Shown: positions 1-64,000 of the stretch, in pieces
Layout: every line of letters begins with the position of its first letter
Position numbering within the stretch: position 1 is the stretch's first letter
Origin: Lysobacter gummosus
GTDB taxonomy: Bacteria; Pseudomonadota; Gammaproteobacteria; Xanthomonadales; Xanthomonadaceae
Length of the DNA: 64,000 nt
Reading direction: 5' to 3'
Assembly (NCBI RefSeq): GCF_001442805.1
Contig: NZ_CP011131.1
Location: forward strand, 620,001-684,000
Translations under genes and position numbers: made by a program
The notes under the pieces: generated by a model
Database searches by the model: none
What the model was told of the DNA's origin: nothing
What the model saw: only the letters and a program-made list of their open reading frames with translations

Positions 1-1
1 C

Positions 2-397
2 TATCGCGTGCTGATGGGCGACCTGGGCCATCGCCTGCGCGCGCTGGCGGTCACCGACAGCCGCTCCAGCCGCGTCGCCAAGGCGGTCGCAGTGCTGCGC
101 CAGCGCTATCTGCAGCCGCTGTGCATCGAAGACCTGGCCGACGAAGTGCACATGAGCACCTCCTCGCTGCACCACCAGTTCAAGGCGGTGACGACGATGT
201 CGCCGCTGCAGTTCCAGAAGCACCTGCGCCTGCACGAAGCGCGCCGGCTGATGATGGTCGGCGGCATCGAAGCCGTCGCCGCGGCCCATCGCGTGGGCTA
301 CGAAAGCCCGTCGCAGTTCTCGCGCGAGTACAAGCGCCTGTTCGGCGCGCCGCCGCGGTCGGAAGTGGTGTTGGCTCGGGGTGCGCCGCAGGGGTGA
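2..397 (+). CDS. AraC-family transcriptional regulator, C-terminal part (5' end outside window)
   Basis: The frame is open from the first base of the window, so the gene begins upstream; about 131 codons are visible. They contain the double helix-turn-helix DNA-binding region of AraC/XylS regulators: a first HTH around LADEVHMSTSSLHHQFKAV and a second around AAHRVGYESPSQFSREYKR, preceded by a linker of the kind seen in the AraC_N (PF06719) subgroup. The ligand-binding N-terminal domain is not visible, so the effector is unknown. The last 50 bases, including the stop, recur imperfectly at 1561-1610, beyond a small immunity-gene island. Family call is firm; specificity is not. Confidence 0.88.
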   Translation, partial: YRVLMGDLGHRLRALAVTDSRSSRVAKAVAVLRQRYLQPLCIEDLADEVHMSTSSLHHQFKAVTTMSPLQFQKHLRLHEARRLMMVGGIEAVAAAHRVGYESPSQFSREYKRLFGAPPRSEVVLARGAPQG

Positions 398-524
398 GGT
401 GGGGCGGGCTGCCGGGCTTCGGCGCTGGAGCCCTCGGTTTCGAAATGCCTGCCGGCGATGGTCAGACTGGAAAATCTGCAGTCATGGAAGGGGATGCCTA
501 TTTCAGGCTTTTGAGGATCAACTG

Positions 525-799
525 ATGCCTGTTGTCGACATTGAAGACGCAACGACCTTGGCCAAAGAGCATGTTGAAGTTTTATCGCGAAGGGCCGGGG
601 CGAATTTTGTGCTCTTAGAGGACGAGGTGGAGGACGTGGATCAGGGCTGAGTCTTCTACTACAACTCGGAAGAGTTTGTCAGGACCAGAGAGGACATGGC
701 ATCCCTGGTCGGAAATGGTCCTATTTTGGTAACACGAGAAGGGGCGTGGTGGAGTTGTCGAGTGCCTATCCGCTGGATCAGGCCTTGCGTCTTATCTGA
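525..799 (+). pseudogene. Imm35-type immunity protein, broken
   Basis: The ATG at 525 has GAGGA about 8 bases upstream. The product begins MPVVDIEDATTLAKEHVEVL and continues through FVLLEDEVEDVDQG to a TGA at 648-650. The frame then reads VFYYNSEEF, so the stop sits exactly where Imm35/YrhB proteins have Trp in the GWVFFYNS motif (TGG to TGA). After GPILVTREG a one-base shift near 737 restores VVELSSAYPLDQALRLI before a stop at 797-799, giving about 91 residues, the normal size. I infer a decayed immunity gene of a polymorphic-toxin system with a nonsense and a frameshift lesion. Read errors at both sites would be the alternative. Confidence 0.6.
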
Positions 800-1030
800 T
801 TCGGGAGTTCGCGTAGTGCCTATCAGGTTGCGCTCTTTACCAGTGCCGCGCGCCGCAGCGTGAGGCGGCTTGCGTTGCTTCGTCGCGATCTGCCGTGGCT
901 GACGGCGAGCTTGTGCGATGCAATGACATTGATGGAAGGGAAATCCCGATCACTCGATCCTGAGTGGCCCGTTCTTGCGGCGCTCGGGCAACTCGGTGGT
1001 GGTGCCGCCACGGCGGCGTCCGGAGAGTGA
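800..1030 (+). pseudogene. Coding-like remnant, unknown
   Basis: An open frame without a start codon in its first half, in the same frame as the restored end of the Imm35 remnant, runs to TGA at 1028-1030, three bases before the next gene. It contains AYQVALFTSAARRSVRRL and later LDPEWPVLAALGQLGG. The string VALFTSA also occurs near the N-terminus of the next protein (1034-1504), so this may be a fragment of a related gene. It could equally be chance open sequence in GC-rich DNA. I recognise no family. Confidence 0.25.
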
Positions 1031-1033
1031 TAA

Positions 1034-1504
1034 ATGACGGAACTGATTTATCCGGAAGGACTCGACAGCATGTGGCTCGCATCGGACCAAGACGGCCGGG
1101 TTGCGCTTTTTACCAGTGCTGGATGCGGGCCGATTCCCATGTCGTTCCTGGCCGCTCTCAAAAAGAAGAGCGTCGTCGATATCGAGCCCTTGATCTGGGC
1201 CATGCCGGTCGTTTCCCGCGTTGACAGCCTTGAGCCCGCTTACTCTCAGCTTGATTCCGTATCGCTGGGCGAGAGGGGGTTCTTCGTATACGACTGGATC
1301 GATTTCTCCAATGCAGCCTCGTTCGAGGATGTGGGATATCAGCTTGTCGTAGTGCCGGATCCGCCTTTGGACATCGAGTCTCTCGCAGATCCGCTATTTG
1401 CCATCGCGCATGCGACGAGTGCTGGTCGCAGCTTCGAGTCGTTGTCTCGTTGGGATTTCAGAGAGAGCGTCGAGTGTCTTTCTGGCGAGGGTTTCCGAGC
1501 GTAA
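1034..1504 (+). CDS. Hypothetical protein, possibly an immunity protein
   Basis: 156 residues from ATG at 1034, with GGAGAG about 9 bases upstream. There is no signal peptide, membrane segment or cysteine-rich motif. It is acidic, with a segment reading MWLASDQDGRVALFTSAGCG near the N-terminus. I do not recognise a named family. Small acidic proteins of this kind, next to an Imm35 remnant and lacking a partner gene, are common in immunity-gene arrays of polymorphic-toxin loci; that role is inference from context only. Base composition is lower in GC than the flanking genes (for example GATTTCTCCAATGCAGCC), consistent with transfer. Confidence 0.6.
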   Translation: MTELIYPEGLDSMWLASDQDGRVALFTSAGCGPIPMSFLAALKKKSVVDIEPLIWAMPVVSRVDSLEPAYSQLDSVSLGERGFFVYDWIDFSNAASFEDVGYQLVVVPDPPLDIESLADPLFAIAHATSAGRSFESLSRWDFRESVECLSGEGFRA

Positions 1505-1560
1505 GGGGCGGAAGTCGATGTCTTGTTGAGCGAGAAGGAATCCAGCAGACGCAAGCGATG

Positions 1561-1610
1561 CGCCGCCGCGGTCGGAAGTGGTGTCGGCTCTGGGGGCGCC
1601 ACAGGGGTGA
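1561..1610 (+). repeat. Direct repeat of the AraC 3' end (partner 348-397)
   Basis: Bases 1561-1610 match 348-397 at 46 of 50 positions, including the TGA stop of the AraC gene. The two copies bracket the immunity island. This is what insertion or duplication at the 3' end of a gene leaves behind. There is no integrase or transposase between the copies. Confidence 0.8.
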
Positions 1611-2022
1611 GCGCTTCGCGTATTCGTGTCGCCGGCGTCTTTTGCGTTTTATCCCAGTTGTGCCGGCCGCCTCGGCAAGGCTGAAAAATTCCGCCATGCG
1701 GATGCGCGCGCGCGACCAAGCCGAATGATCAACGCAGACTCGGCGCGACACCCCATGTGCTTCGTCATTGCGAATCATTCCTTGATGCCGCATCGCTCAT
1801 AGCGAATCGTTCTTTGGAATTACGACGCGTCTGATAGCAGGACGCCGTCCGGAACGCGTTGAATTGCGGCGGGGCGCACGAAACCGCGGGGTTTCGGCGA
1901 CGTTCCCGAGGTAACCGTTCGCCGATCCCTGAAGCCTTCTCGCGGCCTTGGCAGCGCTGTGGGCGCGTGCCCGGCGCCGGATATGCGCGCTTGCAGCCAT
2001 CAGCACTAAGGAACTCACAAAA
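1611..2022. other. Intergenic, no gene seen
   Basis: About 410 bases between the repeat scar and the first subtilase. I see no convincing gene. A short direct repeat, GCGAATCATTCCTTGA near 1769 and GCGAATCGTTCTTTGG near 1800, may be a regulatory site. AAGGAA at 2008-2013 is the likely ribosome binding site of the downstream gene. Confidence 0.4.
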
Positions 2023-5000
2023 ATGAAGAAGATCCCCTGCAAAAAAATCGCAATGCTCGGGCTGGCCAGCGCCTGCGCCGCTACATTGTTGTGGACACAG
2101 ACGCCTCTGGGCGCGCGGACGCAAGCTCCTTCCGCGAGTGATGGCGATGCATCGTCCACTGGCGTGGGCGGCGCGCCCGATGCCGATCCGCATGCGCCGG
2201 TGCGTCTGGCGGCGGCGGTCGCGCCGGTGCCGCGCAATGCCGCGCAAGCCAAGTTGGGCAGCGGCCAGTTGCTGCAGGCGGTGCAATGGTTCGCTCATAA
2301 CGCCATGTCCGCGGCAGGGGGAAGCGGCGGGCCGGCGCTCGGCGCGGCTTACAGCGCCACCTCCGTCGCGGCGCAGATCGCGGCTCTCGACCGGGCCGGC
2401 CTGCCGGCGGCGTATCGCGACGGCGAGAAGGTCAAGATCAATATCCGCCTGGCGCTGCCGTACGCGCAGATCGCCGATGCCGGTCTGCTGGACCGGGCGA
2501 CTTCGGGCCTGCGCGAAACCATGCTCGCGGCCGGGCTGGAAGCACGCGCCATCGCCGGCTCGCCGACGCTGGAAGCGCTGGTGCCGCTGGCGCGCCTGGA
2601 ATCGGTCGCGGCGCTGGCCGGTGTCGCGCAGATCCGTCTGATGACGCTGCCCGATCTCAAGGTGACCAGCGATGGGCTCGATGCCAGCGGGGTAAGCAAT
2701 TTGCGCGCCCTGGCCAACTACGGCAATTTGGCCGTGGAATTTCGCGATACGAATAAAACCGTCGCGATCATCGACAAGTTCGGCTCGGTCGATCTGCAGG
2801 CTCTGCAACTTGCCAAAAAATGGCCCAAGAACACGCAGGAAGTAACCGATAAGCTCGTGCAGATCAACAGCGCCATTGCGTTCGGAAGCGGCGACGCGCT
2901 CCAGCATGGCGATGGCGTGGTCCAGTACGTCTACGGCGTGGCGCCGAAGGCGAAGTTTCGCCTGTACGACATAGTGCAGGCCAGCGATTGGGGCAAAGCC
3001 GTCCGGGACGCGGCCAATCTCGACGCGCTCAACCAGGTGCTCGGCGCGCCGCGTGCGCGGCTGATCGGCTTGCCGCTGGAAGCGCTCGGGGAATCGGGCG
3101 CCGGCGTTATCGAGGGGCTTTCCGATGCGATCGCCGCGGCCACCGCCAACGGCGCGCAGATCATCAAATCCTCCGACAGCGAAAGCCTGGAGGCGTTCGA
3201 CGGCACGGACAAGACCGTCGCGATCATCGACCGGTTCAGCTCGGCGCATCCCCCAGCGCTGCAACTTGCCGGCAAGTGGCCCACGAACACCGAAGCGGTG
3301 CCCGACAAGCTCGTGCAGATCGCCGGCACCGCTGTGTTCGGAAGCGGCGAGGCCAAGCATGGCAATGAATTGGTCGAGGACGTCTACGGTCTGGCGCCGA
3401 ACGCGAAGTTTCGCGTTTACGACATAAGGCAGGCGAGCGACTGGGTCGGCGCGGTCCGCAACGCGGCCAATCTCGACACGCTTAACCGGGCGCTCGGCGA
3501 GCCGCGCGCGCAGCTGATCGGTTTGCCGCTGGAGGCGTTTGGAGGGAGCGGCGGCGTCACTATCGCGGGGCTTTCCGCTGCCATTGCCGCGGCCACCGCC
3601 AACGGCGTGCAGATAGTCAAATCCTCGGGCAAAGAACTGCGCGGCGAGAATATGGCCATCGCCATCATCGACACGTTCGACTCGTCCAACATCGCCGCCC
3701 TGCAGAACGCGGGCGAGTGGCCGAACAACAGCGCGACGGTGACCGACAAGCTCGTGCTGACCGCGAGCGCGGACGGCGTAACGTTCGGGGCGAGCAGAAG
3801 CAAACACGGCAACGCGGTGACCGAGATCGTCTACGACATCGCGCCGGACGCGAAATACCGCTTGTACGACACGAGCAGCGGGATCGGCGGCTGGGTCCGT
3901 GCGGTCCAGGACGCGGCCAATCTCAATGCGTTCAATCAGGTGCAGGGCGAGCCGCGAGTGCAGGTGATCAGCGTCTCGATGGGCGTGAACGGGGCGTCTT
4001 CCGGGGATGGCACAGGCGAAGGCAGCGACCTCAGGGGGCTTTACGAGGCCATCAGCGCGGCCAATGCAAACGGCGTGCTAGTGATCAACGCCGCGGGCAA
4101 CGAGGCCCGGTCGTACTGGGACGGCGAGAGCTCGGCCGGCGCGGGCAACGCGGTCGCGCAGGATTTCGTGCGCGGCAATCGCGACGGCACCGGCCGGGAG
4201 ATCATCGACGACATCAATATCCTGCGCCGCAATGCCAGTTGGGGCGATTGCGTTCCTGTCGGCATCGCCGATCGCGGTGTCGCGGACCGTTACGCGTTCA
4301 ATCTACGGATGACGTGGAACAACTGGAGCACAGGCGCAGGCAACACCACGGCCGACTACCGGCTCGAGTTGGTGCGCTGGGCCGACCAGACCACCACACC
4401 CGCAGGCGCGGTGATGCCGGCCGGATGGGTCGTGGCGGCGCAGTCCGACAACGCGCAGACCGGCGCGTTCGGCCAGACTCCGTCGGAAGGGATCGATTAC
4501 GCGGCGCCCGTGGCAGCAAGGACTGCTCGTTGCGACAATGTGCTGTCGGGCGCGGGGAGCATCGAAGGCAGCCGGTACGCGGGCGGCGGGATGTTCGGCG
4601 TGCGGATCGTCCGCAAGTCGCCCAATACGGCCAACTTCCTGCGCCTTTTCACCGATGACTACCAGCCGAGGTATTCGGTGTCCGATCGCTCGTTGATCGC
4701 GCCGGCGGATTCCGCCGACGTCATCAGCGTGGCGGCGCTGGCCGCGGCGACGTCCGGGCTCGAGGCCTATAGCTCGCGCGGCCCGATACTCGCCCCCGGC
4801 GGCGCGCCCACGACCACCCAGGCGGTGGGCAACGCCAAGCCCGACCTGGCTAATTTCGCCAACGTCGATACGGTGTCCTATGGCAATAACGCATTCAACG
4901 GCACCTCCTCGGCGACACCGCACGTCGCCGCTCTGGCCTTGCTTGGGCTTCAGCACCAGATGCAGCTGGCCAACGCGACAAAGCCGGCGCCGACGTCCGA

Positions 5001-5289
5001 CGTGGTCACGTTGCAGCGACGTCGCAACGATCTGGCCGAAGCGACCTATGGATCGTTGCTGACGATCGCAGGCACGGGCGGAAACGATCTGGGGCCGGCC
5101 GGATTCGACAGTGGCTATGGCAGCGGCCGCTTGAAATTCCATGCGGCGTCGAAGTCGTGCTTCCTGTCGGTGCTGTACAGCGAGAGCAACCGCGCGCTGT
5201 TGCCGGCGCAAGCCAATCCGCTGCCGCCTGACCAGAAGAGCTACAGCCAGCTGCTGGCCCAAAGCAGCGAGGCGTGCGCGGCGCGTTGA
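2023..5289 (+). CDS. Secreted S8 subtilisin-like peptidase with triplicated Asp/His half-domain
   Basis: 1088 residues. ATG at 2023 follows AAGGAA and begins a signal peptide (MKKIPCKKIAMLGLASACA). A propeptide-like region follows to about residue 230. The complete catalytic domain uses Asp550, His595, oxyanion Asn693 (NAAGNEA) and Ser962 (GTSSATPH). Before it stand two further copies of the first half of the domain, with Asp251/His295 and Asp403/His446, spaced about 150 residues apart. Each stops where the Asn loop should be, reading IIKSSDSES or IVKSSGKEL instead. The downstream paralogue (5964-8360) has only one copy, so the extra halves are most simply an internal duplication. Likely an extracellular protease; activity of the extra halves is unknown. 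Confidence 0.9.
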   Translation: MKKIPCKKIAMLGLASACAATLLWTQTPLGARTQAPSASDGDASSTGVGGAPDADPHAPVRLAAAVAPVPRNAAQAKLGSGQLLQAVQWFAHNAMSAAGGSGGPALGAAYSATSVAAQIAALDRAGLPAAYRDGEKVKINIRLALPYAQIADAGLLDRATSGLRETMLAAGLEARAIAGSPTLEALVPLARLESVAALAGVAQIRLMTLPDLKVTSDGLDASGVSNLRALANYGNLAVEFRDTNKTVAIIDKFGSVDLQALQLAKKWPKNTQEVTDKLVQINSAIAFGSGDALQHGDGVVQYVYGVAPKAKFRLYDIVQASDWGKAVRDAANLDALNQVLGAPRARLIGLPLEALGESGAGVIEGLSDAIAAATANGAQIIKSSDSESLEAFDGTDKTVAIIDRFSSAHPPALQLAGKWPTNTEAVPDKLVQIAGTAVFGSGEAKHGNELVEDVYGLAPNAKFRVYDIRQASDWVGAVRNAANLDTLNRALGEPRAQLIGLPLEAFGGSGGVTIAGLSAAIAAATANGVQIVKSSGKELRGENMAIAIIDTFDSSNIAALQNAGEWPNNSATVTDKLVLTASADGVTFGASRSKHGNAVTEIVYDIAPDAKYRLYDTSSGIGGWVRAVQDAANLNAFNQVQGEPRVQVISVSMGVNGASSGDGTGEGSDLRGLYEAISAANANGVLVINAAGNEARSYWDGESSAGAGNAVAQDFVRGNRDGTGREIIDDINILRRNASWGDCVPVGIADRGVADRYAFNLRMTWNNWSTGAGNTTADYRLELVRWADQTTTPAGAVMPAGWVVAAQSDNAQTGAFGQTPSEGIDYAAPVAARTARCDNVLSGAGSIEGSRYAGGGMFGVRIVRKSPNTANFLRLFTDDYQPRYSVSDRSLIAPADSADVISVAALAAATSGLEAYSSRGPILAPGGAPTTTQAVGNAKPDLANFANVDTVSYGNNAFNGTSSATPHVAALALLGLQHQMQLANATKPAPTSDVVTLQRRRNDLAEATYGSLLTIAGTGGNDLGPAGFDSGYGSGRLKFHAASKSCFLSVLYSESNRALLPAQANPLPPDQKSYSQLLAQSSEACAAR

Positions 5290-5329
5290 CGACATAGTCC
5301 GCCGGCCCCGGCCGCATCCGGCCGTTTCG

Positions 5330-5362
5330 AAGGCACCGGACTTTGGTCCGGTGCCTTTCTTT
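5330..5362 (+). terminator. Rho-independent terminator after the first subtilase
   Basis: A perfect 12-bp stem (AAGGCACCGGAC and GTCCGGTGCCTT) with a TTTG loop, followed by TCTTTG, 40 bases after the stop codon. It separates the two subtilase genes into different transcripts. Confidence 0.85.
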
Positions 5363-5963
5363 GTCGCGATGGCGCTTTAAGCGAGGCGGTATCCAACAGC
5401 CGTAAGTGATGCGTCGTGCTTGCCTCTGCCTGGCGATATTGCGTTACTTCGGTTCAGTGCATTCATCATCATCGACTTGGCGACGGGTCGCGCACCGCCG
5501 CGAGCGATCGACTTATCGACCCGCACATCGACTCGATATTCATCGGGTACGTCAGCGCGCATTTCCGCGCCTCTGGTTCCAGGAAAAACGTTTCGACCGG
5601 ATTCGAACCCGCACTTGCGCCACGCGCGCGTCGATAACGGATCTCCATCGCGAATCGAATCCATCTCGCCTGCGAAAACAGGGTAGGGAGCCTGGCGCGC
5701 ACCTGCGTTGATGCGCGCTGCGCGTAAGAAATCTTTATGAAATTTCGTGCTGTACGAATGCATATTGAGTGATGGGGGGGTGTAGTTCTTTTTGCGTTTG
5801 AGGATTGAGCGTGCCGAGAACGCCTCTCTCCCCACCCTTATCGGCGCGCCGCCATCGCTGTTCCATTTCTCCGCATCAAGGTCCGTATGCCTTGGCCGTG
5901 GCGGGCGCCTGCGCCCGGCGGCAGCGGGTGACCATGTCTGAAATCAGCATCAGGAATGAACGA
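5363..5963. other. Intergenic, no gene seen
   Basis: About 600 bases between the two subtilase genes. There is no convincing coding sequence. AGGA at 5952-5955 lies 8 bases before the ATG at 5964 and decides that start; an in-frame ATG at 5934 lacks such a site. The segment 5710-5790 is relatively A+T-rich and is the likely promoter region of the second protease. Confidence 0.4.
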
Positions 5964-8360
5964 ATGAAGAAGATGTCTTCGAAGAAATTCGCCGTGCTCG
6001 GCCTCGCCGCCGCTTGCGCCACGGTGTTGGTGTGGTCGCGGCAGCAGACGCAGGCGCCGGATGCCGCGTCGGTCGGCGCGCTCGCCGGCGCCAACGCCGC
6101 CAGCGTCGCCGCCGGTTCGGTGTACGCCTCGATGCAGCCGGTGGCGATGAACGCGCCGACGCCGCGCAACGCCGCGCAAAGCAAGCTCGGCGCCGGCCAA
6201 TTGTTGCAAGCGGTGCAGGCCTTGTCGCAATCGCAGAGCCAGAGCGGCGGCGCGTCCGCACCGTCGGCGTCTTCGCAGCGCGGCCCGGCGTATCGCGGCG
6301 CTTCGGTGGCCGAGCAGATCGCCGCGCTCGACCGCGCCGGCATTCCCTCGCGCTTTCGCGATGGCGAGAAGGTCAAGGTCAACGTCGATCTGTCGCTGAC
6401 CTACGATCAAGTGCAGAACCCCAGCCTGCTCGACCGCGCGACCGCGTCGCTGCGCGAGACCTTGCTTGCCGCCGGCATGCAGGCGCATCAGATCAACGGC
6501 TCGCCGAGCATCGAAGCGTCGGTGCCGCTGGCGCGCCTGGAATGGGTCGCCGGCCTGCAGTCGGTCGCGCAGGTGTCGTTGATGACGATGTCGCAGACCA
6601 CCGCCTTCAGCGACGGCGCCACCGCCAGCAACATCGATCAGCTGCGCTCGCTCGGCAATTACGATCAGCTCGCCGCCGGCTTGCGCAGGGAGCTCAACGG
6701 CGAAGGCCTGACCATCGCCATCGTGGATCACTTCAACAATCTCAACGGCGCGGTCCAGGCGCTGCAGGACGCCGCGGAGTGGCCGCAGAACAGCGACGTC
6801 GAAGCCGACAAGCTGACCCTGACCGCGTCCACCAGCGGCGCCTTCGGTTATCGCGGCGCGGCGCACGGCAACGCGGTCACCGAAATCGCCTACGACATCG
6901 CGCCATCGGCCAAATTCCGCCTGTACGACAACACCGGCGCCGCCGACTGGGTCAGCGCGATCCAGGACGCGGCCAATCTCAACGCGCAGAACGTGGCGCA
7001 GGGCGAGCCGCGCGCGCAGGTCATCACCGCGTCGCTGGGCTTCAACCTCGCCGCGCCCGGCGACGGCACCGGCACCGGCAGCGATCTCAAGGGCCTGTAC
7101 GACGCCATCGACGCGGCCAAGAACAACGGCGTGATCGTGCTCAACGCCGCCGGCAACGAGGCGCAGGTGCATTGGGACGACGATAGCACCGCCGGCGCGG
7201 GCGTCAACGTGCTGCAGGATTTCCTGGTCGGCAATGTCGGCGCCAACGGCGCGGCGATCGTGGAAAGCATCAATCCGCTGACCATCGGCGGCCGCTACGA
7301 CGGCTGCATCCCGGTCGGCGCCAGAACCCAGAAGGACCGCGACACCTTCGAGTTCAACCTGTGGCTGGGCTGGAACGACTGGACCAGCGCGAACAACACC
7401 ACCAACGCCGACTACCGGCTGGAGCTGGTGCGCTGGGCCGACGCGGTCACCCGCAACGGCCGCGTGGTCACGCCGGCCGGCTGGGTCGCGGTGGCGCAAT
7501 CGGATTTCGCCCAGACCGGCGCCGCCGGTCAACAGCCGCTGGAATTCATTTCCTACCAGGCGCCGGCTGCGACCAGGACCACCGCCTGCAATGCGCAGGG
7601 CTTCGACCCCGCGCGCTTCGCCGGCGGCGGCAAGTTCGGCGTGCGCATCACCCGCAAGACCGCGGGCGTGAACAACTTCCTGCGCCTGATGAACTCGGGC
7701 TACAACTTCCAGTACGCGCAGACCGCGCGTTCGCTGATCCATCCGGCCGATGCGGCCAGCGTGATCACGGTGGCGGCGCTGGATGCGGCGACCTCCAATC
7801 TGGAAGCCTACAGCTCGCGCGGCCCGGTCCTCGGCGCCGGCGGCGCGCGTCCGGCCGGTCAGGCCGCGGGCAACGCCAAGCCCGACCTGGCCAACTTCGC
7901 CAACGTCGATACGGTGTCTTACGGCGATAACGCCTTCAACGGCACGTCCTCGGCGACGCCGCATGCGGCCGCGCTCGCGCTGCTGGGTCTGCAGCATCAG
8001 CGTCAGCTGACCGACGCCACCGTGCCGGCGCCGTTGCCGGCCGATGCCACCGCGCAGCAGAAGGCCGAACGCGCGGCCTTGCTCACGCAGCGCAACGTCA
8101 ACCTGGCCGATGCCACCTACGACGCGCTGGTCTATGTCTCCAGCACCGGCGGCAACGACCTGGGCGATGCCGGCTTCGACGCCAGTTACGGCAACGGACG
8201 CCTGAAGTTCCACGCCAACGCCGAGTCGTGCTTCCTGTCGGCGACCTACGATGCGAAGTATCGCTCGCTGCTGCCCGCGCAGGCCTCGCCGCTGCCGGCC
8301 GGACAGAAGAGCTACGAGCAACTGCGCATCGACAACAGCGCTACCTGCGCCGCGAACTGA
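5964..8360 (+). CDS. Secreted S8 subtilisin-like peptidase
   Basis: 798 residues, a tandem paralogue of the preceding protease. The ATG at 5964 begins a signal peptide (MKKMSSKKFAVLGLAAACA). The propeptide-like region shares RNAAQSKLGAGQLLQAVQ and the VPLARLEWVAGL segment with its neighbour. One complete catalytic domain follows: Asp255 (IAIVDHF), His301 (AHGNAVTE), Asn398 (NAAGNEA) and Ser662 (GTSSATPH), with a long insert between Asn and Ser carrying the LELVRWAD segment found in both proteins. The conserved C-terminus includes LLPAQASPLPAGQKSY. Expected to be exported and self-processed; the substrate is unknown. Confidence 0.92.
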   Translation: MKKMSSKKFAVLGLAAACATVLVWSRQQTQAPDAASVGALAGANAASVAAGSVYASMQPVAMNAPTPRNAAQSKLGAGQLLQAVQALSQSQSQSGGASAPSASSQRGPAYRGASVAEQIAALDRAGIPSRFRDGEKVKVNVDLSLTYDQVQNPSLLDRATASLRETLLAAGMQAHQINGSPSIEASVPLARLEWVAGLQSVAQVSLMTMSQTTAFSDGATASNIDQLRSLGNYDQLAAGLRRELNGEGLTIAIVDHFNNLNGAVQALQDAAEWPQNSDVEADKLTLTASTSGAFGYRGAAHGNAVTEIAYDIAPSAKFRLYDNTGAADWVSAIQDAANLNAQNVAQGEPRAQVITASLGFNLAAPGDGTGTGSDLKGLYDAIDAAKNNGVIVLNAAGNEAQVHWDDDSTAGAGVNVLQDFLVGNVGANGAAIVESINPLTIGGRYDGCIPVGARTQKDRDTFEFNLWLGWNDWTSANNTTNADYRLELVRWADAVTRNGRVVTPAGWVAVAQSDFAQTGAAGQQPLEFISYQAPAATRTTACNAQGFDPARFAGGGKFGVRITRKTAGVNNFLRLMNSGYNFQYAQTARSLIHPADAASVITVAALDAATSNLEAYSSRGPVLGAGGARPAGQAAGNAKPDLANFANVDTVSYGDNAFNGTSSATPHAAALALLGLQHQRQLTDATVPAPLPADATAQQKAERAALLTQRNVNLADATYDALVYVSSTGGNDLGDAGFDASYGNGRLKFHANAESCFLSATYDAKYRSLLPAQASPLPAGQKSYEQLRIDNSATCAAN

Positions 8361-8407
8361 CGCGGCCCGGCCTTCGCCGCGGACTCGCGGCGAAGGCTTC
8401 CCCCATG

Positions 8408-8440
8408 CACCGGGCCTTGCGCCCGGTGTTTTCATTTTCT
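8408..8440 (+). terminator. Terminator after the second subtilase
   Basis: Stem CACCGGGC / GCCCGGTG with a 5-base loop, followed by TTTTCATTTT. A second hairpin (CCTTCGCCGC / GCGGCGAAGG, 8371-8396) lies directly upstream. Together they end the protease transcript. Confidence 0.8.
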
Positions 8441-8856
8441 CGGTCGCGGTTGATCGCCGATGGCGCCGCGCAATGCCGCGCTGCAGCGCAAACAAGTCTT
8501 GCGCGCGCTCACCCAAGCTCACGAACGCACTACCCGGGCTAACCGTTTTCGCCGCCGGTCCGGCTTGCGTGTTGCGTGCCGCCCGAACCAAGAACGCAAT
8601 CCTCGCGGGCCGCAGGACAGCGTTTTCGCGCGCAAGGCAAAGAAAGTCCGGATATTTTCCTTCTGCCATGCGCGTCGCATTTTCGCCTCGCGCCGGTCGG
8701 TAGCGTCCGACCCCGACGCGAAGCAGCCAGCGATTCGATCGCCAGCCACCGTACTTCGGCCTGCGTTCCTTTGTGCGTCCGCGCTCGCGCGGACGGCTGC
8801 CTGCATCGCGACCCGGCGACTCTCTCGCTTCGGTCCATCAGAACACAGGACAGGCC
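8441..8856. other. Intergenic, no gene seen
   Basis: About 415 bases with no convincing gene between the protease terminator and the dehydrogenase operon. The operon promoter should lie here. AGGA at 8847-8850 serves the ATG at 8857. Confidence 0.4.
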
Positions 8857-10227
8857 ATGAATCATCGATACCGCTCCGGCCCGCCGTTGCGCACACCGCT
8901 GGCCGCGACAGCGCTGGTGTTAGCGCTCGCCGCGTGCACCGACAGCCATCTTCGGCCCGAGCCGCACGACACCCTGTCGCGCGCCGACATCGGCAACCAT
9001 GCGCAAAGCGCCGACGCGTTGCCGTTGCCGCCGTTGAGTTCGACGATTCCGCTCGAAATCAGCGTGCCGCAGCAAAAACCGAATCTGCAGGATCTGCAGG
9101 ACGATTTCGATCTGTTCTCATGGCAGTCCTTCGTCGCGGTGAACTGGCCGGCCGGACCCGACGGCAATCCCAAGCTGGGCGCGAGCATCGGTCCGGACGT
9201 GCCGACGGTGTGGGAGAACTGGAAGGAAAGCCGCGACATCTTCCTGCCCGGCGGCGCCACGCCGCCGCCGTGGGGCCAGGACCCGCCGCCGCCGGACGTG
9301 TGCAAGGGCCAGGGCGCCGCCACCTTGAACCTGACCCAGATCGGTAAGACCCCGAACGTACTCGACGAAAGCGGCGAGCCGTTCGAGACCGGTCCGCTGA
9401 TCGACCAGAACGGCCAGTACGTGCGCTTCGCGATCATGGCCAATCAGGACATGTTCAACACCATCGTCAGCGATGGCCTGTACAGCAAGGCCGGCCAGGC
9501 CAGGTTCGCCCAGCCGGCCAATTTCGCCCAGCCCAAGGGCTCGAAGAATGTCGGCGCGATCATGATCAAGTCGTCGTGGAAGGTGATGGGCGCCAACGAC
9601 GATGTCAGCCGCTTCCATACCATCCAGGCGCTGGTCTACACCAATCCGGGCGAACACGAGGGCATCGCCGCCGCGTGCAAGCGCCAGACCGTGGGCCTGG
9701 TCGGCTTGCATATCGCGCACAAGACCGCCGACGAGCCGCAGTGGGTGTGGTCGACGTTCGAGCACGTGGACAACGTGCCCAGCCAGGGCGAGCCGATCGA
9801 CAAGCCGCATTACAACTTCTACGACAAGAACTGCACGAAGAACTGCGACGCCAACGAGCCGCCGCCGCGGCCGTGGAATCCTAACGCGGCCTATACCCAG
9901 CCGACCCAGGTGGTGCGCGAGATCCCGCTGACCGCATCGACCAAGGCGCTCAATGCGCGTTATCAGGCGGCGCTGCGGAAGAACTATCCCGGCACGGTGT
10001 GGGCCAACTACGAGCTGATCAGCACGCAGTGGCCGACCAACGCCAGCAATCCAACCGATCCCACCGGCAATCCGGCGCCGAGCTTCCTCGCCAACGCGAC
10101 CTTGGAAACCTACATCCAGGGCAAGGTGCCGCAGACCTCGTCCAGCTGCACGGCCTGCCACAACAACGCGACCATGACCAACGGCCTGAGCTCGGATTTC
10201 ACCTATCTGCTGCAGCGCGCGCAATAA
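8857..10227 (+). CDS. Lipoprotein with c-type haem motif, electron-transfer partner of a GMC dehydrogenase
   Basis: 456 residues. ATG at 8857 starts a lipoprotein signal sequence with lipobox LALAAC. The body is not recognisable as a standard three-haem cytochrome subunit; a single CxxCH (CTACH) lies about 25 residues from the C-terminus in SSSCTACHNNATM. It heads a three-gene operon with a small subunit and a GMC flavoprotein. In known FAD-dependent sugar and alcohol dehydrogenases, the cytochrome subunit takes electrons from the flavoprotein to the respiratory chain, which is the likely role here. Residues between 70 and 420 belong to no domain I can name. Confidence 0.75.
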   Translation: MNHRYRSGPPLRTPLAATALVLALAACTDSHLRPEPHDTLSRADIGNHAQSADALPLPPLSSTIPLEISVPQQKPNLQDLQDDFDLFSWQSFVAVNWPAGPDGNPKLGASIGPDVPTVWENWKESRDIFLPGGATPPPWGQDPPPPDVCKGQGAATLNLTQIGKTPNVLDESGEPFETGPLIDQNGQYVRFAIMANQDMFNTIVSDGLYSKAGQARFAQPANFAQPKGSKNVGAIMIKSSWKVMGANDDVSRFHTIQALVYTNPGEHEGIAAACKRQTVGLVGLHIAHKTADEPQWVWSTFEHVDNVPSQGEPIDKPHYNFYDKNCTKNCDANEPPPRPWNPNAAYTQPTQVVREIPLTASTKALNARYQAALRKNYPGTVWANYELISTQWPTNASNPTDPTGNPAPSFLANATLETYIQGKVPQTSSSCTACHNNATMTNGLSSDFTYLLQRAQ

Positions 10228-10237
10228 GGAGAACGGC

Positions 10238-10732
10238 ATGATCGATTACATGGAGTACTTCATCCGCCTCAGCGTCGGGCTGACCGGGTTCACCCGCGAT
10301 GCGATCGCGCCGCGGATCGATCAGATCGACATCAAGACCGTGTACCTGCAGGTGTTCCGCGACAATCTGGCCAATGGCATGGCCGACCAGATCATCGCGA
10401 AGTATTACGGCCTGAACGAGGCCGAGGGCGGCCAGGACAAGAACCAGGAAGCCATCGCCGGCGCCTTGCTCGACGGCACCGATCCCGACGAAGTGCTGGC
10501 TCTGCGCCAGTTGATCTACCTGTGGTACATGGGCGCGTGGCCGACGGTGCTGTACGACCAGTCGCCGACCCGCGGCCAGACCTTCAGCGCCGTCGTCTCG
10601 GCCACCAGCTACACGCAAGGGCTGGTATGGCGAGTGATGCAGTCGCATCCGATGGGCAGCTCCAACTACACCTACGGCTATTGGGCGAGCCCGCCGCCGC
10701 CGCTGCAGGCTTATCTGGAGAACCCGGCATGA
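10238..10732 (+). CDS. Small subunit of a GMC-type dehydrogenase (sorbitol/sugar dehydrogenase small-subunit family)
   Basis: 164 residues, with AAGGAGA immediately before the ATG. The sequence (LTGFTRDAIAPRIDQ, then ALRQLIYLWYMGAW and SHPMGSSNYTYGYW) fits the FAD-SLDH/gluconate 2-dehydrogenase small-subunit group, which stabilises the flavoprotein and often carries its export signal. No twin-arginine or Sec signal is visible here, which is unusual. Its stop overlaps the start of the FAD subunit (ATGA), indicating coupled translation and a 1:1 complex. Confidence 0.75.
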   Translation: MIDYMEYFIRLSVGLTGFTRDAIAPRIDQIDIKTVYLQVFRDNLANGMADQIIAKYYGLNEAEGGQDKNQEAIAGALLDGTDPDEVLALRQLIYLWYMGAWPTVLYDQSPTRGQTFSAVVSATSYTQGLVWRVMQSHPMGSSNYTYGYWASPPPPLQAYLENPA

Positions 10733-12699
10733 GCATCACCGTCCCCGCGAACGGTTTCGACGTGGTGATCGTGGGTTCGGGCATTTCCGGATCGATCATC
10801 GCCTATCAACTCGCGCTCAAGGGCAAGCAGGTGCTGATCCTGGAAGGCGGCCCGCCCGTGCCTAAGAGCCGCGAAGCCTACATGCAGACCTTCTTCACCG
10901 CCAACGCGAAGACGCCCGAGTCGCCGTATCCGCCGACCATGCAGGGCCCGGCGGGCAAGGGCAATCCGCTGGGGCAACCCGATCCGGCTTCGCTCAACAC
11001 CCCGCGCTACACCGTGCTGCAGATCAACGCCTGGCAGAAGCCGCTGCAATGCTATTTCGTCTACGGCGCGCAGACGGCCAGGCGCGCCGACGACCCGGAC
11101 ATGCAGTTCGCTTTCGGCAGTTCCTACGAGCGCGTCGCCGGCGGCACCACCTGGCATTGGCTGGGCACCTCGCTCAATCATCTGCCGAACGATTTCCAGC
11201 TCAGGACCAAGTACGGCCAGGGCGTGGACTGGCCCGGCGGCGCGCAGTTCTACCAGAACCTGCTGCCGTACTACCGCCTGGCCACCGAGGTGATCGGCGT
11301 GTCGTCGGACAAGCCGCCGATGGTCGATCTGTACAAGACCTTCGATGTCGAACCCGGCGGCGATTACGGACCCAACTACGACTATCCGATGCCGGGCATC
11401 GTGCCGTCGTTGAACGACGTGCTGTACCAGCAGAAGGTCACGTCCTTGAGCGTGGACGGCATCGGGCTGTTCGTCACGCCCACGCCGCAGGGGCGCAATT
11501 CGCGTCCGGGCAAGCGCCGCCAATGCGCGGGCAACACCAACTGCATTCCGATCTGCCCGATCCAGGCCAAGTACGACGGCACCGTGACCCTGGCCCAGGC
11601 GCTGCAGACCGGCAACGTGCAGATCCAGTATCAGACCGTCGCCAACAACATCCGCCTGCAGGGCGATCAGGTCAGCGGCATCGACTATCTGACTTACGAC
11701 AGCCAGACCGGGCCGTCCACCGGCAGCGGCACCGCGGTCGGCAAGCGCTACGTGCTGGCCGCGCACGCGATCGAGACGCCGAAGCTGCTGCTGATGTCCA
11801 ATCGCAATCCCGGCTTCGCCAACGGCGTGGCGAACAGTTCCGATCAGGTCGGCCGCAATCTGATGGACCACGTGATGTATCTGGCCTGGGGCATGTCCAA
11901 GGACCCGATCTACGCCTTTCGCGGGCCGCTATCGACCTCGGGCATCGAGTCGCTGCGCGACGGCGCCTTCCGCAGCCAGCGCGCCGCGTACCGCATCGAG
12001 ATCGGCAACGAAGGCTGGAATTGGGCCACCAACGATCCCAATACCACGCTGGCCGATTTCGTGTTCGGCCAGAACAACACGCAGTTGAACGGCGATTCGG
12101 TCAACCAGCAGGGCAAGACGCTGCGGTTCGACCCTTCGCTGCCGGCTTTCAGCAAGCTTTACGGCTCCAGGCTGGTGGCCACGCTCAACGGCGTGTACAC
12201 GCGGCAGTTGCGCCTGGGCTATCTGATCGAGCAGTTGCCCGATCCGGACAATCGCGTGCAGTTGTCCAGCGTCTACAAGGATCACCTGGGCCTGCCGCGT
12301 CCGCAGGTGACTTACCGCATCCGCGAAGACTATGTGCGCAAGGCATTCGCATCGGCGAAGGAGGCTTCGACGCGGATATTCGCCGCGCTCGGCGCGACGG
12401 AGTACACCCAGGTGCCGGCGGCGCCGGTGTTGAGCGGGGTGGACGCCTCGCCGACCACCTTCCAGTACCAGGGCAACACGTACAAATTCTACGGCGCGGG
12501 CCACATCATCGGCACCTATCGCATGGGAACCGACTCGAAGCATTCGGTGGTCAACGCGCGTCAGCAGTCCTGGGACCATTCCAATCTGTACCTGGTCGGC
12601 AGCGGCGTTTTCCCGTCCACCGCCACCGCCAACCCGACCTTGACCATCGCCGCGCTGGCCTTGCAGGCGGCGGACCATATCCTCAGCGACCTCGGCTGA
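10729..12699 (+). CDS. GMC-family FAD-dependent dehydrogenase, catalytic subunit
   Basis: 656 residues. The start overlaps the preceding stop. The N-terminal dinucleotide fold (VVIVGSGISGSIIAYQLA) binds FAD. A Cys cluster, CAGNTNCIPICPI, near residue 265 matches the iron-sulfur-type segment of membrane-associated FAD glucose and sorbitol dehydrogenases. The C-terminal GMC domain contains GAGHIIGTYRMG and NPTLTIAALALQ. It should oxidise a sugar, polyol or alcohol and pass electrons to the haem lipoprotein two genes upstream. The substrate cannot be told from the sequence. No export signal is visible on this subunit or on the small subunit, so how the complex meets an exported cytochrome is unclear. 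Confidence 0.88.
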   Translation: MSITVPANGFDVVIVGSGISGSIIAYQLALKGKQVLILEGGPPVPKSREAYMQTFFTANAKTPESPYPPTMQGPAGKGNPLGQPDPASLNTPRYTVLQINAWQKPLQCYFVYGAQTARRADDPDMQFAFGSSYERVAGGTTWHWLGTSLNHLPNDFQLRTKYGQGVDWPGGAQFYQNLLPYYRLATEVIGVSSDKPPMVDLYKTFDVEPGGDYGPNYDYPMPGIVPSLNDVLYQQKVTSLSVDGIGLFVTPTPQGRNSRPGKRRQCAGNTNCIPICPIQAKYDGTVTLAQALQTGNVQIQYQTVANNIRLQGDQVSGIDYLTYDSQTGPSTGSGTAVGKRYVLAAHAIETPKLLLMSNRNPGFANGVANSSDQVGRNLMDHVMYLAWGMSKDPIYAFRGPLSTSGIESLRDGAFRSQRAAYRIEIGNEGWNWATNDPNTTLADFVFGQNNTQLNGDSVNQQGKTLRFDPSLPAFSKLYGSRLVATLNGVYTRQLRLGYLIEQLPDPDNRVQLSSVYKDHLGLPRPQVTYRIREDYVRKAFASAKEASTRIFAALGATEYTQVPAAPVLSGVDASPTTFQYQGNTYKFYGAGHIIGTYRMGTDSKHSVVNARQQSWDHSNLYLVGSGVFPSTATANPTLTIAALALQAADHILSDLG

Positions 12700-12736
12700 C
12701 CCCACCGGGACGCAGGATGCTGCAGGGAGGGCAGGG

Positions 12737-12772
12737 GAGGCCGCGTCCGGGGAGGACGCGGCCTCGTTGTGT
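12737..12772 (+). terminator. Terminator of the dehydrogenase operon
   Basis: Perfect 12-bp stem GAGGCCGCGTCC / GGACGCGGCCTC with a 5-base loop, followed by GTTGTGTTT, 38 bases after the FAD-subunit stop. Confidence 0.75.
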
Positions 12773-12809
12773 TTGCGGCTGCGCGATTGTGTTGTGGGAG
12801 GGAGTTGCA

Positions 12810-12943
12810 GTGGGAGGGAGCTTTAGCCCCGATGCTTTTCGATCAGCGGCAGCAGAGCCCTGATGGCTTTAAAAGCGCCTGGAAACGGGGTTGGGATTCG
12901 AATCGGCCGAGACAAAGGCATCGGGGCTAAAGCTCCCTCCCAC
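12810..12943. repeat. Inverted repeat, GTGGGAGGG family
   Basis: Left arm GTGGGAGGGAGCTTTAGCCC with its continuation (12810-12846) and right arm 12914-12943 are inverted copies about 67 bases apart. Relatives occur at 52554-52590 and 53001-53090, and a degraded half-site near 16365-16405. The layout resembles REP/BIME elements of xanthomonads. Confidence 0.8.
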
Positions 12944-12993
12944 AAAAGCCTCCTCCCACAACAGACCTCCCACAACGGCCTCCTCCGCAAAAT

Positions 12994-13941
12994 TCACTGC
13001 ACCGCGCGCAACAACCGCTCGGCCACCGCGCGCAGTTCCGGCCGCCGCTCGCCGGCGTCGACCAGTTCGAACTCCACTCCGGTCAGCGCCAGCAGCGCGA
13101 GTATTTCCTCCGGGGTTTCGCCGCGCACGTGCAGCAGGCAGGAGTGTTCGTCGATGTGTTCGAGCACGCCGCACCACGGCGGCAGCGACGCGGTCAGCGA
13201 CTCGGCCGAGCCGCGCAGTCTGGCGCGCACGGTCGGCCCGTGCAGAGGCTGGCTGATCGCCCGCTGCACATACGCGGCCACATCTTCCGGGAACACGCGC
13301 GGGACGAACCCGCCGCCGCCGCAACGCGCGGCCTGGATGCGGTCGGCGCGGAACAACCGCCAGTCCTCGCGGCTGCGGTCCCAGGCCAGCAGGTACCAGC
13401 GGCGGCCGCTGCTGACCAGGCGCAAGGGTTCGATCGTGCGCCGCGTGGCGCGGCCGCCGCGATCGTTGTAGTCCATCTCGATCAGCAGGTGGTCGCGGCA
13501 GGCGCCGGCCAGTTCGGTCAGGGTCTCGACGTCGGGGCCTTCCTCGCGCTGCTTCAACGACACGGTCACCGAATACAGCGCGCTGACCCGGCGCCGCAGC
13601 CGCGCCGGCAGGAGTTGGTCGAGCTTGCCGAGCAGGCCGACCGCGGTGTCTTCGATCCGCGCCACGCTGGCGGTGGCGCTGCGCAGCGCCACCACCATCG
13701 CCACCGCCTCGTCGTCGTCGAGCAGCAGCGGCGGCAGCGAGGCGCCCGCGGCCAGCCGGTAGCCGCCGCCCACGCCGGTGGAGGCCTGCACTGGATAGCC
13801 GAGTTCGCGCAGGCGATCGACATCGCGGCGCACGGTGCGCGCATCCACTTCCAGCCGCTCGCACAGGTCGGCGCCGGTCCAGTGGCGGCGCGATTGCAGC
13901 AGCGACAACAGACGCAGCAGTCGGGTCGAGGTCTTGAGCAT
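12994..13941 (-). CDS. YafY/WYL-domain transcriptional regulator
   Basis: 315 residues. An N-terminal HTH_11-type winged helix (WTGADLCERLEVDARTVRRD) is followed by a WYL domain with YLLAWDRSREDWRLFRADRI, and a C-terminal WCX-like extension. WYL domains bind ligands that control DNA binding. The gene diverges from a GFA-family gene, and a perfect palindrome (13961-13985) lies in the 102-bp gap, 20 bases from this start. It most likely represses both genes from that site. The ligand is unknown. Confidence 0.9.
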   Translation of the reverse strand: MLKTSTRLLRLLSLLQSRRHWTGADLCERLEVDARTVRRDVDRLRELGYPVQASTGVGGGYRLAAGASLPPLLLDDDEAVAMVVALRSATASVARIEDTAVGLLGKLDQLLPARLRRRVSALYSVTVSLKQREEGPDVETLTELAGACRDHLLIEMDYNDRGGRATRRTIEPLRLVSSGRRWYLLAWDRSREDWRLFRADRIQAARCGGGGFVPRVFPEDVAAYVQRAISQPLHGPTVRARLRGSAESLTASLPPWCGVLEHIDEHSCLLHVRGETPEEILALLALTGVEFELVDAGERRPELRAVAERLLRAVQ

Positions 13942-13960
13942 GGGGCCCAGTCTAAAACCT

Positions 13961-13985
13961 ATTGAGGACAGAAACTGTCCTCAAT
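13961..13985. promoter_or_regulatory. Palindromic operator between the WYL regulator and the GFA gene
   Basis: ATTGAGGACA, 5-base spacer GAAAC, TGTCCTCAAT: a perfect 10-bp inverted repeat centred in the divergent promoter region. Size, symmetry and position fit the binding site of the adjacent winged-helix regulator, which would bind as a dimer. That the WYL protein is the binder is inference. Confidence 0.75.
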
Positions 13986-14043
13986 GGATCGTATCCTGTA
14001 TTCGTCCCGGGGCGATCCGCCCCCGCTATCGGAGAGAGCCCAG

Positions 14044-14451
14044 ATGACCGTCCAGACCTACCAGGCCAGCTGCCACTGCGGCGCCATCCGTTATGAAGTC
14101 GATCTCGACCTGGAGGCCGGCACCGGGCGCTGCAATTGCTCGATGTGCAGCAAGCTGCGCAAGTGGGGCGCGCTGGTGAAGCCCGATGCGTTCCGTCTGC
14201 TCAGCGCCAAGCCGGAAGATGTCGGCACTTACCAGTTCGGCACCTTCAGCGGCACCTACCACTTCTGCAAGCACTGCGGCGTGCATGCCTACGGCAGCGG
14301 CGATCTGGAAGTGCTCGGCGGCAAGTACTACTCGGTCAATGTCGCCTGCCTGGACGTGGATCACCAGGTGTGGGCGGCGGCGCCGGTCAAGTACATGGAC
14401 GGTCTGAACAACAACTGGTTCGAAACGCCGAAGGTGACCGCGCATATGTGA
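14044..14451 (+). CDS. GFA-family zinc-binding protein
   Basis: 135 residues from ATG at 14044, preceded by GGAGAGAG. Cysteine pairs typical of the GFA (glutathione-dependent formaldehyde-activating enzyme-like) fold are at Cys10/Cys12 (SCHCGAIRY), Cys30/Cys32/Cys35 (CNCSMC) and Cys75/Cys78 (FCKHCG). These bind zinc. Many family members have no proven enzymatic role, so formaldehyde activation should not be assumed. It is divergent from, and probably controlled by, the WYL regulator through the palindrome at 13961-13985. Confidence 0.9.
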   Translation: MTVQTYQASCHCGAIRYEVDLDLEAGTGRCNCSMCSKLRKWGALVKPDAFRLLSAKPEDVGTYQFGTFSGTYHFCKHCGVHAYGSGDLEVLGGKYYSVNVACLDVDHQVWAAAPVKYMDGLNNNWFETPKVTAHM

Positions 14452-14530
14452 GTGCCGGCGCATCGGGGCGACCGCGGCCGCGGCACCGCCCCGCATGCGA
14501 ACATGCGCGCACTTCCGATTCGCTTCCGTC

Positions 14531-14995
14531 ATGGACACCAACGCCGTAAAGAAACATTGCCGCGCCTATCCCGGCGCGGAAGAAAGCCTGCACGGCGCGC
14601 CGTCGAACATCCTGGTCTACAGCGTGGGCGGAAAATTCTTCGCCTACTTCAAGACCAGCGAGCCCGAGCGCTGGCGTTTCAGCTTCAAGACCTCCTCCGA
14701 CCGCTTCCTCGAACTCACCGGCATCCCCGGGGTCAAGACCGCGCGCTTCATGGGCCGCTATCACTGGGTGACCGTGGTCGATGTGCGCAGCCTGCCCGCG
14801 GAGTATCTGCGCGAGTTGATCGATTGGTCGTACCGGCGCGCGCTCGGCAATCTGAGCCGCAAGCGCCAGGCCGAGGCCCTGGCCGATGCCAGCCAGGCGC
14901 AGCGCCTCAGGCTGGCGCCGATCGCGCCGCCGAAAGCTCGCCCAAGACTTTTAGCGCAGCGTCCACCCGTGCATCGAGTGCGTGGCCGTAGTTGA
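14531..14995 (+). CDS. MmcQ/YjbR-family protein
   Basis: 154 residues from ATG at 14531; an in-frame ATG at 14495 is possible, and neither has a clear ribosome binding site. The core (CRAYPGAEESLHGAP, then RFMGRYHWVTV and ELIDWSYRRAL) is that of the YjbR double-wing fold, thought to bind DNA. The last 30 or so residues, rich in Pro and Arg, exceed the usual length of about 120. They are encoded on DNA that also encodes, on the other strand, the end of the MocR gene (89-bp tail-to-tail overlap). Confidence 0.8.
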   Translation: MDTNAVKKHCRAYPGAEESLHGAPSNILVYSVGGKFFAYFKTSEPERWRFSFKTSSDRFLELTGIPGVKTARFMGRYHWVTVVDVRSLPAEYLRELIDWSYRRALGNLSRKRQAEALADASQAQRLRLAPIAPPKARPRLLAQRPPVHRVRGRS

Positions 14996-16331
14996 GCCGC
15001 AGGCAGTGGCCGTGGCCGCGATGCGCGGAGAAGATCGGCCCCGGCGCGATGCTGATGCCGCGCTGCGCGGCCTGGCGCTGCAAGGCCAGTGCGTCGCGAT
15101 CGGGCGGCAGTTCGATCCACAGGAAGTAACCGCCATCCGGCCGCGTCACTCGCGTACCGCTGGGGAAATAGCGCGCCACCGCTTCCAGGTACGCGGCCTG
15201 CTGTAGCCGCAAGGTCTGGCGCAGGCCGCGCAGATGGCGCTCGTAGCCGCCGCGCTGCAGGTAACGCGCGATCGCCAGCTGCGCCGGCACGCAGGTGGCC
15301 AGGGTGTTGGTGAGTTTGAGCCGCGCCACGCGCTGGGCGTAGCGGCCGGGCGCGGCCCAGCCGATGCGGTAGCCCGGCGCCAGTGTTTTCGAAAACGACG
15401 AGCAGTGCAGCACCAGTCCGCGCGTGTCGAAGGCCTTGGCCGGCAATGGACGGCGCGCACCGAAGTGCAGCTCGCCGTAGACGTCGTCCTCGATCAGCGG
15501 CAGCTCGTGCCGCGCCAACAGTTCGACCAGCTCGCGTTTCTTCGCCTCGGGCATGCTCGCGCCGAGCGGATTCTGGAAGCTGGTCATCAGCCAGCAGGCC
15601 TTGGGCGCGTGGCGGCGGATCGCGGCGTCGAGCGCGCCGAGTTCGACGCCTTCGCGCGGATGGGTCGGTACTTCCACCGCATGCAGGCCGTGGCGCTCCA
15701 GCGTCTGCAGCGCGACGTAGAAGCACGGCGATTCGACCAGCACCGCGTCGCCGGGACGGGTGGTCGCGGCGATGCACAGGTTCAGCGCTTCGATCGCGCC
15801 GTTGGTGACGACCAGATCGTTGATGCCCAGCTCCACCTCGCCGATGCGGTAGCGCAGGGCGATATGTCGGCGCAGTTCGGCGTTGCCCGGGGTCAGGTCG
15901 TCGACCGTGCTGCGCGGATCCAGATGCACGGCTTCGTGCGCCATCGCCCGGCCGAGTTTGGCCAGCGGAAACAGCGACGGACTCATGAACGCCGAACCCA
16001 GCGGCACGATGTCGCGCGCCATCGCCGATTCCAGCACTTCGAACACCAGCGCGCTGATGTCCACCGCGCGCGATTCGCCGTCGGGCGCGGACGCCGCGTC
16101 GGGTTCGGGCAACAGCGCGTGGACGTGTTCGCTGACGTAGTAGCCCGAACGCGCGCGCGGCCGCACCAGGCCTTGGGATTCGAGCAGGTAGTAGGCCTGG
16201 AACACGGTGGCCGGGCTGAGCTTGCGCGCCGCGCTGGCCTGGCGCACCGAGGGCAGGCGTTGGCCGGGGCGCAGCAGGCCCTGGCGGATGGAGCGGGCGA
16301 TGTCGTCGGCCAGGGCCTGGTAGCGCTTCAT
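14907..16331 (-). CDS. MocR-type regulator (GntR winged helix fused to a PLP aminotransferase fold)
   Basis: 474 residues when started at MKRYQALADDIARSIRQG; an in-frame start at 16439 would add a repeat-derived stretch and is less likely. Residues 1-70 form a GntR winged helix (GQRLPSVRQASAARKLSPAT). The rest is a fold-type I aminotransferase with the PLP lysine in SSFSKTLAPG and the NPLGA segment. MocR proteins usually sense PLP or an amino-compound adduct and control a neighbouring gene. The divergent neighbours here are small membrane proteins, so the target is unclear. Its 3' end overlaps the convergent yjbR-like gene by 89 bp. Confidence 0.9.
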   Translation of the reverse strand: MKRYQALADDIARSIRQGLLRPGQRLPSVRQASAARKLSPATVFQAYYLLESQGLVRPRARSGYYVSEHVHALLPEPDAASAPDGESRAVDISALVFEVLESAMARDIVPLGSAFMSPSLFPLAKLGRAMAHEAVHLDPRSTVDDLTPGNAELRRHIALRYRIGEVELGINDLVVTNGAIEALNLCIAATTRPGDAVLVESPCFYVALQTLERHGLHAVEVPTHPREGVELGALDAAIRRHAPKACWLMTSFQNPLGASMPEAKKRELVELLARHELPLIEDDVYGELHFGARRPLPAKAFDTRGLVLHCSSFSKTLAPGYRIGWAAPGRYAQRVARLKLTNTLATCVPAQLAIARYLQRGGYERHLRGLRQTLRLQQAAYLEAVARYFPSGTRVTRPDGGYFLWIELPPDRDALALQRQAAQRGISIAPGPIFSAHRGHGHCLRLNYGHALDARVDAALKVLGELSAARSAPA

Positions 16332-16568
16332 GTGGGTTTGGCAGGTGTCGCGGTGGCTTGATCGAAGGGCGTCGGGGCTGAAGCCCCTCTTACGACAGCG
16401 TCTTGCCACGGGCCGGTGGCCGGCGCTTTCGAATCCCAAATCTCCAATCTCGGCCCCAACCGAGACTGATCTGGTTTTTCTTGCAGAATCTGAGTCTACG
16501 CAATCTGAGCAGGCAGGCGAACAATGGATCTCGCAGCCAAAGCTGCGCCATCGCCGCTACTCATCGCC

Positions 16569-16925
16569 ATGAACCCGCAAGTCGAATTCAACCTCGCCCT
16601 GATCCTGTTCATCCCCTGGTTTTCGATCCTGGCCTGGCTGTTCTGGATCTATCCGCGCCAGCCGCGAGGCGGCGCGCGCACGCTGTTCGACAGCGCCAGC
16701 CTGATCCTGGCCACCGCGGCCGCGTTCTGGGGCATGCACTGGAGCATGCTCAACGCCGATCCGCAGGCCGGCGCGATCTGGAAACAGGTGCTGGCCACCT
16801 CGATCGCCTACGGCCTGTTCTTGCTGGTCATGACCACGGCGATCGCGCTGCGCTGGCGCTGGTTGCGCGGCCGCACTGCCTCTCCCGACACCACAGGCCC
16901 GCTCACGGGCAAGGTCGAATCATGA
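16569..16925 (+). CDS. Small membrane protein, unknown
   Basis: 118 residues from the ATG at 16569 (MNPQVEFNLALIL); an ATG at 16524 would add 15 residues and has a weak AGGCG upstream, so the start is uncertain. Three hydrophobic segments are visible (LALILFIPWFSILAWLFWIY, ASLILATAAAFWG, SIAYGLFLLVMTTAIAL), separated by short polar loops. I cannot name a family. Its stop overlaps the start of the next gene, so the two small membrane proteins are co-translated and probably interact. Confidence 0.75.
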   Translation: MNPQVEFNLALILFIPWFSILAWLFWIYPRQPRGGARTLFDSASLILATAAAFWGMHWSMLNADPQAGAIWKQVLATSIAYGLFLLVMTTAIALRWRWLRGRTASPDTTGPLTGKVES

Positions 16926-17128
16926 AACTGCTGTTCGTCGCCGCCTTCCTCGGCGTGATCCTCTACAACCTGGGCGCCGGCCTTTACTACATGCTGGTCG
17001 ATAAGGGCACCAGCAAGCGCACGGTCAACGCGCTGACCCGGCGCATCGGTTTTTCGATCGCGCTGATCGCGCTGGTGATCGTCGGCATCGCCACCGGCGT
17101 GGTGCAGCCGCACGGCGTGGGCGCCTGA
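16922..17128 (+). CDS. DUF2909-like twin-transmembrane protein
   Basis: 68 residues, ATGA overlap with the gene before it. Two transmembrane helices flank a basic loop (DKGTSKRTVNALTRRIG), and the C-terminus ends PHGVGA. This matches the DUF2909 layout, seen in many gamma- and betaproteobacteria and sometimes near cytochrome oxidase genes. The function is not known. Confidence 0.75.
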   Translation: MKLLFVAAFLGVILYNLGAGLYYMLVDKGTSKRTVNALTRRIGFSIALIALVIVGIATGVVQPHGVGA

Positions 17129-17181
17129 GCGCGGGTCATCGCCTGCGCTAAGCTGCGCCGATCCGACCGCAGCGACCGCCG

Positions 17182-17562
17182 ATGACCGCCGCCCGCATCA
17201 AATCCAACGCCGACACCGCCGAGTATTACTTCGAAGAACGCTGCCACGTCGTGGAGTGCTGGAACAGCGCCGACGACGCGCAGACCTCGATCGCCCGCAT
17301 CCGTGTCGAGCCGGGCGTAACGACCCGGCTGCATCGCCTGCGCGGCACCGCCGAGCGCTATGTGATCGTGCAAGGCCGCGGGCGCATGCAGGTCGGCGAC
17401 ATCGCGCCGGGCGAAGTCGGCCCGGGCGATGTGGTGTTTATTCCCGCCGACGCGTCGCAACGCATTACCAATCTCGGCGACGGCGATCTGATCTTCCTTG
17501 CGATCTGCACCCCGCGCTTCGTGCCCGAGTGCTACGACGACCTCGAACCGGAGGCGGCATGA
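17182..17562 (+). CDS. Cupin-domain protein
   Basis: 126 residues forming a single cupin barrel. Motif 1 is degenerate (VEPGVTTRLHRLRGTAERYVIVQG, shown here only in outline); motif 2 is PGDVVFIPADASQRITN. Only part of the usual His/Glu metal set is present (His in RLHRL, Glu in TAERY), so metal-dependent catalysis is doubtful. Its stop overlaps the ADP-ribosylglycohydrolase start, which implies a shared function, perhaps binding a nucleotide-sugar type ligand. Confidence 0.85.
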   Translation: MTAARIKSNADTAEYYFEERCHVVECWNSADDAQTSIARIRVEPGVTTRLHRLRGTAERYVIVQGRGRMQVGDIAPGEVGPGDVVFIPADASQRITNLGDGDLIFLAICTPRFVPECYDDLEPEAA

Positions 17563-18491
17563 GCGGATTGCGCGAGCGTTACCTGGGCTGCCTGCTCGGC
17601 CTGGCCTGCGGCGACGCGGTCGGCACCACGGTGGAGTTCCGCAGCCGCGGCAGTTTCGAACCGCTGACCGACATGGTCGGCGGCGGGCCGTTTTCGCTGC
17701 GCGTGGGCGAGTGGACCGACGACACCTCGATGGCGTTGTGCCTGGCGGCGAGCCTGATCCATTGCCGCGGTTTCGACGCGCGCGATCAGATGAATCGCTA
17801 CTGCAACTGGCGCGATCACGGTTACCTGAGCAGCAACGGCGAGTGTTTCGACATCGGCGCGACGGTGAGCGCGGCCTTGGACCGTTATCGCCGGAGCGAC
17901 GATCCCTATGCCGGCGACCCCGGCCCGCGCGCGGCCGGCAACGGCGCGCTGATGCGATTGGCGCCGGTGCCGATGCTGTGGCGACGCGATGCGGAACTGG
18001 CGCGGCATTACGCGGCCGAATCCACCCGCACTACCCACGGCGCCGCGGAAGCCCTGGATTGCTCGCGTTTGTTCGCCAGCCAAGTGCGCGCCGCGCTGAT
18101 GGGCGCGGGCAAGGAAGCGGTGCTTACGCCGGCGATGACGCCGCCGGACAGCGACAAAGTCGCGGCGATTCATGCGCGCGCTTATGCGGGGAAGGTCGAG
18201 AGCGAGATCGTGGGGTCGGGTTACAGCGTCGCCTCGTTGGAAGCGGCGTTGTGGTGTTTCCTGCACACCGATTCGTTCGAGGCGGCGATTCTGCGCGCGG
18301 CCAATCTGGGGGACGACGCCGATACCACCGCGGCGATCTGCGGTCAGGTGGCTGGCGCTTACTACGGCGTCGATGCGATTCCGCGCGGGTGGCTGGACAA
18401 GTTGGTGATGCGCGAGCAGATCGTGACGATGGCGGAGACGTTGCTGGATCTTTCCGAGCATCCGGAAGCGTTTGAAATTCGCCCCCTTTGA
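17559..18491 (+). CDS. ADP-ribosylglycohydrolase-family protein
   Basis: 310 residues starting with ATGA overlap on the cupin. Family motifs are clear: LGLACGDAVGTTVEF at the N-terminus, WTDDTSMALCLA for the first pair of metal-binding Asp residues, and NLGDDADTTAAICGQVAGAY for the C-terminal Asp/Thr metal site. ARH/DraG enzymes remove ADP-ribose from proteins or related substrates using two Mg ions. The last five codons and the stop lie inside the repeat that begins at 18477, so the natural C-terminus may have been replaced by repeat sequence. Confidence 0.92.
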   Translation: MSGLRERYLGCLLGLACGDAVGTTVEFRSRGSFEPLTDMVGGGPFSLRVGEWTDDTSMALCLAASLIHCRGFDARDQMNRYCNWRDHGYLSSNGECFDIGATVSAALDRYRRSDDPYAGDPGPRAAGNGALMRLAPVPMLWRRDAELARHYAAESTRTTHGAAEALDCSRLFASQVRAALMGAGKEAVLTPAMTPPDSDKVAAIHARAYAGKVESEIVGSGYSVASLEAALWCFLHTDSFEAAILRAANLGDDADTTAAICGQVAGAYYGVDAIPRGWLDKLVMREQIVTMAETLLDLSEHPEAFEIRPL

Positions 18492-19038
18492 AAAAGGGGG
18501 CTGGCGCCTGGGGTGATTTGTTTCGAAGTGAGCGCTTAGTGCGCCGGGGGATTTGCTTTTCGCGTGAGGCTTGAAGCTGCGCGGTCAAAAGCGAATCCCC
18601 CCTGCCCCGCTTTTTCAAAGGGGGGAACAGCAAAGGCAGGGTGAGGGCGGTACACACACGAAGTCGCCAATAAATTCGCCCCCTTTGAAAAAGGGGGCTG
18701 GCGCCTGCGTTGATCGGTTTTGAAGTGAGCCCTCAATGCGCCGGGGATTTGCTTCTCGCGTGAGGCTTGAAGCTGCGCGGTCAAAAGCGAATCCCCCCTG
18801 CCCCCCTTTTTCAAAGGGGGGAACAGCAAAGGCGAAGGCAGGGCGAGAGCGGTAACACACGAAGCGGTCGATAAAATTCGCCCCCTTTGAAAAAGGGGGG
18901 CTGGCGCCTGCGTTGATCGATTTCGAGGTGAGCCCTCAATGCGCCGGGGGATTTGCTTCTCGCGTGAGGCTTGGAGCTGCGCGGTCAAAAGCGAATCCCC
19001 TCCCTAGCCCCCTTTTCAAGGGGGGGAACAGCAAAGGT
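18477..19038. repeat. Three tandem copies of a ~200-bp element with CCCCCTTTGAAAAAGGGGG ends
   Basis: Units start at about 18477, 18674 and 18876 (spacing 197 and 202 bases). Each opens with ATTCGCCCCCTTTGAAAAAG and closes with a TTTTTCAAAGGGGGG hairpin, with a conserved middle (GAGGCTTGAAGCTGCGCGGT). The ends alone also occur at 26085, 38751 and 56841. The array begins inside the 3' end of the ADP-ribosylglycohydrolase gene. Confidence 0.88.
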
Positions 19039-19042
19039 CCCA

Positions 19043-19387
19043 TCAAGCCGCAGTCACATCCCGCAACTCCCACCCGCTGCCCGCCAGCAAGCGCAGGCGA
19101 TGCTTGAGCACCGTGCCCGACAACGCCGTCACCGCGACCAGGTCCATGCGCAGGTCCCGCTGCTCGCCCTGCACGGTCGCGTTCGGATCCGTCGCACCCA
19201 GGCTCGCATCGACTTCGTCCGGTTCGGGCTGCTTCGCGCGCCAGCGTTCGAACAGCGCGTCGCCGCGCAAGGCCGCTTGCAATTGCGAGGCGAAGCCCTC
19301 GGCGCTGACCGCGGTGAACGACAGGTCGGCGTCGCTGCCGCGCGCGCGTTCGCCGTCGGGGATGCTGAGGTAATAGCGAGTGGCCAT
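19043..19387 (-). CDS. Hypothetical protein
   Basis: 114 residues from ATG at 19387 (MATRYYLSIPDGERARG). It has no signal peptide or membrane segment. The sequence includes SFTAVSAEGFASQLQAALRG and ends GSGWELRDVTAA. Codon usage is like that of neighbouring genes, supporting expression, but I do not recognise a family. It is preceded on its strand by the amidohydrolase gene ending at 19528, about 140 bases away. Confidence 0.65.
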   Translation of the reverse strand: MATRYYLSIPDGERARGSDADLSFTAVSAEGFASQLQAALRGDALFERWRAKQPEPDEVDASLGATDPNATVQGEQRDLRMDLVAVTALSGTVLKHRLRLLAGSGWELRDVTAA

Positions 19388-19527
19388 CGGATGTCTCGGC
19401 AAAAGAATGGCGTTCAGGGTAATAAGCCCAGCATACGCCGGGCGTGAATGCGGCGTTGCCGGATCGGAATTCTGCCGGCCGAGGTCGCGGTTCGCTCGCT
19501 CAGGCCGGCCATCGTCGAACCCGGCGG

Positions 19528-22500
19528 TCAATCCTCCTCGCCGTCGTGCGCCTGATGCGGTCCATGGCCCTTGGGGCAGTGACACACCGAGGTCGGGCCG
19601 AATTCCACGCCGAAGGTCTGGCCGTCGCGATGACGCTGCCAATAGAACTTCGGCGCCTTCTCGGCGCGGTTGCCCAGTTCGGCCATGTCGGCATCGACGT
19701 CGAACAGACGCCCGTCCACCATCACATAGCGCGTGTCGATGGTCGCGCGGATGTTCTCCAGCGGATTGCTGTTGAGCACGACCAGATCGGCCTTCTTGCC
19801 GGTCTCCAGCGAACCCAGCTGCCTGGACAGGCCCAGATAATCCGCGCCGTCGATGGTCGCCGCGCGCAGCGCTTCGAAATTGCTCATGCCGCCCTGGGTC
19901 AGCATCCAGATTTCCCAGTTCGCCGACAGGCCCTGCAACTGGCCGTGGCCGCCGATCTGGATCTTGACGCCGGCATCGCGCAGCTTTTTCACCGACTTGG
20001 CGACCTGGATATGCCAGTAGTCCCAGTCCGGCGCGGTCTCGCGGCGGATCGAGCGCGCATCCAGGGTCTCGCGCGGGAAGAAGCGGTTGAGCTTCTTGTC
20101 TTCCCAGACGTTGTCGCGCGCATACCACCAGTACTCGCCCGACAGACCGCCGTAGCTGACCACCAGCGTCGGCGTGTTGCGCACGTCGGTCTGCTTCCAC
20201 AACTCGACCACGTCCTTGTACAGCGGCGCGACCGGGATGTTGTGCTCGATGCCGGTGACGCCGTCGAGGATCATTGGCAGGTTGTGGTTGAAGGTCGATC
20301 CGCCTTCCTCCACCACCAGCATGTTCAACTCGCGCGCGGCCTGATTGATCTGCTGGTGCTGTTCGCGCCGCGGCTGGTTGTAGCTCTTGACCGAGAACGC
20401 GCCGTTGGCCTTCATCCGGCGCAGATGGCTGCGCGCGTCGTCGAGCGAGTTGATCACCGCCTTGAAGTCGCCGTCGGCGCCGTACAGGATCGTGCCGGTG
20501 GAGAACACGCGCGGGCCGACCATCTTGCCGGCCTTGAGCAGTTCGGCTTCGGAGAACACGAACTCGGTGGTCGCCGAGGGATCGTGCATGGTGGTGATGC
20601 CGAAGGCCAGGTTGGTGTAGTAGGCCCAATTCTGCTGCGGCACCACGCCCTGGCCGAAGTGCGCGGCGTGCGCGTGCACGTCCACGTAACCGGGCACGAT
20701 GGTCTTGCCGGTGGCGTCGATCACGCGCGCGCCGGCCGGCACGGGCACCGAGGCGCTGGCGCCGACGGCGACGATCTGATCGCCGCGCACGACCACGGTG
20801 CCGTCTTCGATCACGTCCTGGCTCTTCTCCGCATCGCGCATCGTCACCACGCGCGCATGGGTGAAGGCGACCGTGTCCTGCGGCGTGTAGACCGGCACCT
20901 GCAGGCCGACCCGGATGCCCGGTTCGTCGGCCGAGGGCTTGGCCAGCGTCGCCGGCGCGCCGGGCAGGAACGAGAACGCCTGATTGAGCGGGCGCGAGTA
21001 GTAACGATCGCCCACCATCCAGTGCAGCGACTTGGAATCGGCCGCCCAGTGCAGATAGCTGCCGACGTCGGCGCTGACCTGCGCGACCGGCAGCGCCTTG
21101 CTGTCCTTGCTCAGTTCCACCGAACTGCCGGCGGTCATCAGCGGCGCGACGTAAGCGTTGAACAACTCGGTGAACGCCACCCACTTGCCGTCCGGGCTGA
21201 TGCTGACCGAATCGACGTACTTGAGGTTGAAGACTTCGCGCTCGTCCTCGCCGTTGAGGCCGACCGACATCAGCTTCTTCTTCATGCCGCCGCCGCTGAG
21301 GTAGTACACGCGGGTGCCGTCGGCGCTGAACTGCGGTGACTCGCCGCTGGTGGCCACGCGCAGCGGGCGACTACCGTCGGCGTTCATCACGTAGATGCCG
21401 CGATCCATCGACCACAGGCTGCCGGTGAGGCCGCCGCCGCCGGTCTTGGAATAGACGATGCGGCGCCCGTCGGGCGAGAAGCGCGGGCTGTAGTAGAAGC
21501 CTTTCTCCTGCGTCAGCCGCTTGCCGCCGCCGCCGTTGGCGCCGGTGACGTAGATCATGCTGAGCGCTTCGTCGGACCAGGTCGTGTACAGCAGTTTGCT
21601 GCCGTCGGCGCTGAAGCTGGGCTGGTATTCGTAGAGGTTGTCGTTGCCGGTCAGGCGCTCGGGCTTGCCGTCGGGCAGGCGCTTGCGCCACAGCTGGCCG
21701 ACCGCGTGGAAGATCAGGGTCTTGCCGTCGGCGCTGGTGGCGACATCGCGGATCATCTTCGGATCGAAGCGGCCGGCGTCGAGGGTCTGTTCGAAACGCA
21801 GCGGCTGCGCCACGGTCTGTTCGACGTTGGCGGTGAAGGCGATCGGCTCGTGCTTGCCGTCGGCCATCGACACCCGCCACAGCTTGCCCTGGGCCCAGAT
21901 CACCACCGATCTGGAATCCGGCGTCCAGGCGAAATTCGCGTACGGGCCGAAGATCGCCCAGGCTTCCTGCATGTCGTGCGAGAGCCCGTCCCACACCGGC
22001 CGCGCTTCGCCGCTGGCCAGGTCGAGCACGTGCAGCACCGACTTGTCGCGGATGCGCTTGACGAAGGCCAGCGACTTGCCGTCGGGCGAGGGCTGCGGAC
22101 GCACCGCGCCGCCGGCGGTGTCGATCACCGTCGCGGTCTTGCCGCTGGCGCGTTCCAGGCGCTTGATCGCGTAGATGGTGTCGTGGGGGTTCTTGTTGTA
22201 CTGGAAGCTCGGGCCGGCGGTGACGTCTTCGGAGTAATAGACATAGCGGCCGTCGGGCGATACCGCCGGTTCGCCCAGGTCCTGTTGGTCGTTCTTCTGC
22301 TTGGTCAGCTGCAGACCGCCGCCGCCGCCGGCGGCGTGATAGATCCACAGCTCGCCGGCGCCGAGCGAGCGTTCGCCGGTGAAATGCTTGCGCCCGACCA
22401 GGAACTGGCCGTCGGGCGTCCAGGCCGGGTTGTTGAGCAGGCGGAAGTCTTCCTTGGTCACCGCGGTGGGATTGCTGCCGTCGGCCCGCATGCGCCACAG

Positions 22501-22980
22501 GTTGTTGCCGCCGCCGCGGTCGGAGGTGAAGGCGATCTCGCGGCCGTCGGGCGAGAAGCGCGGCTGCACGTCCCAGGCCGGGCCGCTGGTGATGCGGCGC
22601 GCCTGGCCGCCGCCGGTCGGCAGCAGGTAGATGTCGCCGAGCAGGGAGAAGGCGATCTCGCGGCCGTTGGGGGCGACGTCCAGGTCCATCCAGGTGCCTT
22701 CGTCGGTGTCGAAGCGCACCGTCTTGGTCTGGCCGTGCGGCGCGCTGACGTCCCACTTCTTCTCGTCCTTGTCGCCGGGTTTGCTCGCGCCCTTGGCGGT
22801 CTGGACCGAGGCGCGGGCCGGATCGGTGCCGGCCGGCTTGAGAGCGTCCTGCTCGAGTTGCGCGGCCGGCTTGTCGCCGTCTTTCTTTTCCTGCGGCGCG
22901 GGCTGCGGCGGAGTCTGGGCGAGGGCCGGGGCGGCGAGCGCGCTGGCGAGCGCGAGGACGAGCAAGCGGTGACGGGTCAT
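19528..22980 (-). CDS. Secreted amidohydrolase with N-terminal TolB-like propeller
   Basis: 1150 residues from MTRHRLLVLALASALAAPA, a Sec signal peptide ending in ALA|Q. A Gln/Lys/Pro-rich linker follows. Repeated PD40/WD40-like blades (RFSPDGREIAFTSDRGG, SPDGRYVYYSED, FSPDGRRIVYSK) fill about residues 85-640. The amidohydrolase domain has the metal motif DVHAHAAH with His769 and His771, an ITTMHDPS strand and IDTRYVMVDGRL near the end. Propeller-amidohydrolase fusions are periplasmic in many gammaproteobacteria and are suspected peptidase- or dipeptidase-like hydrolases. The substrate is not known. Confidence 0.92.
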   Translation of the reverse strand: MTRHRLLVLALASALAAPALAQTPPQPAPQEKKDGDKPAAQLEQDALKPAGTDPARASVQTAKGASKPGDKDEKKWDVSAPHGQTKTVRFDTDEGTWMDLDVAPNGREIAFSLLGDIYLLPTGGGQARRITSGPAWDVQPRFSPDGREIAFTSDRGGGNNLWRMRADGSNPTAVTKEDFRLLNNPAWTPDGQFLVGRKHFTGERSLGAGELWIYHAAGGGGGLQLTKQKNDQQDLGEPAVSPDGRYVYYSEDVTAGPSFQYNKNPHDTIYAIKRLERASGKTATVIDTAGGAVRPQPSPDGKSLAFVKRIRDKSVLHVLDLASGEARPVWDGLSHDMQEAWAIFGPYANFAWTPDSRSVVIWAQGKLWRVSMADGKHEPIAFTANVEQTVAQPLRFEQTLDAGRFDPKMIRDVATSADGKTLIFHAVGQLWRKRLPDGKPERLTGNDNLYEYQPSFSADGSKLLYTTWSDEALSMIYVTGANGGGGKRLTQEKGFYYSPRFSPDGRRIVYSKTGGGGLTGSLWSMDRGIYVMNADGSRPLRVATSGESPQFSADGTRVYYLSGGGMKKKLMSVGLNGEDEREVFNLKYVDSVSISPDGKWVAFTELFNAYVAPLMTAGSSVELSKDSKALPVAQVSADVGSYLHWAADSKSLHWMVGDRYYSRPLNQAFSFLPGAPATLAKPSADEPGIRVGLQVPVYTPQDTVAFTHARVVTMRDAEKSQDVIEDGTVVVRGDQIVAVGASASVPVPAGARVIDATGKTIVPGYVDVHAHAAHFGQGVVPQQNWAYYTNLAFGITTMHDPSATTEFVFSEAELLKAGKMVGPRVFSTGTILYGADGDFKAVINSLDDARSHLRRMKANGAFSVKSYNQPRREQHQQINQAARELNMLVVEEGGSTFNHNLPMILDGVTGIEHNIPVAPLYKDVVELWKQTDVRNTPTLVVSYGGLSGEYWWYARDNVWEDKKLNRFFPRETLDARSIRRETAPDWDYWHIQVAKSVKKLRDAGVKIQIGGHGQLQGLSANWEIWMLTQGGMSNFEALRAATIDGADYLGLSRQLGSLETGKKADLVVLNSNPLENIRATIDTRYVMVDGRLFDVDADMAELGNRAEKAPKFYWQRHRDGQTFGVEFGPTSVCHCPKGHGPHQAHDGEED

Positions 22981-23169
22981 CGGAGCGGCTACCTGGACGG
23001 ACAAAGTCCGCAGGCTAACCCGGCCGATGGTGCGGGGGCCTGGGCTGGAAGTCGTGTTTGGGGAGAGACTTCAGGGCGATCTTCCCAGGGCGTCAGTCCG
23101 GCGAGGCGAGTTTTGCTTTGCTTCGGCGGAGCCGAATATCCAGAGGCTTCAGCGCGATCTTCCGAGGTA

Positions 23170-23676
23170 GTCATTCCCGCGAAGGCGGGAATCCAGAGTC
23201 TTCAGCGCCATCCCTCCAGACCGTCATTCCCATGAAAGCGGGAATCCAGAGACTTCGACGTCATCCTTCAAGAACGTCATTCCCGCGAAGGCGGGAATCC
23301 AGAGTCTTCAGCGTCATCCCTCCAGAACGTCATTCCCATGAAAGCGGGAATCCAGGGACTTCGACGCCATCCTTCAAGAACGTCATTCCCGCGAAGGCGG
23401 GAATCCAGAGTCTTCAGCGCCATCCCTCCAGACCGTCATTCCCATGAAAGCGGGAATCCAGAGACTTCGACGTCATCCTCCAAGAACGTCATTCCCGCGA
23501 AGGCGGGAATCCAGAGTCTTCAGCGTCATCCTTCAAGAACGTCATGCCCGCGAAGGCGAGAATCCAGAGCCTTCAGCATCATCTTTCCAGAACGTCATTC
23601 CCGCGAAAGCGGGAATCCAGCGACTTCAGGCGTTCTCGCGCGAAAGTCCCTGGATTCCCGCTTTCGCGGGAATGAC
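23170..23676. repeat. Array of nine 53-bp units ending in an inverted copy
   Basis: Units start at 23170, 23223, 23276, 23329, 23382, 23435, 23488, 23541 and 23594, exactly 53 bases apart. Each contains GTCATTCCCGCGAAGGCGGG or a CATGAAAGCGGG variant. Over most of the array the two variants alternate, giving a 106-bp higher-order repeat. An inverted copy (TGGATTCCCGCTTTCGCGGG) closes it at 23651-23676. Single or paired copies of the same core are at 31911, 44042 and 54745. The inter-hairpin sequence is conserved, so it is not a CRISPR array. Confidence 0.92.
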
Positions 23677-23693
23677 GGTAGGTGAGGACGCTG

Positions 23694-23846
<153 letters not shown>

Positions 23847-23848
<2 letters not shown>

Positions 23849-24803
23849 ACCCCTCAAAATCCGCCTTCTCCGCCGCAAAGCCCAGCGCCAGCGCGCCCTT
23901 GCCGATATTGACCATGCCGGTCAGGCTCATCACGCTCTCGAACAGTTCGACGTTGTTGTTGCGACAGGCCACGCGCAAGGTTTCGTAGCCGGGCAGGCTA
24001 TGCAGTTCGGCCAGTTCGCCGCCGTAGCTCAGGCACACGGTCGGGGTCAGCAATCCCTCGTTCCCGTTGCCGGCGGCTTTTCGCGCGGCGAATTCCAGCA
24101 GCTTCCTTACCGCATTCTCGTAACCCTTGACCTTGGCCACCGGCCCGGTCTCGCCGCGGTTGCAATGCAGGATCGGCTTGATGTCCAGCGCCGTGCCCAA
24201 GGTCGCGCTGAGGAAACTCACGCTGCGATCGCCGCGATGGCGAGTGCGCGCGCGCAGGTAGTTGAGATCGCGCGGAATCAAATAACCATGCGTGCGCAAC
24301 GCAATATGTTCGAGCCGGGCGCGGATCTTCGGCGGGCCTTCGCCGGCCTCGCGCAGCCGCACCGCTTCGACCGCGGTGATGCCTTGCGCCGCGAACAGGT
24401 TCAGCGTGTCGATCACCCGCAACGAGAACGGCGTGTTGATGCCGGCCGCGCTGCGCACCGGGCGGTAGTCGTTGAGGATCGCGAAGCTGGCCTGATTGGC
24501 GTTCTCGTAGATCGGACTACGGGTCTTGGTGATCGTCATGCAGAACACGTAGTCGTAATCGATCGACAACTGGCTGACGAACAAGTCGCGTATTTGTTGC
24601 ACGCTGAACGGCATGGTCTCGGCCTCGAAGCCGCGATCGGCCAGATGCGCATGCAGGAACTGCAGCGTGGCTTGTTCGTTACGGTGATCGGCGAGTACGG
24701 CCTGACCGATGCGCACAGTGACCGGCAACAGACGGATGTCGTTTTGTTGCAGGTAGTCCAACGGCAGATCGCAAGCGGAGTCGACGACGATTCCAATGCG
24801 CAT
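23847..24803 (-). CDS. DegV-family protein
   Basis: 318 residues. The N-terminus MRIGIVVDSACDLPLDYL carries the DegV signature, followed by LLPVTVRIG and a C-terminal domain with LGTALDIKPILHCNRGE. DegV proteins (FakB in Firmicutes) bind fatty acids; in gammaproteobacteria the physiological role is less clear. The stop codon abuts a heptanucleotide repeat tract, so slippage there would affect only the transcript tail. Confidence 0.9.
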
Positions 24804-24906
24804 GGGTCCCCCCCGGGTCTTGGCGCGTGGTTATCGAATGTTTCCGCAGCATACCGTTTCGCGATGTGTGTCACGCAAGAATGCGCTTACCCGGCGCCGG
24901 CCTCGT

Positions 24907-25545
24907 TCAGGCCCGGCGTTGCACTCCTACCGGCAGCTGCTTGAGCCGTTGCATTTCAGGATCTTCAAGCCAATCGGGGTGTTGCAGTGCGTCAAGGGCG
25001 AAATCGTGTGCGTCGTTGCCCCAGAACAACTCATTACCAATACTCAACGTAGGCACGCCGAAGACACCGGCCAACAAAGCCGATTCAGTGTTCGCGCGCA
25101 GGGCCGCCTTGGTCTGATCGCTGCCGATTGCGCCGATTTCGACTCCCAGCGCGGCGACGACCGGGTTCAGGGCCTCGATGCTGTCGCCGGCCTGTCCTTG
25201 CGTCCAGATCCAATCGAAGATCGCATCCACCGCCTCGGGCGTGTTGCCGGCGGCCACGCACAGCCGCAGCGCGGCCAGCGGATTGAACGGATGCGCCGGC
25301 GGAAAGCGCAGCTCGACGCCTTCGCGGCGCGCCTGCCACAGCACGTGCCGATAGGTGAATTCGCGCTTGCCGGGAATTTCCGCCGGGCCCTTGTTGCCGT
25401 GCGCGGCCAGGATCGCGCCGAACGCCACCGGCACCAGCGCGATCGAACGCTCGCGCGCGATCGCGCGCAGCTTGCGCCACTGCAGATACGAAAACGGCGA
25501 GATGAAATCGAAGTACCAGCGCAATGCCGGTTGCGGGTCGCTCAT
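24907..25545 (-). CDS. DsbA-like isomerase of the 2-hydroxychromene-2-carboxylate isomerase family
   Basis: 212 residues. AAGGAG sits 8 bases before the ATG at 25545. The thioredoxin-fold start (LRWYFDFISPFSYLQWRKL) and the C-terminal FGVPTLSIGNELFWGNDA match the HCCA isomerase/DsbA-like kappa-GST group, which uses glutathione and has Ser (SPFSY) in place of the DsbA cysteine. The substrate may be an aromatic breakdown product or another glutathione adduct. The gene follows the DUF1761 gene by 11 bases, so they form an operon. Confidence 0.88.
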   Translation of the reverse strand: MSDPQPALRWYFDFISPFSYLQWRKLRAIARERSIALVPVAFGAILAAHGNKGPAEIPGKREFTYRHVLWQARREGVELRFPPAHPFNPLAALRLCVAAGNTPEAVDAIFDWIWTQGQAGDSIEALNPVVAALGVEIGAIGSDQTKAALRANTESALLAGVFGVPTLSIGNELFWGNDAHDFALDALQHPDWLEDPEMQRLKQLPVGVQRRA

Positions 25546-25556
25546 TGCCGGACTCC

Positions 25557-25961
25557 TTATTTCCACGCGCCGATGATCACGCCGTAGAGAATGAACTGGA
25601 TGATGTGATAACCGCTGTCGATCATCCACAGCTTCAGGCTGCGCTGGGCGAAGGCGTAGTTGATGCCGAAGCTCATCGAGACGAAGAACAGCCCGACCAC
25701 GAAGCCCACGCCGAAGCCGTCCGCGGCGCTGGCCTGCGGCGGCATCAGCACGGCGAAGATGGTCGCGGCGAGGAAGGCGCAGACGATGGCGATGGCGAAG
25801 GTCAGGCCCGGATGGCCGGGCTTGGCGTCCGGGTCGATGCCGGCCTCGCGGCACCAGGCCTTCTTGAACAAGGGCCCGTACCACAGGCCGCCGAGCACGA
25901 AGGCCGAGGCGGTGGCGGCGATGATCGCCAGCCAGTTGACGTGTGCGATGGGCAGGGTCAT
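25557..25961 (-). CDS. DUF1761 membrane protein
   Basis: 134 residues from MTLPIAHVNWLAIIAATASA; a longer start at 26003 is unlikely. There are four hydrophobic helices, with LGGLWYGPLFKKAW after the first and SGYHIIQFILYGVIIGAWK at the end, as in the DUF1761 family. The function is unknown. It is the first gene of a two-gene operon with the DsbA-like isomerase. Confidence 0.85.
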   Translation of the reverse strand: MTLPIAHVNWLAIIAATASAFVLGGLWYGPLFKKAWCREAGIDPDAKPGHPGLTFAIAIVCAFLAATIFAVLMPPQASAADGFGVGFVVGLFFVSMSFGINYAFAQRSLKLWMIDSGYHIIQFILYGVIIGAWK

Positions 25962-26084
25962 GACGGCACTCCAAAGCGGTCGGGCGGCGATGGCGGCAAG
26001 CATACGCCGTGGCGCGATGAGGGGAGGTCAAGCGCGGCGAGACAGCGGTAGCCGTAGCCGCAGCTTTTGCCGTTGCCGTTGCTG

Positions 26085-26194
26085 TTCCCCCCTTTGAAAA
26101 AGGGGGGCAGGGGGGATTTAGCTTTTCGCTTTAATGCGATGGAGCCAAATCAAAAGCAAATCCCCCCTGGCCCCCTTTTTCAAAGGGGGGGAAT
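26085..26194. repeat. CCCCCCTTTGAAAAAGGGGGG inverted pair
   Basis: Left arm (26085-26120) and right arm (26153-26194) are inverted copies of the same hairpin-plus-tail unit, each containing its own palindrome. The transcript could fold as one long hairpin. It is the same family as the array at 18477 and the pairs at 38751 and 56841. Confidence 0.85.
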
Positions 26195-26255
26195 CGGTAG
26201 GTGAGTTCAAAGGGGGAAGCAGGCGGGATGCGCTATCGGATTGGATAGCGCCGGA

Positions 26256-27553
26256 TCAACGCCCCGCCGGCGTCGGATACGCGCGCGGCAAGCCGTTGTC
26301 CGGATGCAGGTAACGATCGCGCAACTCGGTCTGACGGCTGCGCATCGAAATCGCGCGGCCGTCCATCCACACCTGCAAGGCCACACTGCTGACATCGAGC
26401 GGATCGCCGCTCCACAGCACCAGATCGGCGCGCTTGCCCGGGGCGATCGAACCTACTTCGCCGGCCACGCCGAAGGTTTCCGCCGGCACCCGGGTCAGCC
26501 CGGCCAGACCGTCGGCCCACGGCAAGCCGGCGGCGACCGCGTTGCCGGCCAGCTGCCGCACCTTGCGCGCGTTGTGCGAGGCGCCGCCTTCGCTGAAACC
26601 GACCGCGACGCCGGCCGCGCGCAGCCGCGCCGCGTTTTCCATGCTGGCGCCGAGCTGATCGAAATCGCTCGGCAGGTTGGACAGCGGATTGACGAACACC
26701 GGCACCTTCGCCGCCGCCAATTGCGGCGCCAGACGCCAGGCCTCGCCGCCGCCGGCGATGGCGATGCGCAGTTGATGCCTGGCCGACCAGCGCAGCAGTT
26801 GACGGATGTCGGCGGCGCGATCCACGCCGAACACGATTCGCCCGCCGCCGCCGAAATACTTCTGCAGCGCGCTGCGTCCGGCCGGCGTCAGCAGCGCGGC
26901 GTGATTGTCCGGGCCGATGCGCCCGCGCAGTTCGTCGATCAGCTGATCCAGGATCATCCACTGCGCCGCGCGCGAACTGCCGCTCAGCCCCAGGCTGTCC
27001 TTGCCCAGGCGCACGAACAGCACGCGCGGGCCGATCGGGTCGGGGCCGCCGTCCAGGCGCTCGATCCCGCCCTGGCCAGCGACGATCGAGCCGCCCGTGG
27101 CGGTGCCGGCGCCGAGCAGGGTCCAGCCGATGCCTTCGATGCGGGTGACCGGAATCACCACCGAATCCGGGTTGTAGGCCAGGGTCACGTCGAACTCCGG
27201 CCGCACCGTCATTTCCTTGGTGTCGGCGCCGAGCGCGAGGGTTTCATCGACCGTGGCCTTCTCGCCGGACACCTCCTCCAGGCCGATTTCGCTGATGCCG
27301 CCGAAAAGCGTCGGCGTGACCGGCCGGCCCTCGGCCTCGATCACCTGCGCGCCGGCCGGCGCGCTCAAGCCGCGGCCGACCGCGCGCACCACGCCGCCGG
27401 AGACCAGCACGTCGGCGTGTTCCAGCGAACCTTGCGCCGTGGCGGTGTGAACGGTGGCGTTGCGGATCAACACGTTCTGCGCGGACGCGGCGAAACTGAC
27501 GCATGCCAGCAGGGCGGCGAACAGCGGCGCATGCCGCAGCACGGACACGCGGC

Positions 27554-27557
<4 letters not shown>
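26256..27557 (-). CDS. Amidohydrolase-family protein lacking the HxH metal motif
   Basis: 433 residues with a Sec signal peptide (SVLRHAPLFAALLACVSFAA, ending ASAQ). The composite-domain start NVLIRNATVHTATAQG and the end GSIAPGKRADLVLWSGDPL are typical amidohydrolase segments. Where active members have PGLIDxHxH, this protein reads VTPTLFGGISEIGLEEVSGE, with no histidines, so the binuclear metal site looks incomplete. Its start overlaps the stop of the 490-residue amidohydrolase. The two may form a pair in which this one is catalytically silent or uses another site; that is inference. Confidence 0.85.
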
Positions 27558-29026
<1,469 letters not shown>

Positions 29027-29168
29027 GATTTCCCCCGGGGAAAGCGGAGCCAGATGTCGAGCGGCGGGTAACCATGGAACCGTAACGGCCGCTTTGTGCG
29101 CTGCCAACCCTGACTATCGTCATGGGCGGTGCCACAATGGCCGTACAACAACAAGAAAAGGCCAAGGC

Positions 29169-29945
29169 ATGAAAGACAAAGAACAGATCGTCGAAAACTG
29201 GCTGCCGCGCTACACCGGCGTGCCCCTGGACCAGTTCGGCCAGCACATCCTGCTGACCAACTTCGGCGGTTACCTGCACACCTTCGCCCGCCTGACCGGC
29301 GCGCAGATCGTCGGCATGGACCGGCCGATGCCCAGCGCGACGGCCGACGGCATCACCATGATCAACTTCGGCATGGGCAGCCCGAACGCGGCGACCATGA
29401 TGGACCTGCTCTCGGCGATCATGCCGCAGGCGGTGTTGTTCCTGGGCAAGTGCGGCGGCCTCAAGCGCAAGAACGAGCTCGGCGACCTGGTCCTGCCGAT
29501 CGCGGCGATCCGCGGCGAAGGCACCTCCAACGACTACCTGCTGCCGGAAGTGCCGGCGCTGCCGGCGTTCGCCTTGCAGCGCGCGGTCTCGACCATGATC
29601 CGCGACCTCGGCCACGACTACTGGACCGGCACCGTCTACACCACCAATCGCCGGGTCTGGGAGCACGACGAAGCCTTCAAGGAGCGTCTGCGCGCGATGC
29701 GCTGCATGGCCATCGACATGGAAACCGCGACCGTGTTCGCCGCCGGCTTCGCCAACCGCATTCCCTGCGGCGCGCTGTTGCTGGTCTCGGACCAGCCGAT
29801 GATTCCCGAGGGCGTGAAGACCGAGGCCTCCGACGCCAAGGTCAGCGCGAGCTTCGTCGATACCCACATCGGGGTCGGCATCGAGGCGCTGAAGCTGATC
29901 CGCCGGCATGGCAAGTCGGTGCGGCATTTGCGCTTCGACGAGTAA
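29169..29945 (+). CDS. amn: AMP nucleosidase, short form
   Basis: 258 residues. It aligns in style with the C-terminal catalytic domain of AMP nucleosidase (AMP + water to adenine + ribose 5-phosphate): INFGMGSPNAATMMDLLSAI, FLGKCGGLKRK, AIDMETATVFAAGF and LLVSDQPMIPEGVKT are typical. The N-terminal regulatory domain of the E. coli enzyme is absent, as in the shorter forms of other phyla. It is divergent from the amidohydrolase pair and followed by a hairpin at 30023-30047. Confidence 0.88.
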   Translation: MKDKEQIVENWLPRYTGVPLDQFGQHILLTNFGGYLHTFARLTGAQIVGMDRPMPSATADGITMINFGMGSPNAATMMDLLSAIMPQAVLFLGKCGGLKRKNELGDLVLPIAAIRGEGTSNDYLLPEVPALPAFALQRAVSTMIRDLGHDYWTGTVYTTNRRVWEHDEAFKERLRAMRCMAIDMETATVFAAGFANRIPCGALLLVSDQPMIPEGVKTEASDAKVSASFVDTHIGVGIEALKLIRRHGKSVRHLRFDE

Positions 29946-30022
29946 GCCAGGGCGCGGCCCTCGCTCAGGCGGTAAAGGGCCGAAGCCGCAAGGAAGCCGG
30001 CAAGAAACGGCGCGCCTCACAT

Positions 30023-30047
30023 CCCTCTCCCGCAAAGCGGGAGAGGG
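30023..30047 (+). terminator. Hairpin after amn
   Basis: Perfect stem CCCTCTCCCGC / GCGGGAGAGGG with an AAA loop, 80 bases after the amn stop. There is no strong T-run, so it could also be a dispersed repeat of a type common between xanthomonad genes rather than a true terminator. Confidence 0.5.
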
Positions 30048-30113
30048 GTTGGGGTGAGAGCCGCCGCGGCGCATGATCCTCCGGCCCATGAACGGCCACT
30101 CGGAAGCTGCCGC

Positions 30114-31178
30114 ATGATCGCTGCTCGACGAATTCGCTGGTGCCTGCTCGCGTGCTTGAGCTTCGCCGTGCCGGCGTTCGCGGCCGATCCCGCCGTCGAA
30201 CGCGTCCTCGCCCGCTGGGACGGCGATACCCGCGCCGATCTAAAGGCTGTGGTCGTGCTGCGCGACGGCGAACTCATCGCCGAGCGTTACTACAACGGCG
30301 ACGACGCGCGCAGCCTGCACGACATGCGTTCGGCCGGGAAAAGCGTGACCGCGCTGCTGGCCGGGATCGCCCTCGATCAAGGCCGGATCGGCTCGCTGGA
30401 CGATCCGATCGAACGCTATCTGCCCGCCGCGCGCGGCAAGCCGGTCGCCGGCACTTCGGTACGCGATCTGCTGACGATGCGCTCGGGACTCGACGCCGAC
30501 GACACGCAGGAACAATCGCCCGGCAACGAAGATCGCCTCGATGAGGCCGCCGATCCGGCCGCGTTCGCGCTCGGCGTGCCGCGCCGCGAGGTCGCCGGGA
30601 TGCGCTATCAGTACAACTCGCTGACCGCGTATCTGGCCGGATGGGTGGTCGCGGCGGCGGTCGCGCAACCGCTCGACGAATTCGCGCGCGCGAATCTGTT
30701 TCAACCCTTGGGCATCGAACATTGGCAATGGCAGCGCGATGCCTCCGGCCATGCCAAGGGCCAGGGCAACCTGTCGCTGAGCGCGCGCGACATGGCCGCA
30801 ATCGGCGAGTGGGTGCTCGACGGCGGCGAACACGACGGCCGCCGGCTGATCTCGCGCAAGACCCTGGACGACATCCTGGCCCCGAGCATCGCCATCGCCG
30901 CGGTCGATCCTTTCGCGGATCACTACGGCTACTTCTGGTATCTGCGGACCCAGCGCATCGCCGGCCGCGACGTGCCGGTCGCGTTCGCCTCCGGCAACGG
31001 CGGCAACAAGATCTACGTGGTGCCGTCGCTGCGCGCGGTGATCGCGATCACCTCCTCCGCCTACGGTCGCGGTTATGGCCAGCGGCGTTCGCAGGACATC
31101 TTGCGCGCGGTGCTCGCGGCGATGGGGCCGGCCGCGTCGCGCGATCTGCCGGCGGCCGTAAGCGCCCGGGAAGGCTGA
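30114..31178 (+). CDS. Beta-lactamase-fold serine hydrolase, exported
   Basis: 354 residues from MIAARRIRWCLLACLSFAVP, a signal peptide ending AFA|A. The catalytic SxxK is Ser73-Ala-Gly-Lys76 (MRSAGKSVTA). The second motif is YNS (Tyr167), and a GNGG replaces the KTG box. This is the pattern of class C-like esterases and D-amino-acid peptidases (beta-lactamase family PF00144), not of true resistance enzymes. It should act in the periplasm on an ester or peptide. The substrate is unknown. Confidence 0.88.
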   Translation: MIAARRIRWCLLACLSFAVPAFAADPAVERVLARWDGDTRADLKAVVVLRDGELIAERYYNGDDARSLHDMRSAGKSVTALLAGIALDQGRIGSLDDPIERYLPAARGKPVAGTSVRDLLTMRSGLDADDTQEQSPGNEDRLDEAADPAAFALGVPRREVAGMRYQYNSLTAYLAGWVVAAAVAQPLDEFARANLFQPLGIEHWQWQRDASGHAKGQGNLSLSARDMAAIGEWVLDGGEHDGRRLISRKTLDDILAPSIAIAAVDPFADHYGYFWYLRTQRIAGRDVPVAFASGNGGNKIYVVPSLRAVIAITSSAYGRGYGQRRSQDILRAVLAAMGPAASRDLPAAVSAREG

Positions 31179-31304
31179 ACGGTTTAGCCCGCATCAAGCA
31201 AAAACCCACTGGATTTACAGGGGTTTTGCGACGCCCGACACGCGACATCCGAAGGCCTGAGACCTGCGCGGACGACACTGTGCTCCACGACCGGAGGACA
31301 GGTC

Positions 31305-31874
31305 ATGGAACAGCTCATCTTCACCGTCATCGGCGCCCTGCTTACCTGGGCGTTCTACTTCATCCAGCGAATCGCCGAGCGTCGCGGCACGGTCGATGCG
31401 ATCGAACGCGGCAAGCAGTTGCTCGCGCTGAAGCAGGAACTCGACGGCGCGCACACCAGCGTCGAGGAACTGCGCCGTTTCGAAAACAAGCTGATCGGCA
31501 AGGCCGAAACCGCCGCGCGCATCGCCGACAATTATTTCGGCAAGGCCGAGGCGATCGCGCGCGACAGCGACGACGATCGGGTCAGCCAGGCCGACATGGG
31601 CCAGCAGGCGATCGCCGAGCTCAGTCGCGAGCAGACGCGCCTGGACGGTCTGGTCGCGCATCTGCGCAAGCAGATCGACGGCGAGGATCTGGCCGCGTTC
31701 GAACAGGCGCATCAGGCCTGGCTGGCGTTTCGCGAACGCCATGCGCGTTTCGTTTCGCAGTCGTATTCGTCCGGGCCGATCCGGCCGTTGATCTATGCGG
31801 TGACTATGGAAAGTCTCACCGTGGCCTGGATCAACGAGCTGGAGACGCAGTTGGGCGAGGATGAGGCGGGGTGA
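31305..31874 (+). CDS. Membrane-anchored LprI-like (DUF1311-like) protein
   Basis: 189 residues with GGAGGA before the ATG. One N-terminal helix (LIFTVIGALLTWAFYFIQRI) anchors it. A charged, helical, probably coiled-coil middle follows (residues 25-130). The C-terminal 60 residues (FEQAHQAWLAFRERHARF, then TVAWINELETQL) match the pattern of the LprI/DUF1311 domain, some members of which inhibit lysozyme. The cysteines usual in that domain are missing, so the likeness may be structural only. Confidence 0.65.
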   Translation: MEQLIFTVIGALLTWAFYFIQRIAERRGTVDAIERGKQLLALKQELDGAHTSVEELRRFENKLIGKAETAARIADNYFGKAEAIARDSDDDRVSQADMGQQAIAELSREQTRLDGLVAHLRKQIDGEDLAAFEQAHQAWLAFRERHARFVSQSYSSGPIRPLIYAVTMESLTVAWINELETQLGEDEAG

Positions 31875-31910
31875 TGGCGCGCGGTGCGCGAGGTTGGCTT
31901 TGGTTCGGCG

Positions 31911-31991
31911 TTTCCGCGAAGGCGGGGATGCCAGGCTTCGTCGCGGCGTGAGAGCAAAGTCGCTGGATCCCCGCGTTCGCGGGGATGACGG
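31911..31991. repeat. Inverted pair of GCGAAGGCGGGGAT units
   Basis: TTCCGCGAAGGCGGGGATGC (31911-31934) and GGATCCCCGCGTTCGCGGGG (31963-31991) are inverted relatives of the 53-bp array core at 23170, about 30 bases apart. Confidence 0.75.
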
Positions 31992-32175
31992 GCGTATGGT
32001 GGTGCGACGCGACATGACGCGACATGACGCAACGCGCGTCGCCGGTCGCACACCACATCGAGCCTTACGTCATGTCGGCCATCGCGCCATACACCCGGAC
32101 GCACATCCACGCTCGCGACACGCCCGCACCCGTTTTGCTACGGTTCGCTCCCTGTCCCCCAAGCGCAGGTTCCGC

Positions 32176-32733
32176 ATGTCCGTCACCGCACAAGACGTCG
32201 TCGACTTCTGGCGCAAGGCCGGTCCCGGCCGCTGGTTCGATCGCGACGACCATTTCGATCAGCAATGCCGCAGCGGCTTTCTCGACGCCCACCACGCCGC
32301 GGCGCGGCGCGAGCACGACGACTGGGTCGAGCGCGACGCCGAGTCGGCGCTGGCGCTGTTGATCCTGCTCGACCAGATTCCACGCAACGTGTTCCGCGGC
32401 AGCGCGCATTCGTACGCGACCGATCCGCTGGCGCGGCACTACGCGCGGCGCGCGCTGGAACTCGGCCACGACCGCAGCATCGAGCCGGCCCTGCGCTCGT
32501 TCTTCTATCTGCCGTTCGAACACTCGGAGGATTTGCTCGATCAACGCCGCTCGGTCGAGCTGCACCAGGCGCTGCCGGCCGCTGCCGACGGCACCGACGC
32601 CGCGCAGTGGGCGATCAAGCATCTGGAAATCATCGAGCGCTTCGGCCGCTTCCCGCATCGCAACGCGGCGCTGGGACGCGACAGCAGCGCGGAAGAACAG
32701 GCCTATCTCGACGGCGGCGGCTTCAAGGGCTGA
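32176..32733 (+). CDS. DUF924-family protein
   Basis: 185 residues from MSVTAQDVVDFWRKAGPGRW. The family motifs VVDFW, ESALALLILLDQIPRNVFRG, FFYLPFEHSEDL and IIERFGRFPHRNAALGR are all present, and the length is normal. DUF924 proteins are TPR-like and cytoplasmic, and common in proteobacteria; their function is not established. A strong hairpin (32811-32844) ends the gene and its convergent neighbour. Confidence 0.9.
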   Translation: MSVTAQDVVDFWRKAGPGRWFDRDDHFDQQCRSGFLDAHHAAARREHDDWVERDAESALALLILLDQIPRNVFRGSAHSYATDPLARHYARRALELGHDRSIEPALRSFFYLPFEHSEDLLDQRRSVELHQALPAAADGTDAAQWAIKHLEIIERFGRFPHRNAALGRDSSAEEQAYLDGGGFKG

Positions 32734-32810
32734 GGCGGCTGTGGGCCGGGCGTCCGCGCGTAGCTCGCGCCGTCGGCGATAACGCACGCCGATGCGCCGG
32801 CGCCAGAAAC

Positions 32811-32844
32811 GCGAAAGCCGCGACGCAAACGTCGCGGCTTTCGC
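32811..32844. terminator. Bidirectional terminator-like hairpin
   Basis: Perfect 15-bp stem GCGAAAGCCGCGACG / CGTCGCGGCTTTCGC with a CAAA loop between convergent genes. The stem is strong in both directions, although there is no long T-run. Confidence 0.7.
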
Positions 32845-32861
32845 AGTAACAACGAAGGCGA

Positions 32862-33788
32862 TCAGTACTTGGCGATGGCGCCGTCCAGATCGGCCCAGGC
32901 GTCGATGCCGCCTTCCACGTTGTAGACCTCGCGGTAACCCAGCTGACGGAAATGCTCCGCCGCCTGCGCGCTGCGGCCGCCGTGGTGGCAAAGGAACGCC
33001 AGCGGCGTGTCCTTGGGAAGGGTTTCCAGCGCGCTGGTGCCGTGATCGAAGGTGTCGAAAGCCAGCTCGACCTGAGCGATGGCGCGTTCGTCCGGCGGAC
33101 GCACATCGACCAGACGCAGCGAGCCGGCGCGCACGCGCTCGCGGGCGTCGGCCGGAACGATCGCGCGCACCGCCGGCGGCGCGTTCGGGTTGGTGATCAC
33201 CAGGCCGCGGCCGCGTTCGTCGTCGGCCCAATCGATCGACACGCCGTCGGCGCGGCGGGCGTTGATCCAGTCGGTCTGCACGCGCACGCCCTCGACTTCC
33301 ACCGCGACGGCATTGGCGTCGATCGGCGCCAGCTGCAGGCGCACGTTGTGGCGCGCATCGACTTCCAGCTGCACGGCGTAATCGGCGCCGGCATTGGCGA
33401 CCGCGTCGCGCAGCATCTGCGCCGCGGCCGGGGTGATGCTGAGCTTGGGCGGGCTGCGATCGGGCGCAGGCAGGCCGAGCGCGCTGTGCAACTCGCCGCT
33501 GGCGGCCATCTGCTCGATGATGTCGCTGCCGCCGACCAGCTGCGCGTCGATGTACAGCTGCGGGATGGTCGGCCACTCGCCGTAGGCCTTGATGCCCTCG
33601 CGGATGTCCGGATCGGCCAGCACGTCCACATGGGCGTAGCCCTGCGGCAGCAGCGCGTTCAGCGCGCCGGAGGCCTTGGCCGAGAAACCGCATTGCGGCG
33701 CGGTCGGGTCGCCTTTCATGAACAGCACGACACGGTTGGACTGAAGCAGGGTTTCGATGCGCGAGCGCAGGGCGGGATCGAGGGACAT
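32862..33788 (-). CDS. Monothiol glutaredoxin fused to a HesB-like and a rhodanese domain
   Basis: 308 residues from MSLDPALRSRIETLL. Residues 1-105 are a Grx4-type monothiol glutaredoxin with Cys33 in CGFS, which binds a [2Fe-2S] cluster with glutathione. Residues about 115-205 resemble an A-type iron-sulfur carrier (LSITPAAAQMLRDAV) but have no cysteines. Residues about 210-308 are a rhodanese domain with Cys267 (FLCHHGGRSAQA). Such fusions are found in xanthomonads and are likely to act in iron-sulfur trafficking or sulfur transfer. Residues without cysteine in the middle domain suggest a structural role. Confidence 0.9.
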   Translation of the reverse strand: MSLDPALRSRIETLLQSNRVVLFMKGDPTAPQCGFSAKASGALNALLPQGYAHVDVLADPDIREGIKAYGEWPTIPQLYIDAQLVGGSDIIEQMAASGELHSALGLPAPDRSPPKLSITPAAAQMLRDAVANAGADYAVQLEVDARHNVRLQLAPIDANAVAVEVEGVRVQTDWINARRADGVSIDWADDERGRGLVITNPNAPPAVRAIVPADARERVRAGSLRLVDVRPPDERAIAQVELAFDTFDHGTSALETLPKDTPLAFLCHHGGRSAQAAEHFRQLGYREVYNVEGGIDAWADLDGAIAKY

Positions 33789-33910
33789 GACGGTCTGGTC
33801 TGGCGGGAATGAAGCCCACATGGGGGCGGCCGGCGGGTGCCGCAAGGTAGGATGGCGCATCCGCGGTGCCAGCCGCCGTCGCATTACCGTCTGGAGCCGT
33901 TCCCCCGCGC

Positions 33911-34693
33911 ATGAGCATCGCCAGCATCGCCGCCCCCCATCGCCCGCCGCGCCGCCCCTGGGCCTGGCTGTGGCTGTTCGGCGCCTCGCAGCTGCTCATG
34001 CTGGCGTTGTGGTGGCGCTTCGGCTGGGCGGCCGGGCTGCTGGCGATGCTGGTCAGCCACGGCGCCATGTTCTGGGGCACCTTGTGGCCGCGCTCGCGCT
34101 TGTTCGGGCCGGTGCTCGCGCGCCTGCCGACGCAGGCGCGGGCGATGTGGCTGACCATCGACGACGGCCCCTCCGACGACACCCCGGCGATGCTCGACCT
34201 GCTCGATGCGTACGGCGCCAAGGCGACGTTCTTCCTGGTCGCCGAACGCGCCGCGGCGCGGCCGCAACTGGCGCGCGAGATCGTTCGCCGCGGCCACGGC
34301 ATCGGCAATCACAGCCAGTCGCATCCGCAGGCCTGGTTCTGGGCGTTGGGGCCGGGGCGCATGGCGGCGGAGATCGAGCAGGCGCAGGCCGGCCTGCGCG
34401 CGGTGACCGGGGTGACGCCGCGCTGGTTCCGCGCGGTGGTCGGCATGGCCAATCCGTTCGTGTCGGCGTCGTTGAAGAAACTGGCGCTGGCGCGGGTGGC
34501 GTGGAGCGCGCGCGGCTTCGACGGCGTGCGCGGCGAGCCCGATTCGGTGGTGGCGCGCATCGTCGCCGATTTCCGCCCCGGCGCGATCGTGCTGCTGCAC
34601 GAGGGCGCGCCGCACGGCAACAACGTGGCGATCGTCGAAGGCGTGTTGCGGGCGATGAAGGACGCCGGCTACGTCGCGGTCGTGCCCGAATAA
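33911..34693 (+). CDS. Membrane-anchored polysaccharide deacetylase
   Basis: 260 residues from ATG at 33911 (MSIASIAAPHRPPR); an upstream start at 33866 is possible. Two N-terminal hydrophobic helices are followed by a NodB-homology domain: motif 1 WLTIDDGPSDDT, motif 2 HGIGNHSQSHPQ with the HxxxH zinc ligands, a later RWFRAVVGMANPF, and motif LLHEGAPHGNN. It should deacetylate N-acetylated sugars of a surface polysaccharide or peptidoglycan on the periplasmic side. The 3' end meets a convergent methyltransferase gene 18 bases away. Confidence 0.9.
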   Translation: MSIASIAAPHRPPRRPWAWLWLFGASQLLMLALWWRFGWAAGLLAMLVSHGAMFWGTLWPRSRLFGPVLARLPTQARAMWLTIDDGPSDDTPAMLDLLDAYGAKATFFLVAERAAARPQLAREIVRRGHGIGNHSQSHPQAWFWALGPGRMAAEIEQAQAGLRAVTGVTPRWFRAVVGMANPFVSASLKKLALARVAWSARGFDGVRGEPDSVVARIVADFRPGAIVLLHEGAPHGNNVAIVEGVLRAMKDAGYVAVVPE

Positions 34694-34711
34694 GCGCGAG
34701 CGCTCAGCCGC

Positions 34712-35410
34712 TCAGGCGCGGGCGACGATCAGCCAGTTGTTGAACGGCGTATTGCCGTACAGCGGCGTCAGCGTGGTGCTCAGTCCGTGCCCCTGCAACT
34801 GCTCGCGCAGCGCTTGCGCCTGCGGATAACAGCGCGGCGCCGACTGCATCCAGCCGATCATCTTGGCCAGGCGGTCGGAGATCAGGCCGACCCGGCCGCG
34901 GCCGCTGCCGTCGGCCAGGGCGGTGCGGATGACCAGGCGCGCGCCGGGTTCCAGCATCGCCGCCGCGGTATCGATCAGGCCGCGCTGGGTCGGCGCGTCC
35001 AGGTATTGCAGGACGTCCAGGATCGTCACGCTGCCGCGATGCGGCGGCGGGCCCTGCGCCAGATCGACCAGATCGAAGCGCGCCCGGGTCAGCTCGACCT
35101 TGCCCGCGACCTTGCGCGCGCGGCCGATCTTGGCCGCGTCGTTATCGACGCCGCGATACGCCATCGTCTGCCCGTCCAGGCGCAGCGCGTGCACCAGCAG
35201 GCCCAGGCCGCAGCCCAGGTCCAGCACCGGCGCATGGCTGCCGCGCAGCGCCTGCAGCACGCCTGGATACAGCGGATCGCTGCCGAGCTTGGCGCGGCTG
35301 TAGTAGTAGTCCCAGCGATTGCCGAGCGGATGCGCGGGCAGGAAGGCGCGCGCGATGGCGAGGGCGCGTTCGCGCGGCAGCGGGCGCGTGGCGTCGATGA
35401 CGGCGGTCAC
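34712..35410 (-). CDS. SAM-dependent methyltransferase
   Basis: 232 residues from a GTG at 35410 that overlaps the stop of the SGNH hydrolase (GTGA). The glycine-rich SAM site is VLDLGCGLGLLVHAL, with the acidic VDNDAAKIGRAR next and SVTILDVLQYLDAP as motif IV. The substrate is unknown; the N-terminal HPLGNRWDYYYSRAKL region may recognise it. Translation is coupled to the SGNH hydrolase and probably to alaA. Confidence 0.85.
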   Translation of the reverse strand: MTAVIDATRPLPRERALAIARAFLPAHPLGNRWDYYYSRAKLGSDPLYPGVLQALRGSHAPVLDLGCGLGLLVHALRLDGQTMAYRGVDNDAAKIGRARKVAGKVELTRARFDLVDLAQGPPPHRGSVTILDVLQYLDAPTQRGLIDTAAAMLEPGARLVIRTALADGSGRGRVGLISDRLAKMIGWMQSAPRCYPQAQALREQLQGHGLSTTLTPLYGNTPFNNWLIVARA

Positions 35411-36030
35411 CGCGGCGCCGGTTCCCGCAGCAGATCGCGCGCCACCGGCAGCGCCAGCATGGTCCACTGCGCGTACATCGCCGCCGACGGATGCAGGCCG
35501 TCTTCGGCCAGCATGATCGCTTCGCTTGCGCGCTCGCGCGACACCGGGGTGATATCGACGAAGGCCACGCCCAACTGCGCGCACACTTGCGCGGCGCTGC
35601 GGTTGAACACGTCCAGTTCGGCGCCGATCACGGCCGGGCCGCGCTGGTCGGTGGCGCCGAAGGGCGTGGCGCCCCAGTCGGGAATCGACAGCACCAGCAC
35701 CCGGTCGGCGCGGCCGCGCGCATAGCCGATCGCGCGCCGCAGCAGATCGCGGAATTCGGCCGCGTACTGCACCGCGCTGCGGCCGCGGTATTGGTTGTTG
35801 ACGCCGATCAGCAGGCTGACGAAATCCCATTGGCCCAGCGGCTCGGCCAGATCCAGCGCGAGCGCGAGCTCATCGGTGGTCCAGCCGGTGGTGGCGATGA
35901 TCCGCGGCGCGTCCACGGCGATGCCGTGTTCGCGCAACTGCACGGTCAACTGCACCGGCCAGCGGCCGGATTCGGGCACGGCCTCGCCGATGGTGTAGCT
36001 GTCGCCGAGCGCGAGGTAGGTCAGCGCCAT
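35407..36030 (-). CDS. SGNH/GDSL-family hydrolase
   Basis: 207 residues. The nucleophile block is LALGDSYTIGE, the oxyanion Asn is in LLIGVNNQYRG, and the catalytic Asp/His pair is in AEDGLHPSAAMY. There is no signal peptide, so it should act in the cytoplasm as an esterase or acyl hydrolase. It starts 7 bases after alaA ends and overlaps the methyltransferase, forming a three-gene operon whose common theme is not evident. Confidence 0.9.
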   Translation of the reverse strand: MALTYLALGDSYTIGEAVPESGRWPVQLTVQLREHGIAVDAPRIIATTGWTTDELALALDLAEPLGQWDFVSLLIGVNNQYRGRSAVQYAAEFRDLLRRAIGYARGRADRVLVLSIPDWGATPFGATDQRGPAVIGAELDVFNRSAAQVCAQLGVAFVDITPVSRERASEAIMLAEDGLHPSAAMYAQWTMLALPVARDLLREPAPR

Positions 36031-36037
36031 CGCGGCC

Positions 36038-37288
36038 TCAGGCCACGGCGACGCGCTGGCTCTGCGCGCGCGCGGCGTAGCGGTCGAGCACGCGCTCGAT
36101 CCGGCCGAACACTTCGCGCACCTGCGCCGGTTCCGGCAGCAGGGTCACGCGGAAGTGGTTGCGGTACGGCACGTTGAAGCTCGAACCGGGAACCACCAGC
36201 ACGTCCTCGGTTTCCAGCAGTTCCAGGGCGAACTTGTGATCGTCGAAACCCTGCGCGGCCGCGCCGGTCACCGCCGGGAACGCGTACAGCGCGCCGGCCG
36301 GCACGACCAGTTCCAGATGCTGGCTGGCCTGCACCGATTCGATCACCGCGCGGCGCGCCTCGAACAGGCGTCCGCCCGGCTCGCACAGCGGAGTGATGGT
36401 GTCGGTGCCGTTGAGCGCGGCCTCGATCGCGAACTGGCCCGGCACGTTGGCGCACAGGCGCAGCGCGCCGAGCAGGTCCATGGCGTGATGAAAATCGCCG
36501 CTGGCCACCGGGTCGCCCGACAGCACCGCCCAGCCCACGCGCCAGCCGCAGGCGCGGTGGACCTTGGACAGGCCGCCGAAGCTCAGGCAGGGCAGATCGC
36601 CGGCGATCGGCGCGACCGGAGTGAACTGGGCGCCGTCGTAAAGGATGGAGTCGTAGATTTCATCGCACATCAGCAGCAGCTTGTGCTTGGCGGCGATGGC
36701 GACGATGCGTTCGATCAGCTCGCGCGGGTAGGCGGCGCCGGTCGGGTTGTTGGGGTTGATCAGCACGATCGCGCGGGTGCGGCTGGAGATCAGTTGCTCG
36801 ATCTCGTCCGGATCGGGCAGGAAGCCGTTCTCGGGCTGGCAGCGGTAATACACCGGGCGGCCGTCGTTGAGGATGGTCGCGGCCGACCACAGCGGGTAGT
36901 CGGGCGAGGGCAGCAGCACTTCGTCGCCGGGATTGAGCAGCGCGCGCAGCGACAGGTCGATCAGCTCGCTCACGCCGTTGCCGACGAACACGCGCTCGGG
37001 CGAGGCGTTGGGCGTGCCGCGCTGCTTGTGGAAGGCGGCGATGGCCTCGCGCGCGGCCGGCAGGCCCTGCTGGTGGGTGTAGGGATCGGTATCGGCGATG
37101 TGGTCGGCGATCGCGCGCTGCAGGTGTTCGGGCGCGCGGAACCCGAAGGCGCCGGGGTTGCCGATATTGAGCTTGATCTGCTTGCGTCCCTGGGCTTCCA
37201 ACTCCCTGGCTCGCCGGGCCAGTTCACCGCGGATTTCGTAACGGACTTCGGACAGGCGTTCGCGGGTTTTCAGGGGCGGAAGGGACAT
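36038..37288 (-). CDS. alaA: Alanine-synthesising aminotransferase, AlaA type
   Basis: 416 residues, close to E. coli AlaA in length and motifs. It is a fold-type I PLP enzyme with KLNIGNPGAFGFRAPEHL at the N-terminus, NPNNPTGAAYPREL for substrate binding, CDEIYDSILYDG, and the PLP lysine in FGGLSKVHRACGWRVGW. It should transfer the amino group of glutamate to pyruvate. It heads an operon with an SGNH hydrolase and a methyltransferase and is divergent from rsgA. Confidence 0.9.
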   Translation of the reverse strand: MSLPPLKTRERLSEVRYEIRGELARRARELEAQGRKQIKLNIGNPGAFGFRAPEHLQRAIADHIADTDPYTHQQGLPAAREAIAAFHKQRGTPNASPERVFVGNGVSELIDLSLRALLNPGDEVLLPSPDYPLWSAATILNDGRPVYYRCQPENGFLPDPDEIEQLISSRTRAIVLINPNNPTGAAYPRELIERIVAIAAKHKLLLMCDEIYDSILYDGAQFTPVAPIAGDLPCLSFGGLSKVHRACGWRVGWAVLSGDPVASGDFHHAMDLLGALRLCANVPGQFAIEAALNGTDTITPLCEPGGRLFEARRAVIESVQASQHLELVVPAGALYAFPAVTGAAAQGFDDHKFALELLETEDVLVVPGSSFNVPYRNHFRVTLLPEPAQVREVFGRIERVLDRYAARAQSQRVAVA

Positions 37289-37556
37289 TGGAGCGGGCAG
37301 GGTCGGTGGATGGGGCTTCAGACTAGCTGAATCGGCTCGACTAAGCAGCTTGGCGGCGGCGAAAAACCCCGGTTTCGGCGACGCTGGCCCGGGCCGGGCG
37401 CACGTTTCCCGGATTTCGCCGCGGCGGCCCGTGGCGGCGGGTATCCGGCGCGCGGCGGGCCGGGCCGGTCCCGATTCGGGCGCCGGATCCCGCCAGCGGC
37501 GGGAATTGCGACGAAACCGGTGGGCAGCCTATGTAGAATCGCGCCATGCCTGAACT

Positions 37557-38705
37557 TTGCCCGCGCCTTTGACTCCCGAACTCGCCGCCTTGCAGGCGAT
37601 CGGATGGCCGATCACGGCCGAGGACCTTCTGCCGGCCGACCCGGTATGGCGCCAGGCCTTGGCCGATCACCCCCAGGCCCGCCCGGCGCGGGTCACCGAG
37701 CAGCATCGCAGCGGCTATGTCGTATCCGACGGCCCCGACAGCGGCTACCGGGTGGAGTCCCTGCCCGAATGGCAGCGCACCGCCAGTTACAAGAAAGGCG
37801 CGCTGGCGCCCGAACAGCGGCCCGGGGTCGGCGACTGGATGCTGGTCGAAGGCGATCCCGAGCGCGCAAAAGTCGTGGCGCTGCTGCCGCGCTACAGCGC
37901 GATCAAGCGTGGCGCGGCCGGCGAGCACTACAAGCAGCAGCTGATCGCGGCCAACATCGACACCGTGTTCGTGGTCTGCGGCCTGGACGCGGACTTCAAT
38001 CCGCGCCGGATCGAGCGCTATCTGTTGCTGGTGCGCGGCGGCGCCGAGCCGGTGATCGTGCTGACCAAGGCCGACGAAGCGATCGCCGCCAATGAGCACG
38101 CCGTCGCCGAAGCCACCGGCGCTCTGATCGAACTGGCCCAGGGCGTGGCGATCCGCGCGGTCAACGCGCGCGACCGCGACGGCAGCGTCGCGGCGATGTC
38201 GCCGTGGCTGCAGCCCGGCCGCACCGTGGTGCTGGTCGGTTCCTCCGGCGCCGGCAAGTCCACGCTGACCAACAGCCTGCTCGGCATCGAACGCATGAAG
38301 ACCGGCGCGGTGCGCGAAAGCGACGCGCGCGGTCGCCACACCACCACCCATCGCGCCTTGATCCCGTTGCCGTCGGGCGCCTGCCTGATCGACACGCCGG
38401 GCATGCGCGAACTCAAGCCGACCGGCGAAGAGGACGTGGCGGAGAATTTCAGCGACATCGAAGCCCTGGCCGAGCAATGCAAGTTCCGCGACTGCTCGCA
38501 CGCCAGCGAGCCCGGTTGCGCGGTGCGCGAGGCGATCGAGAACGGCAAGCTCGATCCGCAGCGTTTCGCCAGTTATCTGAAATTGAGCGGCGAAGTCTCC
38601 GGCGCGGCCAGCAAGCTCGCCAACCGGCGCGCGCAGAAGGCCGACATCAAGGCGCCCGGCAAGCCGGCCGGCAAGCGCTCGGACGACAAGCATGGGCGGC
38701 GTTGA
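37557..38705 (+). CDS. rsgA: Small ribosomal subunit biogenesis GTPase RsgA
   Basis: 382 residues. Circularly permuted GTPase motifs: G4 VLTKADEA, G1 VGSSGAGKSTLTNSLLG, G2 GRHTTTHRA and G3 LIDTPGMRE. A C-terminal zinc knuckle has CKFRDCSH and PGCAVREA. The N-terminal OB fold is present. It helps mature the 30S subunit. The frame has a stop at 37551-37553, so the first possible start is TTG at 37557; the nearby ATG at 37546 is in another frame and encodes only 8 residues. The non-ATG start is therefore forced unless an indel is present. Confidence 0.93.
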   Translation: MPAPLTPELAALQAIGWPITAEDLLPADPVWRQALADHPQARPARVTEQHRSGYVVSDGPDSGYRVESLPEWQRTASYKKGALAPEQRPGVGDWMLVEGDPERAKVVALLPRYSAIKRGAAGEHYKQQLIAANIDTVFVVCGLDADFNPRRIERYLLLVRGGAEPVIVLTKADEAIAANEHAVAEATGALIELAQGVAIRAVNARDRDGSVAAMSPWLQPGRTVVLVGSSGAGKSTLTNSLLGIERMKTGAVRESDARGRHTTTHRALIPLPSGACLIDTPGMRELKPTGEEDVAENFSDIEALAEQCKFRDCSHASEPGCAVREAIENGKLDPQRFASYLKLSGEVSGAASKLANRRAQKADIKAPGKPAGKRSDDKHGRR

Positions 38706-38750
38706 GCGCGCTTGCGTTGTCTTGCCGGTTGCGCCGCTGGGGCGTGACGA

Positions 38751-38932
38751 AGAGCGAATCCCCCCTGCCCCCCTTTTTCAAAGGGGGGAGGCGATCGGAA
38801 CGGTTTGTCGGTTGCAGGTGCGTTCGCCGGCATTCGCGGCAATCGCAAACGCACCCCGCCCACACACCGCGTCCTTTGAAAACCCCGTGCCGTTCCCCCC
38901 TTTGAAAAAGGGGGGCAGGGGGGATTCGCTCT
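38751..38932. repeat. CCCCCCTTTTTCAAAGGGGGG inverted pair
   Basis: Arms 38751-38789 and 38893-38932 are inverted copies about 100 bases apart, each with its own hairpin and an AGAGCGAATC end. Same family as 18477, 26085 and 56841. Confidence 0.85.
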
Positions 38933-38972
38933 TGGCTCTTACCGCCCCTCACCCAACCCCCAAGGCCGCCCC

Positions 38973-40247
38973 ATGAGCGTCCTGAGCTGCGACCTGCGCC
39001 CCGACATCCAGCACCACGCCGCGCTCGACGCGCGCATGGTCCGCGCCGCGCGCGGCATCAAGCTGTTGACGATGGCCAGCTGGCCGGCCGGTCTGGAAGC
39101 GCCGTTCCTCGCCGATTACGCCCGCGGCGTCGCGCGGCTGCCGGTCATCGACTACCCCAAACACGACTTCTCCGAAGTGCGCGCCGAACTCGACGCGATC
39201 GCAGCCGAAGCCGACCGCGATCATCCGATCGGCGAATACCTGATCGAATCCGCGCATTCCTGGGGCGTGGCCGCGCAACTGCTCGAATGCCTGGGCACCA
39301 CCGCGGTCACCGACTACTCGGTGCAGTTGTTCGGCAAGCCCGACGCCGCCCTGCCCGGGCAGGGCCCGAGCACGCGCGAGGCGGCCAACCACTTCATCTC
39401 CATCGCCAACGAACTCGACCGCGAACTGATGTCGCCGGCCGAAACCGTGGAGATTTCCGCCACCGCGCTGCGCCTGCAATTGCAGCGCGATCTCGACGAT
39501 TACTTCGACGCCCGCGTGATCGAAGTCGTGCTCGATCCCGAGCTGATCGCCAAGGCCGCCGCCGGTTCCACCCGCATCCGCCTGCGCAGCGGCGCGGCGT
39601 TCAGCGATTACGACCGCCACCAGTTGCTGCAGCACGAAGCCTTCGTGCATTCGCTCACCGCGCTCAACGGCCGCGAACAACCGGTGCTGCCGAGCCTGGC
39701 GCTGTCCTCGCCGCGCAGCACCGCGACCCAGGAAGGCCTGGCGACCTTCGCCGAACAGATCACCGGCAGCATCGACATCGGCCGCATGAAGCGCCTGAGC
39801 CTGCGCATCGACGCGGTCGCGATGGCGCTGGACGGCGCCGACTTCATCCAGGTGTTCCGTTATTTCATCGACGCCGGCCAATCGCCGGCCGACAGCTTCG
39901 CCTCGGCCCAGCGCGTGTTCCGCGGCGTGCCGACCCACGGCGGCGCGGCCTTCACCAAGGACACCGTGTACCTGCGCGGCCTGGTCGGCGTGCACACCTT
40001 CTTCCGCTGGGCGCTGCGCCAGCAGAAACTGCATCTGTGCCGCTGGCTGTTCGCCGGCAAGATGACCCTGGGCGACGTGCAACGCTTCGAGCCCCTGTTC
40101 CAGGACGGCGTGCTCGCGCCGCCGCGCTGGATGCCGCCGTGGATCACCCGCGCCAACGGTCTGGCGGGGATGCTGGCGTTTTCGCTGTTCGCCAATCGGA
40201 TCCGGCTGGATCAGATGGCGGAGGGCGATTTCAGCGAGATCGGCTGA
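38973..40247 (+). CDS. QEGLA-motif metalloprotein (DUF1704, flavohaemoglobin expression-modulating family)
   Basis: 424 residues. His221-Glu222 and His226 form HExxxH in LLQHEAFVHSL, and residues 253-257 are QEGLA (ATQEGLATFAE), the two signatures of DUF1704/TIGR02421. Animal relatives of this family (MATCAP/TMCP) are metallopeptidases that trim tubulin tails, so a zinc peptidase is the likely activity. The bacterial substrate is unknown. No signal peptide is visible. Confidence 0.88.
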   Translation: MSVLSCDLRPDIQHHAALDARMVRAARGIKLLTMASWPAGLEAPFLADYARGVARLPVIDYPKHDFSEVRAELDAIAAEADRDHPIGEYLIESAHSWGVAAQLLECLGTTAVTDYSVQLFGKPDAALPGQGPSTREAANHFISIANELDRELMSPAETVEISATALRLQLQRDLDDYFDARVIEVVLDPELIAKAAAGSTRIRLRSGAAFSDYDRHQLLQHEAFVHSLTALNGREQPVLPSLALSSPRSTATQEGLATFAEQITGSIDIGRMKRLSLRIDAVAMALDGADFIQVFRYFIDAGQSPADSFASAQRVFRGVPTHGGAAFTKDTVYLRGLVGVHTFFRWALRQQKLHLCRWLFAGKMTLGDVQRFEPLFQDGVLAPPRWMPPWITRANGLAGMLAFSLFANRIRLDQMAEGDFSEIG

Positions 40248-40286
40248 GAACGCAGGTGCCGGCGCGATCCGCGCCAGGCGCCGTCG

Positions 40287-40571
40287 TCATTTGGGCCGAT
40301 ACAGAACCACGTTGCGAACGTTGTTCTGCACCAGCATCTGGCCGACCCATTCCGCCCGGTGAGCCGCAGGCGCGGTGGCTGTGGCGGCCAGTATGGTGCA
40401 GCGCGCCGGGCGACCGCCGCTGGGGTGGTCGTTGAAACTGATTTCGTTATTGGGCTTGGCGCCGTTGCGGATGACACAGCCGACGAACACGAAGCCTTCC
40501 GCTTCCTCGCCCTGTATCCGGTTGGTGATCTCTTCGAAGGTGAATTTAGCGCCGATCTTGGTGCTGTACAT
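40287..40571 (-). CDS. Hypothetical protein
   Basis: 94 residues from MYSTKIGAKFTFEEITNRIQ. It has no signal peptide or helix long enough for a membrane. I recognise no family. It starts 23 bases after the lipoprotein gene on the same strand and is probably its operon partner. Confidence 0.6.
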   Translation of the reverse strand: MYSTKIGAKFTFEEITNRIQGEEAEGFVFVGCVIRNGAKPNNEISFNDHPSGGRPARCTILAATATAPAAHRAEWVGQMLVQNNVRNVVLYRPK

Positions 40572-40594
40572 CCGGGCGATCTCCGCGATAAGGG

Positions 40595-41515
40595 TCAGGT
40601 ATCGATGGGTAATCCGGCCTTCTTCAACTCTTTCTTCAGCGTCTCGATATCCGGGAACTTGGCCTTGTTGTTCTTGCGCACCCGGTTCATCGCCTGCTTG
40701 GTCTTGACCAAGCGGTCCTTGTCGTCGCTATGGCTGGCGACCTGATCGCCGTTGGCCTTGATGAAGGCATCGAGTTTGTCGAGATCGGCCTTGTCGAGCT
40801 TGTCCACGAAGGCGCCGACCCAATCGGTATCGGCCTCGCGCTTGGCGATTTCGGCCTGAGTCACCGGTTCGAGCTCGCGCAGTTCGACCATGCTCTGCTG
40901 TTCTTGCTCGTTGGCCGCTTTCTGCACGCCGAGAATGGCGCCGTTGATCGTGCCGGCGTGGTAGTAATCGATCACGTCGGCCAGCGCCGAAGGCCCGGGA
41001 TACTCGACGATGTCCTTGGTCATCGCGCGACGGATGTCCAGCAGCTTGGTCTTGCGGTTGGCGTCCATCTGCGCGACCAGCGCGTCGAGCGTCCGGTCGA
41101 ACATATAGTCTTTGTCGTAGATGTTATTGCCGCCCTGGATGAGCACGGACAGCGCGATATAGTTGTTCTTGACGCCGGCCGAATCGGTCAGCGACGCGGC
41201 CACGTCGGTCATCAGCGACAGCGCGTTGGACGCCGCGCGCGAATGCTTGCGGTTGGCGACGATCTCGTGACGGAACTCCATGTAGCGGATGTCGCACACC
41301 GCCATCAGCTTGGTGGCGGCGAGCGTGCGCTGGCTTTCGCTGGTCGCCCCGACCAAGTCCTCGATCAGGTTCTCGGTCTTGAACGAGCTCTTGCTCTCCA
41401 ACTGCTTGGGCGTCACCAGGGACTGCGGGGCGCCGCGAAACGTGGCGCAGCCGCCGGCCGCCATCGCGCAAAGACATACCGCCAGCGCCACGGGCGCTTT
41501 CCATAGCATGAACAT
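40595..41515 (-). CDS. Hypothetical lipoprotein
   Basis: 306 residues. ATG at 41515 follows AGGGGAAA. The signal sequence ends in the lipobox AAGGC followed by Ala-Thr, predicting an outer-membrane lipoprotein by the lack of Asp at +2. The rest is charged and mostly helical (SASNALSLMTDVAASL, then a Lys-rich C-terminus), with no domain I can name. Followed by a small gene on the same strand. Confidence 0.72.
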   Translation of the reverse strand: MFMLWKAPVALAVCLCAMAAGGCATFRGAPQSLVTPKQLESKSSFKTENLIEDLVGATSESQRTLAATKLMAVCDIRYMEFRHEIVANRKHSRAASNALSLMTDVAASLTDSAGVKNNYIALSVLIQGGNNIYDKDYMFDRTLDALVAQMDANRKTKLLDIRRAMTKDIVEYPGPSALADVIDYYHAGTINGAILGVQKAANEQEQQSMVELRELEPVTQAEIAKREADTDWVGAFVDKLDKADLDKLDAFIKANGDQVASHSDDKDRLVKTKQAMNRVRKNNKAKFPDIETLKKELKKAGLPIDT

Positions 41516-41710
41516 GTTGATTTCCCCTGTCGCGATGACCTAGAAGCGGTCGCGCCTCGTCGGGCGTTACCTCACCTAACGCAAGGTTGCCTTCGAAACG
41601 GACAGGGATGTCGCTGTAAAAAAAGTAGCGAATTGGACTGACGTTGAGCGGCACAAATCACCCCGTCGCGGCACTGCGCAGAGGGACTTCGTGAGGCAGG
41701 CGGCCGCGGC

Positions 41711-42451
41711 TCACCCCATCTGCAACCCGCCATTGACGGCATAATCCGCACCGGTCACGAACGCCGCATCGTCCGAAGCCAGCCACGCGCACAGGCTGGC
41801 GATCTCTTCCGGCTTGCCGAGCCGCCGCACCGGCACCGATGCGGCGAGGCGGTCGAGCACGTCGGGCGGGAACGCGCTGATCGAGGCGCTGGCGACGTAA
41901 CCCGGCGACACGGTGTTGACCGTCACCGCGCGCGCGGCGAACTCCAGTGCGAGCGAGCGGGTGAAGCCGTGCATGGCCGACTTCGCGGTGGCGTAGTTGA
42001 CCTGGCCGATCTGGCCCTTCTGCGCGCTGACCGAACCGATGTTGATGATCCGGCCCCAGCCGCGCGAGGCCATGCCGTCGATCACCTGCTTGGTGATGTT
42101 GAACAATGTGTGCAGGTTGCCGGCCATGACCGCGTTCCAATCGTCGCGCGTCATCTGCCGGAACAGCACGTCGCGGGTGCCGCCGGCGTTGTTGACCAGG
42201 ACATCGACCTCGCCGACTTCGGCCTTGACCTTGGCGAACGCGGCCACGGTGGAATCCCAGTCGGCGGCGTTGCCTTCGGAGGCGATGAAGTCGAAGCCCA
42301 GCTCGCGCTGCTCGCGCAGCCAGCCGGACTTGCGCGGCGAGTTCGGGCCGCAGCCGGCGACCACGGTGTGGCCGCTGTGCGCGAGTTTCTGGCAGATCGC
42401 GGTGCCCAGGCTGCCCATGCCGCTGGTGACGTAGGCGATACGGAGTGTCAT
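41711..42451 (-). CDS. phbB: Acetoacetyl-CoA reductase
   Basis: 246 residues, the usual PhaB/PhbB length. The NADPH-binding start IAYVTSGMGSLGTAI, VAGCGPNSPRKSGWL and GFDFIASEGNAADWDST follow PhbB of polyhydroxyalkanoate producers closely. The catalytic Tyr and Lys are in NYATAKSAMHG and the Ser in INIGSVSAQKGQ. It makes (R)-3-hydroxybutyryl-CoA. No phaA or phaC lies nearby in this window. A large inverted repeat (42485-42589) separates it from the CitMHS transporter. Confidence 0.9.
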   Translation of the reverse strand: MTLRIAYVTSGMGSLGTAICQKLAHSGHTVVAGCGPNSPRKSGWLREQRELGFDFIASEGNAADWDSTVAAFAKVKAEVGEVDVLVNNAGGTRDVLFRQMTRDDWNAVMAGNLHTLFNITKQVIDGMASRGWGRIINIGSVSAQKGQIGQVNYATAKSAMHGFTRSLALEFAARAVTVNTVSPGYVASASISAFPPDVLDRLAASVPVRRLGKPEEIASLCAWLASDDAAFVTGADYAVNGGLQMG

Positions 42452-42484
42452 GGCTTCACCTTGGAGCGAGGAATGAGTGGGGGG

Positions 42485-42589
42485 AGTGAGGAATGAGTTC
42501 AGAGGAGTGAGGAGTGAGTAAGAGCAAGGGCGGGGAGCTTTGGCTTCTACTCACTCCTCACTCCTCACTCCTCTGAACTCATTCCTCAC
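42485..42589. repeat. Long inverted repeat of GAGTGAG-type heptamers
   Basis: Left arm 42485-42520 and right arm 42547-42589 are reverse complements, except that the right arm holds one extra GGAGTGA heptamer. The core is GAGGAATGAGTTCAGAGGAG. A relative lies at 47758-47877, where it is part of a gene. On the transcript this would fold into a very stable hairpin between the transporter and phbB. Confidence 0.9.
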
Positions 42590-42594
42590 CAACG

Positions 42595-43923
42595 TCAGGC
42601 GGCAAAAGGATAGAGGGCGAACAGCAGCGAGGCGGCCAACAACAACAAAGAGATCAGCACGGCCCATTTCAAGGTGAACTTTTGGTGGTCGGCGAAATCC
42701 ACGTTGGCCATGCCGACCAGCAGATAGGTCGAAGGCACCAGCGGGCTCAACAGATGCACCGGCTGGCCCGCCAGCGACGCGCGCGCCATCTCCACCGGGG
42801 TGATGCCGTAATGGCCGGCGGCTTCCGACAGGATCGGCAGCACGCCGAAATAGAACGCGTCGTTGGACATGAAGAAGGTGAAAGGCATGCTGGCGATCGC
42901 GGTGATCACCGCCAGGTACGGGCCCCAGGCGTCGGGGATCACCGCCAGGAAGCTGCGCGACATCGCTTCGACCATGCCGGTGTTGGACAGGATGCCGGTG
43001 AAGATGCCGGCGGCGAAGATCAGCGACACCACCGCCAGGACGTTGCCGGCGTGGTTGCCGATGCGGCGGCGTTGTTCGGCCAGATCCGGGTAGTTGATCA
43101 CCAGCGCGATGGCGAAGCCGATCATGAACAACACCGGCAGCGGCAGCAGGCCCATGATCAGCGCCGCCATCAGCGCCACCGTCAGCGTCGCGTTGACCCA
43201 CAGCAGCTTGGGCCGCTTGGTGTCTTCGCTGTCGGCCAGGGTCGGCAGATTGTCGCTGGCGGTGTCGAGTTCGGGATTCCAGTCGGCGGCGTGGCCGTCG
43301 AGGGTCACGATGCCGAGCCGGCGCCGCTCGCGCAGGCCCAGGTACCACGCCAGCGCGATGATGCCGAGCAGCGAGACCACCATCGCCGGCAGCAGCGGCA
43401 CGAACACTTCGCTGGGGTCCACGTGCAAAGCGGTGGCCGCGCGCGCGGTCGGCCCGCCCCACGGCGTGAGATTCATCACGCCGCTGGCCAGGATGGTCAC
43501 GCAGGTCAGGTTCAAGGCGTTCATGCGCAGTCGCTGGAACAGCGGCAGCATCGCCGAGACGGTGATCATGTACGTGGTCGAGCCGTCGCCGTCGAGCGAG
43601 ATCAGCATTGCCAGCACCGCGGTGCCGACCACGATCTTGACCGGATCGCCCTTGACCAGCTTGAGGATGCGCTTGACGATCGGATCGAACAAACCCGCGT
43701 CGATCATCACCCCGAAGTACAGGATCGCGAACATCAGCATCACGCCGGTCGGCGCGATCTTCTTGATGCCCTCGATCATCATCTCGCCGATGCCGGCGCC
43801 GAAACCGCCGAGCAGGGCGAAACCGATCGGTATCACGATCAGAGCCACCAGCGGCGACAGCCGCTTGCTCATGATCAGATACATGAAAGTCAGGACCATG
43901 CCGAAGCCGAGCGCGGTCAACAT
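42595..43923 (-). CDS. CitMHS-family citrate/metal-citrate transporter
   Basis: 442 residues with about 12 hydrophobic helices. The sequence ISLDGDGSTTYMITVSAML and MNLTPWGGPTARAATAL are hallmarks of CitMHS, which imports citrate complexed with Mg or Ca together with a proton. A porin gene (44205-45395) lies upstream on the same strand, and a TctD/TctE-like pair is divergent from that porin, so this is probably the inner-membrane part of a tricarboxylate uptake locus. Confidence 0.92.
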   Translation of the reverse strand: MLTALGFGMVLTFMYLIMSKRLSPLVALIVIPIGFALLGGFGAGIGEMMIEGIKKIAPTGVMLMFAILYFGVMIDAGLFDPIVKRILKLVKGDPVKIVVGTAVLAMLISLDGDGSTTYMITVSAMLPLFQRLRMNALNLTCVTILASGVMNLTPWGGPTARAATALHVDPSEVFVPLLPAMVVSLLGIIALAWYLGLRERRRLGIVTLDGHAADWNPELDTASDNLPTLADSEDTKRPKLLWVNATLTVALMAALIMGLLPLPVLFMIGFAIALVINYPDLAEQRRRIGNHAGNVLAVVSLIFAAGIFTGILSNTGMVEAMSRSFLAVIPDAWGPYLAVITAIASMPFTFFMSNDAFYFGVLPILSEAAGHYGITPVEMARASLAGQPVHLLSPLVPSTYLLVGMANVDFADHQKFTLKWAVLISLLLLAASLLFALYPFAA

Positions 43924-44041
43924 GAAGTTATTCCTTTTGAATGCACCGATGCGACAGGGCGCGGCAGCGCGGAAACAACGAAGATTTCATCCCGCCGAGC
44001 GACAAGACTCTCACCGTGTCGAACAACGAAACCCTCACCCC

Positions 44042-44150
44042 GTCATTCCCGCGAACGCGGGAATCCAGGGCCTTTCGTGCGAGAACGCTTGAAGTCACTA
44101 GATGTTCGGCTCCGCCGAAGTAAAGCGGAGCCCGCGTTCGCGGGAATGAC
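44042..44150. repeat. Inverted pair of GTCATTCCCGCGAACGCGGG units
   Basis: A full unit at 44042-44068 and an inverted, partly rearranged one at 44093-44150 (ending CCCGCGTTCGCGGGAATGAC). Same family as the 53-bp array at 23170. It sits between the transporter and porin genes and could attenuate read-through from the porin. Confidence 0.8.
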
Positions 44151-44204
44151 GAGCAAAAAAGCGTAGAGACTCGAAATCCGAATCAGAAACTTTGAACGCG
44201 GCTC

Positions 44205-45395
44205 TCAGAAGTCGTACTGAAACCGCCCCACCACCGCACGCGTGCGATCGAGCGTGCGATCCGCCAACCGATCGCGATTGCGGCTGCCGATCCAATCCAG
44301 CATGAAGCGAAGATTCGAGCGCAGATGCCAGTTCACCCCGACGCTGGCCTGATCCATCGACACATCGCTGAAGCTCGCCGCGCCGTTGAGGTGCTGCTTG
44401 CCGCGGATCGTGTCGTAGCGCGCCGCCACCTGCCACGCGCCGCTGCTGCGCGTCGGCTTCACCCGGCCGTAGCGGCCGGACTTGCTGTCGTACGGCGTGG
44501 TCTCGCCGGTGATGAACCAGCCGACCAGGCCGTAGGCCGAACGGATTTCGCCGCGCTGCGAGCCGTCGTCGAAATTCGCCCCGCTCACTTCGGACTGCAG
44601 ATACCAGGGGCCGTGGGTGAAGCCGAACTCCAGCGAATATTTATCGACATCGGTATCGAGCCCGCGGTTGAAATTCACCAGGGTCGCGCGGCTGTTGTCG
44701 GACAAGTGTCCGGCCGGACGCGGCGCGATGCGCAGGCCGTTGGCGCCATCGCGGCCGGGGTGGTCGTAATACTCGCGCGCCAGCGACAGGCCCAGGTGCA
44801 AGGTGTCGCCGTCGTCGTGGCGCGGCGCCCAGGTGCCGCGCGCGCCGAACGCGCGGCCCTTCACTTGCCACACATCGATGCTTTCCAGGCTGTAGACGCT
44901 GCCGCCGATGGTGTAGTCCTCGCCGGCGGTGATCCAGGCCGCGCCGAGCCGGTACAACGGCGCGACGGAACTGGCGAACATGCTGCGCTCCATGAACGCG
45001 CCGTAGTTCGAACTGATGCGGTCGTCCAGGGTGAAGTACTGCTTGAACTGGCCGATGGTCAGCTTGCCGGCCTTGAAATCCTTCGTGACATAGACGTCCT
45101 TGGCCTCGACGTTGTCGCCGCTGAACTTGTCCTGCAGGCCGGCGAAGTCGCCTTCGATCTTGTAGCCCCAGCCGTAGAACCGGCCCGACACGTCCAGCCA
45201 CAGCCGGCGCACTTCGCTGTCGTCGGGATTGGCCGTGCCGCGATCGTCGTTGTCGAACTGGGCGAAGTCCCAGTGCACTCGGCCGCCGAGTTCGGCGGTG
45301 ACGGGCTTGTCGCCGGCTTCATCGGCATGAACGACGCCGGACCCGGCGAACAGGCACAGCGCGACACACGCGCCGGCGTGGTGGACAACAGCCAT
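44205..45395 (-). CDS. OprO/OprP-type porin
   Basis: 396 residues with a signal peptide (ending GSGVVHA|DE). Features of the phosphate-selective porin O/P family are the N-terminal GGRVHWDFAQFDND segment, alternating beta strands throughout, and a C-terminal Phe (VGRFQYDF), the outer-membrane insertion signal. Relatives include the tricarboxylate porin OpdH group by context, although OpdH itself belongs to another family. The CitMHS gene downstream and the TctD/TctE-like genes upstream suggest it admits citrate or a similar anion. Confidence 0.88.
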   Translation of the reverse strand: MAVVHHAGACVALCLFAGSGVVHADEAGDKPVTAELGGRVHWDFAQFDNDDRGTANPDDSEVRRLWLDVSGRFYGWGYKIEGDFAGLQDKFSGDNVEAKDVYVTKDFKAGKLTIGQFKQYFTLDDRISSNYGAFMERSMFASSVAPLYRLGAAWITAGEDYTIGGSVYSLESIDVWQVKGRAFGARGTWAPRHDDGDTLHLGLSLAREYYDHPGRDGANGLRIAPRPAGHLSDNSRATLVNFNRGLDTDVDKYSLEFGFTHGPWYLQSEVSGANFDDGSQRGEIRSAYGLVGWFITGETTPYDSKSGRYGRVKPTRSSGAWQVAARYDTIRGKQHLNGAASFSDVSMDQASVGVNWHLRSNLRFMLDWIGSRNRDRLADRTLDRTRAVVGRFQYDF

Positions 45396-45605
45396 CGATG
45401 TTTCTCCCGACCCTGCTTTTCCCGCAGTTTTCCGCGCGACACACGGCGCGCACTGCGCTTATAGTTGGGTCGGCCCGGACGGCCTGTCCCAACCCCTCCA
45501 GCGCAGGCTAGGCGGTCGAAGCTGTCAACGACCTGTCATCGCGAAGGGTCTTTACTACGGCCGCTGACTGAGTGCGGCTTCTGACTGGGCGACGGAGCCC
45601 GTTTA

Positions 45606-46316
45606 ATGCGCATTCTTTTGGTCGAGGACAACGCGGATCTGGCCGACGCCATCGTCAGGCGCATGCGCCGCAACGGCCACGCCGTGGACTGGCAGTCCGA
45701 CGGCCTGCAGGCGGCCAACGTATTGCGCTACCAGTCCTTCGACCTGATCGTGCTCGACATCGGTTTGCCGCGGCTCAACGGCCTGGGCCTGCTGGCCGGA
45801 TTGCGCGAACGCGGCGACACCACGCCGGTGCTGATGCTGACCGCGCGCGACGGCATCGAGGACCGGGTCAAGGCGCTGGATTCGGGCGCCGACGATTACC
45901 TCAGCAAACCCTTCGATTTCCGCGAGTTCGAAGCGCGCTGCCGGGTGCTGCTGCGGCGCAACCGCGGCCAGGCCGCGGGCGTGGTGCAGATCGGTGCGCT
46001 GAGCTTCGACGCCGGAGCGCATCGCGTCACCCTCGACGGCGAAGCGATCGAAGTGCCCAATCGCGAATTCCGCCTGCTGGAAATCCTGATCGGCAAACTC
46101 GGGCGCGTGGTCAGCAAGGACGAGATCGGCAACGGCCTGTTCGGTTTCGACGACGAGGCCGGGCCGAACGCGATCGAGCTGTACGTCGGCCGCTTGCGCA
46201 AGCGCCTGGCGGCGGCGCCGCTGCGCATCGTGACCGTGCGCGGCGCCGGTTATCTGATCGAAGCGGCCGACGCGGCCGGCGCCGAGCCGCCCGGCGCGGA
46301 GCCCGCCGATGGCTGA
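45606..46316 (+). CDS. OmpR-type response regulator, TctD-like
   Basis: 236 residues: a receiver domain with phosphoacceptor Asp51 (LIVLDIGLP) and LSKPFDFREFEAR, then a winged-helix DNA-binding domain with EVPNREFRLLEILIGKLG and VRGAGYLIE. Its end overlaps the sensor kinase start by 8 bases. The divergent porin and the nearby citrate transporter make TctD-type control of tricarboxylate uptake the best guess. The 210-bp gap to the porin should contain its binding sites. Confidence 0.9.
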   Translation: MRILLVEDNADLADAIVRRMRRNGHAVDWQSDGLQAANVLRYQSFDLIVLDIGLPRLNGLGLLAGLRERGDTTPVLMLTARDGIEDRVKALDSGADDYLSKPFDFREFEARCRVLLRRNRGQAAGVVQIGALSFDAGAHRVTLDGEAIEVPNREFRLLEILIGKLGRVVSKDEIGNGLFGFDDEAGPNAIELYVGRLRKRLAAAPLRIVTVRGAGYLIEAADAAGAEPPGAEPADG

Positions 46317-47757
46317 GCCCGCGCGCACCGCGGCCGAACGCCGCGACTCCATCGGCAAGACCTTGCTGATCTATCTGGGCGTGCTGTCGCTGATCGGCGC
46401 GGTGCTGCTGTTCGCAGCCGCGCGCAGTTACGGCCGCGCCGCCGCGGATCGTTCCTACGACCACCTGCTGATCGCCTCGGCGCTGTCGATCGCCGACAGC
46501 GTGGCCCTGGTCGATGGCCAGTGGCAGGTGGATCTGCCCTATGCCGCGCTGGACCTGCTGGCGATGGCGCCGGAGGACCGCGTGTACTACCGCGTCGCCA
46601 GCCGCGAAGGCGCCACCATTACCGGTTACAGCGACCTGCCCGCGCCGCCGTCGCCGCCGCTGGACGGCAAGCCGCGGTTGTTCGATGCGATGTATCTGGG
46701 CGAGCGCACCCGCTTCGTCGCGGTGTCGCGCTGGGTCGCCGGGCCGTTCGCGCAGGGGCAGGCGATCGTGCAGGTGGGGCAGACGCGCATCGCCCGCGAA
46801 GCGCTGGCCGACGATGTGGTGTTGCGGGCGCTGGTGGCGATCATCGCGGCCTCATTGGCGGCGCTGGCGCTGGTGTGGGTCGGCGTGCACCGCGCGCTGC
46901 GCCCGGTGCAGAAACTCGAACGCGATCTGTCGCTGCGCGAGCCGTCCGATCTGCGGCCGGTGACCGGCGCGGTGCCGTTGGAACTCGATCAACTCGTCGG
47001 CGCGCTCAATCGCTTCATGGCGCGGCTGTCGGCCAGCAACGAAACCCTGCGCGCGTTCATGGGCGATGCCGCACACCAGATGCGCACGCCGCTGGCGGCG
47101 CTTCGCGCGCAGGCGCAGCTGGCGCTGGACGAAGACGATCCGGCCGAACAGCGCCGCAGCCTGGTGATGATCGAGCGCAACGCCAGCCACATGAGCCGGC
47201 TGTTGAATCAGCTGCTCAGCGACGCCAGCGCGATCCACCGCTCGCATCTGCAGCAGTTCGAAACCGTCGATCTGGCCGAGCTGCTGCACCAGGCGATCTT
47301 CGAATCGATCCCGCAATCGGGTCCGCGTCCGGACCTGCGCCTGGCCGCGACCAATCATCCGGTGCTGGTGCGCGGCGACGCGCTGCTGCTGCGCGAGGCG
47401 ATCAAGAACCTGATCGACAACGCGCTCAAGCACGGCCAGCCGCACTCGGTGGATCGCAAGCATGTGGATCAAGGCGAGGGCGGGCCGTTGCAGATCGCGC
47501 TGACCGTGAGCGACGGGGAAGCCGTGCCGACCGCGGTGCTGACCGTCGCCGACCACGGCCCCGGCATCGCCGCGGCCGATGCGCAGACCGTATTCGAACG
47601 CTTCGCCCGCGGCCGCGATGCCGCCGACGGCGGCGCCGGCCTGGGGCTGGCGATCGTCAAGCGCATCGTGGACAGCCATGGCGGCCGGATCGACCTGTCC
47701 AATCGCGTCGGCGGCGGGCTGGTGGTGACGTTGCGGCTGCCGAGGGCTTTGTCGTGA
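46309..47757 (+). CDS. Sensor histidine kinase, TctE-like
   Basis: 482 residues. Two transmembrane helices (about 20-40 and 165-190) enclose a periplasmic 2CSK_N-type domain. The phosphorylated His256 is in GDAAHQMRTPLAAL. ATPase boxes are NLIDNALKHG, ADHGPGI and GAGLGLAIVKR. Its stop overlaps the GTG start of a periplasmic binding protein (GTGA), so the sensor is made together with a solute-binding partner that may feed it ligand. Confidence 0.9.
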   Translation: MAEPARTAAERRDSIGKTLLIYLGVLSLIGAVLLFAAARSYGRAAADRSYDHLLIASALSIADSVALVDGQWQVDLPYAALDLLAMAPEDRVYYRVASREGATITGYSDLPAPPSPPLDGKPRLFDAMYLGERTRFVAVSRWVAGPFAQGQAIVQVGQTRIAREALADDVVLRALVAIIAASLAALALVWVGVHRALRPVQKLERDLSLREPSDLRPVTGAVPLELDQLVGALNRFMARLSASNETLRAFMGDAAHQMRTPLAALRAQAQLALDEDDPAEQRRSLVMIERNASHMSRLLNQLLSDASAIHRSHLQQFETVDLAELLHQAIFESIPQSGPRPDLRLAATNHPVLVRGDALLLREAIKNLIDNALKHGQPHSVDRKHVDQGEGGPLQIALTVSDGEAVPTAVLTVADHGPGIAAADAQTVFERFARGRDAADGGAGLGLAIVKRIVDSHGGRIDLSNRVGGGLVVTLRLPRALS

Positions 47758-48935
47758 GAGCGAGGAACGAGTTTGGAGGAGTGAGAAACGAGAAAAGGCC
47801 CGGGCGCTGGCGGTCATCCGCCGTGCGCCGCTTGTGCCTCTACTCATTTCTCACGCTTCTGCACTCGTTCCTCGCGGCCAGCGCCTGCGCCGCCCCCGGC
47901 GACATCCGCACCTTCCAATCCCCGCAACCCGCCACGGCCAGCCTGCGCATCCACGGCTCGACCGATATCGAGAACTTCGCCGCGGTCATCAACGACTACC
48001 AGCGTCTGAATCCCGGCACCGAAGTCGAGTACACCGATCTGGTCGCCCAGGACGTGTACGCGCGCCATCTCCAGGCCGGGCCGCGCGCCAGCGCCGATCT
48101 GCTGATCAGCAGCGGCATGGACCTGCAGACCAAGCTGGCCAACGACGGCCACGCCCTGGCCCATCGCTCGCCCGCCACCGCCGCGTTGCCGGCGTGGTCG
48201 CAGTGGCGCCACGAAGCCTTCGGCATCAGCTACGAACCGGTCGTCATCGTCTACAACAAGCGCCTGTTGCCGGCCGCGCAGGTGCCGCACACGCGCCGCC
48301 AGTTGCTGGCCCTGCTGCGCGATCCGGCGGCGAAGCTGTCCGGGCGGGTCGGCACCTACGATGTCGCCCGCAGCAGCGTGGGCTATCTGCTGGCGACCCA
48401 GGATCACCAACTCGGCAGCATGGCCGGCGCCTTGCAGGCCGCGCTGGGCGACAACCGGGTGGTGCTGGAGGAACGCACCGGGCCCTTGCTCGACCGGGTC
48501 GCCAAGGGCGAGCTGGCGCTGGCCTACAACGTGCTGGGCTCCTACGCACAGGCGCGGATCGACGCCGGCGCGCCGCTGGGCATCGTCCTGCCCGAGGACT
48601 ACACCCTGGTGCTGCTGCGCACCGCGCTGATCCCGCGCACCGCCGCCAACGCCGCCGAGGCCGGGCGCTTTCTCGACTACCTGCTGTCGCCGCGCGGCCA
48701 GAGCATGCTGGCCCGGCATGTCGGCCTGCAGCCGGTGCTGCGCGCGAACGTGGCCGGCGACGGCACGCCGCTGGGACCGCAGGCCCGCGACGGCGCCCGG
48801 GTGCGGACGCTGCGGCCGATCCCGCTGGGGCCGGGCCTGCTGGTGTACCTGGACGCGCTCAAGCGCCGCCAGTTCCTCGACGCCTGGCGCAGCACGGTCC
48901 AGCCGCAGCGCAAGGCCGGGGCGGCGGCGCCGTGA
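47754..48935 (+). CDS. Periplasmic solute-binding protein of the two-component operon
   Basis: 393 residues from a GTG that overlaps the kinase stop. The signal peptide core is LYSFLTLLHSFLAA (residues 29-42) with cleavage near ASACA|A. The mature protein resembles Fe3+/phosphoglycerate-type ABC binding proteins (LRIHGSTDIENFAAVINDYQ, FGISYEPVVIVYNKR, AYNVLGSYAQAR). No permease or ATPase follows, so it is more likely a sensory partner of the TctE-like kinase, as in PgtC-like systems, than a transporter part. Start and signal peptide are encoded inside a repeat element (47758-47877). Confidence 0.85.
   Translation: MRARNEFGGVRNEKRPGRWRSSAVRRLCLYSFLTLLHSFLAASACAAPGDIRTFQSPQPATASLRIHGSTDIENFAAVINDYQRLNPGTEVEYTDLVAQDVYARHLQAGPRASADLLISSGMDLQTKLANDGHALAHRSPATAALPAWSQWRHEAFGISYEPVVIVYNKRLLPAAQVPHTRRQLLALLRDPAAKLSGRVGTYDVARSSVGYLLATQDHQLGSMAGALQAALGDNRVVLEERTGPLLDRVAKGELALAYNVLGSYAQARIDAGAPLGIVLPEDYTLVLLRTALIPRTAANAAEAGRFLDYLLSPRGQSMLARHVGLQPVLRANVAGDGTPLGPQARDGARVRTLRPIPLGPGLLVYLDALKRRQFLDAWRSTVQPQRKAGAAAP
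47758..47877. repeat. GAGTGAG-family inverted repeat inside a gene start
   Basis: Left arm 47758-47798 and right arm 47837-47877 are imperfect reverse complements and match the intergenic element at 42485-42589 (TACTCATTTCTCACGC against TACTCACTCCTCACTC). Here the right arm encodes the hydrophobic core of a signal peptide and the left arm the first residues of the protein. Confidence 0.8.
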
Positions 48936-49151
48936 GCGCCCATACGCGGGCGTCGGTTACGCGCGCCGCGGCGCCCGGCGGCTCCGGCCGGCCACTGGCG
49001 CAAAGACCGCGGCGAGCGTCGCGGTTACAACTGTGTACAACCCCAAAGTACTAATGAATGACGCCCGGCGGCCGCGCGAATCCGCCCTGACGATCCATTA
49101 GACTGCACCTTCACGCCATGTTCGCGCCCCTGCCACGGTAGCCCCCAAGCG

Positions 49152-51464
49152 ATGTCCGACAACGATCTGAAAACCGCCGCGCTCGACTATCACCGCCTCA
49201 GCCCGCCGGGCAAGATCAAGGTCACCGCGACCAAGCCGATGGTCACCCAGCGCGACCTGGCCCTGGCCTATTCGCCGGGCGTGGCCTACGCCTGCGAGGC
49301 CATCGTCGATGACCCCAACGCCGCCAGCGAACTCACCGCGCGCGGCAACCTGGTCGCCGTCATCAGCAACGGCACCGCGGTGCTGGGCCTGGGCGACATC
49401 GGCCCGCTGGCCGGCAAGCCGGTGATGGAAGGCAAGGGCGTGCTGTTCCAGAAGTTCGCCGGCATCGACGTGTTCGACATCGAAATCGACGAACGCGATC
49501 CGGACAAGCTGGTGGACATCATCGCCTCGCTGGAGCCGACCTTCGGCGGCATCAACCTCGAGGACATCAAGGCGCCGGAATGCTTCATCGTCGAGCGCAA
49601 GCTGCGCGAGCGCATGAAGATCCCGGTGTTCCACGACGATCAGCACGGCACCGCGATCATCGTTGGCGCCGCGGTCTACAACGCCCTGGAAGTGGTCGGC
49701 AAGAAGATCGAAGACGTCAAGCTCGCCACCAGCGGCGCCGGCGCCGCCGGCATCGCCTGCCTGGACATGCTGGTCGCGCTGGGCATGAAGCCGGAGAACA
49801 TCCTCGCGGTCGACCGCGACGGCGTGCTCTACACCGGCCGCGGCAACATGGACCCGGACAAGCAGCGCTACGCGCGCGACACCGACAAGCGCACCCTGGC
49901 CGACATCATCGCCGGCGCCGACGTGTTCCTGGGCCTGTCCGCCGGCGGCGTGCTCAAGCCGGAAATGGTCGCGACGATGGCCGACAAGCCGATCATCCTC
50001 GCCCTGGCCAATCCGTACCCGGAAATCCTGCCCGAAGACGCCAAGGCCGTGCGTCCGGACTGCATCATCGCCACCGGCCGTTCGGACTACCCGAACCAGG
50101 TCAACAACGCGCTGTGCTTCCCGTACATCTTCCGCGGCGCGCTCGATGTCGGCGCCACCGTCATCAACGAAGAAATGAAGCTGGCCTGCGTGCGCGCGAT
50201 CGCGGCGCTGGCGCGCATGGAATCGTCCGACCTGGGCGGCGCCTACGGCGGCGAGGTCCCCACCTTCGGTTCCGAATACCTGATCCCGCGTCCGTTCGAC
50301 CCGCGCCTGCTGGTGATGCTGGCCCCGGCCGTGGCCAAGGCGGCGATGGATTCGGGCGTGGCCCAGCGTCCGATCCTGGACATGGACGCCTACGAAGAAA
50401 AGCTCAGCCAGTACATCTACCGCACCGGCCTGTTGATGAAGCCGGTCTACGACCGCGCCCGCGCCGACCGCAAGCGCGTGGTCTACGCCGAAGGCGAGGA
50501 AGAAACCGTGCTGCGCGCGGTGCAGACGGTGATCGACGAAGAACTGGCCTATCCGATCCTGATCGGCCGCCCGGACGTCATCGACACCCGCATCAAGCGC
50601 CTGGGCCTGCGCATGCGCGAAGGCGTGGACTTCGAGTTGACCAACATCAACGACGATCCGCGCTTCAACGAATACTGGCAGCAGTACCACGCGCTGACCG
50701 AACGCCGCGGCGTGACCCCGGCGGCGGCGAAGAACCTGCTGCGCTCGCGTCCGACGCTGATCGCCGCGCTGATGGTCGAACGCGGCGAAGCCGACGCGAT
50801 GATCTCGGGCCTTGTCGGCCGCTTCCACAAGAAGCTGGGCTACATGCGCAGCATCTTCGACTTCGACCCGGGCGTGTCCGGCACCTCGGCGATGACCGGC
50901 GTGATCAACGACCAGGGCGCGTGGTTCTTCCTCGACACCCATGTGCAGGTCGATCCCAGCGCCGAGCAGATCGCGGAAGCGACCTTGCAGGCGACCTATC
51001 GCCTCAAGCTGTTCGGCGTCGAGCCCAAGGTCGCGCTGCTGTCGCATTCCAACTACGGCAGCCACGACAATCCGTCGGCGGCGAAGATGCGCAAGGTCCG
51101 CCAGATCGTCAAACAGCGCCAGCCCAAGCTGGAAATCGACGGCGAAATGCAGGCCGACACGGCGTGGGACGACGTGCTGCGCAAGCGCATCTTCCCCAAC
51201 GCGACCCTGCACGGCCGCGCCAACCTGTTCGTGCTGCCGAATCTGGACGCCGCCAACATCACCTACAACATGGTGCGGGTGATGACCGACGGCGTCGCCA
51301 TCGGCCCGATCCTGATGGGCCTGGACAAGCCCGCGCACATCCTGACCCCGGCCTCGACCCCGCGCCGCGTCGTCAACATGACCGCGATCGCGGCCGTGGA
51401 CGCGCAGATCCGCGCCTTGCGCGAAGCCGATCGCAAGGGGCTGTCGGAGCTCGGCGGGGTCTGA
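49152..51464 (+). CDS. maeB: NADP-dependent malic enzyme with phosphotransacetylase-like domain
   Basis: 770 residues. The malic-enzyme half has [49 protein letters not shown] and the dinucleotide motif [16 protein letters not shown]. The C-terminal 330 residues are phosphotransacetylase-like ([37 protein letters not shown]), as in MaeB, where this domain regulates activity rather than transferring acetyl groups. It converts malate to pyruvate with NADP, a natural companion of citrate uptake and of AceE 6 kb downstream, although it has its own promoter region. Confidence 0.95.
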
Positions 51465-51474
51465 TGCCGCGCGC

Positions 51475-52530
51475 ATGGGCGAAGGGGGCGCGCTGAACGC
51501 CGTACTGGCCAGCGAATCGCTGCCGGCATCGGCGGCCCCCACGTTCGCCCCGGTGGCCGAGCCGCGGCCGCAGGTCAGCGTGCTGCTGCTGTGCTTTCGC
51601 GACGCGGACTACATCCGCGCCGCGATCGAAAGCGCCTTCGCCCAGACCGTGCCGTGCCAGATCATCGTCTCCAACGATTGCTCCGACGACGCCACCTTCG
51701 ACATCGCGGTGGAGATGGTCGCCGCCTATCGCGGCCCGCACCGCGTCAGCGTGCGCCGCACCGAGCGCAACCTGGGCGTGTCGGCGCATTTCAACGATGC
51801 AATGACGCTGGCCCACGGCGACATCATCGTGATGATGGCCGGCGACGACATCGCCTATCCCGAACGCGTCGCCACCATCGTGCGCGCGTTCGACCAAGCG
51901 CCCGATGCGATGGTGCTCGGCAGCGATTTCGACGGCATCGGCACGCGCGGCGAACCGATCAAGGTCAGCTTCCGCGTGCGTCCGGAGCGGTACGAACTCG
52001 ATTACTACGTGCGCATCGGCCGCCTGATCGGCCTGCTCGGCGCGACCATGGCGTTCCGCCGCTGCGTCTACGACCGCTTCGGCCCGCTGCTCGGCCCGAT
52101 CGAAGACAACGCCCTGAGCCTGCGCGGCGCGCTGCTGGGCCAATCGCTGTGCCTGCGCCAGCCGCTGATTCAATACCGGCGCCATCCCGGCAGCGTCAGC
52201 GGCACCGTGTTCGCGCGCGACGAACCGCGCGCGGTCGCCACCCGCCGCCGTTACGAGCGCACCGTGCAGTTCTACCGCGGCACCGCCGACGATCTGGAAT
52301 CGTGCCTGCGGCAGATGCCGGAACTGCCCGAACCCAAGCGCCGCCTGGCGCGGCAAGTGCTGGCGATGTACCGCATCGAAGCCGACGCGCGCGAAGCCAT
52401 CATCGCGCAACCGCGCTGGCGCTGGCTCGGCCCGGTGATGCGCGGCCTGGCCCAGCGCGGCCTGCGCCGCAAGAGCGCTGAGCGCGCCTTGAAGCTGCTG
52501 CTGCCGCGCTCGTGGTTCGGCCTGCGCTGA
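51475..52530 (+). CDS. Family 2 glycosyltransferase
   Basis: 351 residues. The GT-A core has VSVLLLCFRDADYIRAAIES, IIVSNDCSDDATFDI and the DxD-type MMAGDDIAYPERVATI. The C-terminal 120 residues are helical and basic and may bind the membrane or the acceptor. It starts 10 bases after maeB and may be transcribed with it, although no functional link is obvious. The sugar and acceptor are unknown. Confidence 0.88.
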   Translation: MGEGGALNAVLASESLPASAAPTFAPVAEPRPQVSVLLLCFRDADYIRAAIESAFAQTVPCQIIVSNDCSDDATFDIAVEMVAAYRGPHRVSVRRTERNLGVSAHFNDAMTLAHGDIIVMMAGDDIAYPERVATIVRAFDQAPDAMVLGSDFDGIGTRGEPIKVSFRVRPERYELDYYVRIGRLIGLLGATMAFRRCVYDRFGPLLGPIEDNALSLRGALLGQSLCLRQPLIQYRRHPGSVSGTVFARDEPRAVATRRRYERTVQFYRGTADDLESCLRQMPELPEPKRRLARQVLAMYRIEADAREAIIAQPRWRWLGPVMRGLAQRGLRRKSAERALKLLLPRSWFGLR

Positions 52531-52553
52531 TTCGCGCTCGAAGTGGCCCGCTG

Positions 52554-52590
52554 TTGTGGGAGGGCCTTCAGGCCCGATGCTTTTCGCTCC
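52554..52590 (+). repeat. Single GTGGGAGGGCCTTCAGGCCC unit
   Basis: One arm of the element whose inverted pair lies at 53001-53090 (GTGGGAGGGCCTTCAGGCCC, then GATGCTTTTCG). It lies just after the glycosyltransferase stop and 30 bases before the next start. Confidence 0.75.
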
Positions 52591-52619
52591 GATCGCCATC
52601 CCCCAAGGCCCCGCCCCGC

Positions 52620-52967
52620 ATGAGCTGGTACCTCACCCTGCGCCCCGCCGCATCGCAACCCGAGCCGGCGGACACCGAAGCCCTGACCGCTTACCTCACC
52701 GCGCAACCCGAACTGCGCCAGATCGGCCCGGTCGAATTCGAATCCGTGCCCGGCCAGCCGCAGATGCTGATGATCCTGGCCAAGGACAACGGCCGCGGCG
52801 GCTACGCCAGCGACGGCAAGTTCATTCCGCGCATCGACATCATCGAACTGATCTGTCCTTATTCCGAACCGCCGGAGTGGTACGACGCGATGGCCGCGCG
52901 CATCGCGGCGCATCTGCGTTGGCGGGCGGTCGAAGAAAACGAAGAGCGTCAGGTCTGGCCGGTTTGA
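52620..52967 (+). CDS. Hypothetical protein
   Basis: 115 residues from MSWYLTLRPAASQPEPADTE. It is soluble and acidic, with a run FIPRIDIIELICPYSEPPEW near residue 75 and the C-terminus EENEERQVWPV. I do not recognise a family. Flanked on both sides by GTGGGAGGG-type repeats. Confidence 0.7.
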   Translation: MSWYLTLRPAASQPEPADTEALTAYLTAQPELRQIGPVEFESVPGQPQMLMILAKDNGRGGYASDGKFIPRIDIIELICPYSEPPEWYDAMAARIAAHLRWRAVEENEERQVWPV

Positions 52968-53000
52968 TCGCGCTTCGAAGCCGCTTTGGCCCTTGATCTT

Positions 53001-53090
53001 GTGGGAGGGCCTTCAGGCCCGATGCTTTTCGATCAGATAGCCAGAACACATCGGCCTGATCGAAAAGCATCGGGCCTGAAGGCCCTCCTA
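53001..53090. repeat. Near-perfect 36-bp inverted repeat
   Basis: Arms 53001-53036 and 53055-53090 (GTGGGAGGGCCTTCAGGCCC through GATCAG and its complement) differ at one position and are 18 bases apart, so they form a long hairpin between convergent genes. Family as at 12810. Confidence 0.9.
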
Positions 53091-53098
53091 CAGAGACT

Positions 53099-53731
53099 TC
53101 AACGCGGCGAATCCATCTGCAAGTCCAGATAAGGCCGCTCGAAGAACTGCCGCCCCAAGCGTTCCGCCGCCGCCACCGACCCCTGCGGATCGCGCGCAAC
53201 CTCGCCGCGCCCATTGCCCCACCCATGCACCGCGCCGATGAACTGCGAATGCGTGTAGCGCGCGTACTCCTGCAACTGATGCACGATCCCCAGCGCGATC
53301 GCCGGATAGATTTCTTCCGACGATGTCAGCAGCGCCACGCGCTTGCGCTTGATCCGCTCGCGCACCTGCGCCGAGCCGGCATGGCTCTTGGCGAAGTAAC
53401 AAAACATCCGGTCGAAGAACACCTTCGCCTGCCCCGACATCCCGTACCAATACACCGGCGTGCACAGCGCGATGCCGTCGGCGGGCAAGAACTGATCGAC
53501 GAACAACTCGCCGAACCCATCGTCGATCCGGCAGCGCCCGTTGTCGTCGCGGCACTGCCGGCAATCGCGGACCAACCCGTCGAGGTGATCGTCGATAAAG
53601 CGCACCGCCGCATCGATCCCGCCCGCCCGCGCGCCGCGTTCCACCGCTGCGGCCAAGGTGGCGCTGTTGCCGTCGCGGCGCGGACTGGCGACCAGGATCA
53701 ACAGGCGGGCAGGGGTGTGGGCTTCGGTCAT
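53099..53731 (-). CDS. NAD(P)H-dependent FMN reductase-like flavodoxin-fold protein
   Basis: 210 residues. The phosphate-binding loop LILVASPRRDGNSATLA binds FMN. CRQCRDDNGRCRIDDGF resembles the Cys pairs of iron-sulfur flavoproteins and of NAD(P)H:quinone reductases of this group, and TPVYWYGMSGQAKVFFDRM is the usual second FMN loop. It may reduce quinones or nitro-compounds. It is divergent from a LysR regulator gene 99 bases away, which probably controls it. Confidence 0.88.
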   Translation of the reverse strand: MTEAHTPARLLILVASPRRDGNSATLAAAVERGARAGGIDAAVRFIDDHLDGLVRDCRQCRDDNGRCRIDDGFGELFVDQFLPADGIALCTPVYWYGMSGQAKVFFDRMFCYFAKSHAGSAQVRERIKRKRVALLTSSEEIYPAIALGIVHQLQEYARYTHSQFIGAVHGWGNGRGEVARDPQGSVAAAERLGRQFFERPYLDLQMDSPR

Positions 53732-53830
53732 AGAGGCGGTTCCGTGGCGGGAGCGATGAATCTATTTGCTGCCTACGCCTGCCACAAATGACGATAATCG
53801 CTCCGACATGAGCCAGATTCAGGCCAGACC

Positions 53831-54715
53831 ATGTTCGCCGAGCTTCCGCTGACCGCCCTGCGCAGTTTCGAATCCGCCGCCCGCCACCTGAGCTTCAAGG
53901 CCGCGGCCGAGGAACTGCACGTCACCCCGACCGCGATCTCGCACCAGATCAAGCAACTGGAGCACTGGCTGGGCCAGGCCCTGTTCGAGCGTCTGCCGCG
54001 TGGCGTCGCCCTCACCACTGAAGGCCGGCGCCTGTTCCGCGATCTGCACGGCGCGATGCTCGACATCGCCCAGTCGCTGGATGCCTTGCGCCCGCGCCGC
54101 AGCAGCGGCGGCCTGACCGTGACCACCACTGCCTCGTTCGCCGCGTTGTGGCTGATCCCGCGCCTGGGCGGCTTCTACCAGCAGCATCCCGACATCGCCG
54201 TGCGCATCGACACCGGCGCGCAGGTGATCGATCTCAACCAGGACGCCAGCGTCGATCTGGCCATCCGCTACGGCGGCGCGGTGCCGGCCGGTCTGCATCG
54301 GCACGGCGGCATGCAGGAACACTTCGGCGTCTACGGCGCGCCCGCTCATATCGAAATCGAAGCGGCCAAATCGTCGCCGACCTTGATCACCGTGGCGTGG
54401 GGCGATTCGCGGCTGTACGAATGCAGTTGGGAGACCTGGTGCGAACGCGCCGGCCTGGACTGGATGAAACCCGGCGTGGTCATGCGCGCTTACGACGAAG
54501 AGCACTACGCGCTGCATGCCGCGAGCGCGGGGCAGGGCCTGGTACTGGCCAGTTCGGTGGTGACCGCCGGCGCGGTAGCGCGCGGCTTGCTGGCGCCGTA
54601 TCGGCCGCAGATCACGGTGCCGGGCGAGCGCTATCACGTGCTGTGCGTGCCCGGCCGGGAACGGCATCCGCCGGTGAAGGCGTTCTTGCGGTGGTTGGAT
54701 GGGGAGATGGGGTGA
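53831..54715 (+). CDS. LysR-family regulator, GcvA-like
   Basis: 294 residues. The N-terminal winged helix has LTALRSFESAARHLSFKAAA and VTPTAISHQIKQLEHWLGQALF. The effector domain (TTTASFAALWLIPRLGGFYQ) is of the GcvA/AmpR group. LysR proteins usually control a divergent gene, here the flavodoxin-fold reductase, from sites in the 99-bp gap. Confidence 0.9.
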   Translation: MFAELPLTALRSFESAARHLSFKAAAEELHVTPTAISHQIKQLEHWLGQALFERLPRGVALTTEGRRLFRDLHGAMLDIAQSLDALRPRRSSGGLTVTTTASFAALWLIPRLGGFYQQHPDIAVRIDTGAQVIDLNQDASVDLAIRYGGAVPAGLHRHGGMQEHFGVYGAPAHIEIEAAKSSPTLITVAWGDSRLYECSWETWCERAGLDWMKPGVVMRAYDEEHYALHAASAGQGLVLASSVVTAGAVARGLLAPYRPQITVPGERYHVLCVPGRERHPPVKAFLRWLDGEMG

Positions 54716-54744
54716 GTGGGGCGGCTTTCGGGTGGCTACTCGCT

Positions 54745-54861
54745 GAAGTCGCTGGATTCCCGCGTTCGCGGGAATGACGGTAGGAAGATGACGTAGTAAA
54801 TGGAGCCGCGAACGTTTTTGCTCGTCATTCCCGCGAACGCGGGAATCCAGCGACTTCAGCC
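54745..54861. repeat. Inverted pair of GCGTTCGCGGGAATGACG units
   Basis: GTCGCTGGATTCCCGCGTTC (54748 onwards) and CGTCATTCCCGCGAACGCGG (54824 onwards) are inverted copies, each with its own palindrome, at 54745-54780 and 54822-54861. Family of the 53-bp array. They lie between convergent LysR genes. Confidence 0.85.
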
Positions 54862-54892
54862 GGCCCCTCCAGCGCAGCTCCCGTCCAATCCC

Positions 54893-55771
54893 CTAAGCCA
54901 CCTCAACCCGCCCAGGCAACCACCCCATCGCAAACTCCCGCAACAACTTCACCCGAGCCGAGCGCCGCAGATCCGGATGGATCGCAAACCACAACTCCGT
55001 AGGCACCTCCGCCATCGGCGCCGACAACCGTTTCACCCCGCCCGCGGCGTCGGCGAAATAGCACGGCAGCAACGCACGTCCGATCCCCGCCTGACACGCC
55101 GCCAACGCCGCCGGCAACGAATTCACCCGCATCGCGATGCGCGCCTCATCCACGTTCGCGCGCAGCCAATGCGCCGACGACAAATGCGACAAGGCATCGT
55201 CGAACCCCACCCACTCGCCGTCGGACAACGCCGAGCGCTTGCCGACCTTCGCACCGCCAGCCGCATACACCGCGGTGGAAATCGAAGCGATTCGCCGCAC
55301 CGACAACCCGTCGGGCATCAACGCGCTCGCCCGCAGCGCCACATCGGCGTCGGGCTGCTGCAGATTGACGAAGGCATTGGCGACGATCAGATCGCAACGC
55401 ACCTGCGGATGCTCGGCAGTGAATGCCGCGCACATCCGCGCCGCGACCCCGGCCAGGGTGTCGGGAATGGTGATGCGCAAGCGCCCCTCGGCCTGCGCAT
55501 CGCGCCCGGCCAGTTGCCGTTGCAGGCGATCGGCATCGTCGAGAATCCGCTGCGCCGCGGCGATCGCGATCGCCCCGGCCTCGGTCGCGGTATAGCCGCT
55601 GCGGCTGCGCCGGAACAGCGCCGCGCCCGCGCGCGCCTCGATCGCCGCCAGCCGCCGGAACGCGCTGGAATGATCCAGCGCCAACGCCTTGGCCGCGCCG
55701 CTGAGGCTGCCGTGCGCGCCGATCGCGCGCAGCAGATCGAAATCTTCCAGGGACAATCGAGGTTGTCGCAT
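54893..55771 (-). CDS. LysR-family regulator
   Basis: 292 residues from MRQPRLSLEDFDLLRAIGAH; a longer in-frame start at 55837 is less likely. The winged helix has SGAAKALALDHSSAFRRLAA and the effector domain begins GRLRITIPDTLAGVAARM. It is divergent from the GST-SMR operon with an 86-bp gap and probably regulates it. The effector is unknown. Confidence 0.9.
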   Translation of the reverse strand: MRQPRLSLEDFDLLRAIGAHGSLSGAAKALALDHSSAFRRLAAIEARAGAALFRRSRSGYTATEAGAIAIAAAQRILDDADRLQRQLAGRDAQAEGRLRITIPDTLAGVAARMCAAFTAEHPQVRCDLIVANAFVNLQQPDADVALRASALMPDGLSVRRIASISTAVYAAGGAKVGKRSALSDGEWVGFDDALSHLSSAHWLRANVDEARIAMRVNSLPAALAACQAGIGRALLPCYFADAAGGVKRLSAPMAEVPTELWFAIHPDLRRSARVKLLREFAMGWLPGRVEVA

Positions 55772-55857
55772 CCGCAAGCAATCCTTGGGGTCGCGCCGTA
55801 TTCCGGGCGTCGGGGCGTTCGAGGAGAGTAGCGCCACTCCCTCACGGATACACGCTC

Positions 55858-56502
55858 ATGAAGCTCTACTACACCCCGCATACCTGCTCGTTCGCCCCGC
55901 ATATCGTCCTGCGCGAACTGGGCATCGAGGCCGAACTGCGCCGCGTACGCATCGGCCCGGACCCCATCGTCGTCGCCGACGGCCGCGACTTCCGCGAACT
56001 CGGCGCGCTCGGCTACGTCCCGCTGCTGGAACTCGACGACGGCCGCGTGCTGCACGAAGGCGTGTCGATCCTGCAATACCTCGCCGACCAGCACCCCGAC
56101 AGCGGCCTCGCCCCCGCGCCGGGCAGCGCCGAGCGCATCGAGTTGAACCAGTGGCTGACCTTCATCAGCTCGGAACTGCACAAACTCTTCAGCCCGTGGC
56201 TGTTCCACCCCGAGTACGGCGAAGCCCCGGCGCGTATCGCCCGCGAACGCCTGCAGCCGCGCCTGGCGCTGGTGGACCGCCATCTGGCCAAGAACGCTTT
56301 CGTGCTGGGCGAGCGCTTCAGCATCGCCGACGCGTACCTGTACACCATCGCCGGCTGGGCTCGCGTGCTGAAGATGGACCTGCATCCGTACCCGGCCCTG
56401 GACGCTTATCTGGACCGCATCGGCCAGCGCGACAGCGTGCGCGACGCGCTGCGCCGCGAACGCGAGGACGCGCGCGCACAACCCGAGCGAGCGCCTGCAT
56501 GA
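55858..56502 (+). CDS. Glutathione S-transferase
   Basis: 214 residues with an N-terminal thioredoxin fold (MKLYYTPHTCSFAPHIVLRE) and the cis-Pro and glutathione-binding segment GYVPLLELDDGRVLHEGVSI. The C-terminal helical domain has FSIADAYLYTIAGW. It has the Cys of beta-class GSTs at position 10. It conjugates or reduces glutathione adducts. Its stop overlaps the SMR exporter start. Confidence 0.92.
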   Translation: MKLYYTPHTCSFAPHIVLRELGIEAELRRVRIGPDPIVVADGRDFRELGALGYVPLLELDDGRVLHEGVSILQYLADQHPDSGLAPAPGSAERIELNQWLTFISSELHKLFSPWLFHPEYGEAPARIARERLQPRLALVDRHLAKNAFVLGERFSIADAYLYTIAGWARVLKMDLHPYPALDAYLDRIGQRDSVRDALRREREDARAQPERAPA

Positions 56503-56828
56503 AAGCCTCGACCGCATGGATGATGCTGATCGCCGCCGGCTTGATCGACGTGGCCTGGGCCTTGTCGATGAAACTCTCGCAGGGCTACACCCGGCCGTGG
56601 TGGACCGCGGCCTCGGTGGTCACCTTGATCGCCTTCGTCTGGCTGCTGGGCCGCGCGCTGACCGCCCTGCCGGTCGGCAGCGCGTATGCGGTGTGGACGG
56701 GCATCGGCGCCGCCGGCACGGTGCTGATCGGTTCGATGCTGTTCGGCGAATCCATCACGCCGATGAAGCTGGGCGGGGTGGGGCTGATCGTTGCGGGGAT
56801 AGTGGTATTGCGCGGGGCGCCGGCTTGA
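56499..56828 (+). CDS. Small multidrug resistance transporter, SugE/Gdx-like, with Asp in place of the key Glu
   Basis: 109 residues and four transmembrane helices. It follows the SugE/Gdx guanidinium exporter subgroup closely (LPVGSAYAVWTGIGAAGTVL, GESITPMKLGGVGLIVAGIV). In SMR proteins, helix 1 has an essential Glu (E14 of EmrE, E13 of Gdx) that binds protons and substrate. Here the helix reads AAGLIDVAWAL, with Asp17 at that place. This could shift pKa or change specificity. The start overlaps the GST stop (ATGA). Confidence 0.88.
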   Translation: MKASTAWMMLIAAGLIDVAWALSMKLSQGYTRPWWTAASVVTLIAFVWLLGRALTALPVGSAYAVWTGIGAAGTVLIGSMLFGESITPMKLGGVGLIVAGIVVLRGAPA

Positions 56829-56840
56829 TGGCTTGGACAG

Positions 56841-57019
56841 CAAGAGCAAATCCCCCCTGGCCCCCCTTTTTCAAAGGGGGGAATCCATCTCGGGGATTTC
56901 AGTGGCGGCGACCGCACTGCTTCGGATAACCGGGACACATCACCGCATCACCCACCACGCCCCCAACCCGAAGGATTCCCCCCTTTGAAAAAGGGGGGGG
57001 GCAGGGGGGATTTGCTCTT
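56841..57019. repeat. CCCCCCTTTTTCAAAGGGGGG inverted pair
   Basis: Arms at 56841-56883 and 56973-57019, inverted and about 90 bases apart, each with an AGAGCAAAT-type outer end. Same family as at 18477, 26085 and 38751. No gene lies between the SMR stop and aceE. Confidence 0.85.
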
Positions 57020-57206
57020 CCAGCCGCCAACCCCCAACCAAACCCCACCGTATCCCCCGCCCCCGCACCATTCATCCATAGCCAATACGAACTATCCCAC
57101 CCCACCGACCACCCAAAGCAAGCCGAACCCCATCCCCCGTTTGTTAGACTCGACGCTCTAATCCGCCCCCCAACATTCGAGGCGCGGCCACGGGGCCGCG
57201 AGATAG

Positions 57207-59912
57207 ATGAACCAGCCGCTTGCCAGCTCCCTGCACGACCTCCTGCAGAACGACCCCGACCCGACCGAAACCCAGGAATGGGTCGAATCCGTCCAGGCCG
57301 TCATCGCCCGCGACGGCGCCGAGCGCGCCCACCAACTGCTCGAAGGCATGGTCGAGGTCACCCGCCGCGCCGGCGCCCACCTGCCGTTCCAGCCCACCAC
57401 CGAATACATCAACACCATCCCGCCGCACCTGGAGGCCAAGAGCCCCGGCGACGCCGCGATGGAATGGCGCATCCGCTCGCTGATCCGCTGGAACGCCATG
57501 GCCATGGTCGTGCGCGCCAACCGCAAGCCCGGCGACCTCGGCGGCCACATCGCCAGCTTCGCTTCCGCGGCCACCCTGTACGACGTCGGCTTCAACCACT
57601 TCTGGCGCGCGCCCTCGGCCGACCACCCCGGCGACGTCATCGGCGTGCAAGGCCACAGCTCCCCCGGCATCTACGCGCGCTCCTTCCTCGAAGGCCGCAT
57701 GAGCGAATCCCAGCTCGACAACTTCCGCATGGAAGTCGACGGCCGCGGCCTGAGCTCCTACCCGCACCCGTGGCTGATGCCCGATTACTGGCAAGTCCCG
57801 ACCGTGTCGATGGGCCTGGGCCCCATCAGCGCCATCTACCAGGCGCGCAACTGGAAATACCTCGAAGGCCGCGGCCTGATGCCGAAGTCCGACCGCAAGG
57901 TCTGGGCCTTCCTCGGCGACGGCGAAACCGACGAACCCGAATCCCTGGGCGCCATCTCCGTCGCCGGCCGCGAAGGCCTCGACAACCTGGTCTTCGTCAT
58001 CAACTGCAACCTGCAGCGGCTCGACGGCCCGGTGCGCGGCAACGGCAAGATCATTCAAGAGCTGGAAGGCCAGTTCCGCGGCGCCGGCTGGAACGTCATC
58101 AAGACCATCTGGGGCAGCTACTGGGATCCGCTGCTCGCGCGCGACACCACCGGCAAGCTGCGTCAGCTGATGATGGAAACCGTCGACGGCGAATACCAGA
58201 ACTGCAAAGCCTTCGGCGGCAAATACACCCGCGACAATTTCTTCGGCAAATACCCGGAGACCGCCGCGCTCGTCGCCAACCTGTCCGACGACGACATCTG
58301 GCGCCTCAACCGCGGCGGCCACGACCCGCACAAGGTCTTCGCCGCCTACCAGGAAGCCGTCAACACCAAGGGCATGCCCACCGTCATCCTGGCCAAGACG
58401 GTCAAGGGCTACGGCATGGGCGCATCGGGCGAATCGCTCAACCCGACCCACGGCACCAAGAAGATGGACGACGAAGCCGTCCGCCTGTTCCGCGACCGCT
58501 TCAACATCCCGGTCAGCGACGAACAGCTGAAAGACGGCGCCGTCCCGTTCTACCACCCCGGCGAAAAATCGCCGGAAGTCGAATACATGCTCGAGCGCCG
58601 CAAGGCCCTCGGCGGCTTCCTGCCGCAGCGCCGCCGCAAGGCCAGCACCTCGCTGGACGTGCCCAAGCTCGAAACCTACGACCGCCTGCTCAAGAGCACC
58701 GGCGAGCGCGAAATCAGCACCACCATGTCGTTCGTGCAGGCCCTCAACATCGCATTGCGCGACAAGCAGGTCGGTCCCCGTATCGTCCCGATCGTGGCCG
58801 ATGAAGCGCGCACCTTCGGCATGGAGGGTCTGTTCCGCCAATTGGGCATCTACGCCCCGCATGGCCAGAAGTACAAGCCGGTCGACCGCGACCAGCTGAT
58901 GTACTACCGCGAAGACACCACCGGCCAAGTGCTGGAAGAAGGCATCACCGAAGCAGGCGCGTTCTCGTCGTGGCTCGCCGCCGCGACCAGCTACAGCACC
59001 AACGACCTGCAGATGCTGCCGTTCTACATCTACTACTCGATGTTCGGCTTCCAGCGCATCGGCGACAGCGCCTGGCAAGCCGCCGACATGCGCGCGCGCG
59101 GCTTCCTGCTGGGCGCCACCGCCGGCCGCACCACGTTAAACGGCGAAGGCCTGCAACACGAAGACGGCCACAGCATGGTCCAGGCCGGCCTGATCCCGAA
59201 CTGCCGCAGCTACGACCCGACCTTCAGCTATGAGGTCGTGACCCTGCTGCAACACGGCATGCAGCGCATGCTGACCGAACAACAGGATGAGTACTGGTAC
59301 CTCACCCTGATGAACGAAAACTACACCCACCCCGACATGCCCGAAGGCAGCGCCGACGGCATCATCAAGGGCATGTATCTGTTGAAGGACGCCGGCAAGC
59401 CCAAGAAGGGCGAATTGCGCGTACAGCTGATGGGCAGCGGCACCATCCTGCGCGAAGCCATCGCCGCCGCCGATCTGCTGGACAAAGACTTCGGCGTCAC
59501 CGCCGACATCTGGTCCTGCCCCAGCTTCAACGAACTCGCCCGCGACGCCAGCGACGCCGAGCGTTGGAACCGCCTCAACCCCGAAGCCAAGACCGCGCGC
59601 AAGCCGTACATCACCGAACTGCTGGAAGGCCGCCAAGGCCCGGCGATCGCCGCGACCGACTACATCCGCATGTACCCGGAGCAAGTCCGCGCCTTCGTGC
59701 CGATGCGCTACACCGTGCTGGGCACCGACGGCTTCGGCCGTTCCGATACCCGCGCCAACTTGCGTCGTCACTTCGAGGTTGATCGCTACTACATCGCGCA
59801 TGCGGCCATTGCGGCGCTGGCGGCGGAAGGGAAGATGACTGGGAAGGATGTGGCGAGGGCTATTAAGCAGTACAAGATTGATGTGGAGAAGCCGAATCCG
59901 TTGGGGGTTTGA
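57207..59912 (+). CDS. aceE: Pyruvate dehydrogenase E1 component, homodimeric type
   Basis: 901 residues, the normal length. The thiamine diphosphate motif starts at Gly237-Asp238-Gly239 (LGDGETDEPESLGAI) and ends at VINCNLQ. EYINTIPPHLEAKSPGD at the N-terminus and GRTTLNGEGLQHEDGHS near residue 640 are typical of AceE. It decarboxylates pyruvate and acetylates the E2 lipoyl groups. No aceF or lpd follows: the next gene is convergent and of different origin, so E2 and E3 must be elsewhere. A strong terminator follows. Confidence 0.96.
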   Translation: MNQPLASSLHDLLQNDPDPTETQEWVESVQAVIARDGAERAHQLLEGMVEVTRRAGAHLPFQPTTEYINTIPPHLEAKSPGDAAMEWRIRSLIRWNAMAMVVRANRKPGDLGGHIASFASAATLYDVGFNHFWRAPSADHPGDVIGVQGHSSPGIYARSFLEGRMSESQLDNFRMEVDGRGLSSYPHPWLMPDYWQVPTVSMGLGPISAIYQARNWKYLEGRGLMPKSDRKVWAFLGDGETDEPESLGAISVAGREGLDNLVFVINCNLQRLDGPVRGNGKIIQELEGQFRGAGWNVIKTIWGSYWDPLLARDTTGKLRQLMMETVDGEYQNCKAFGGKYTRDNFFGKYPETAALVANLSDDDIWRLNRGGHDPHKVFAAYQEAVNTKGMPTVILAKTVKGYGMGASGESLNPTHGTKKMDDEAVRLFRDRFNIPVSDEQLKDGAVPFYHPGEKSPEVEYMLERRKALGGFLPQRRRKASTSLDVPKLETYDRLLKSTGEREISTTMSFVQALNIALRDKQVGPRIVPIVADEARTFGMEGLFRQLGIYAPHGQKYKPVDRDQLMYYREDTTGQVLEEGITEAGAFSSWLAAATSYSTNDLQMLPFYIYYSMFGFQRIGDSAWQAADMRARGFLLGATAGRTTLNGEGLQHEDGHSMVQAGLIPNCRSYDPTFSYEVVTLLQHGMQRMLTEQQDEYWYLTLMNENYTHPDMPEGSADGIIKGMYLLKDAGKPKKGELRVQLMGSGTILREAIAAADLLDKDFGVTADIWSCPSFNELARDASDAERWNRLNPEAKTARKPYITELLEGRQGPAIAATDYIRMYPEQVRAFVPMRYTVLGTDGFGRSDTRANLRRHFEVDRYYIAHAAIAALAAEGKMTGKDVARAIKQYKIDVEKPNPLGV

Positions 59913-59928
59913 TATTCTAATGCGCAAC

Positions 59929-59960
59929 AAAAAAAAGCAGCCGAAAGGCTGCTTTTTTTT
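59929..59960. terminator. Bidirectional Rho-independent terminator
   Basis: AAAAAAAAGCAGCC, GAAA loop, GGCTGCTTTTTTTT: 6-bp GC stem extended by A8/T8, so it ends aceE on the plus strand and the receiver-domain gene on the minus strand. Confidence 0.95.
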
Positions 59961-59977
59961 GTAACTTAATGTCTGAA

Positions 59978-61303
59978 TTAATCAATCTTAATAAGTCCCG
60001 GGCGGCTTGCATGTGAGGCGAATGCAAATTCGATTGCGGCGCACATGTTTTCTCGCAAACGCCATTTTGCAATTAATTTATATTCAGAGAACTGTTTTTC
60101 TGAGAGTGCGGCTGTGTAATTAAAATTGAGGATGAGCTTGAATATCTTCTCGTCAAATTTAAATTCCGTCGTTGGAAAGATTGCCTCTGAGGCCTTGCGA
60201 GGCCCGACTGCGTTTACGCCGATGGGTTGCAAAATTTCAGCAGCTAAAATCAATCGATGCGTCCCCGCTTTTGGCTGCGCTTCGTCACAGGCTGCCCGTA
60301 AACCTACAAGGCGCCATTCATACTTTGAAGCGAGCTCAACTAGCTTTGCCTCCACTTCCTCTTTAGGCTGAAGATAGCTGACCAATATTTGTTCTGAGGT
60401 ATGCCCCTGGAATAGTTGGAGCATTGTGGCCTCAGGGAGCTCGTATACTGCCCCTCTAGTTCCAGGCTTAATAGGTGCGTGTGTATCCCGCGCTGAGTGA
60501 TGCATTGTATTTAAATCTGCTTTTTCATTCTGATCTAAAGTAATGCGCTTGGCAGGATTGGATATTGCTTTGGCCCATATTTCTTTGAGTTTCCCATCTT
60601 CGTCAGGCAGATGATGCAGTCGATCGAAAAGAAACGGTGTCAGGCCGCCGTTTATGGCCTTCATTTCATTGTCTTTTACATTATCTGAGCCGACAGCGGA
60701 TTGCGCGACTGACGTCAAAAGACGTTCCAGATGTTTTGCTGATTCCCCAAGAAACATTTTCTTTCGGTTAACGAAGCCGCAGAGCTTTCCTATCAGCTCT
60801 CCACAAGCTAAATCAACGGCATTTTCCCAATAGAGAAGCGCGGTTGCCTGGGGTTGATCGCTGAGCAGTTTTTTAATTTCAGCTGCGACTTTAAGCATAT
60901 CAAAGCCATTTTCGCCAAGAAACTCTTCCTTTGCCATTAAGAGGCTGGCGAGCGGCTGCGGGATGTTCGGATAGTGATCGCTTATATGCGATACTAACTC
61001 ATCGCGCTTGTTTTTATCACTAGTCCAGATTACAAGAACATAAGGGCCATTGTCCTGAGCTATGACCTGCTCGAGGATCGACGCGGTTGTGTCATAAAGT
61101 GCCGCGCCCGCTTGATGGCCTGAGACCAGATGGATGTCTAAAAATAATAGTCGTATCCCCCTGACTGATGATTTTGTCGAAGGTTTGCCGGCGGTAACTA
61201 AAACTGGAAGGCAGCTTGTGTCCATCGATTCCAATGACCGCTGTATAGCATCGATGGCGTCCTTTTCATCGTCGATTACAGCAATTCGCGGCGCAGGAAT
61301 CAT
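59978..61303 (-). CDS. Receiver-domain protein with long unrecognised C-terminal region (possible conflict-system regulator)
   Basis: 441 residues. Residues 1-130 form an atypical receiver: acidic pair Asp11/Asp12 (IAVIDDEKDAID), phosphoacceptor Asp56 (LLFLDIHLVSG) and YVLVIWTSDKNKRDEL. This fits the divergent receiver family found in prokaryotic conflict and signalling operons (PF19192-like; my identification, not searched). The other 310 residues match no output domain I know; they are largely helical. The start overlaps the stop of a sensor-kinase ATPase gene, now cut by an IS. A+T content is clearly higher than in the surrounding DNA, so the pair is probably acquired. Confidence 0.65.
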   Translation of the reverse strand: MIPAPRIAVIDDEKDAIDAIQRSLESMDTSCLPVLVTAGKPSTKSSVRGIRLLFLDIHLVSGHQAGAALYDTTASILEQVIAQDNGPYVLVIWTSDKNKRDELVSHISDHYPNIPQPLASLLMAKEEFLGENGFDMLKVAAEIKKLLSDQPQATALLYWENAVDLACGELIGKLCGFVNRKKMFLGESAKHLERLLTSVAQSAVGSDNVKDNEMKAINGGLTPFLFDRLHHLPDEDGKLKEIWAKAISNPAKRITLDQNEKADLNTMHHSARDTHAPIKPGTRGAVYELPEATMLQLFQGHTSEQILVSYLQPKEEVEAKLVELASKYEWRLVGLRAACDEAQPKAGTHRLILAAEILQPIGVNAVGPRKASEAIFPTTEFKFDEKIFKLILNFNYTAALSEKQFSEYKLIAKWRLRENMCAAIEFAFASHASRPGLIKID

Positions 61304-61743
61304 TTTTCTATCCGACCTTCTGGAAAGGTGAAGGAAATAATCGCTCCGCTGATATCCGATGGAATATCGATATCTGCAGGAGCGGGAAAGGTCAACTGCC
61401 CGCCGTTCAATTGTGTTGCCATTGAGGCGTAGTAAAGCCCTAATCCCATGCCGTCGGGGCGGCGGGTAAAAAACGGCCTCACCAGGGTTTCTGGATCATC
61501 CGAGAAGCCGGGTCCGTTGTCTCCAATTACCAACTGAACGCCTTCCCCAGCTTCCCTCAGTATCGCTATGTGGATACGGCGCACGGGCTCTTCGTTTTTA
61601 TCAAGATCTGGCCATCGGACTCGGAGCCAATAAAGGCTATTGTCGATCAGGTTCGTTAGAGCTCCGAGCAATAATTCTTCAGATCCTCTTACTGATACTG
61701 GGGGGGCCGTGTCGTTCAAATCATATGTGACATGAACTTGATG
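61300..61743 (-). pseudogene. Sensor-kinase ATPase domain, truncated by IS insertion
   Basis: The frame is open from base 61743, directly at the IS end, and encodes HQVHVTYDL and then the HATPase domain: N box LTNLIDNSLYWL, G1 DNGPGF and G2 RPDGMGLGLYYA. All ATP-binding boxes are there, but the dimerisation/His domain and anything N-terminal to it are lost. No second part is seen on the far side of the IS. A TTG at 61719 could start a short ATPase-only product. Its stop overlaps the receiver gene start by 4 bases, showing the two were one operon. Confidence 0.85.
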
Positions 61744-61772
61744 TGAATCGCCCAGGTTTTTGTAGACAGTCG

Positions 61773-62639
61773 TCAGCCGTTTAGTGCGTACCGCCTTTCA
61801 AACTCTATCGGGGACAGGCCATTGTTGGAACTGTGCCGTCGTTTGGGGTTGTAGAACAGCTCGATGTAATCGAACACATCGCCTCGTGCTTTGTCATGGG
61901 TATGGTAGATCCGTTGCTTAACCCGTTCGCGCTTGAGCAACTGGAAGAAGCTTTCCATCGCGGCGTTGTCGTGACAGTTACCGCGTCGGCTCATGCTGCA
62001 CACGATGCCGTGGGCCTTCAAAAAGCTCTGCCAGTCTTCGCTCGTGAACTGACTGCCTTGATCCGAGTGCAAGAGCAAACCAGGCGCGGGCTTGCGTCGC
62101 CACACCGCCGCTAGCAGCGCCTGCAGCACCAGATCGGAGTGCTGCGTTGGACGCGTGGCCCAGCCCACGATCCTGCGGGAGAACAGATCGAGCACGACGG
62201 CCAAGTACAAGAAGCCTTCGTGGGTGCGAATGTAGGTGATGTCGGTCACCCAGGCCCGATTGGGTTCTTGCGCTGTGAACTCACGCGCCAGCACGTTGTT
62301 GGCGACGGCGCCGATCGGCCCGCTCAACGGCCGCGGCCGCCGGCCGTAGCCCACCATGGCGCGCAGCCCTTCTTGCTTCATCAAACGCGCAACGCGGTGT
62401 TTGCTGCACGTTTCACCCAACTCGCGCAGGTCCGTGGTGATCTTGCGATGGCCGTAGATCGAGCCGCTTTCCAACCAACTGTGCTTGATCAATCCCAACA
62501 GACGTTGGTCGTCGCGTGCACGCGCACTGGCCGGCGCGTGAAGCCAAGCGTAGTAACCGCTGCGGTTTATGCCCAAGACACGGCACATTGCGGCCAGGCC
62601 GAACTCGTCGGCGTGCTGCTTCATGAAGGCGTACTTCAC
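61773..62639 (-). CDS. IS3-family transposase OrfB (DDE catalytic part)
   Basis: 288 residues with an HTH_21 region near the N-terminus (MCRVLGINRSGYYAWL) and a retroviral-integrase fold. DDE residues lie in WVTDITYIRT, LLHSDQGSQFTS and DNAAMESFFQLLK. It is in the -1 frame relative to orfA. An A7 run on the coding strand (62675-62669) in the orfA 3' end is the likely slip site that makes the OrfAB transposase. The frame is intact, so it may be active. Confidence 0.93.
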   Translation of the reverse strand: MKYAFMKQHADEFGLAAMCRVLGINRSGYYAWLHAPASARARDDQRLLGLIKHSWLESGSIYGHRKITTDLRELGETCSKHRVARLMKQEGLRAMVGYGRRPRPLSGPIGAVANNVLAREFTAQEPNRAWVTDITYIRTHEGFLYLAVVLDLFSRRIVGWATRPTQHSDLVLQALLAAVWRRKPAPGLLLHSDQGSQFTSEDWQSFLKAHGIVCSMSRRGNCHDNAAMESFFQLLKRERVKQRIYHTHDKARGDVFDYIELFYNPKRRHSSNNGLSPIEFERRYALNG

Positions 62640-62641
62640 CT

Positions 62642-62914
62642 TTACCCCTTGGCAAAGTACGCGGCGGCTTTTTTTAGGATGTCTCGTTCTTCAGTCACGC
62701 GCCGAAGTTCTGCCTTCAGGCGTCGCACGTCCGCGTTCTGATCTTTTTCCACACGACGAACCACATCGCTTTTGCCTTGCTGACGCCGCCAGCCGTACAG
62801 GCTGTGCACCGACACGCCCAGGCGCTCGGCTACTTCGGCCACCGGCCGCCCGTACTCCACGATCTGACGGACCGCTTCGATCTTGAACTCATCGGTGTAT
62901 CGCTTCGCGCTCAT
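62642..62914 (-). CDS. IS3-family transposase OrfA (DNA-binding part)
   Basis: 90 residues from MSAKRYTDEFKIEAV; a start at 62926 adds 4 residues. It has a helix-turn-helix (VAEVAERLGVSVHSLYGWRR) and a leucine-zipper-like coiled coil with ERDILKKAAAYFAKG. The CTAAAAAAAGCC run encoding LKKA is a typical programmed -1 frameshift site. Confidence 0.92.
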   Translation of the reverse strand: MSAKRYTDEFKIEAVRQIVEYGRPVAEVAERLGVSVHSLYGWRRQQGKSDVVRRVEKDQNADVRRLKAELRRVTEERDILKKAAAYFAKG

Positions 62915-62951
62915 AACCACCTCCACTTAAGCCATAGTTTATGGCTGCGAG

Positions 62952-63467
62952 ATGTCTACGAAACCCTGGGCGATTCAGTCAGCGCCGCAGAGCGATGCTC
63001 CCAGTTTGACGATCGAGGACATTCTTCGCCTGCCGCTTGAACAGGGAGCCGATGGCTACGACCGCATATCCAAGGGCCTTCGTTCGATAGGTCAGTTCAG
63101 CGTATTCCGTCAAGAAGGAGTGTTGACACTGTCCGACGGTCACCGGATCAATATCGTTGTCGACTACACCAGCGCCGGCATCCTCAGCATCGGCGTGGAC
63201 AAAGCCCGATGCTTTACGTTGAAGGATGCCGTCAGGATCACAGGTGCCAAGCCCGTGTCGGCGGTCAGCTATCCCTATGTGGAAGGCCCTAATTACGACA
63301 CTTACTCAGCGATTGCCAATGGCGTTGATGTGAACATTGGGAAGTTCACGGCTGGCGAGAATTGCTTGACGGAAATCCATTTGGTGGATGTGCAAACTGC
63401 AGCCGAATTCGTTATGAAGAACAAGCTGGAGCTGCCCGCGAAAAATCTGCCTGTCCTCAAGCCTTAG
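62952..63467 (+). CDS. Hypothetical protein, apparent 5' end inside the IS
   Basis: 171 residues by the first ATG, which lies in the IS terminal repeat; the first 9 residues (MSTKPWAIQ) are IS-derived, and the native part begins near SAPQSDAPSLTIEDIL. The true N-terminus has probably been lost to the insertion. The rest is soluble, with DGHRINIVVDYTSAGILSIG and a C-terminal ENCLTEIHLVDVQTAAEFVM. I recognise no family. The next gene encodes a lipoprotein in the same direction. Confidence 0.6.
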   Translation: MSTKPWAIQSAPQSDAPSLTIEDILRLPLEQGADGYDRISKGLRSIGQFSVFRQEGVLTLSDGHRINIVVDYTSAGILSIGVDKARCFTLKDAVRITGAKPVSAVSYPYVEGPNYDTYSAIANGVDVNIGKFTAGENCLTEIHLVDVQTAAEFVMKNKLELPAKNLPVLKP

Positions 63468-63784
63468 CGAAGATGCGGACTTCAAAAGTCTGCATGAATC
63501 AAAACCAAGATCAGGTGGTCGGAGTCAGCGGGACCTTGACGAAAGGACGCATCAGAGTGCTCTCAGCATGGACTACGGAGAGAGTGTCGCACTGGATAAA
63601 TGGCTCCCGAGCTTGCGACGGAGAACGCCAGAACTCTCGTGCACGCATATCCACCAATTCCGCATATTTTCAGCGCCTTTGCCCTGGTCGTCTGCGGCCA
63701 GCGCATAAAGATCGCAGCGGTTGTTGTTCATCAGATGACAGCTCGCTTATGCTCAACGAATCCCCTCTGCCTGCGGTGCAAGCA
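63468..63784. other. Intergenic, no confident gene
   Basis: About 315 bases. A short hairpin (GCGGACT / AGTCTGC) just after the preceding stop lacks a T-run. A 46-codon frame at 63568-63708 has nothing recognisable. The segment resembles its A+T-richer surroundings more than the chromosome to the left. Confidence 0.4.
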
Positions 63785-64000
63785 ATGCGCAACTTTCAGT
63801 TTCGCTGTGTCGCTGCAGCCGTTCGGCCGCACGCAGTCGCGTCCGCGCTGATCGTCCTCAATGTCCTCGCCGTCAGCGCGTGCGCTCACGGCCCGACACC
63901 ACCACGCCACGCCGCTACAACTCAGGAGCCTCATGACATGACGTCGTCCGACCAGTACAGAATCAGCACTGCCAGCGAGCATCCCGATCTGACGCCAGGA
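63785..64000 (+). CDS. Lipoprotein, partial (3' end outside window)
   Basis: 72 codons are visible from ATG at 63785 to the last base. The N-terminus is basic, then hydrophobic (ASALIVLNVLAV), with a lipobox VSAC, so it should be lipidated and exported. The mature part starts AHGPTPPRHAATTQ and continues MTSSDQYRISTASEHPDLTP. The family is unknown. Lipoproteins next to small unknown genes are seen in effector-immunity clusters, but nothing here proves that. Confidence 0.65.
   Translation, partial: MRNFQFRCVAAAVRPHAVASALIVLNVLAVSACAHGPTPPRHAATTQEPHDMTSSDQYRISTASEHPDLTPG

What the first reader, a model, noticed from the sequence alone, without database searches (positions are those of the whole stretch)
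2740..4100. Subtilase with three copies of the Asp/His half-domain
Two extra copies of the first half of the S8 catalytic domain (Asp251/His295 and Asp403/His446) precede the complete domain (Asp550, His595, Asn693, Ser962). Each extra copy keeps both the Asp and the His but ends where the oxyanion Asn loop should be, with KSSDSES or KSSGKEL. The tandem paralogue has one copy. Half-domain repeats that keep catalytic residues could be decoys, inhibitors, substrate-binding modules or domain-swap partners. I know of no described protease with this layout.
Basis: partly seen in the sequence, partly recalled or inferred. Interest (0 to 1): 0.75.

Follow-up and report, generated by a model that had tools for sequence, protein, structure and literature searches.

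The report
Protease with two spare half-domains
A probably secreted bacterial protein-cutting enzyme carries two extra, non-working copies of the first half of its own cutting domain, a rare home-grown add-on that most likely hangs from an otherwise ordinary enzyme.

Summary
The 1088-aa subtilase (window 2023-5289) has three copies of the first catalytic half, with Asp/His at 251/295, 403/446 and 550/595; only the third continues to Asn693 and Ser962. An assembly error is unlikely: a 98% identical homologue on a 24-kb contig, differing at five residues inside the halves, keeps all three.

The extra halves look like inert products of two internal duplications. They share loss of Ser652-Gly654, a shortened Gly-Asp-Gly loop and no oxyanion Asn, and sit on one long branch beside single-half orthologues. 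The only other multi-half protein found, P0050, has one extra half, whose His is gone, so keeping Asp and His is not a conserved feature.

Copy 2 is predicted to fold alone (pLDDT 88); the full model keeps a normal subtilisin domain with the extra halves looped out. The gene lies in a ~5-kb segment missing from the nearest relative compared.

Best reading: a lineage-specific subtilase with two non-catalytic half-domain inserts. Decoy, inhibitor or domain-swap roles are neither shown nor excluded.

The parts
2023..5289 (+). triple-half subtilase gene (P0001, 1088 aa)
   Evidence: open reading frame, PF00082 over cut-off
2023..2100 (+). hydrophobic N-terminus, signal-peptide-like
   Evidence: predicted helix 7-23 and the sequence; export is inferred, not tested
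2365..2658 (+). prodomain-like alpha/beta region (residues about 115-212)
   Evidence: predicted strands and helices between 115 and 206; the I9-like reading is recalled, no Pfam I9 match
2656..2742 (+). N-terminal segment of the catalytic domain (residues 212-240), separated from the rest by the two extra halves
   Evidence: model residues about 212-1048 align to subtilisin 1-275; that 212-240 fit its first residues is inferred from the ends of the ranges
2743..3195 (+). extra half-domain copy 1 (residues 241-391; Asp251, His295; no oxyanion Asn)
3196..3642 (+). extra half-domain copy 2 (residues 392-540; Asp403, His446; no oxyanion Asn)
   Evidence: residues 391-538 folded alone, pLDDT 88.3, pTM 0.85
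3643..4116 (+). catalytic first half, copy 3 (residues 541-698; Asp550, His595, Asn693)
4117..5166 (+). remainder of the catalytic domain (residues 699-1048) with Ser962 (codon 4906-4908)
5964..8360 (+). paralogue P0002 (798 aa) with a single first half (residues 245-402); its orthologues stand at this place in relatives
453..5456 (.). about 5-kb segment holding the triple-half gene, absent from Lysobacter sp. ISL-50 (165 bp there); edges approximate
   Evidence: blastn: window 1-452 and 5457-11599 are collinear with L065 at 94.5% and 94.7%

Best explanation
An S8 subtilase, specific to one Lysobacter-like lineage and probably secreted, gained two extra copies of its first catalytic half by internal tandem duplication. 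Step 1 (inferred from the tree): one half was duplicated in frame and the spare lost the oxyanion/S1-wall residues. Step 2 (inferred from shared lesions): the degenerate spare was duplicated again, giving copies 1 and 2. Step 3 (predicted): each spare folds as a five-stranded alpha/beta module in a loop between the N-terminal segment of the catalytic domain (about residue 240) and its first strand (545-550), so that residues 212-240 plus 541-1048 still form a normal subtilisin domain. Step 4 (inferred): because the inserts lie after the prodomain-like region, ordinary prodomain cleavage would leave them on the mature enzyme as non-catalytic modules. I think they act as spacer or surface-binding modules, mildly useful at best. 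The kept Asp and His are inherited leftovers.
Against: No expression, processing or activity data. The full model has pTM 0.59 and copy 1 is weak (10-residue blocks down to pLDDT 32), so the placing of the inserts is not established; in the alignment that guided it 38 of 40 other rows are empty over nearly all of 241-538, which favours looping out. The open frame of the extras is forced by the catalytic domain downstream and is no evidence of function. In the tree it is copy 3 that lies outside the group of copies 1/2 with P0043/P0048, so a mixed origin (recombination or conversion between paralogues) is possible; the AU test does not reject one clade of copies 1, 2 and 3 (p 0.407).
Confidence: 0.6

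Rival explanations
1. The extra halves are passengers: two in-frame duplications with no function at all, tolerated because they do not disturb folding.
For: Among 61 proteins found only in P0001, its near-copy P0003 and, as one extra half, P0050; very long stems, 1.25 and 2.74; oxyanion residues lost in each; dN/dS 0.55 (NG86) or 0.35 (YN00) between copies 1 and 2.
Against: Fewer amino-acid changes than in the neutral simulation; 35 and 38 of 51 conserved columns kept; both copies present in both strains. The constraint could merely reflect avoidance of misfolding.
Confidence: 0.22
2. Regulatory decoy or domain-swap modules: an extra half competes with copy 3 for the C-terminal half (last strands and the Ser helix), giving an inactive or delayed-activation conformer.
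For: Each extra half is homologous to the part that the C-terminal half packs on, and copy 2 is predicted to fold stably.
Against: The full model aligns as a normal subtilisin, 254 residues matched; oxyanion and neighbouring loops are degenerate; no docking evidence could be obtained, as no coordinates were at hand.
Confidence: 0.12
3. The extra halves belong to an enlarged pro-region removed on maturation, helping secretion or folding.
For: They lie between the prodomain-like region and copy 3.
Against: The segment before the extras appears to be part of the catalytic domain; G218 and L227 in it are invariant in the 41-row alignment, and 39 of 40 other rows fill at least 94% of columns 1-240.
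Confidence: 0.06

Closest known systems
Single-half Lysobacter-type S8 peptidases of this family (P0002, P0043, P0048 and others)
   Same: Same N-terminal region, catalytic halves and C-terminal part; P0043/P0048 look like direct orthologues.
   Different: One first half only, as in 58 of the 61 proteins examined.
P0050, 986-aa relative
   Same: An extra, degenerate first half in front of the catalytic one; like copies 1 and 2 it has Gly in place of the conserved Asp605 and lacks Tyr674 and Asn693.
   Different: One extra half, not two; His replaced by Asp; other gaps in the loops; whether it shares an origin with copies 1/2 is unresolved (AU p 0.465).
CspBA of Clostridioides difficile (protease-pseudoprotease fusion)
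   Same: A subtilase made in one chain with a catalytically dead subtilase relative (passages of PMC6636752).
   Different: There the partner is a separate pseudoprotease released by interdomain processing; here only first halves, N-terminal to the active half.
Internal repeats reported in S8 domains (PMC6795024)
   Same: Repeats inside S8 domains: 41 member proteins with long repeats, 38 of them in the S8 domain (passages).
   Different: The passages speak of identities in ranges of 10-20% and 20-40%; I saw no extra half with its own Asp/His described there, but only passages were read.

Membership tests
Peptidase family S8 (whole protein) | Pfam PF00082 match over the curated cut-off | tested here: met
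   32.6 bits against 21.8
Peptidase family S8 (whole protein) | Asp/His/Ser triad and oxyanion Asn | tested here: met
   D550, H595, S962, N693, invariant in the 41-row alignment
Peptidase family S8 (whole protein) | subtilisin fold | tested here: met
Peptidase family S8 (whole protein) | proteolytic activity | not testable with these tools
   no wet data
Peptidase family S8 (extra halves taken alone) | oxyanion Asn and nucleophile Ser | tested here: not met
   Ser/Lys in place of Asn; the repeat unit holds no C-terminal half
Inhibitor I9 prodomain | Pfam I9 match before the catalytic domain | tested here: inconclusive
   no Pfam match at E 1; predicted strand/helix order at 115-206 is compatible
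CspA/CspC-type pseudoprotease domain | full-length subtilase domain with a degenerate triad | tested here: not met
   the extras are first halves only

The most novel reading that the evidence does not exclude
The two half-domains are a built-in regulatory device: stable pseudo-halves that dock on, or swap with, the C-terminal half or the substrate cleft, so that the enzyme can switch between productive and non-productive pairings of one C-terminal half with three first halves.
Probability: 0.1. Interest if true: 0.7.

Novelty: new variant of a known kind. Interest (0 to 1): 0.38.

Why it matters
It suggests that the first five strands of the subtilisin domain can be copied out as a unit that is predicted to fold alone, and strung in tandem in front of an intact enzyme, with a second, differently degenerate case in a relative. 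That would make partial-domain duplication a route to pseudoprotease modules, and gives a compact test case for whether such a half folds and binds anything without the rest of the enzyme.

Tried and rejected
Assembly artefact: judged unlikely, P0003 carries the same layout on another contig. Extra halves as active or half-active sites: rejected on the missing Asn and Ser. Asp/His retention as a conserved functional signature: not supported (P0050 His to Asp; 34 of 51 conserved columns kept by both copies).

Same layout elsewhere: full-length P0001 matched in 19 of 20 genus genomes, and only the window's own in one piece over 1-1088; in the others listed the matches skip the extras. The c1-c2 stretch matched in 21 of 297 family genomes (a sample of a larger group); only the window's own matched it end to end. 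One other (G158) is listed with query range 7-303, but over 465 bases only, and its locus L045 has one half. A 1267-aa frame in G105 matched P0002 once over 654 positions and is no triple-half protein. Of 86 loci checked 85 had a half (L054 had none); adjacent halves occur only in L001, L004, L034 and L059, which are this gene itself; L006, L064 and L067 hold more than one because they hold more than one gene. Not every genome match was fetched as a locus. Genome contigs: first scan, 45 pattern stretches, no relative (own or very near genomes may be left out); second scan, 11 loci, each with one half. The three protein searches scored only the 7992-7996 candidates sharing most words, so further cases may have been missed.

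One common origin of all extra halves: not decided. NCBIfam: only a weak match to T7SS mycosin, 25.9 bits against a cut-off of 278.75, not followed. PDB by sequence: two weak hits, E 0.08 and 0.31. Literature: searches listed nothing on such a layout; one search gave the Csp papers. Passages only were read of PMC6795024 and PMC6636752; of all others only listings and starts of abstracts.

Limits: rows dropped before the count were P3_c1, P3_c2, P3_c3, P0051, P0052, P0053, P0059. The neutral simulation models neither codon bias nor GC pressure; 92% of its runs held a stop codon, which says nothing about the extras' own function because the frame must stay open for the domain downstream. No model coordinates were available, so docking was not measured. 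L088-L091 were fetched and gave nothing used here.

Full report
What is there. The window encodes, on the + strand, two neighbouring subtilases: P0001 (2023-5289, 1088 aa) and P0002 (5964-8360, 798 aa). Both match Pfam PF00082 over the cut-off. P0001 has three copies of the first catalytic half, with Asp/His at 251/295, 403/446 and 550/595; only the last is followed by the oxyanion Asn693 and the nucleophile Ser962. The DNA shows a 453-bp unit. Copies 1 and 2 are 79% identical in DNA and 67% in protein; against copy 3 both are 46% in protein. P0002 has one copy.

Is it real. The genome is a single 6.06-Mb contig. A protein search with the extra region found one cluster with the same layout: P0003, 1088 aa, on a 24,156-bp contig, 1065 of 1088 residues identical. 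The 23 differences are 15 in the first 60 residues, one in copy 1, three in copy 2, one in copy 3 and three in the C-terminal part. P0014, 99% identical to P0002, is listed with a contig of the same length, so the tandem pair probably occurs there too. An assembly artefact is therefore unlikely.

How rare. Of 61 proteins examined, P0001, P0003 and P0050 have more than one half. In the genus search 19 of 20 genomes match P0001, and only the window's own matches in one piece over its whole length. In a sample of 297 family genomes 21 match the extra region, and only the window's own end to end (G158 is listed with query range 7-303 but has one half). The scan of named GTDB genomes brought 11 loci, titled Lysobacter or Luteimonas, each with one half. 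P0050 (986 aa) has one extra half (251-396) before its catalytic half (404-560); its Asp is kept but the His is an Asp, and it ends VRFVSPLYKGEG at the Asn loop.

What the copies lost. Of 51 columns conserved in at least 95% of 54 catalytic halves, copy 1 keeps 35, copy 2 keeps 38, the P0050 extra half 37; 31 are kept in all three. Lost in all three are the columns of Ile602, Asp605, Ser652, Asp662, Tyr674, Asn689, Ala691 and Asn693; at 605 all three have Gly. Asp550 is kept in all three, His595 in two. Taking seven columns (550, 595, 652, 654, 691, 692, 693) as active-site by recalled subtilisin equivalence, copies 1 and 2 both keep 2 of 7 against 32 of 44 others, p 0.034. So much of the scaffold is kept and the oxyanion/S1 wall is stripped.

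How it arose. In a tree of 64 halves, copies 1 and 2 of both strains form one clade (100/100) on a stem of 1.25; with P0043 and P0048 they form a group (96/81); copy 3 lies just outside that group (94/74), and the P0050 extra half sits elsewhere on a branch of 2.74. AU tests do not reject one clade of all extra halves (p 0.465), nor one clade of copies 1, 2 and 3 (p 0.407), nor the two P0050 halves together (p 0.254); the Gly at 605 in all three extra halves would fit a common origin or a shared release from constraint. P0043 and P0048 have one half and a loop reading LIKSAGNE, and one or other of them is the closest to P0001, or ties, in 10 of 11 segments; the exception is about residues 598-642, in copy 3, and P0050 ties at about 541-597 and P0016 in the last segment. 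The likely order is one half, then a degenerate spare, then duplication of the spare; a contribution of recombination between paralogues to copy 3 is not excluded. The gene itself lies in a segment (about window 453-5456) absent from Lysobacter sp. ISL-50, where the flanks are collinear at about 94.6% and 165 bp stand in its place. In all, 7 of the 9 loci compared there (L064, L065, L069, L070, L076, L079, L086; L065 and L076 are the same contig) have window 1 to about 398 close upstream of the P0002 orthologue without the extra gene; L077 and L078 show no match to that left flank. The gene at 8857-10224 or its companions lie beside the P0002 orthologue in relatives. The organism is inferred to be a Lysobacter.

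Selection. dN/dS between copies 1 and 2 is 0.55 (NG86) or 0.35 (YN00), between copy 3 and the P0002 half 0.56 (NG86; YN00 failed). A simple neutral simulation gives 57.5 +/- 3.6 amino-acid changes where 47 are seen (0.0023 of 3000 runs as low). This is weak constraint, and the open frame is required by the domain downstream.

Mechanism. Most likely the extra halves are non-catalytic modules on an otherwise ordinary secreted protease, acting as spacer or binding surface (0.6), with pure passengers next (0.22), regulatory docking or swapping 0.12, and an enlarged pro-region 0.06. Shown: layout, lesions, second strain, second degenerate case. Predicted: fold and looping out. Inferred: order of duplications, secretion, retention on the mature enzyme, any role.

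Literature. Searches listed no description of such a layout; most subscription papers are not in that library. The nearest described parallels I found are CspBA-type fusions (passages of PMC6636752) and long internal repeats in S8 domains (passages of PMC6795024).

Noticed in passing
window 453-5456: About 5 kb present here and absent from Lysobacter sp. ISL-50; it also holds a 156-aa ORF (1034-1504) with no Pfam match.
   Followed up: partly
window 347-398 and 1560-1611: A 52-nt direct repeat, 92% identical, 1213 bp apart, near the left end of that segment.
   Followed up: no
window 8857-12699: A gene with a CxxCH motif (CTACH) and no Pfam match, a small gene, and a GMC oxidoreductase, beside the P0002 orthologue in many relatives.
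   Followed up: partly
L064 (G015:C1:1563500-1582000): A relative with four family genes within 18.5 kb, one of them split into two frames (541 and 395 aa).
   Followed up: no
P0048: A single-half orthologue with an added PF01483 match.
   Followed up: no
G000:C1:987547-988464: One of 25 PF00082 match rows in the window's genome; it contains two TGA stops.
   Followed up: no
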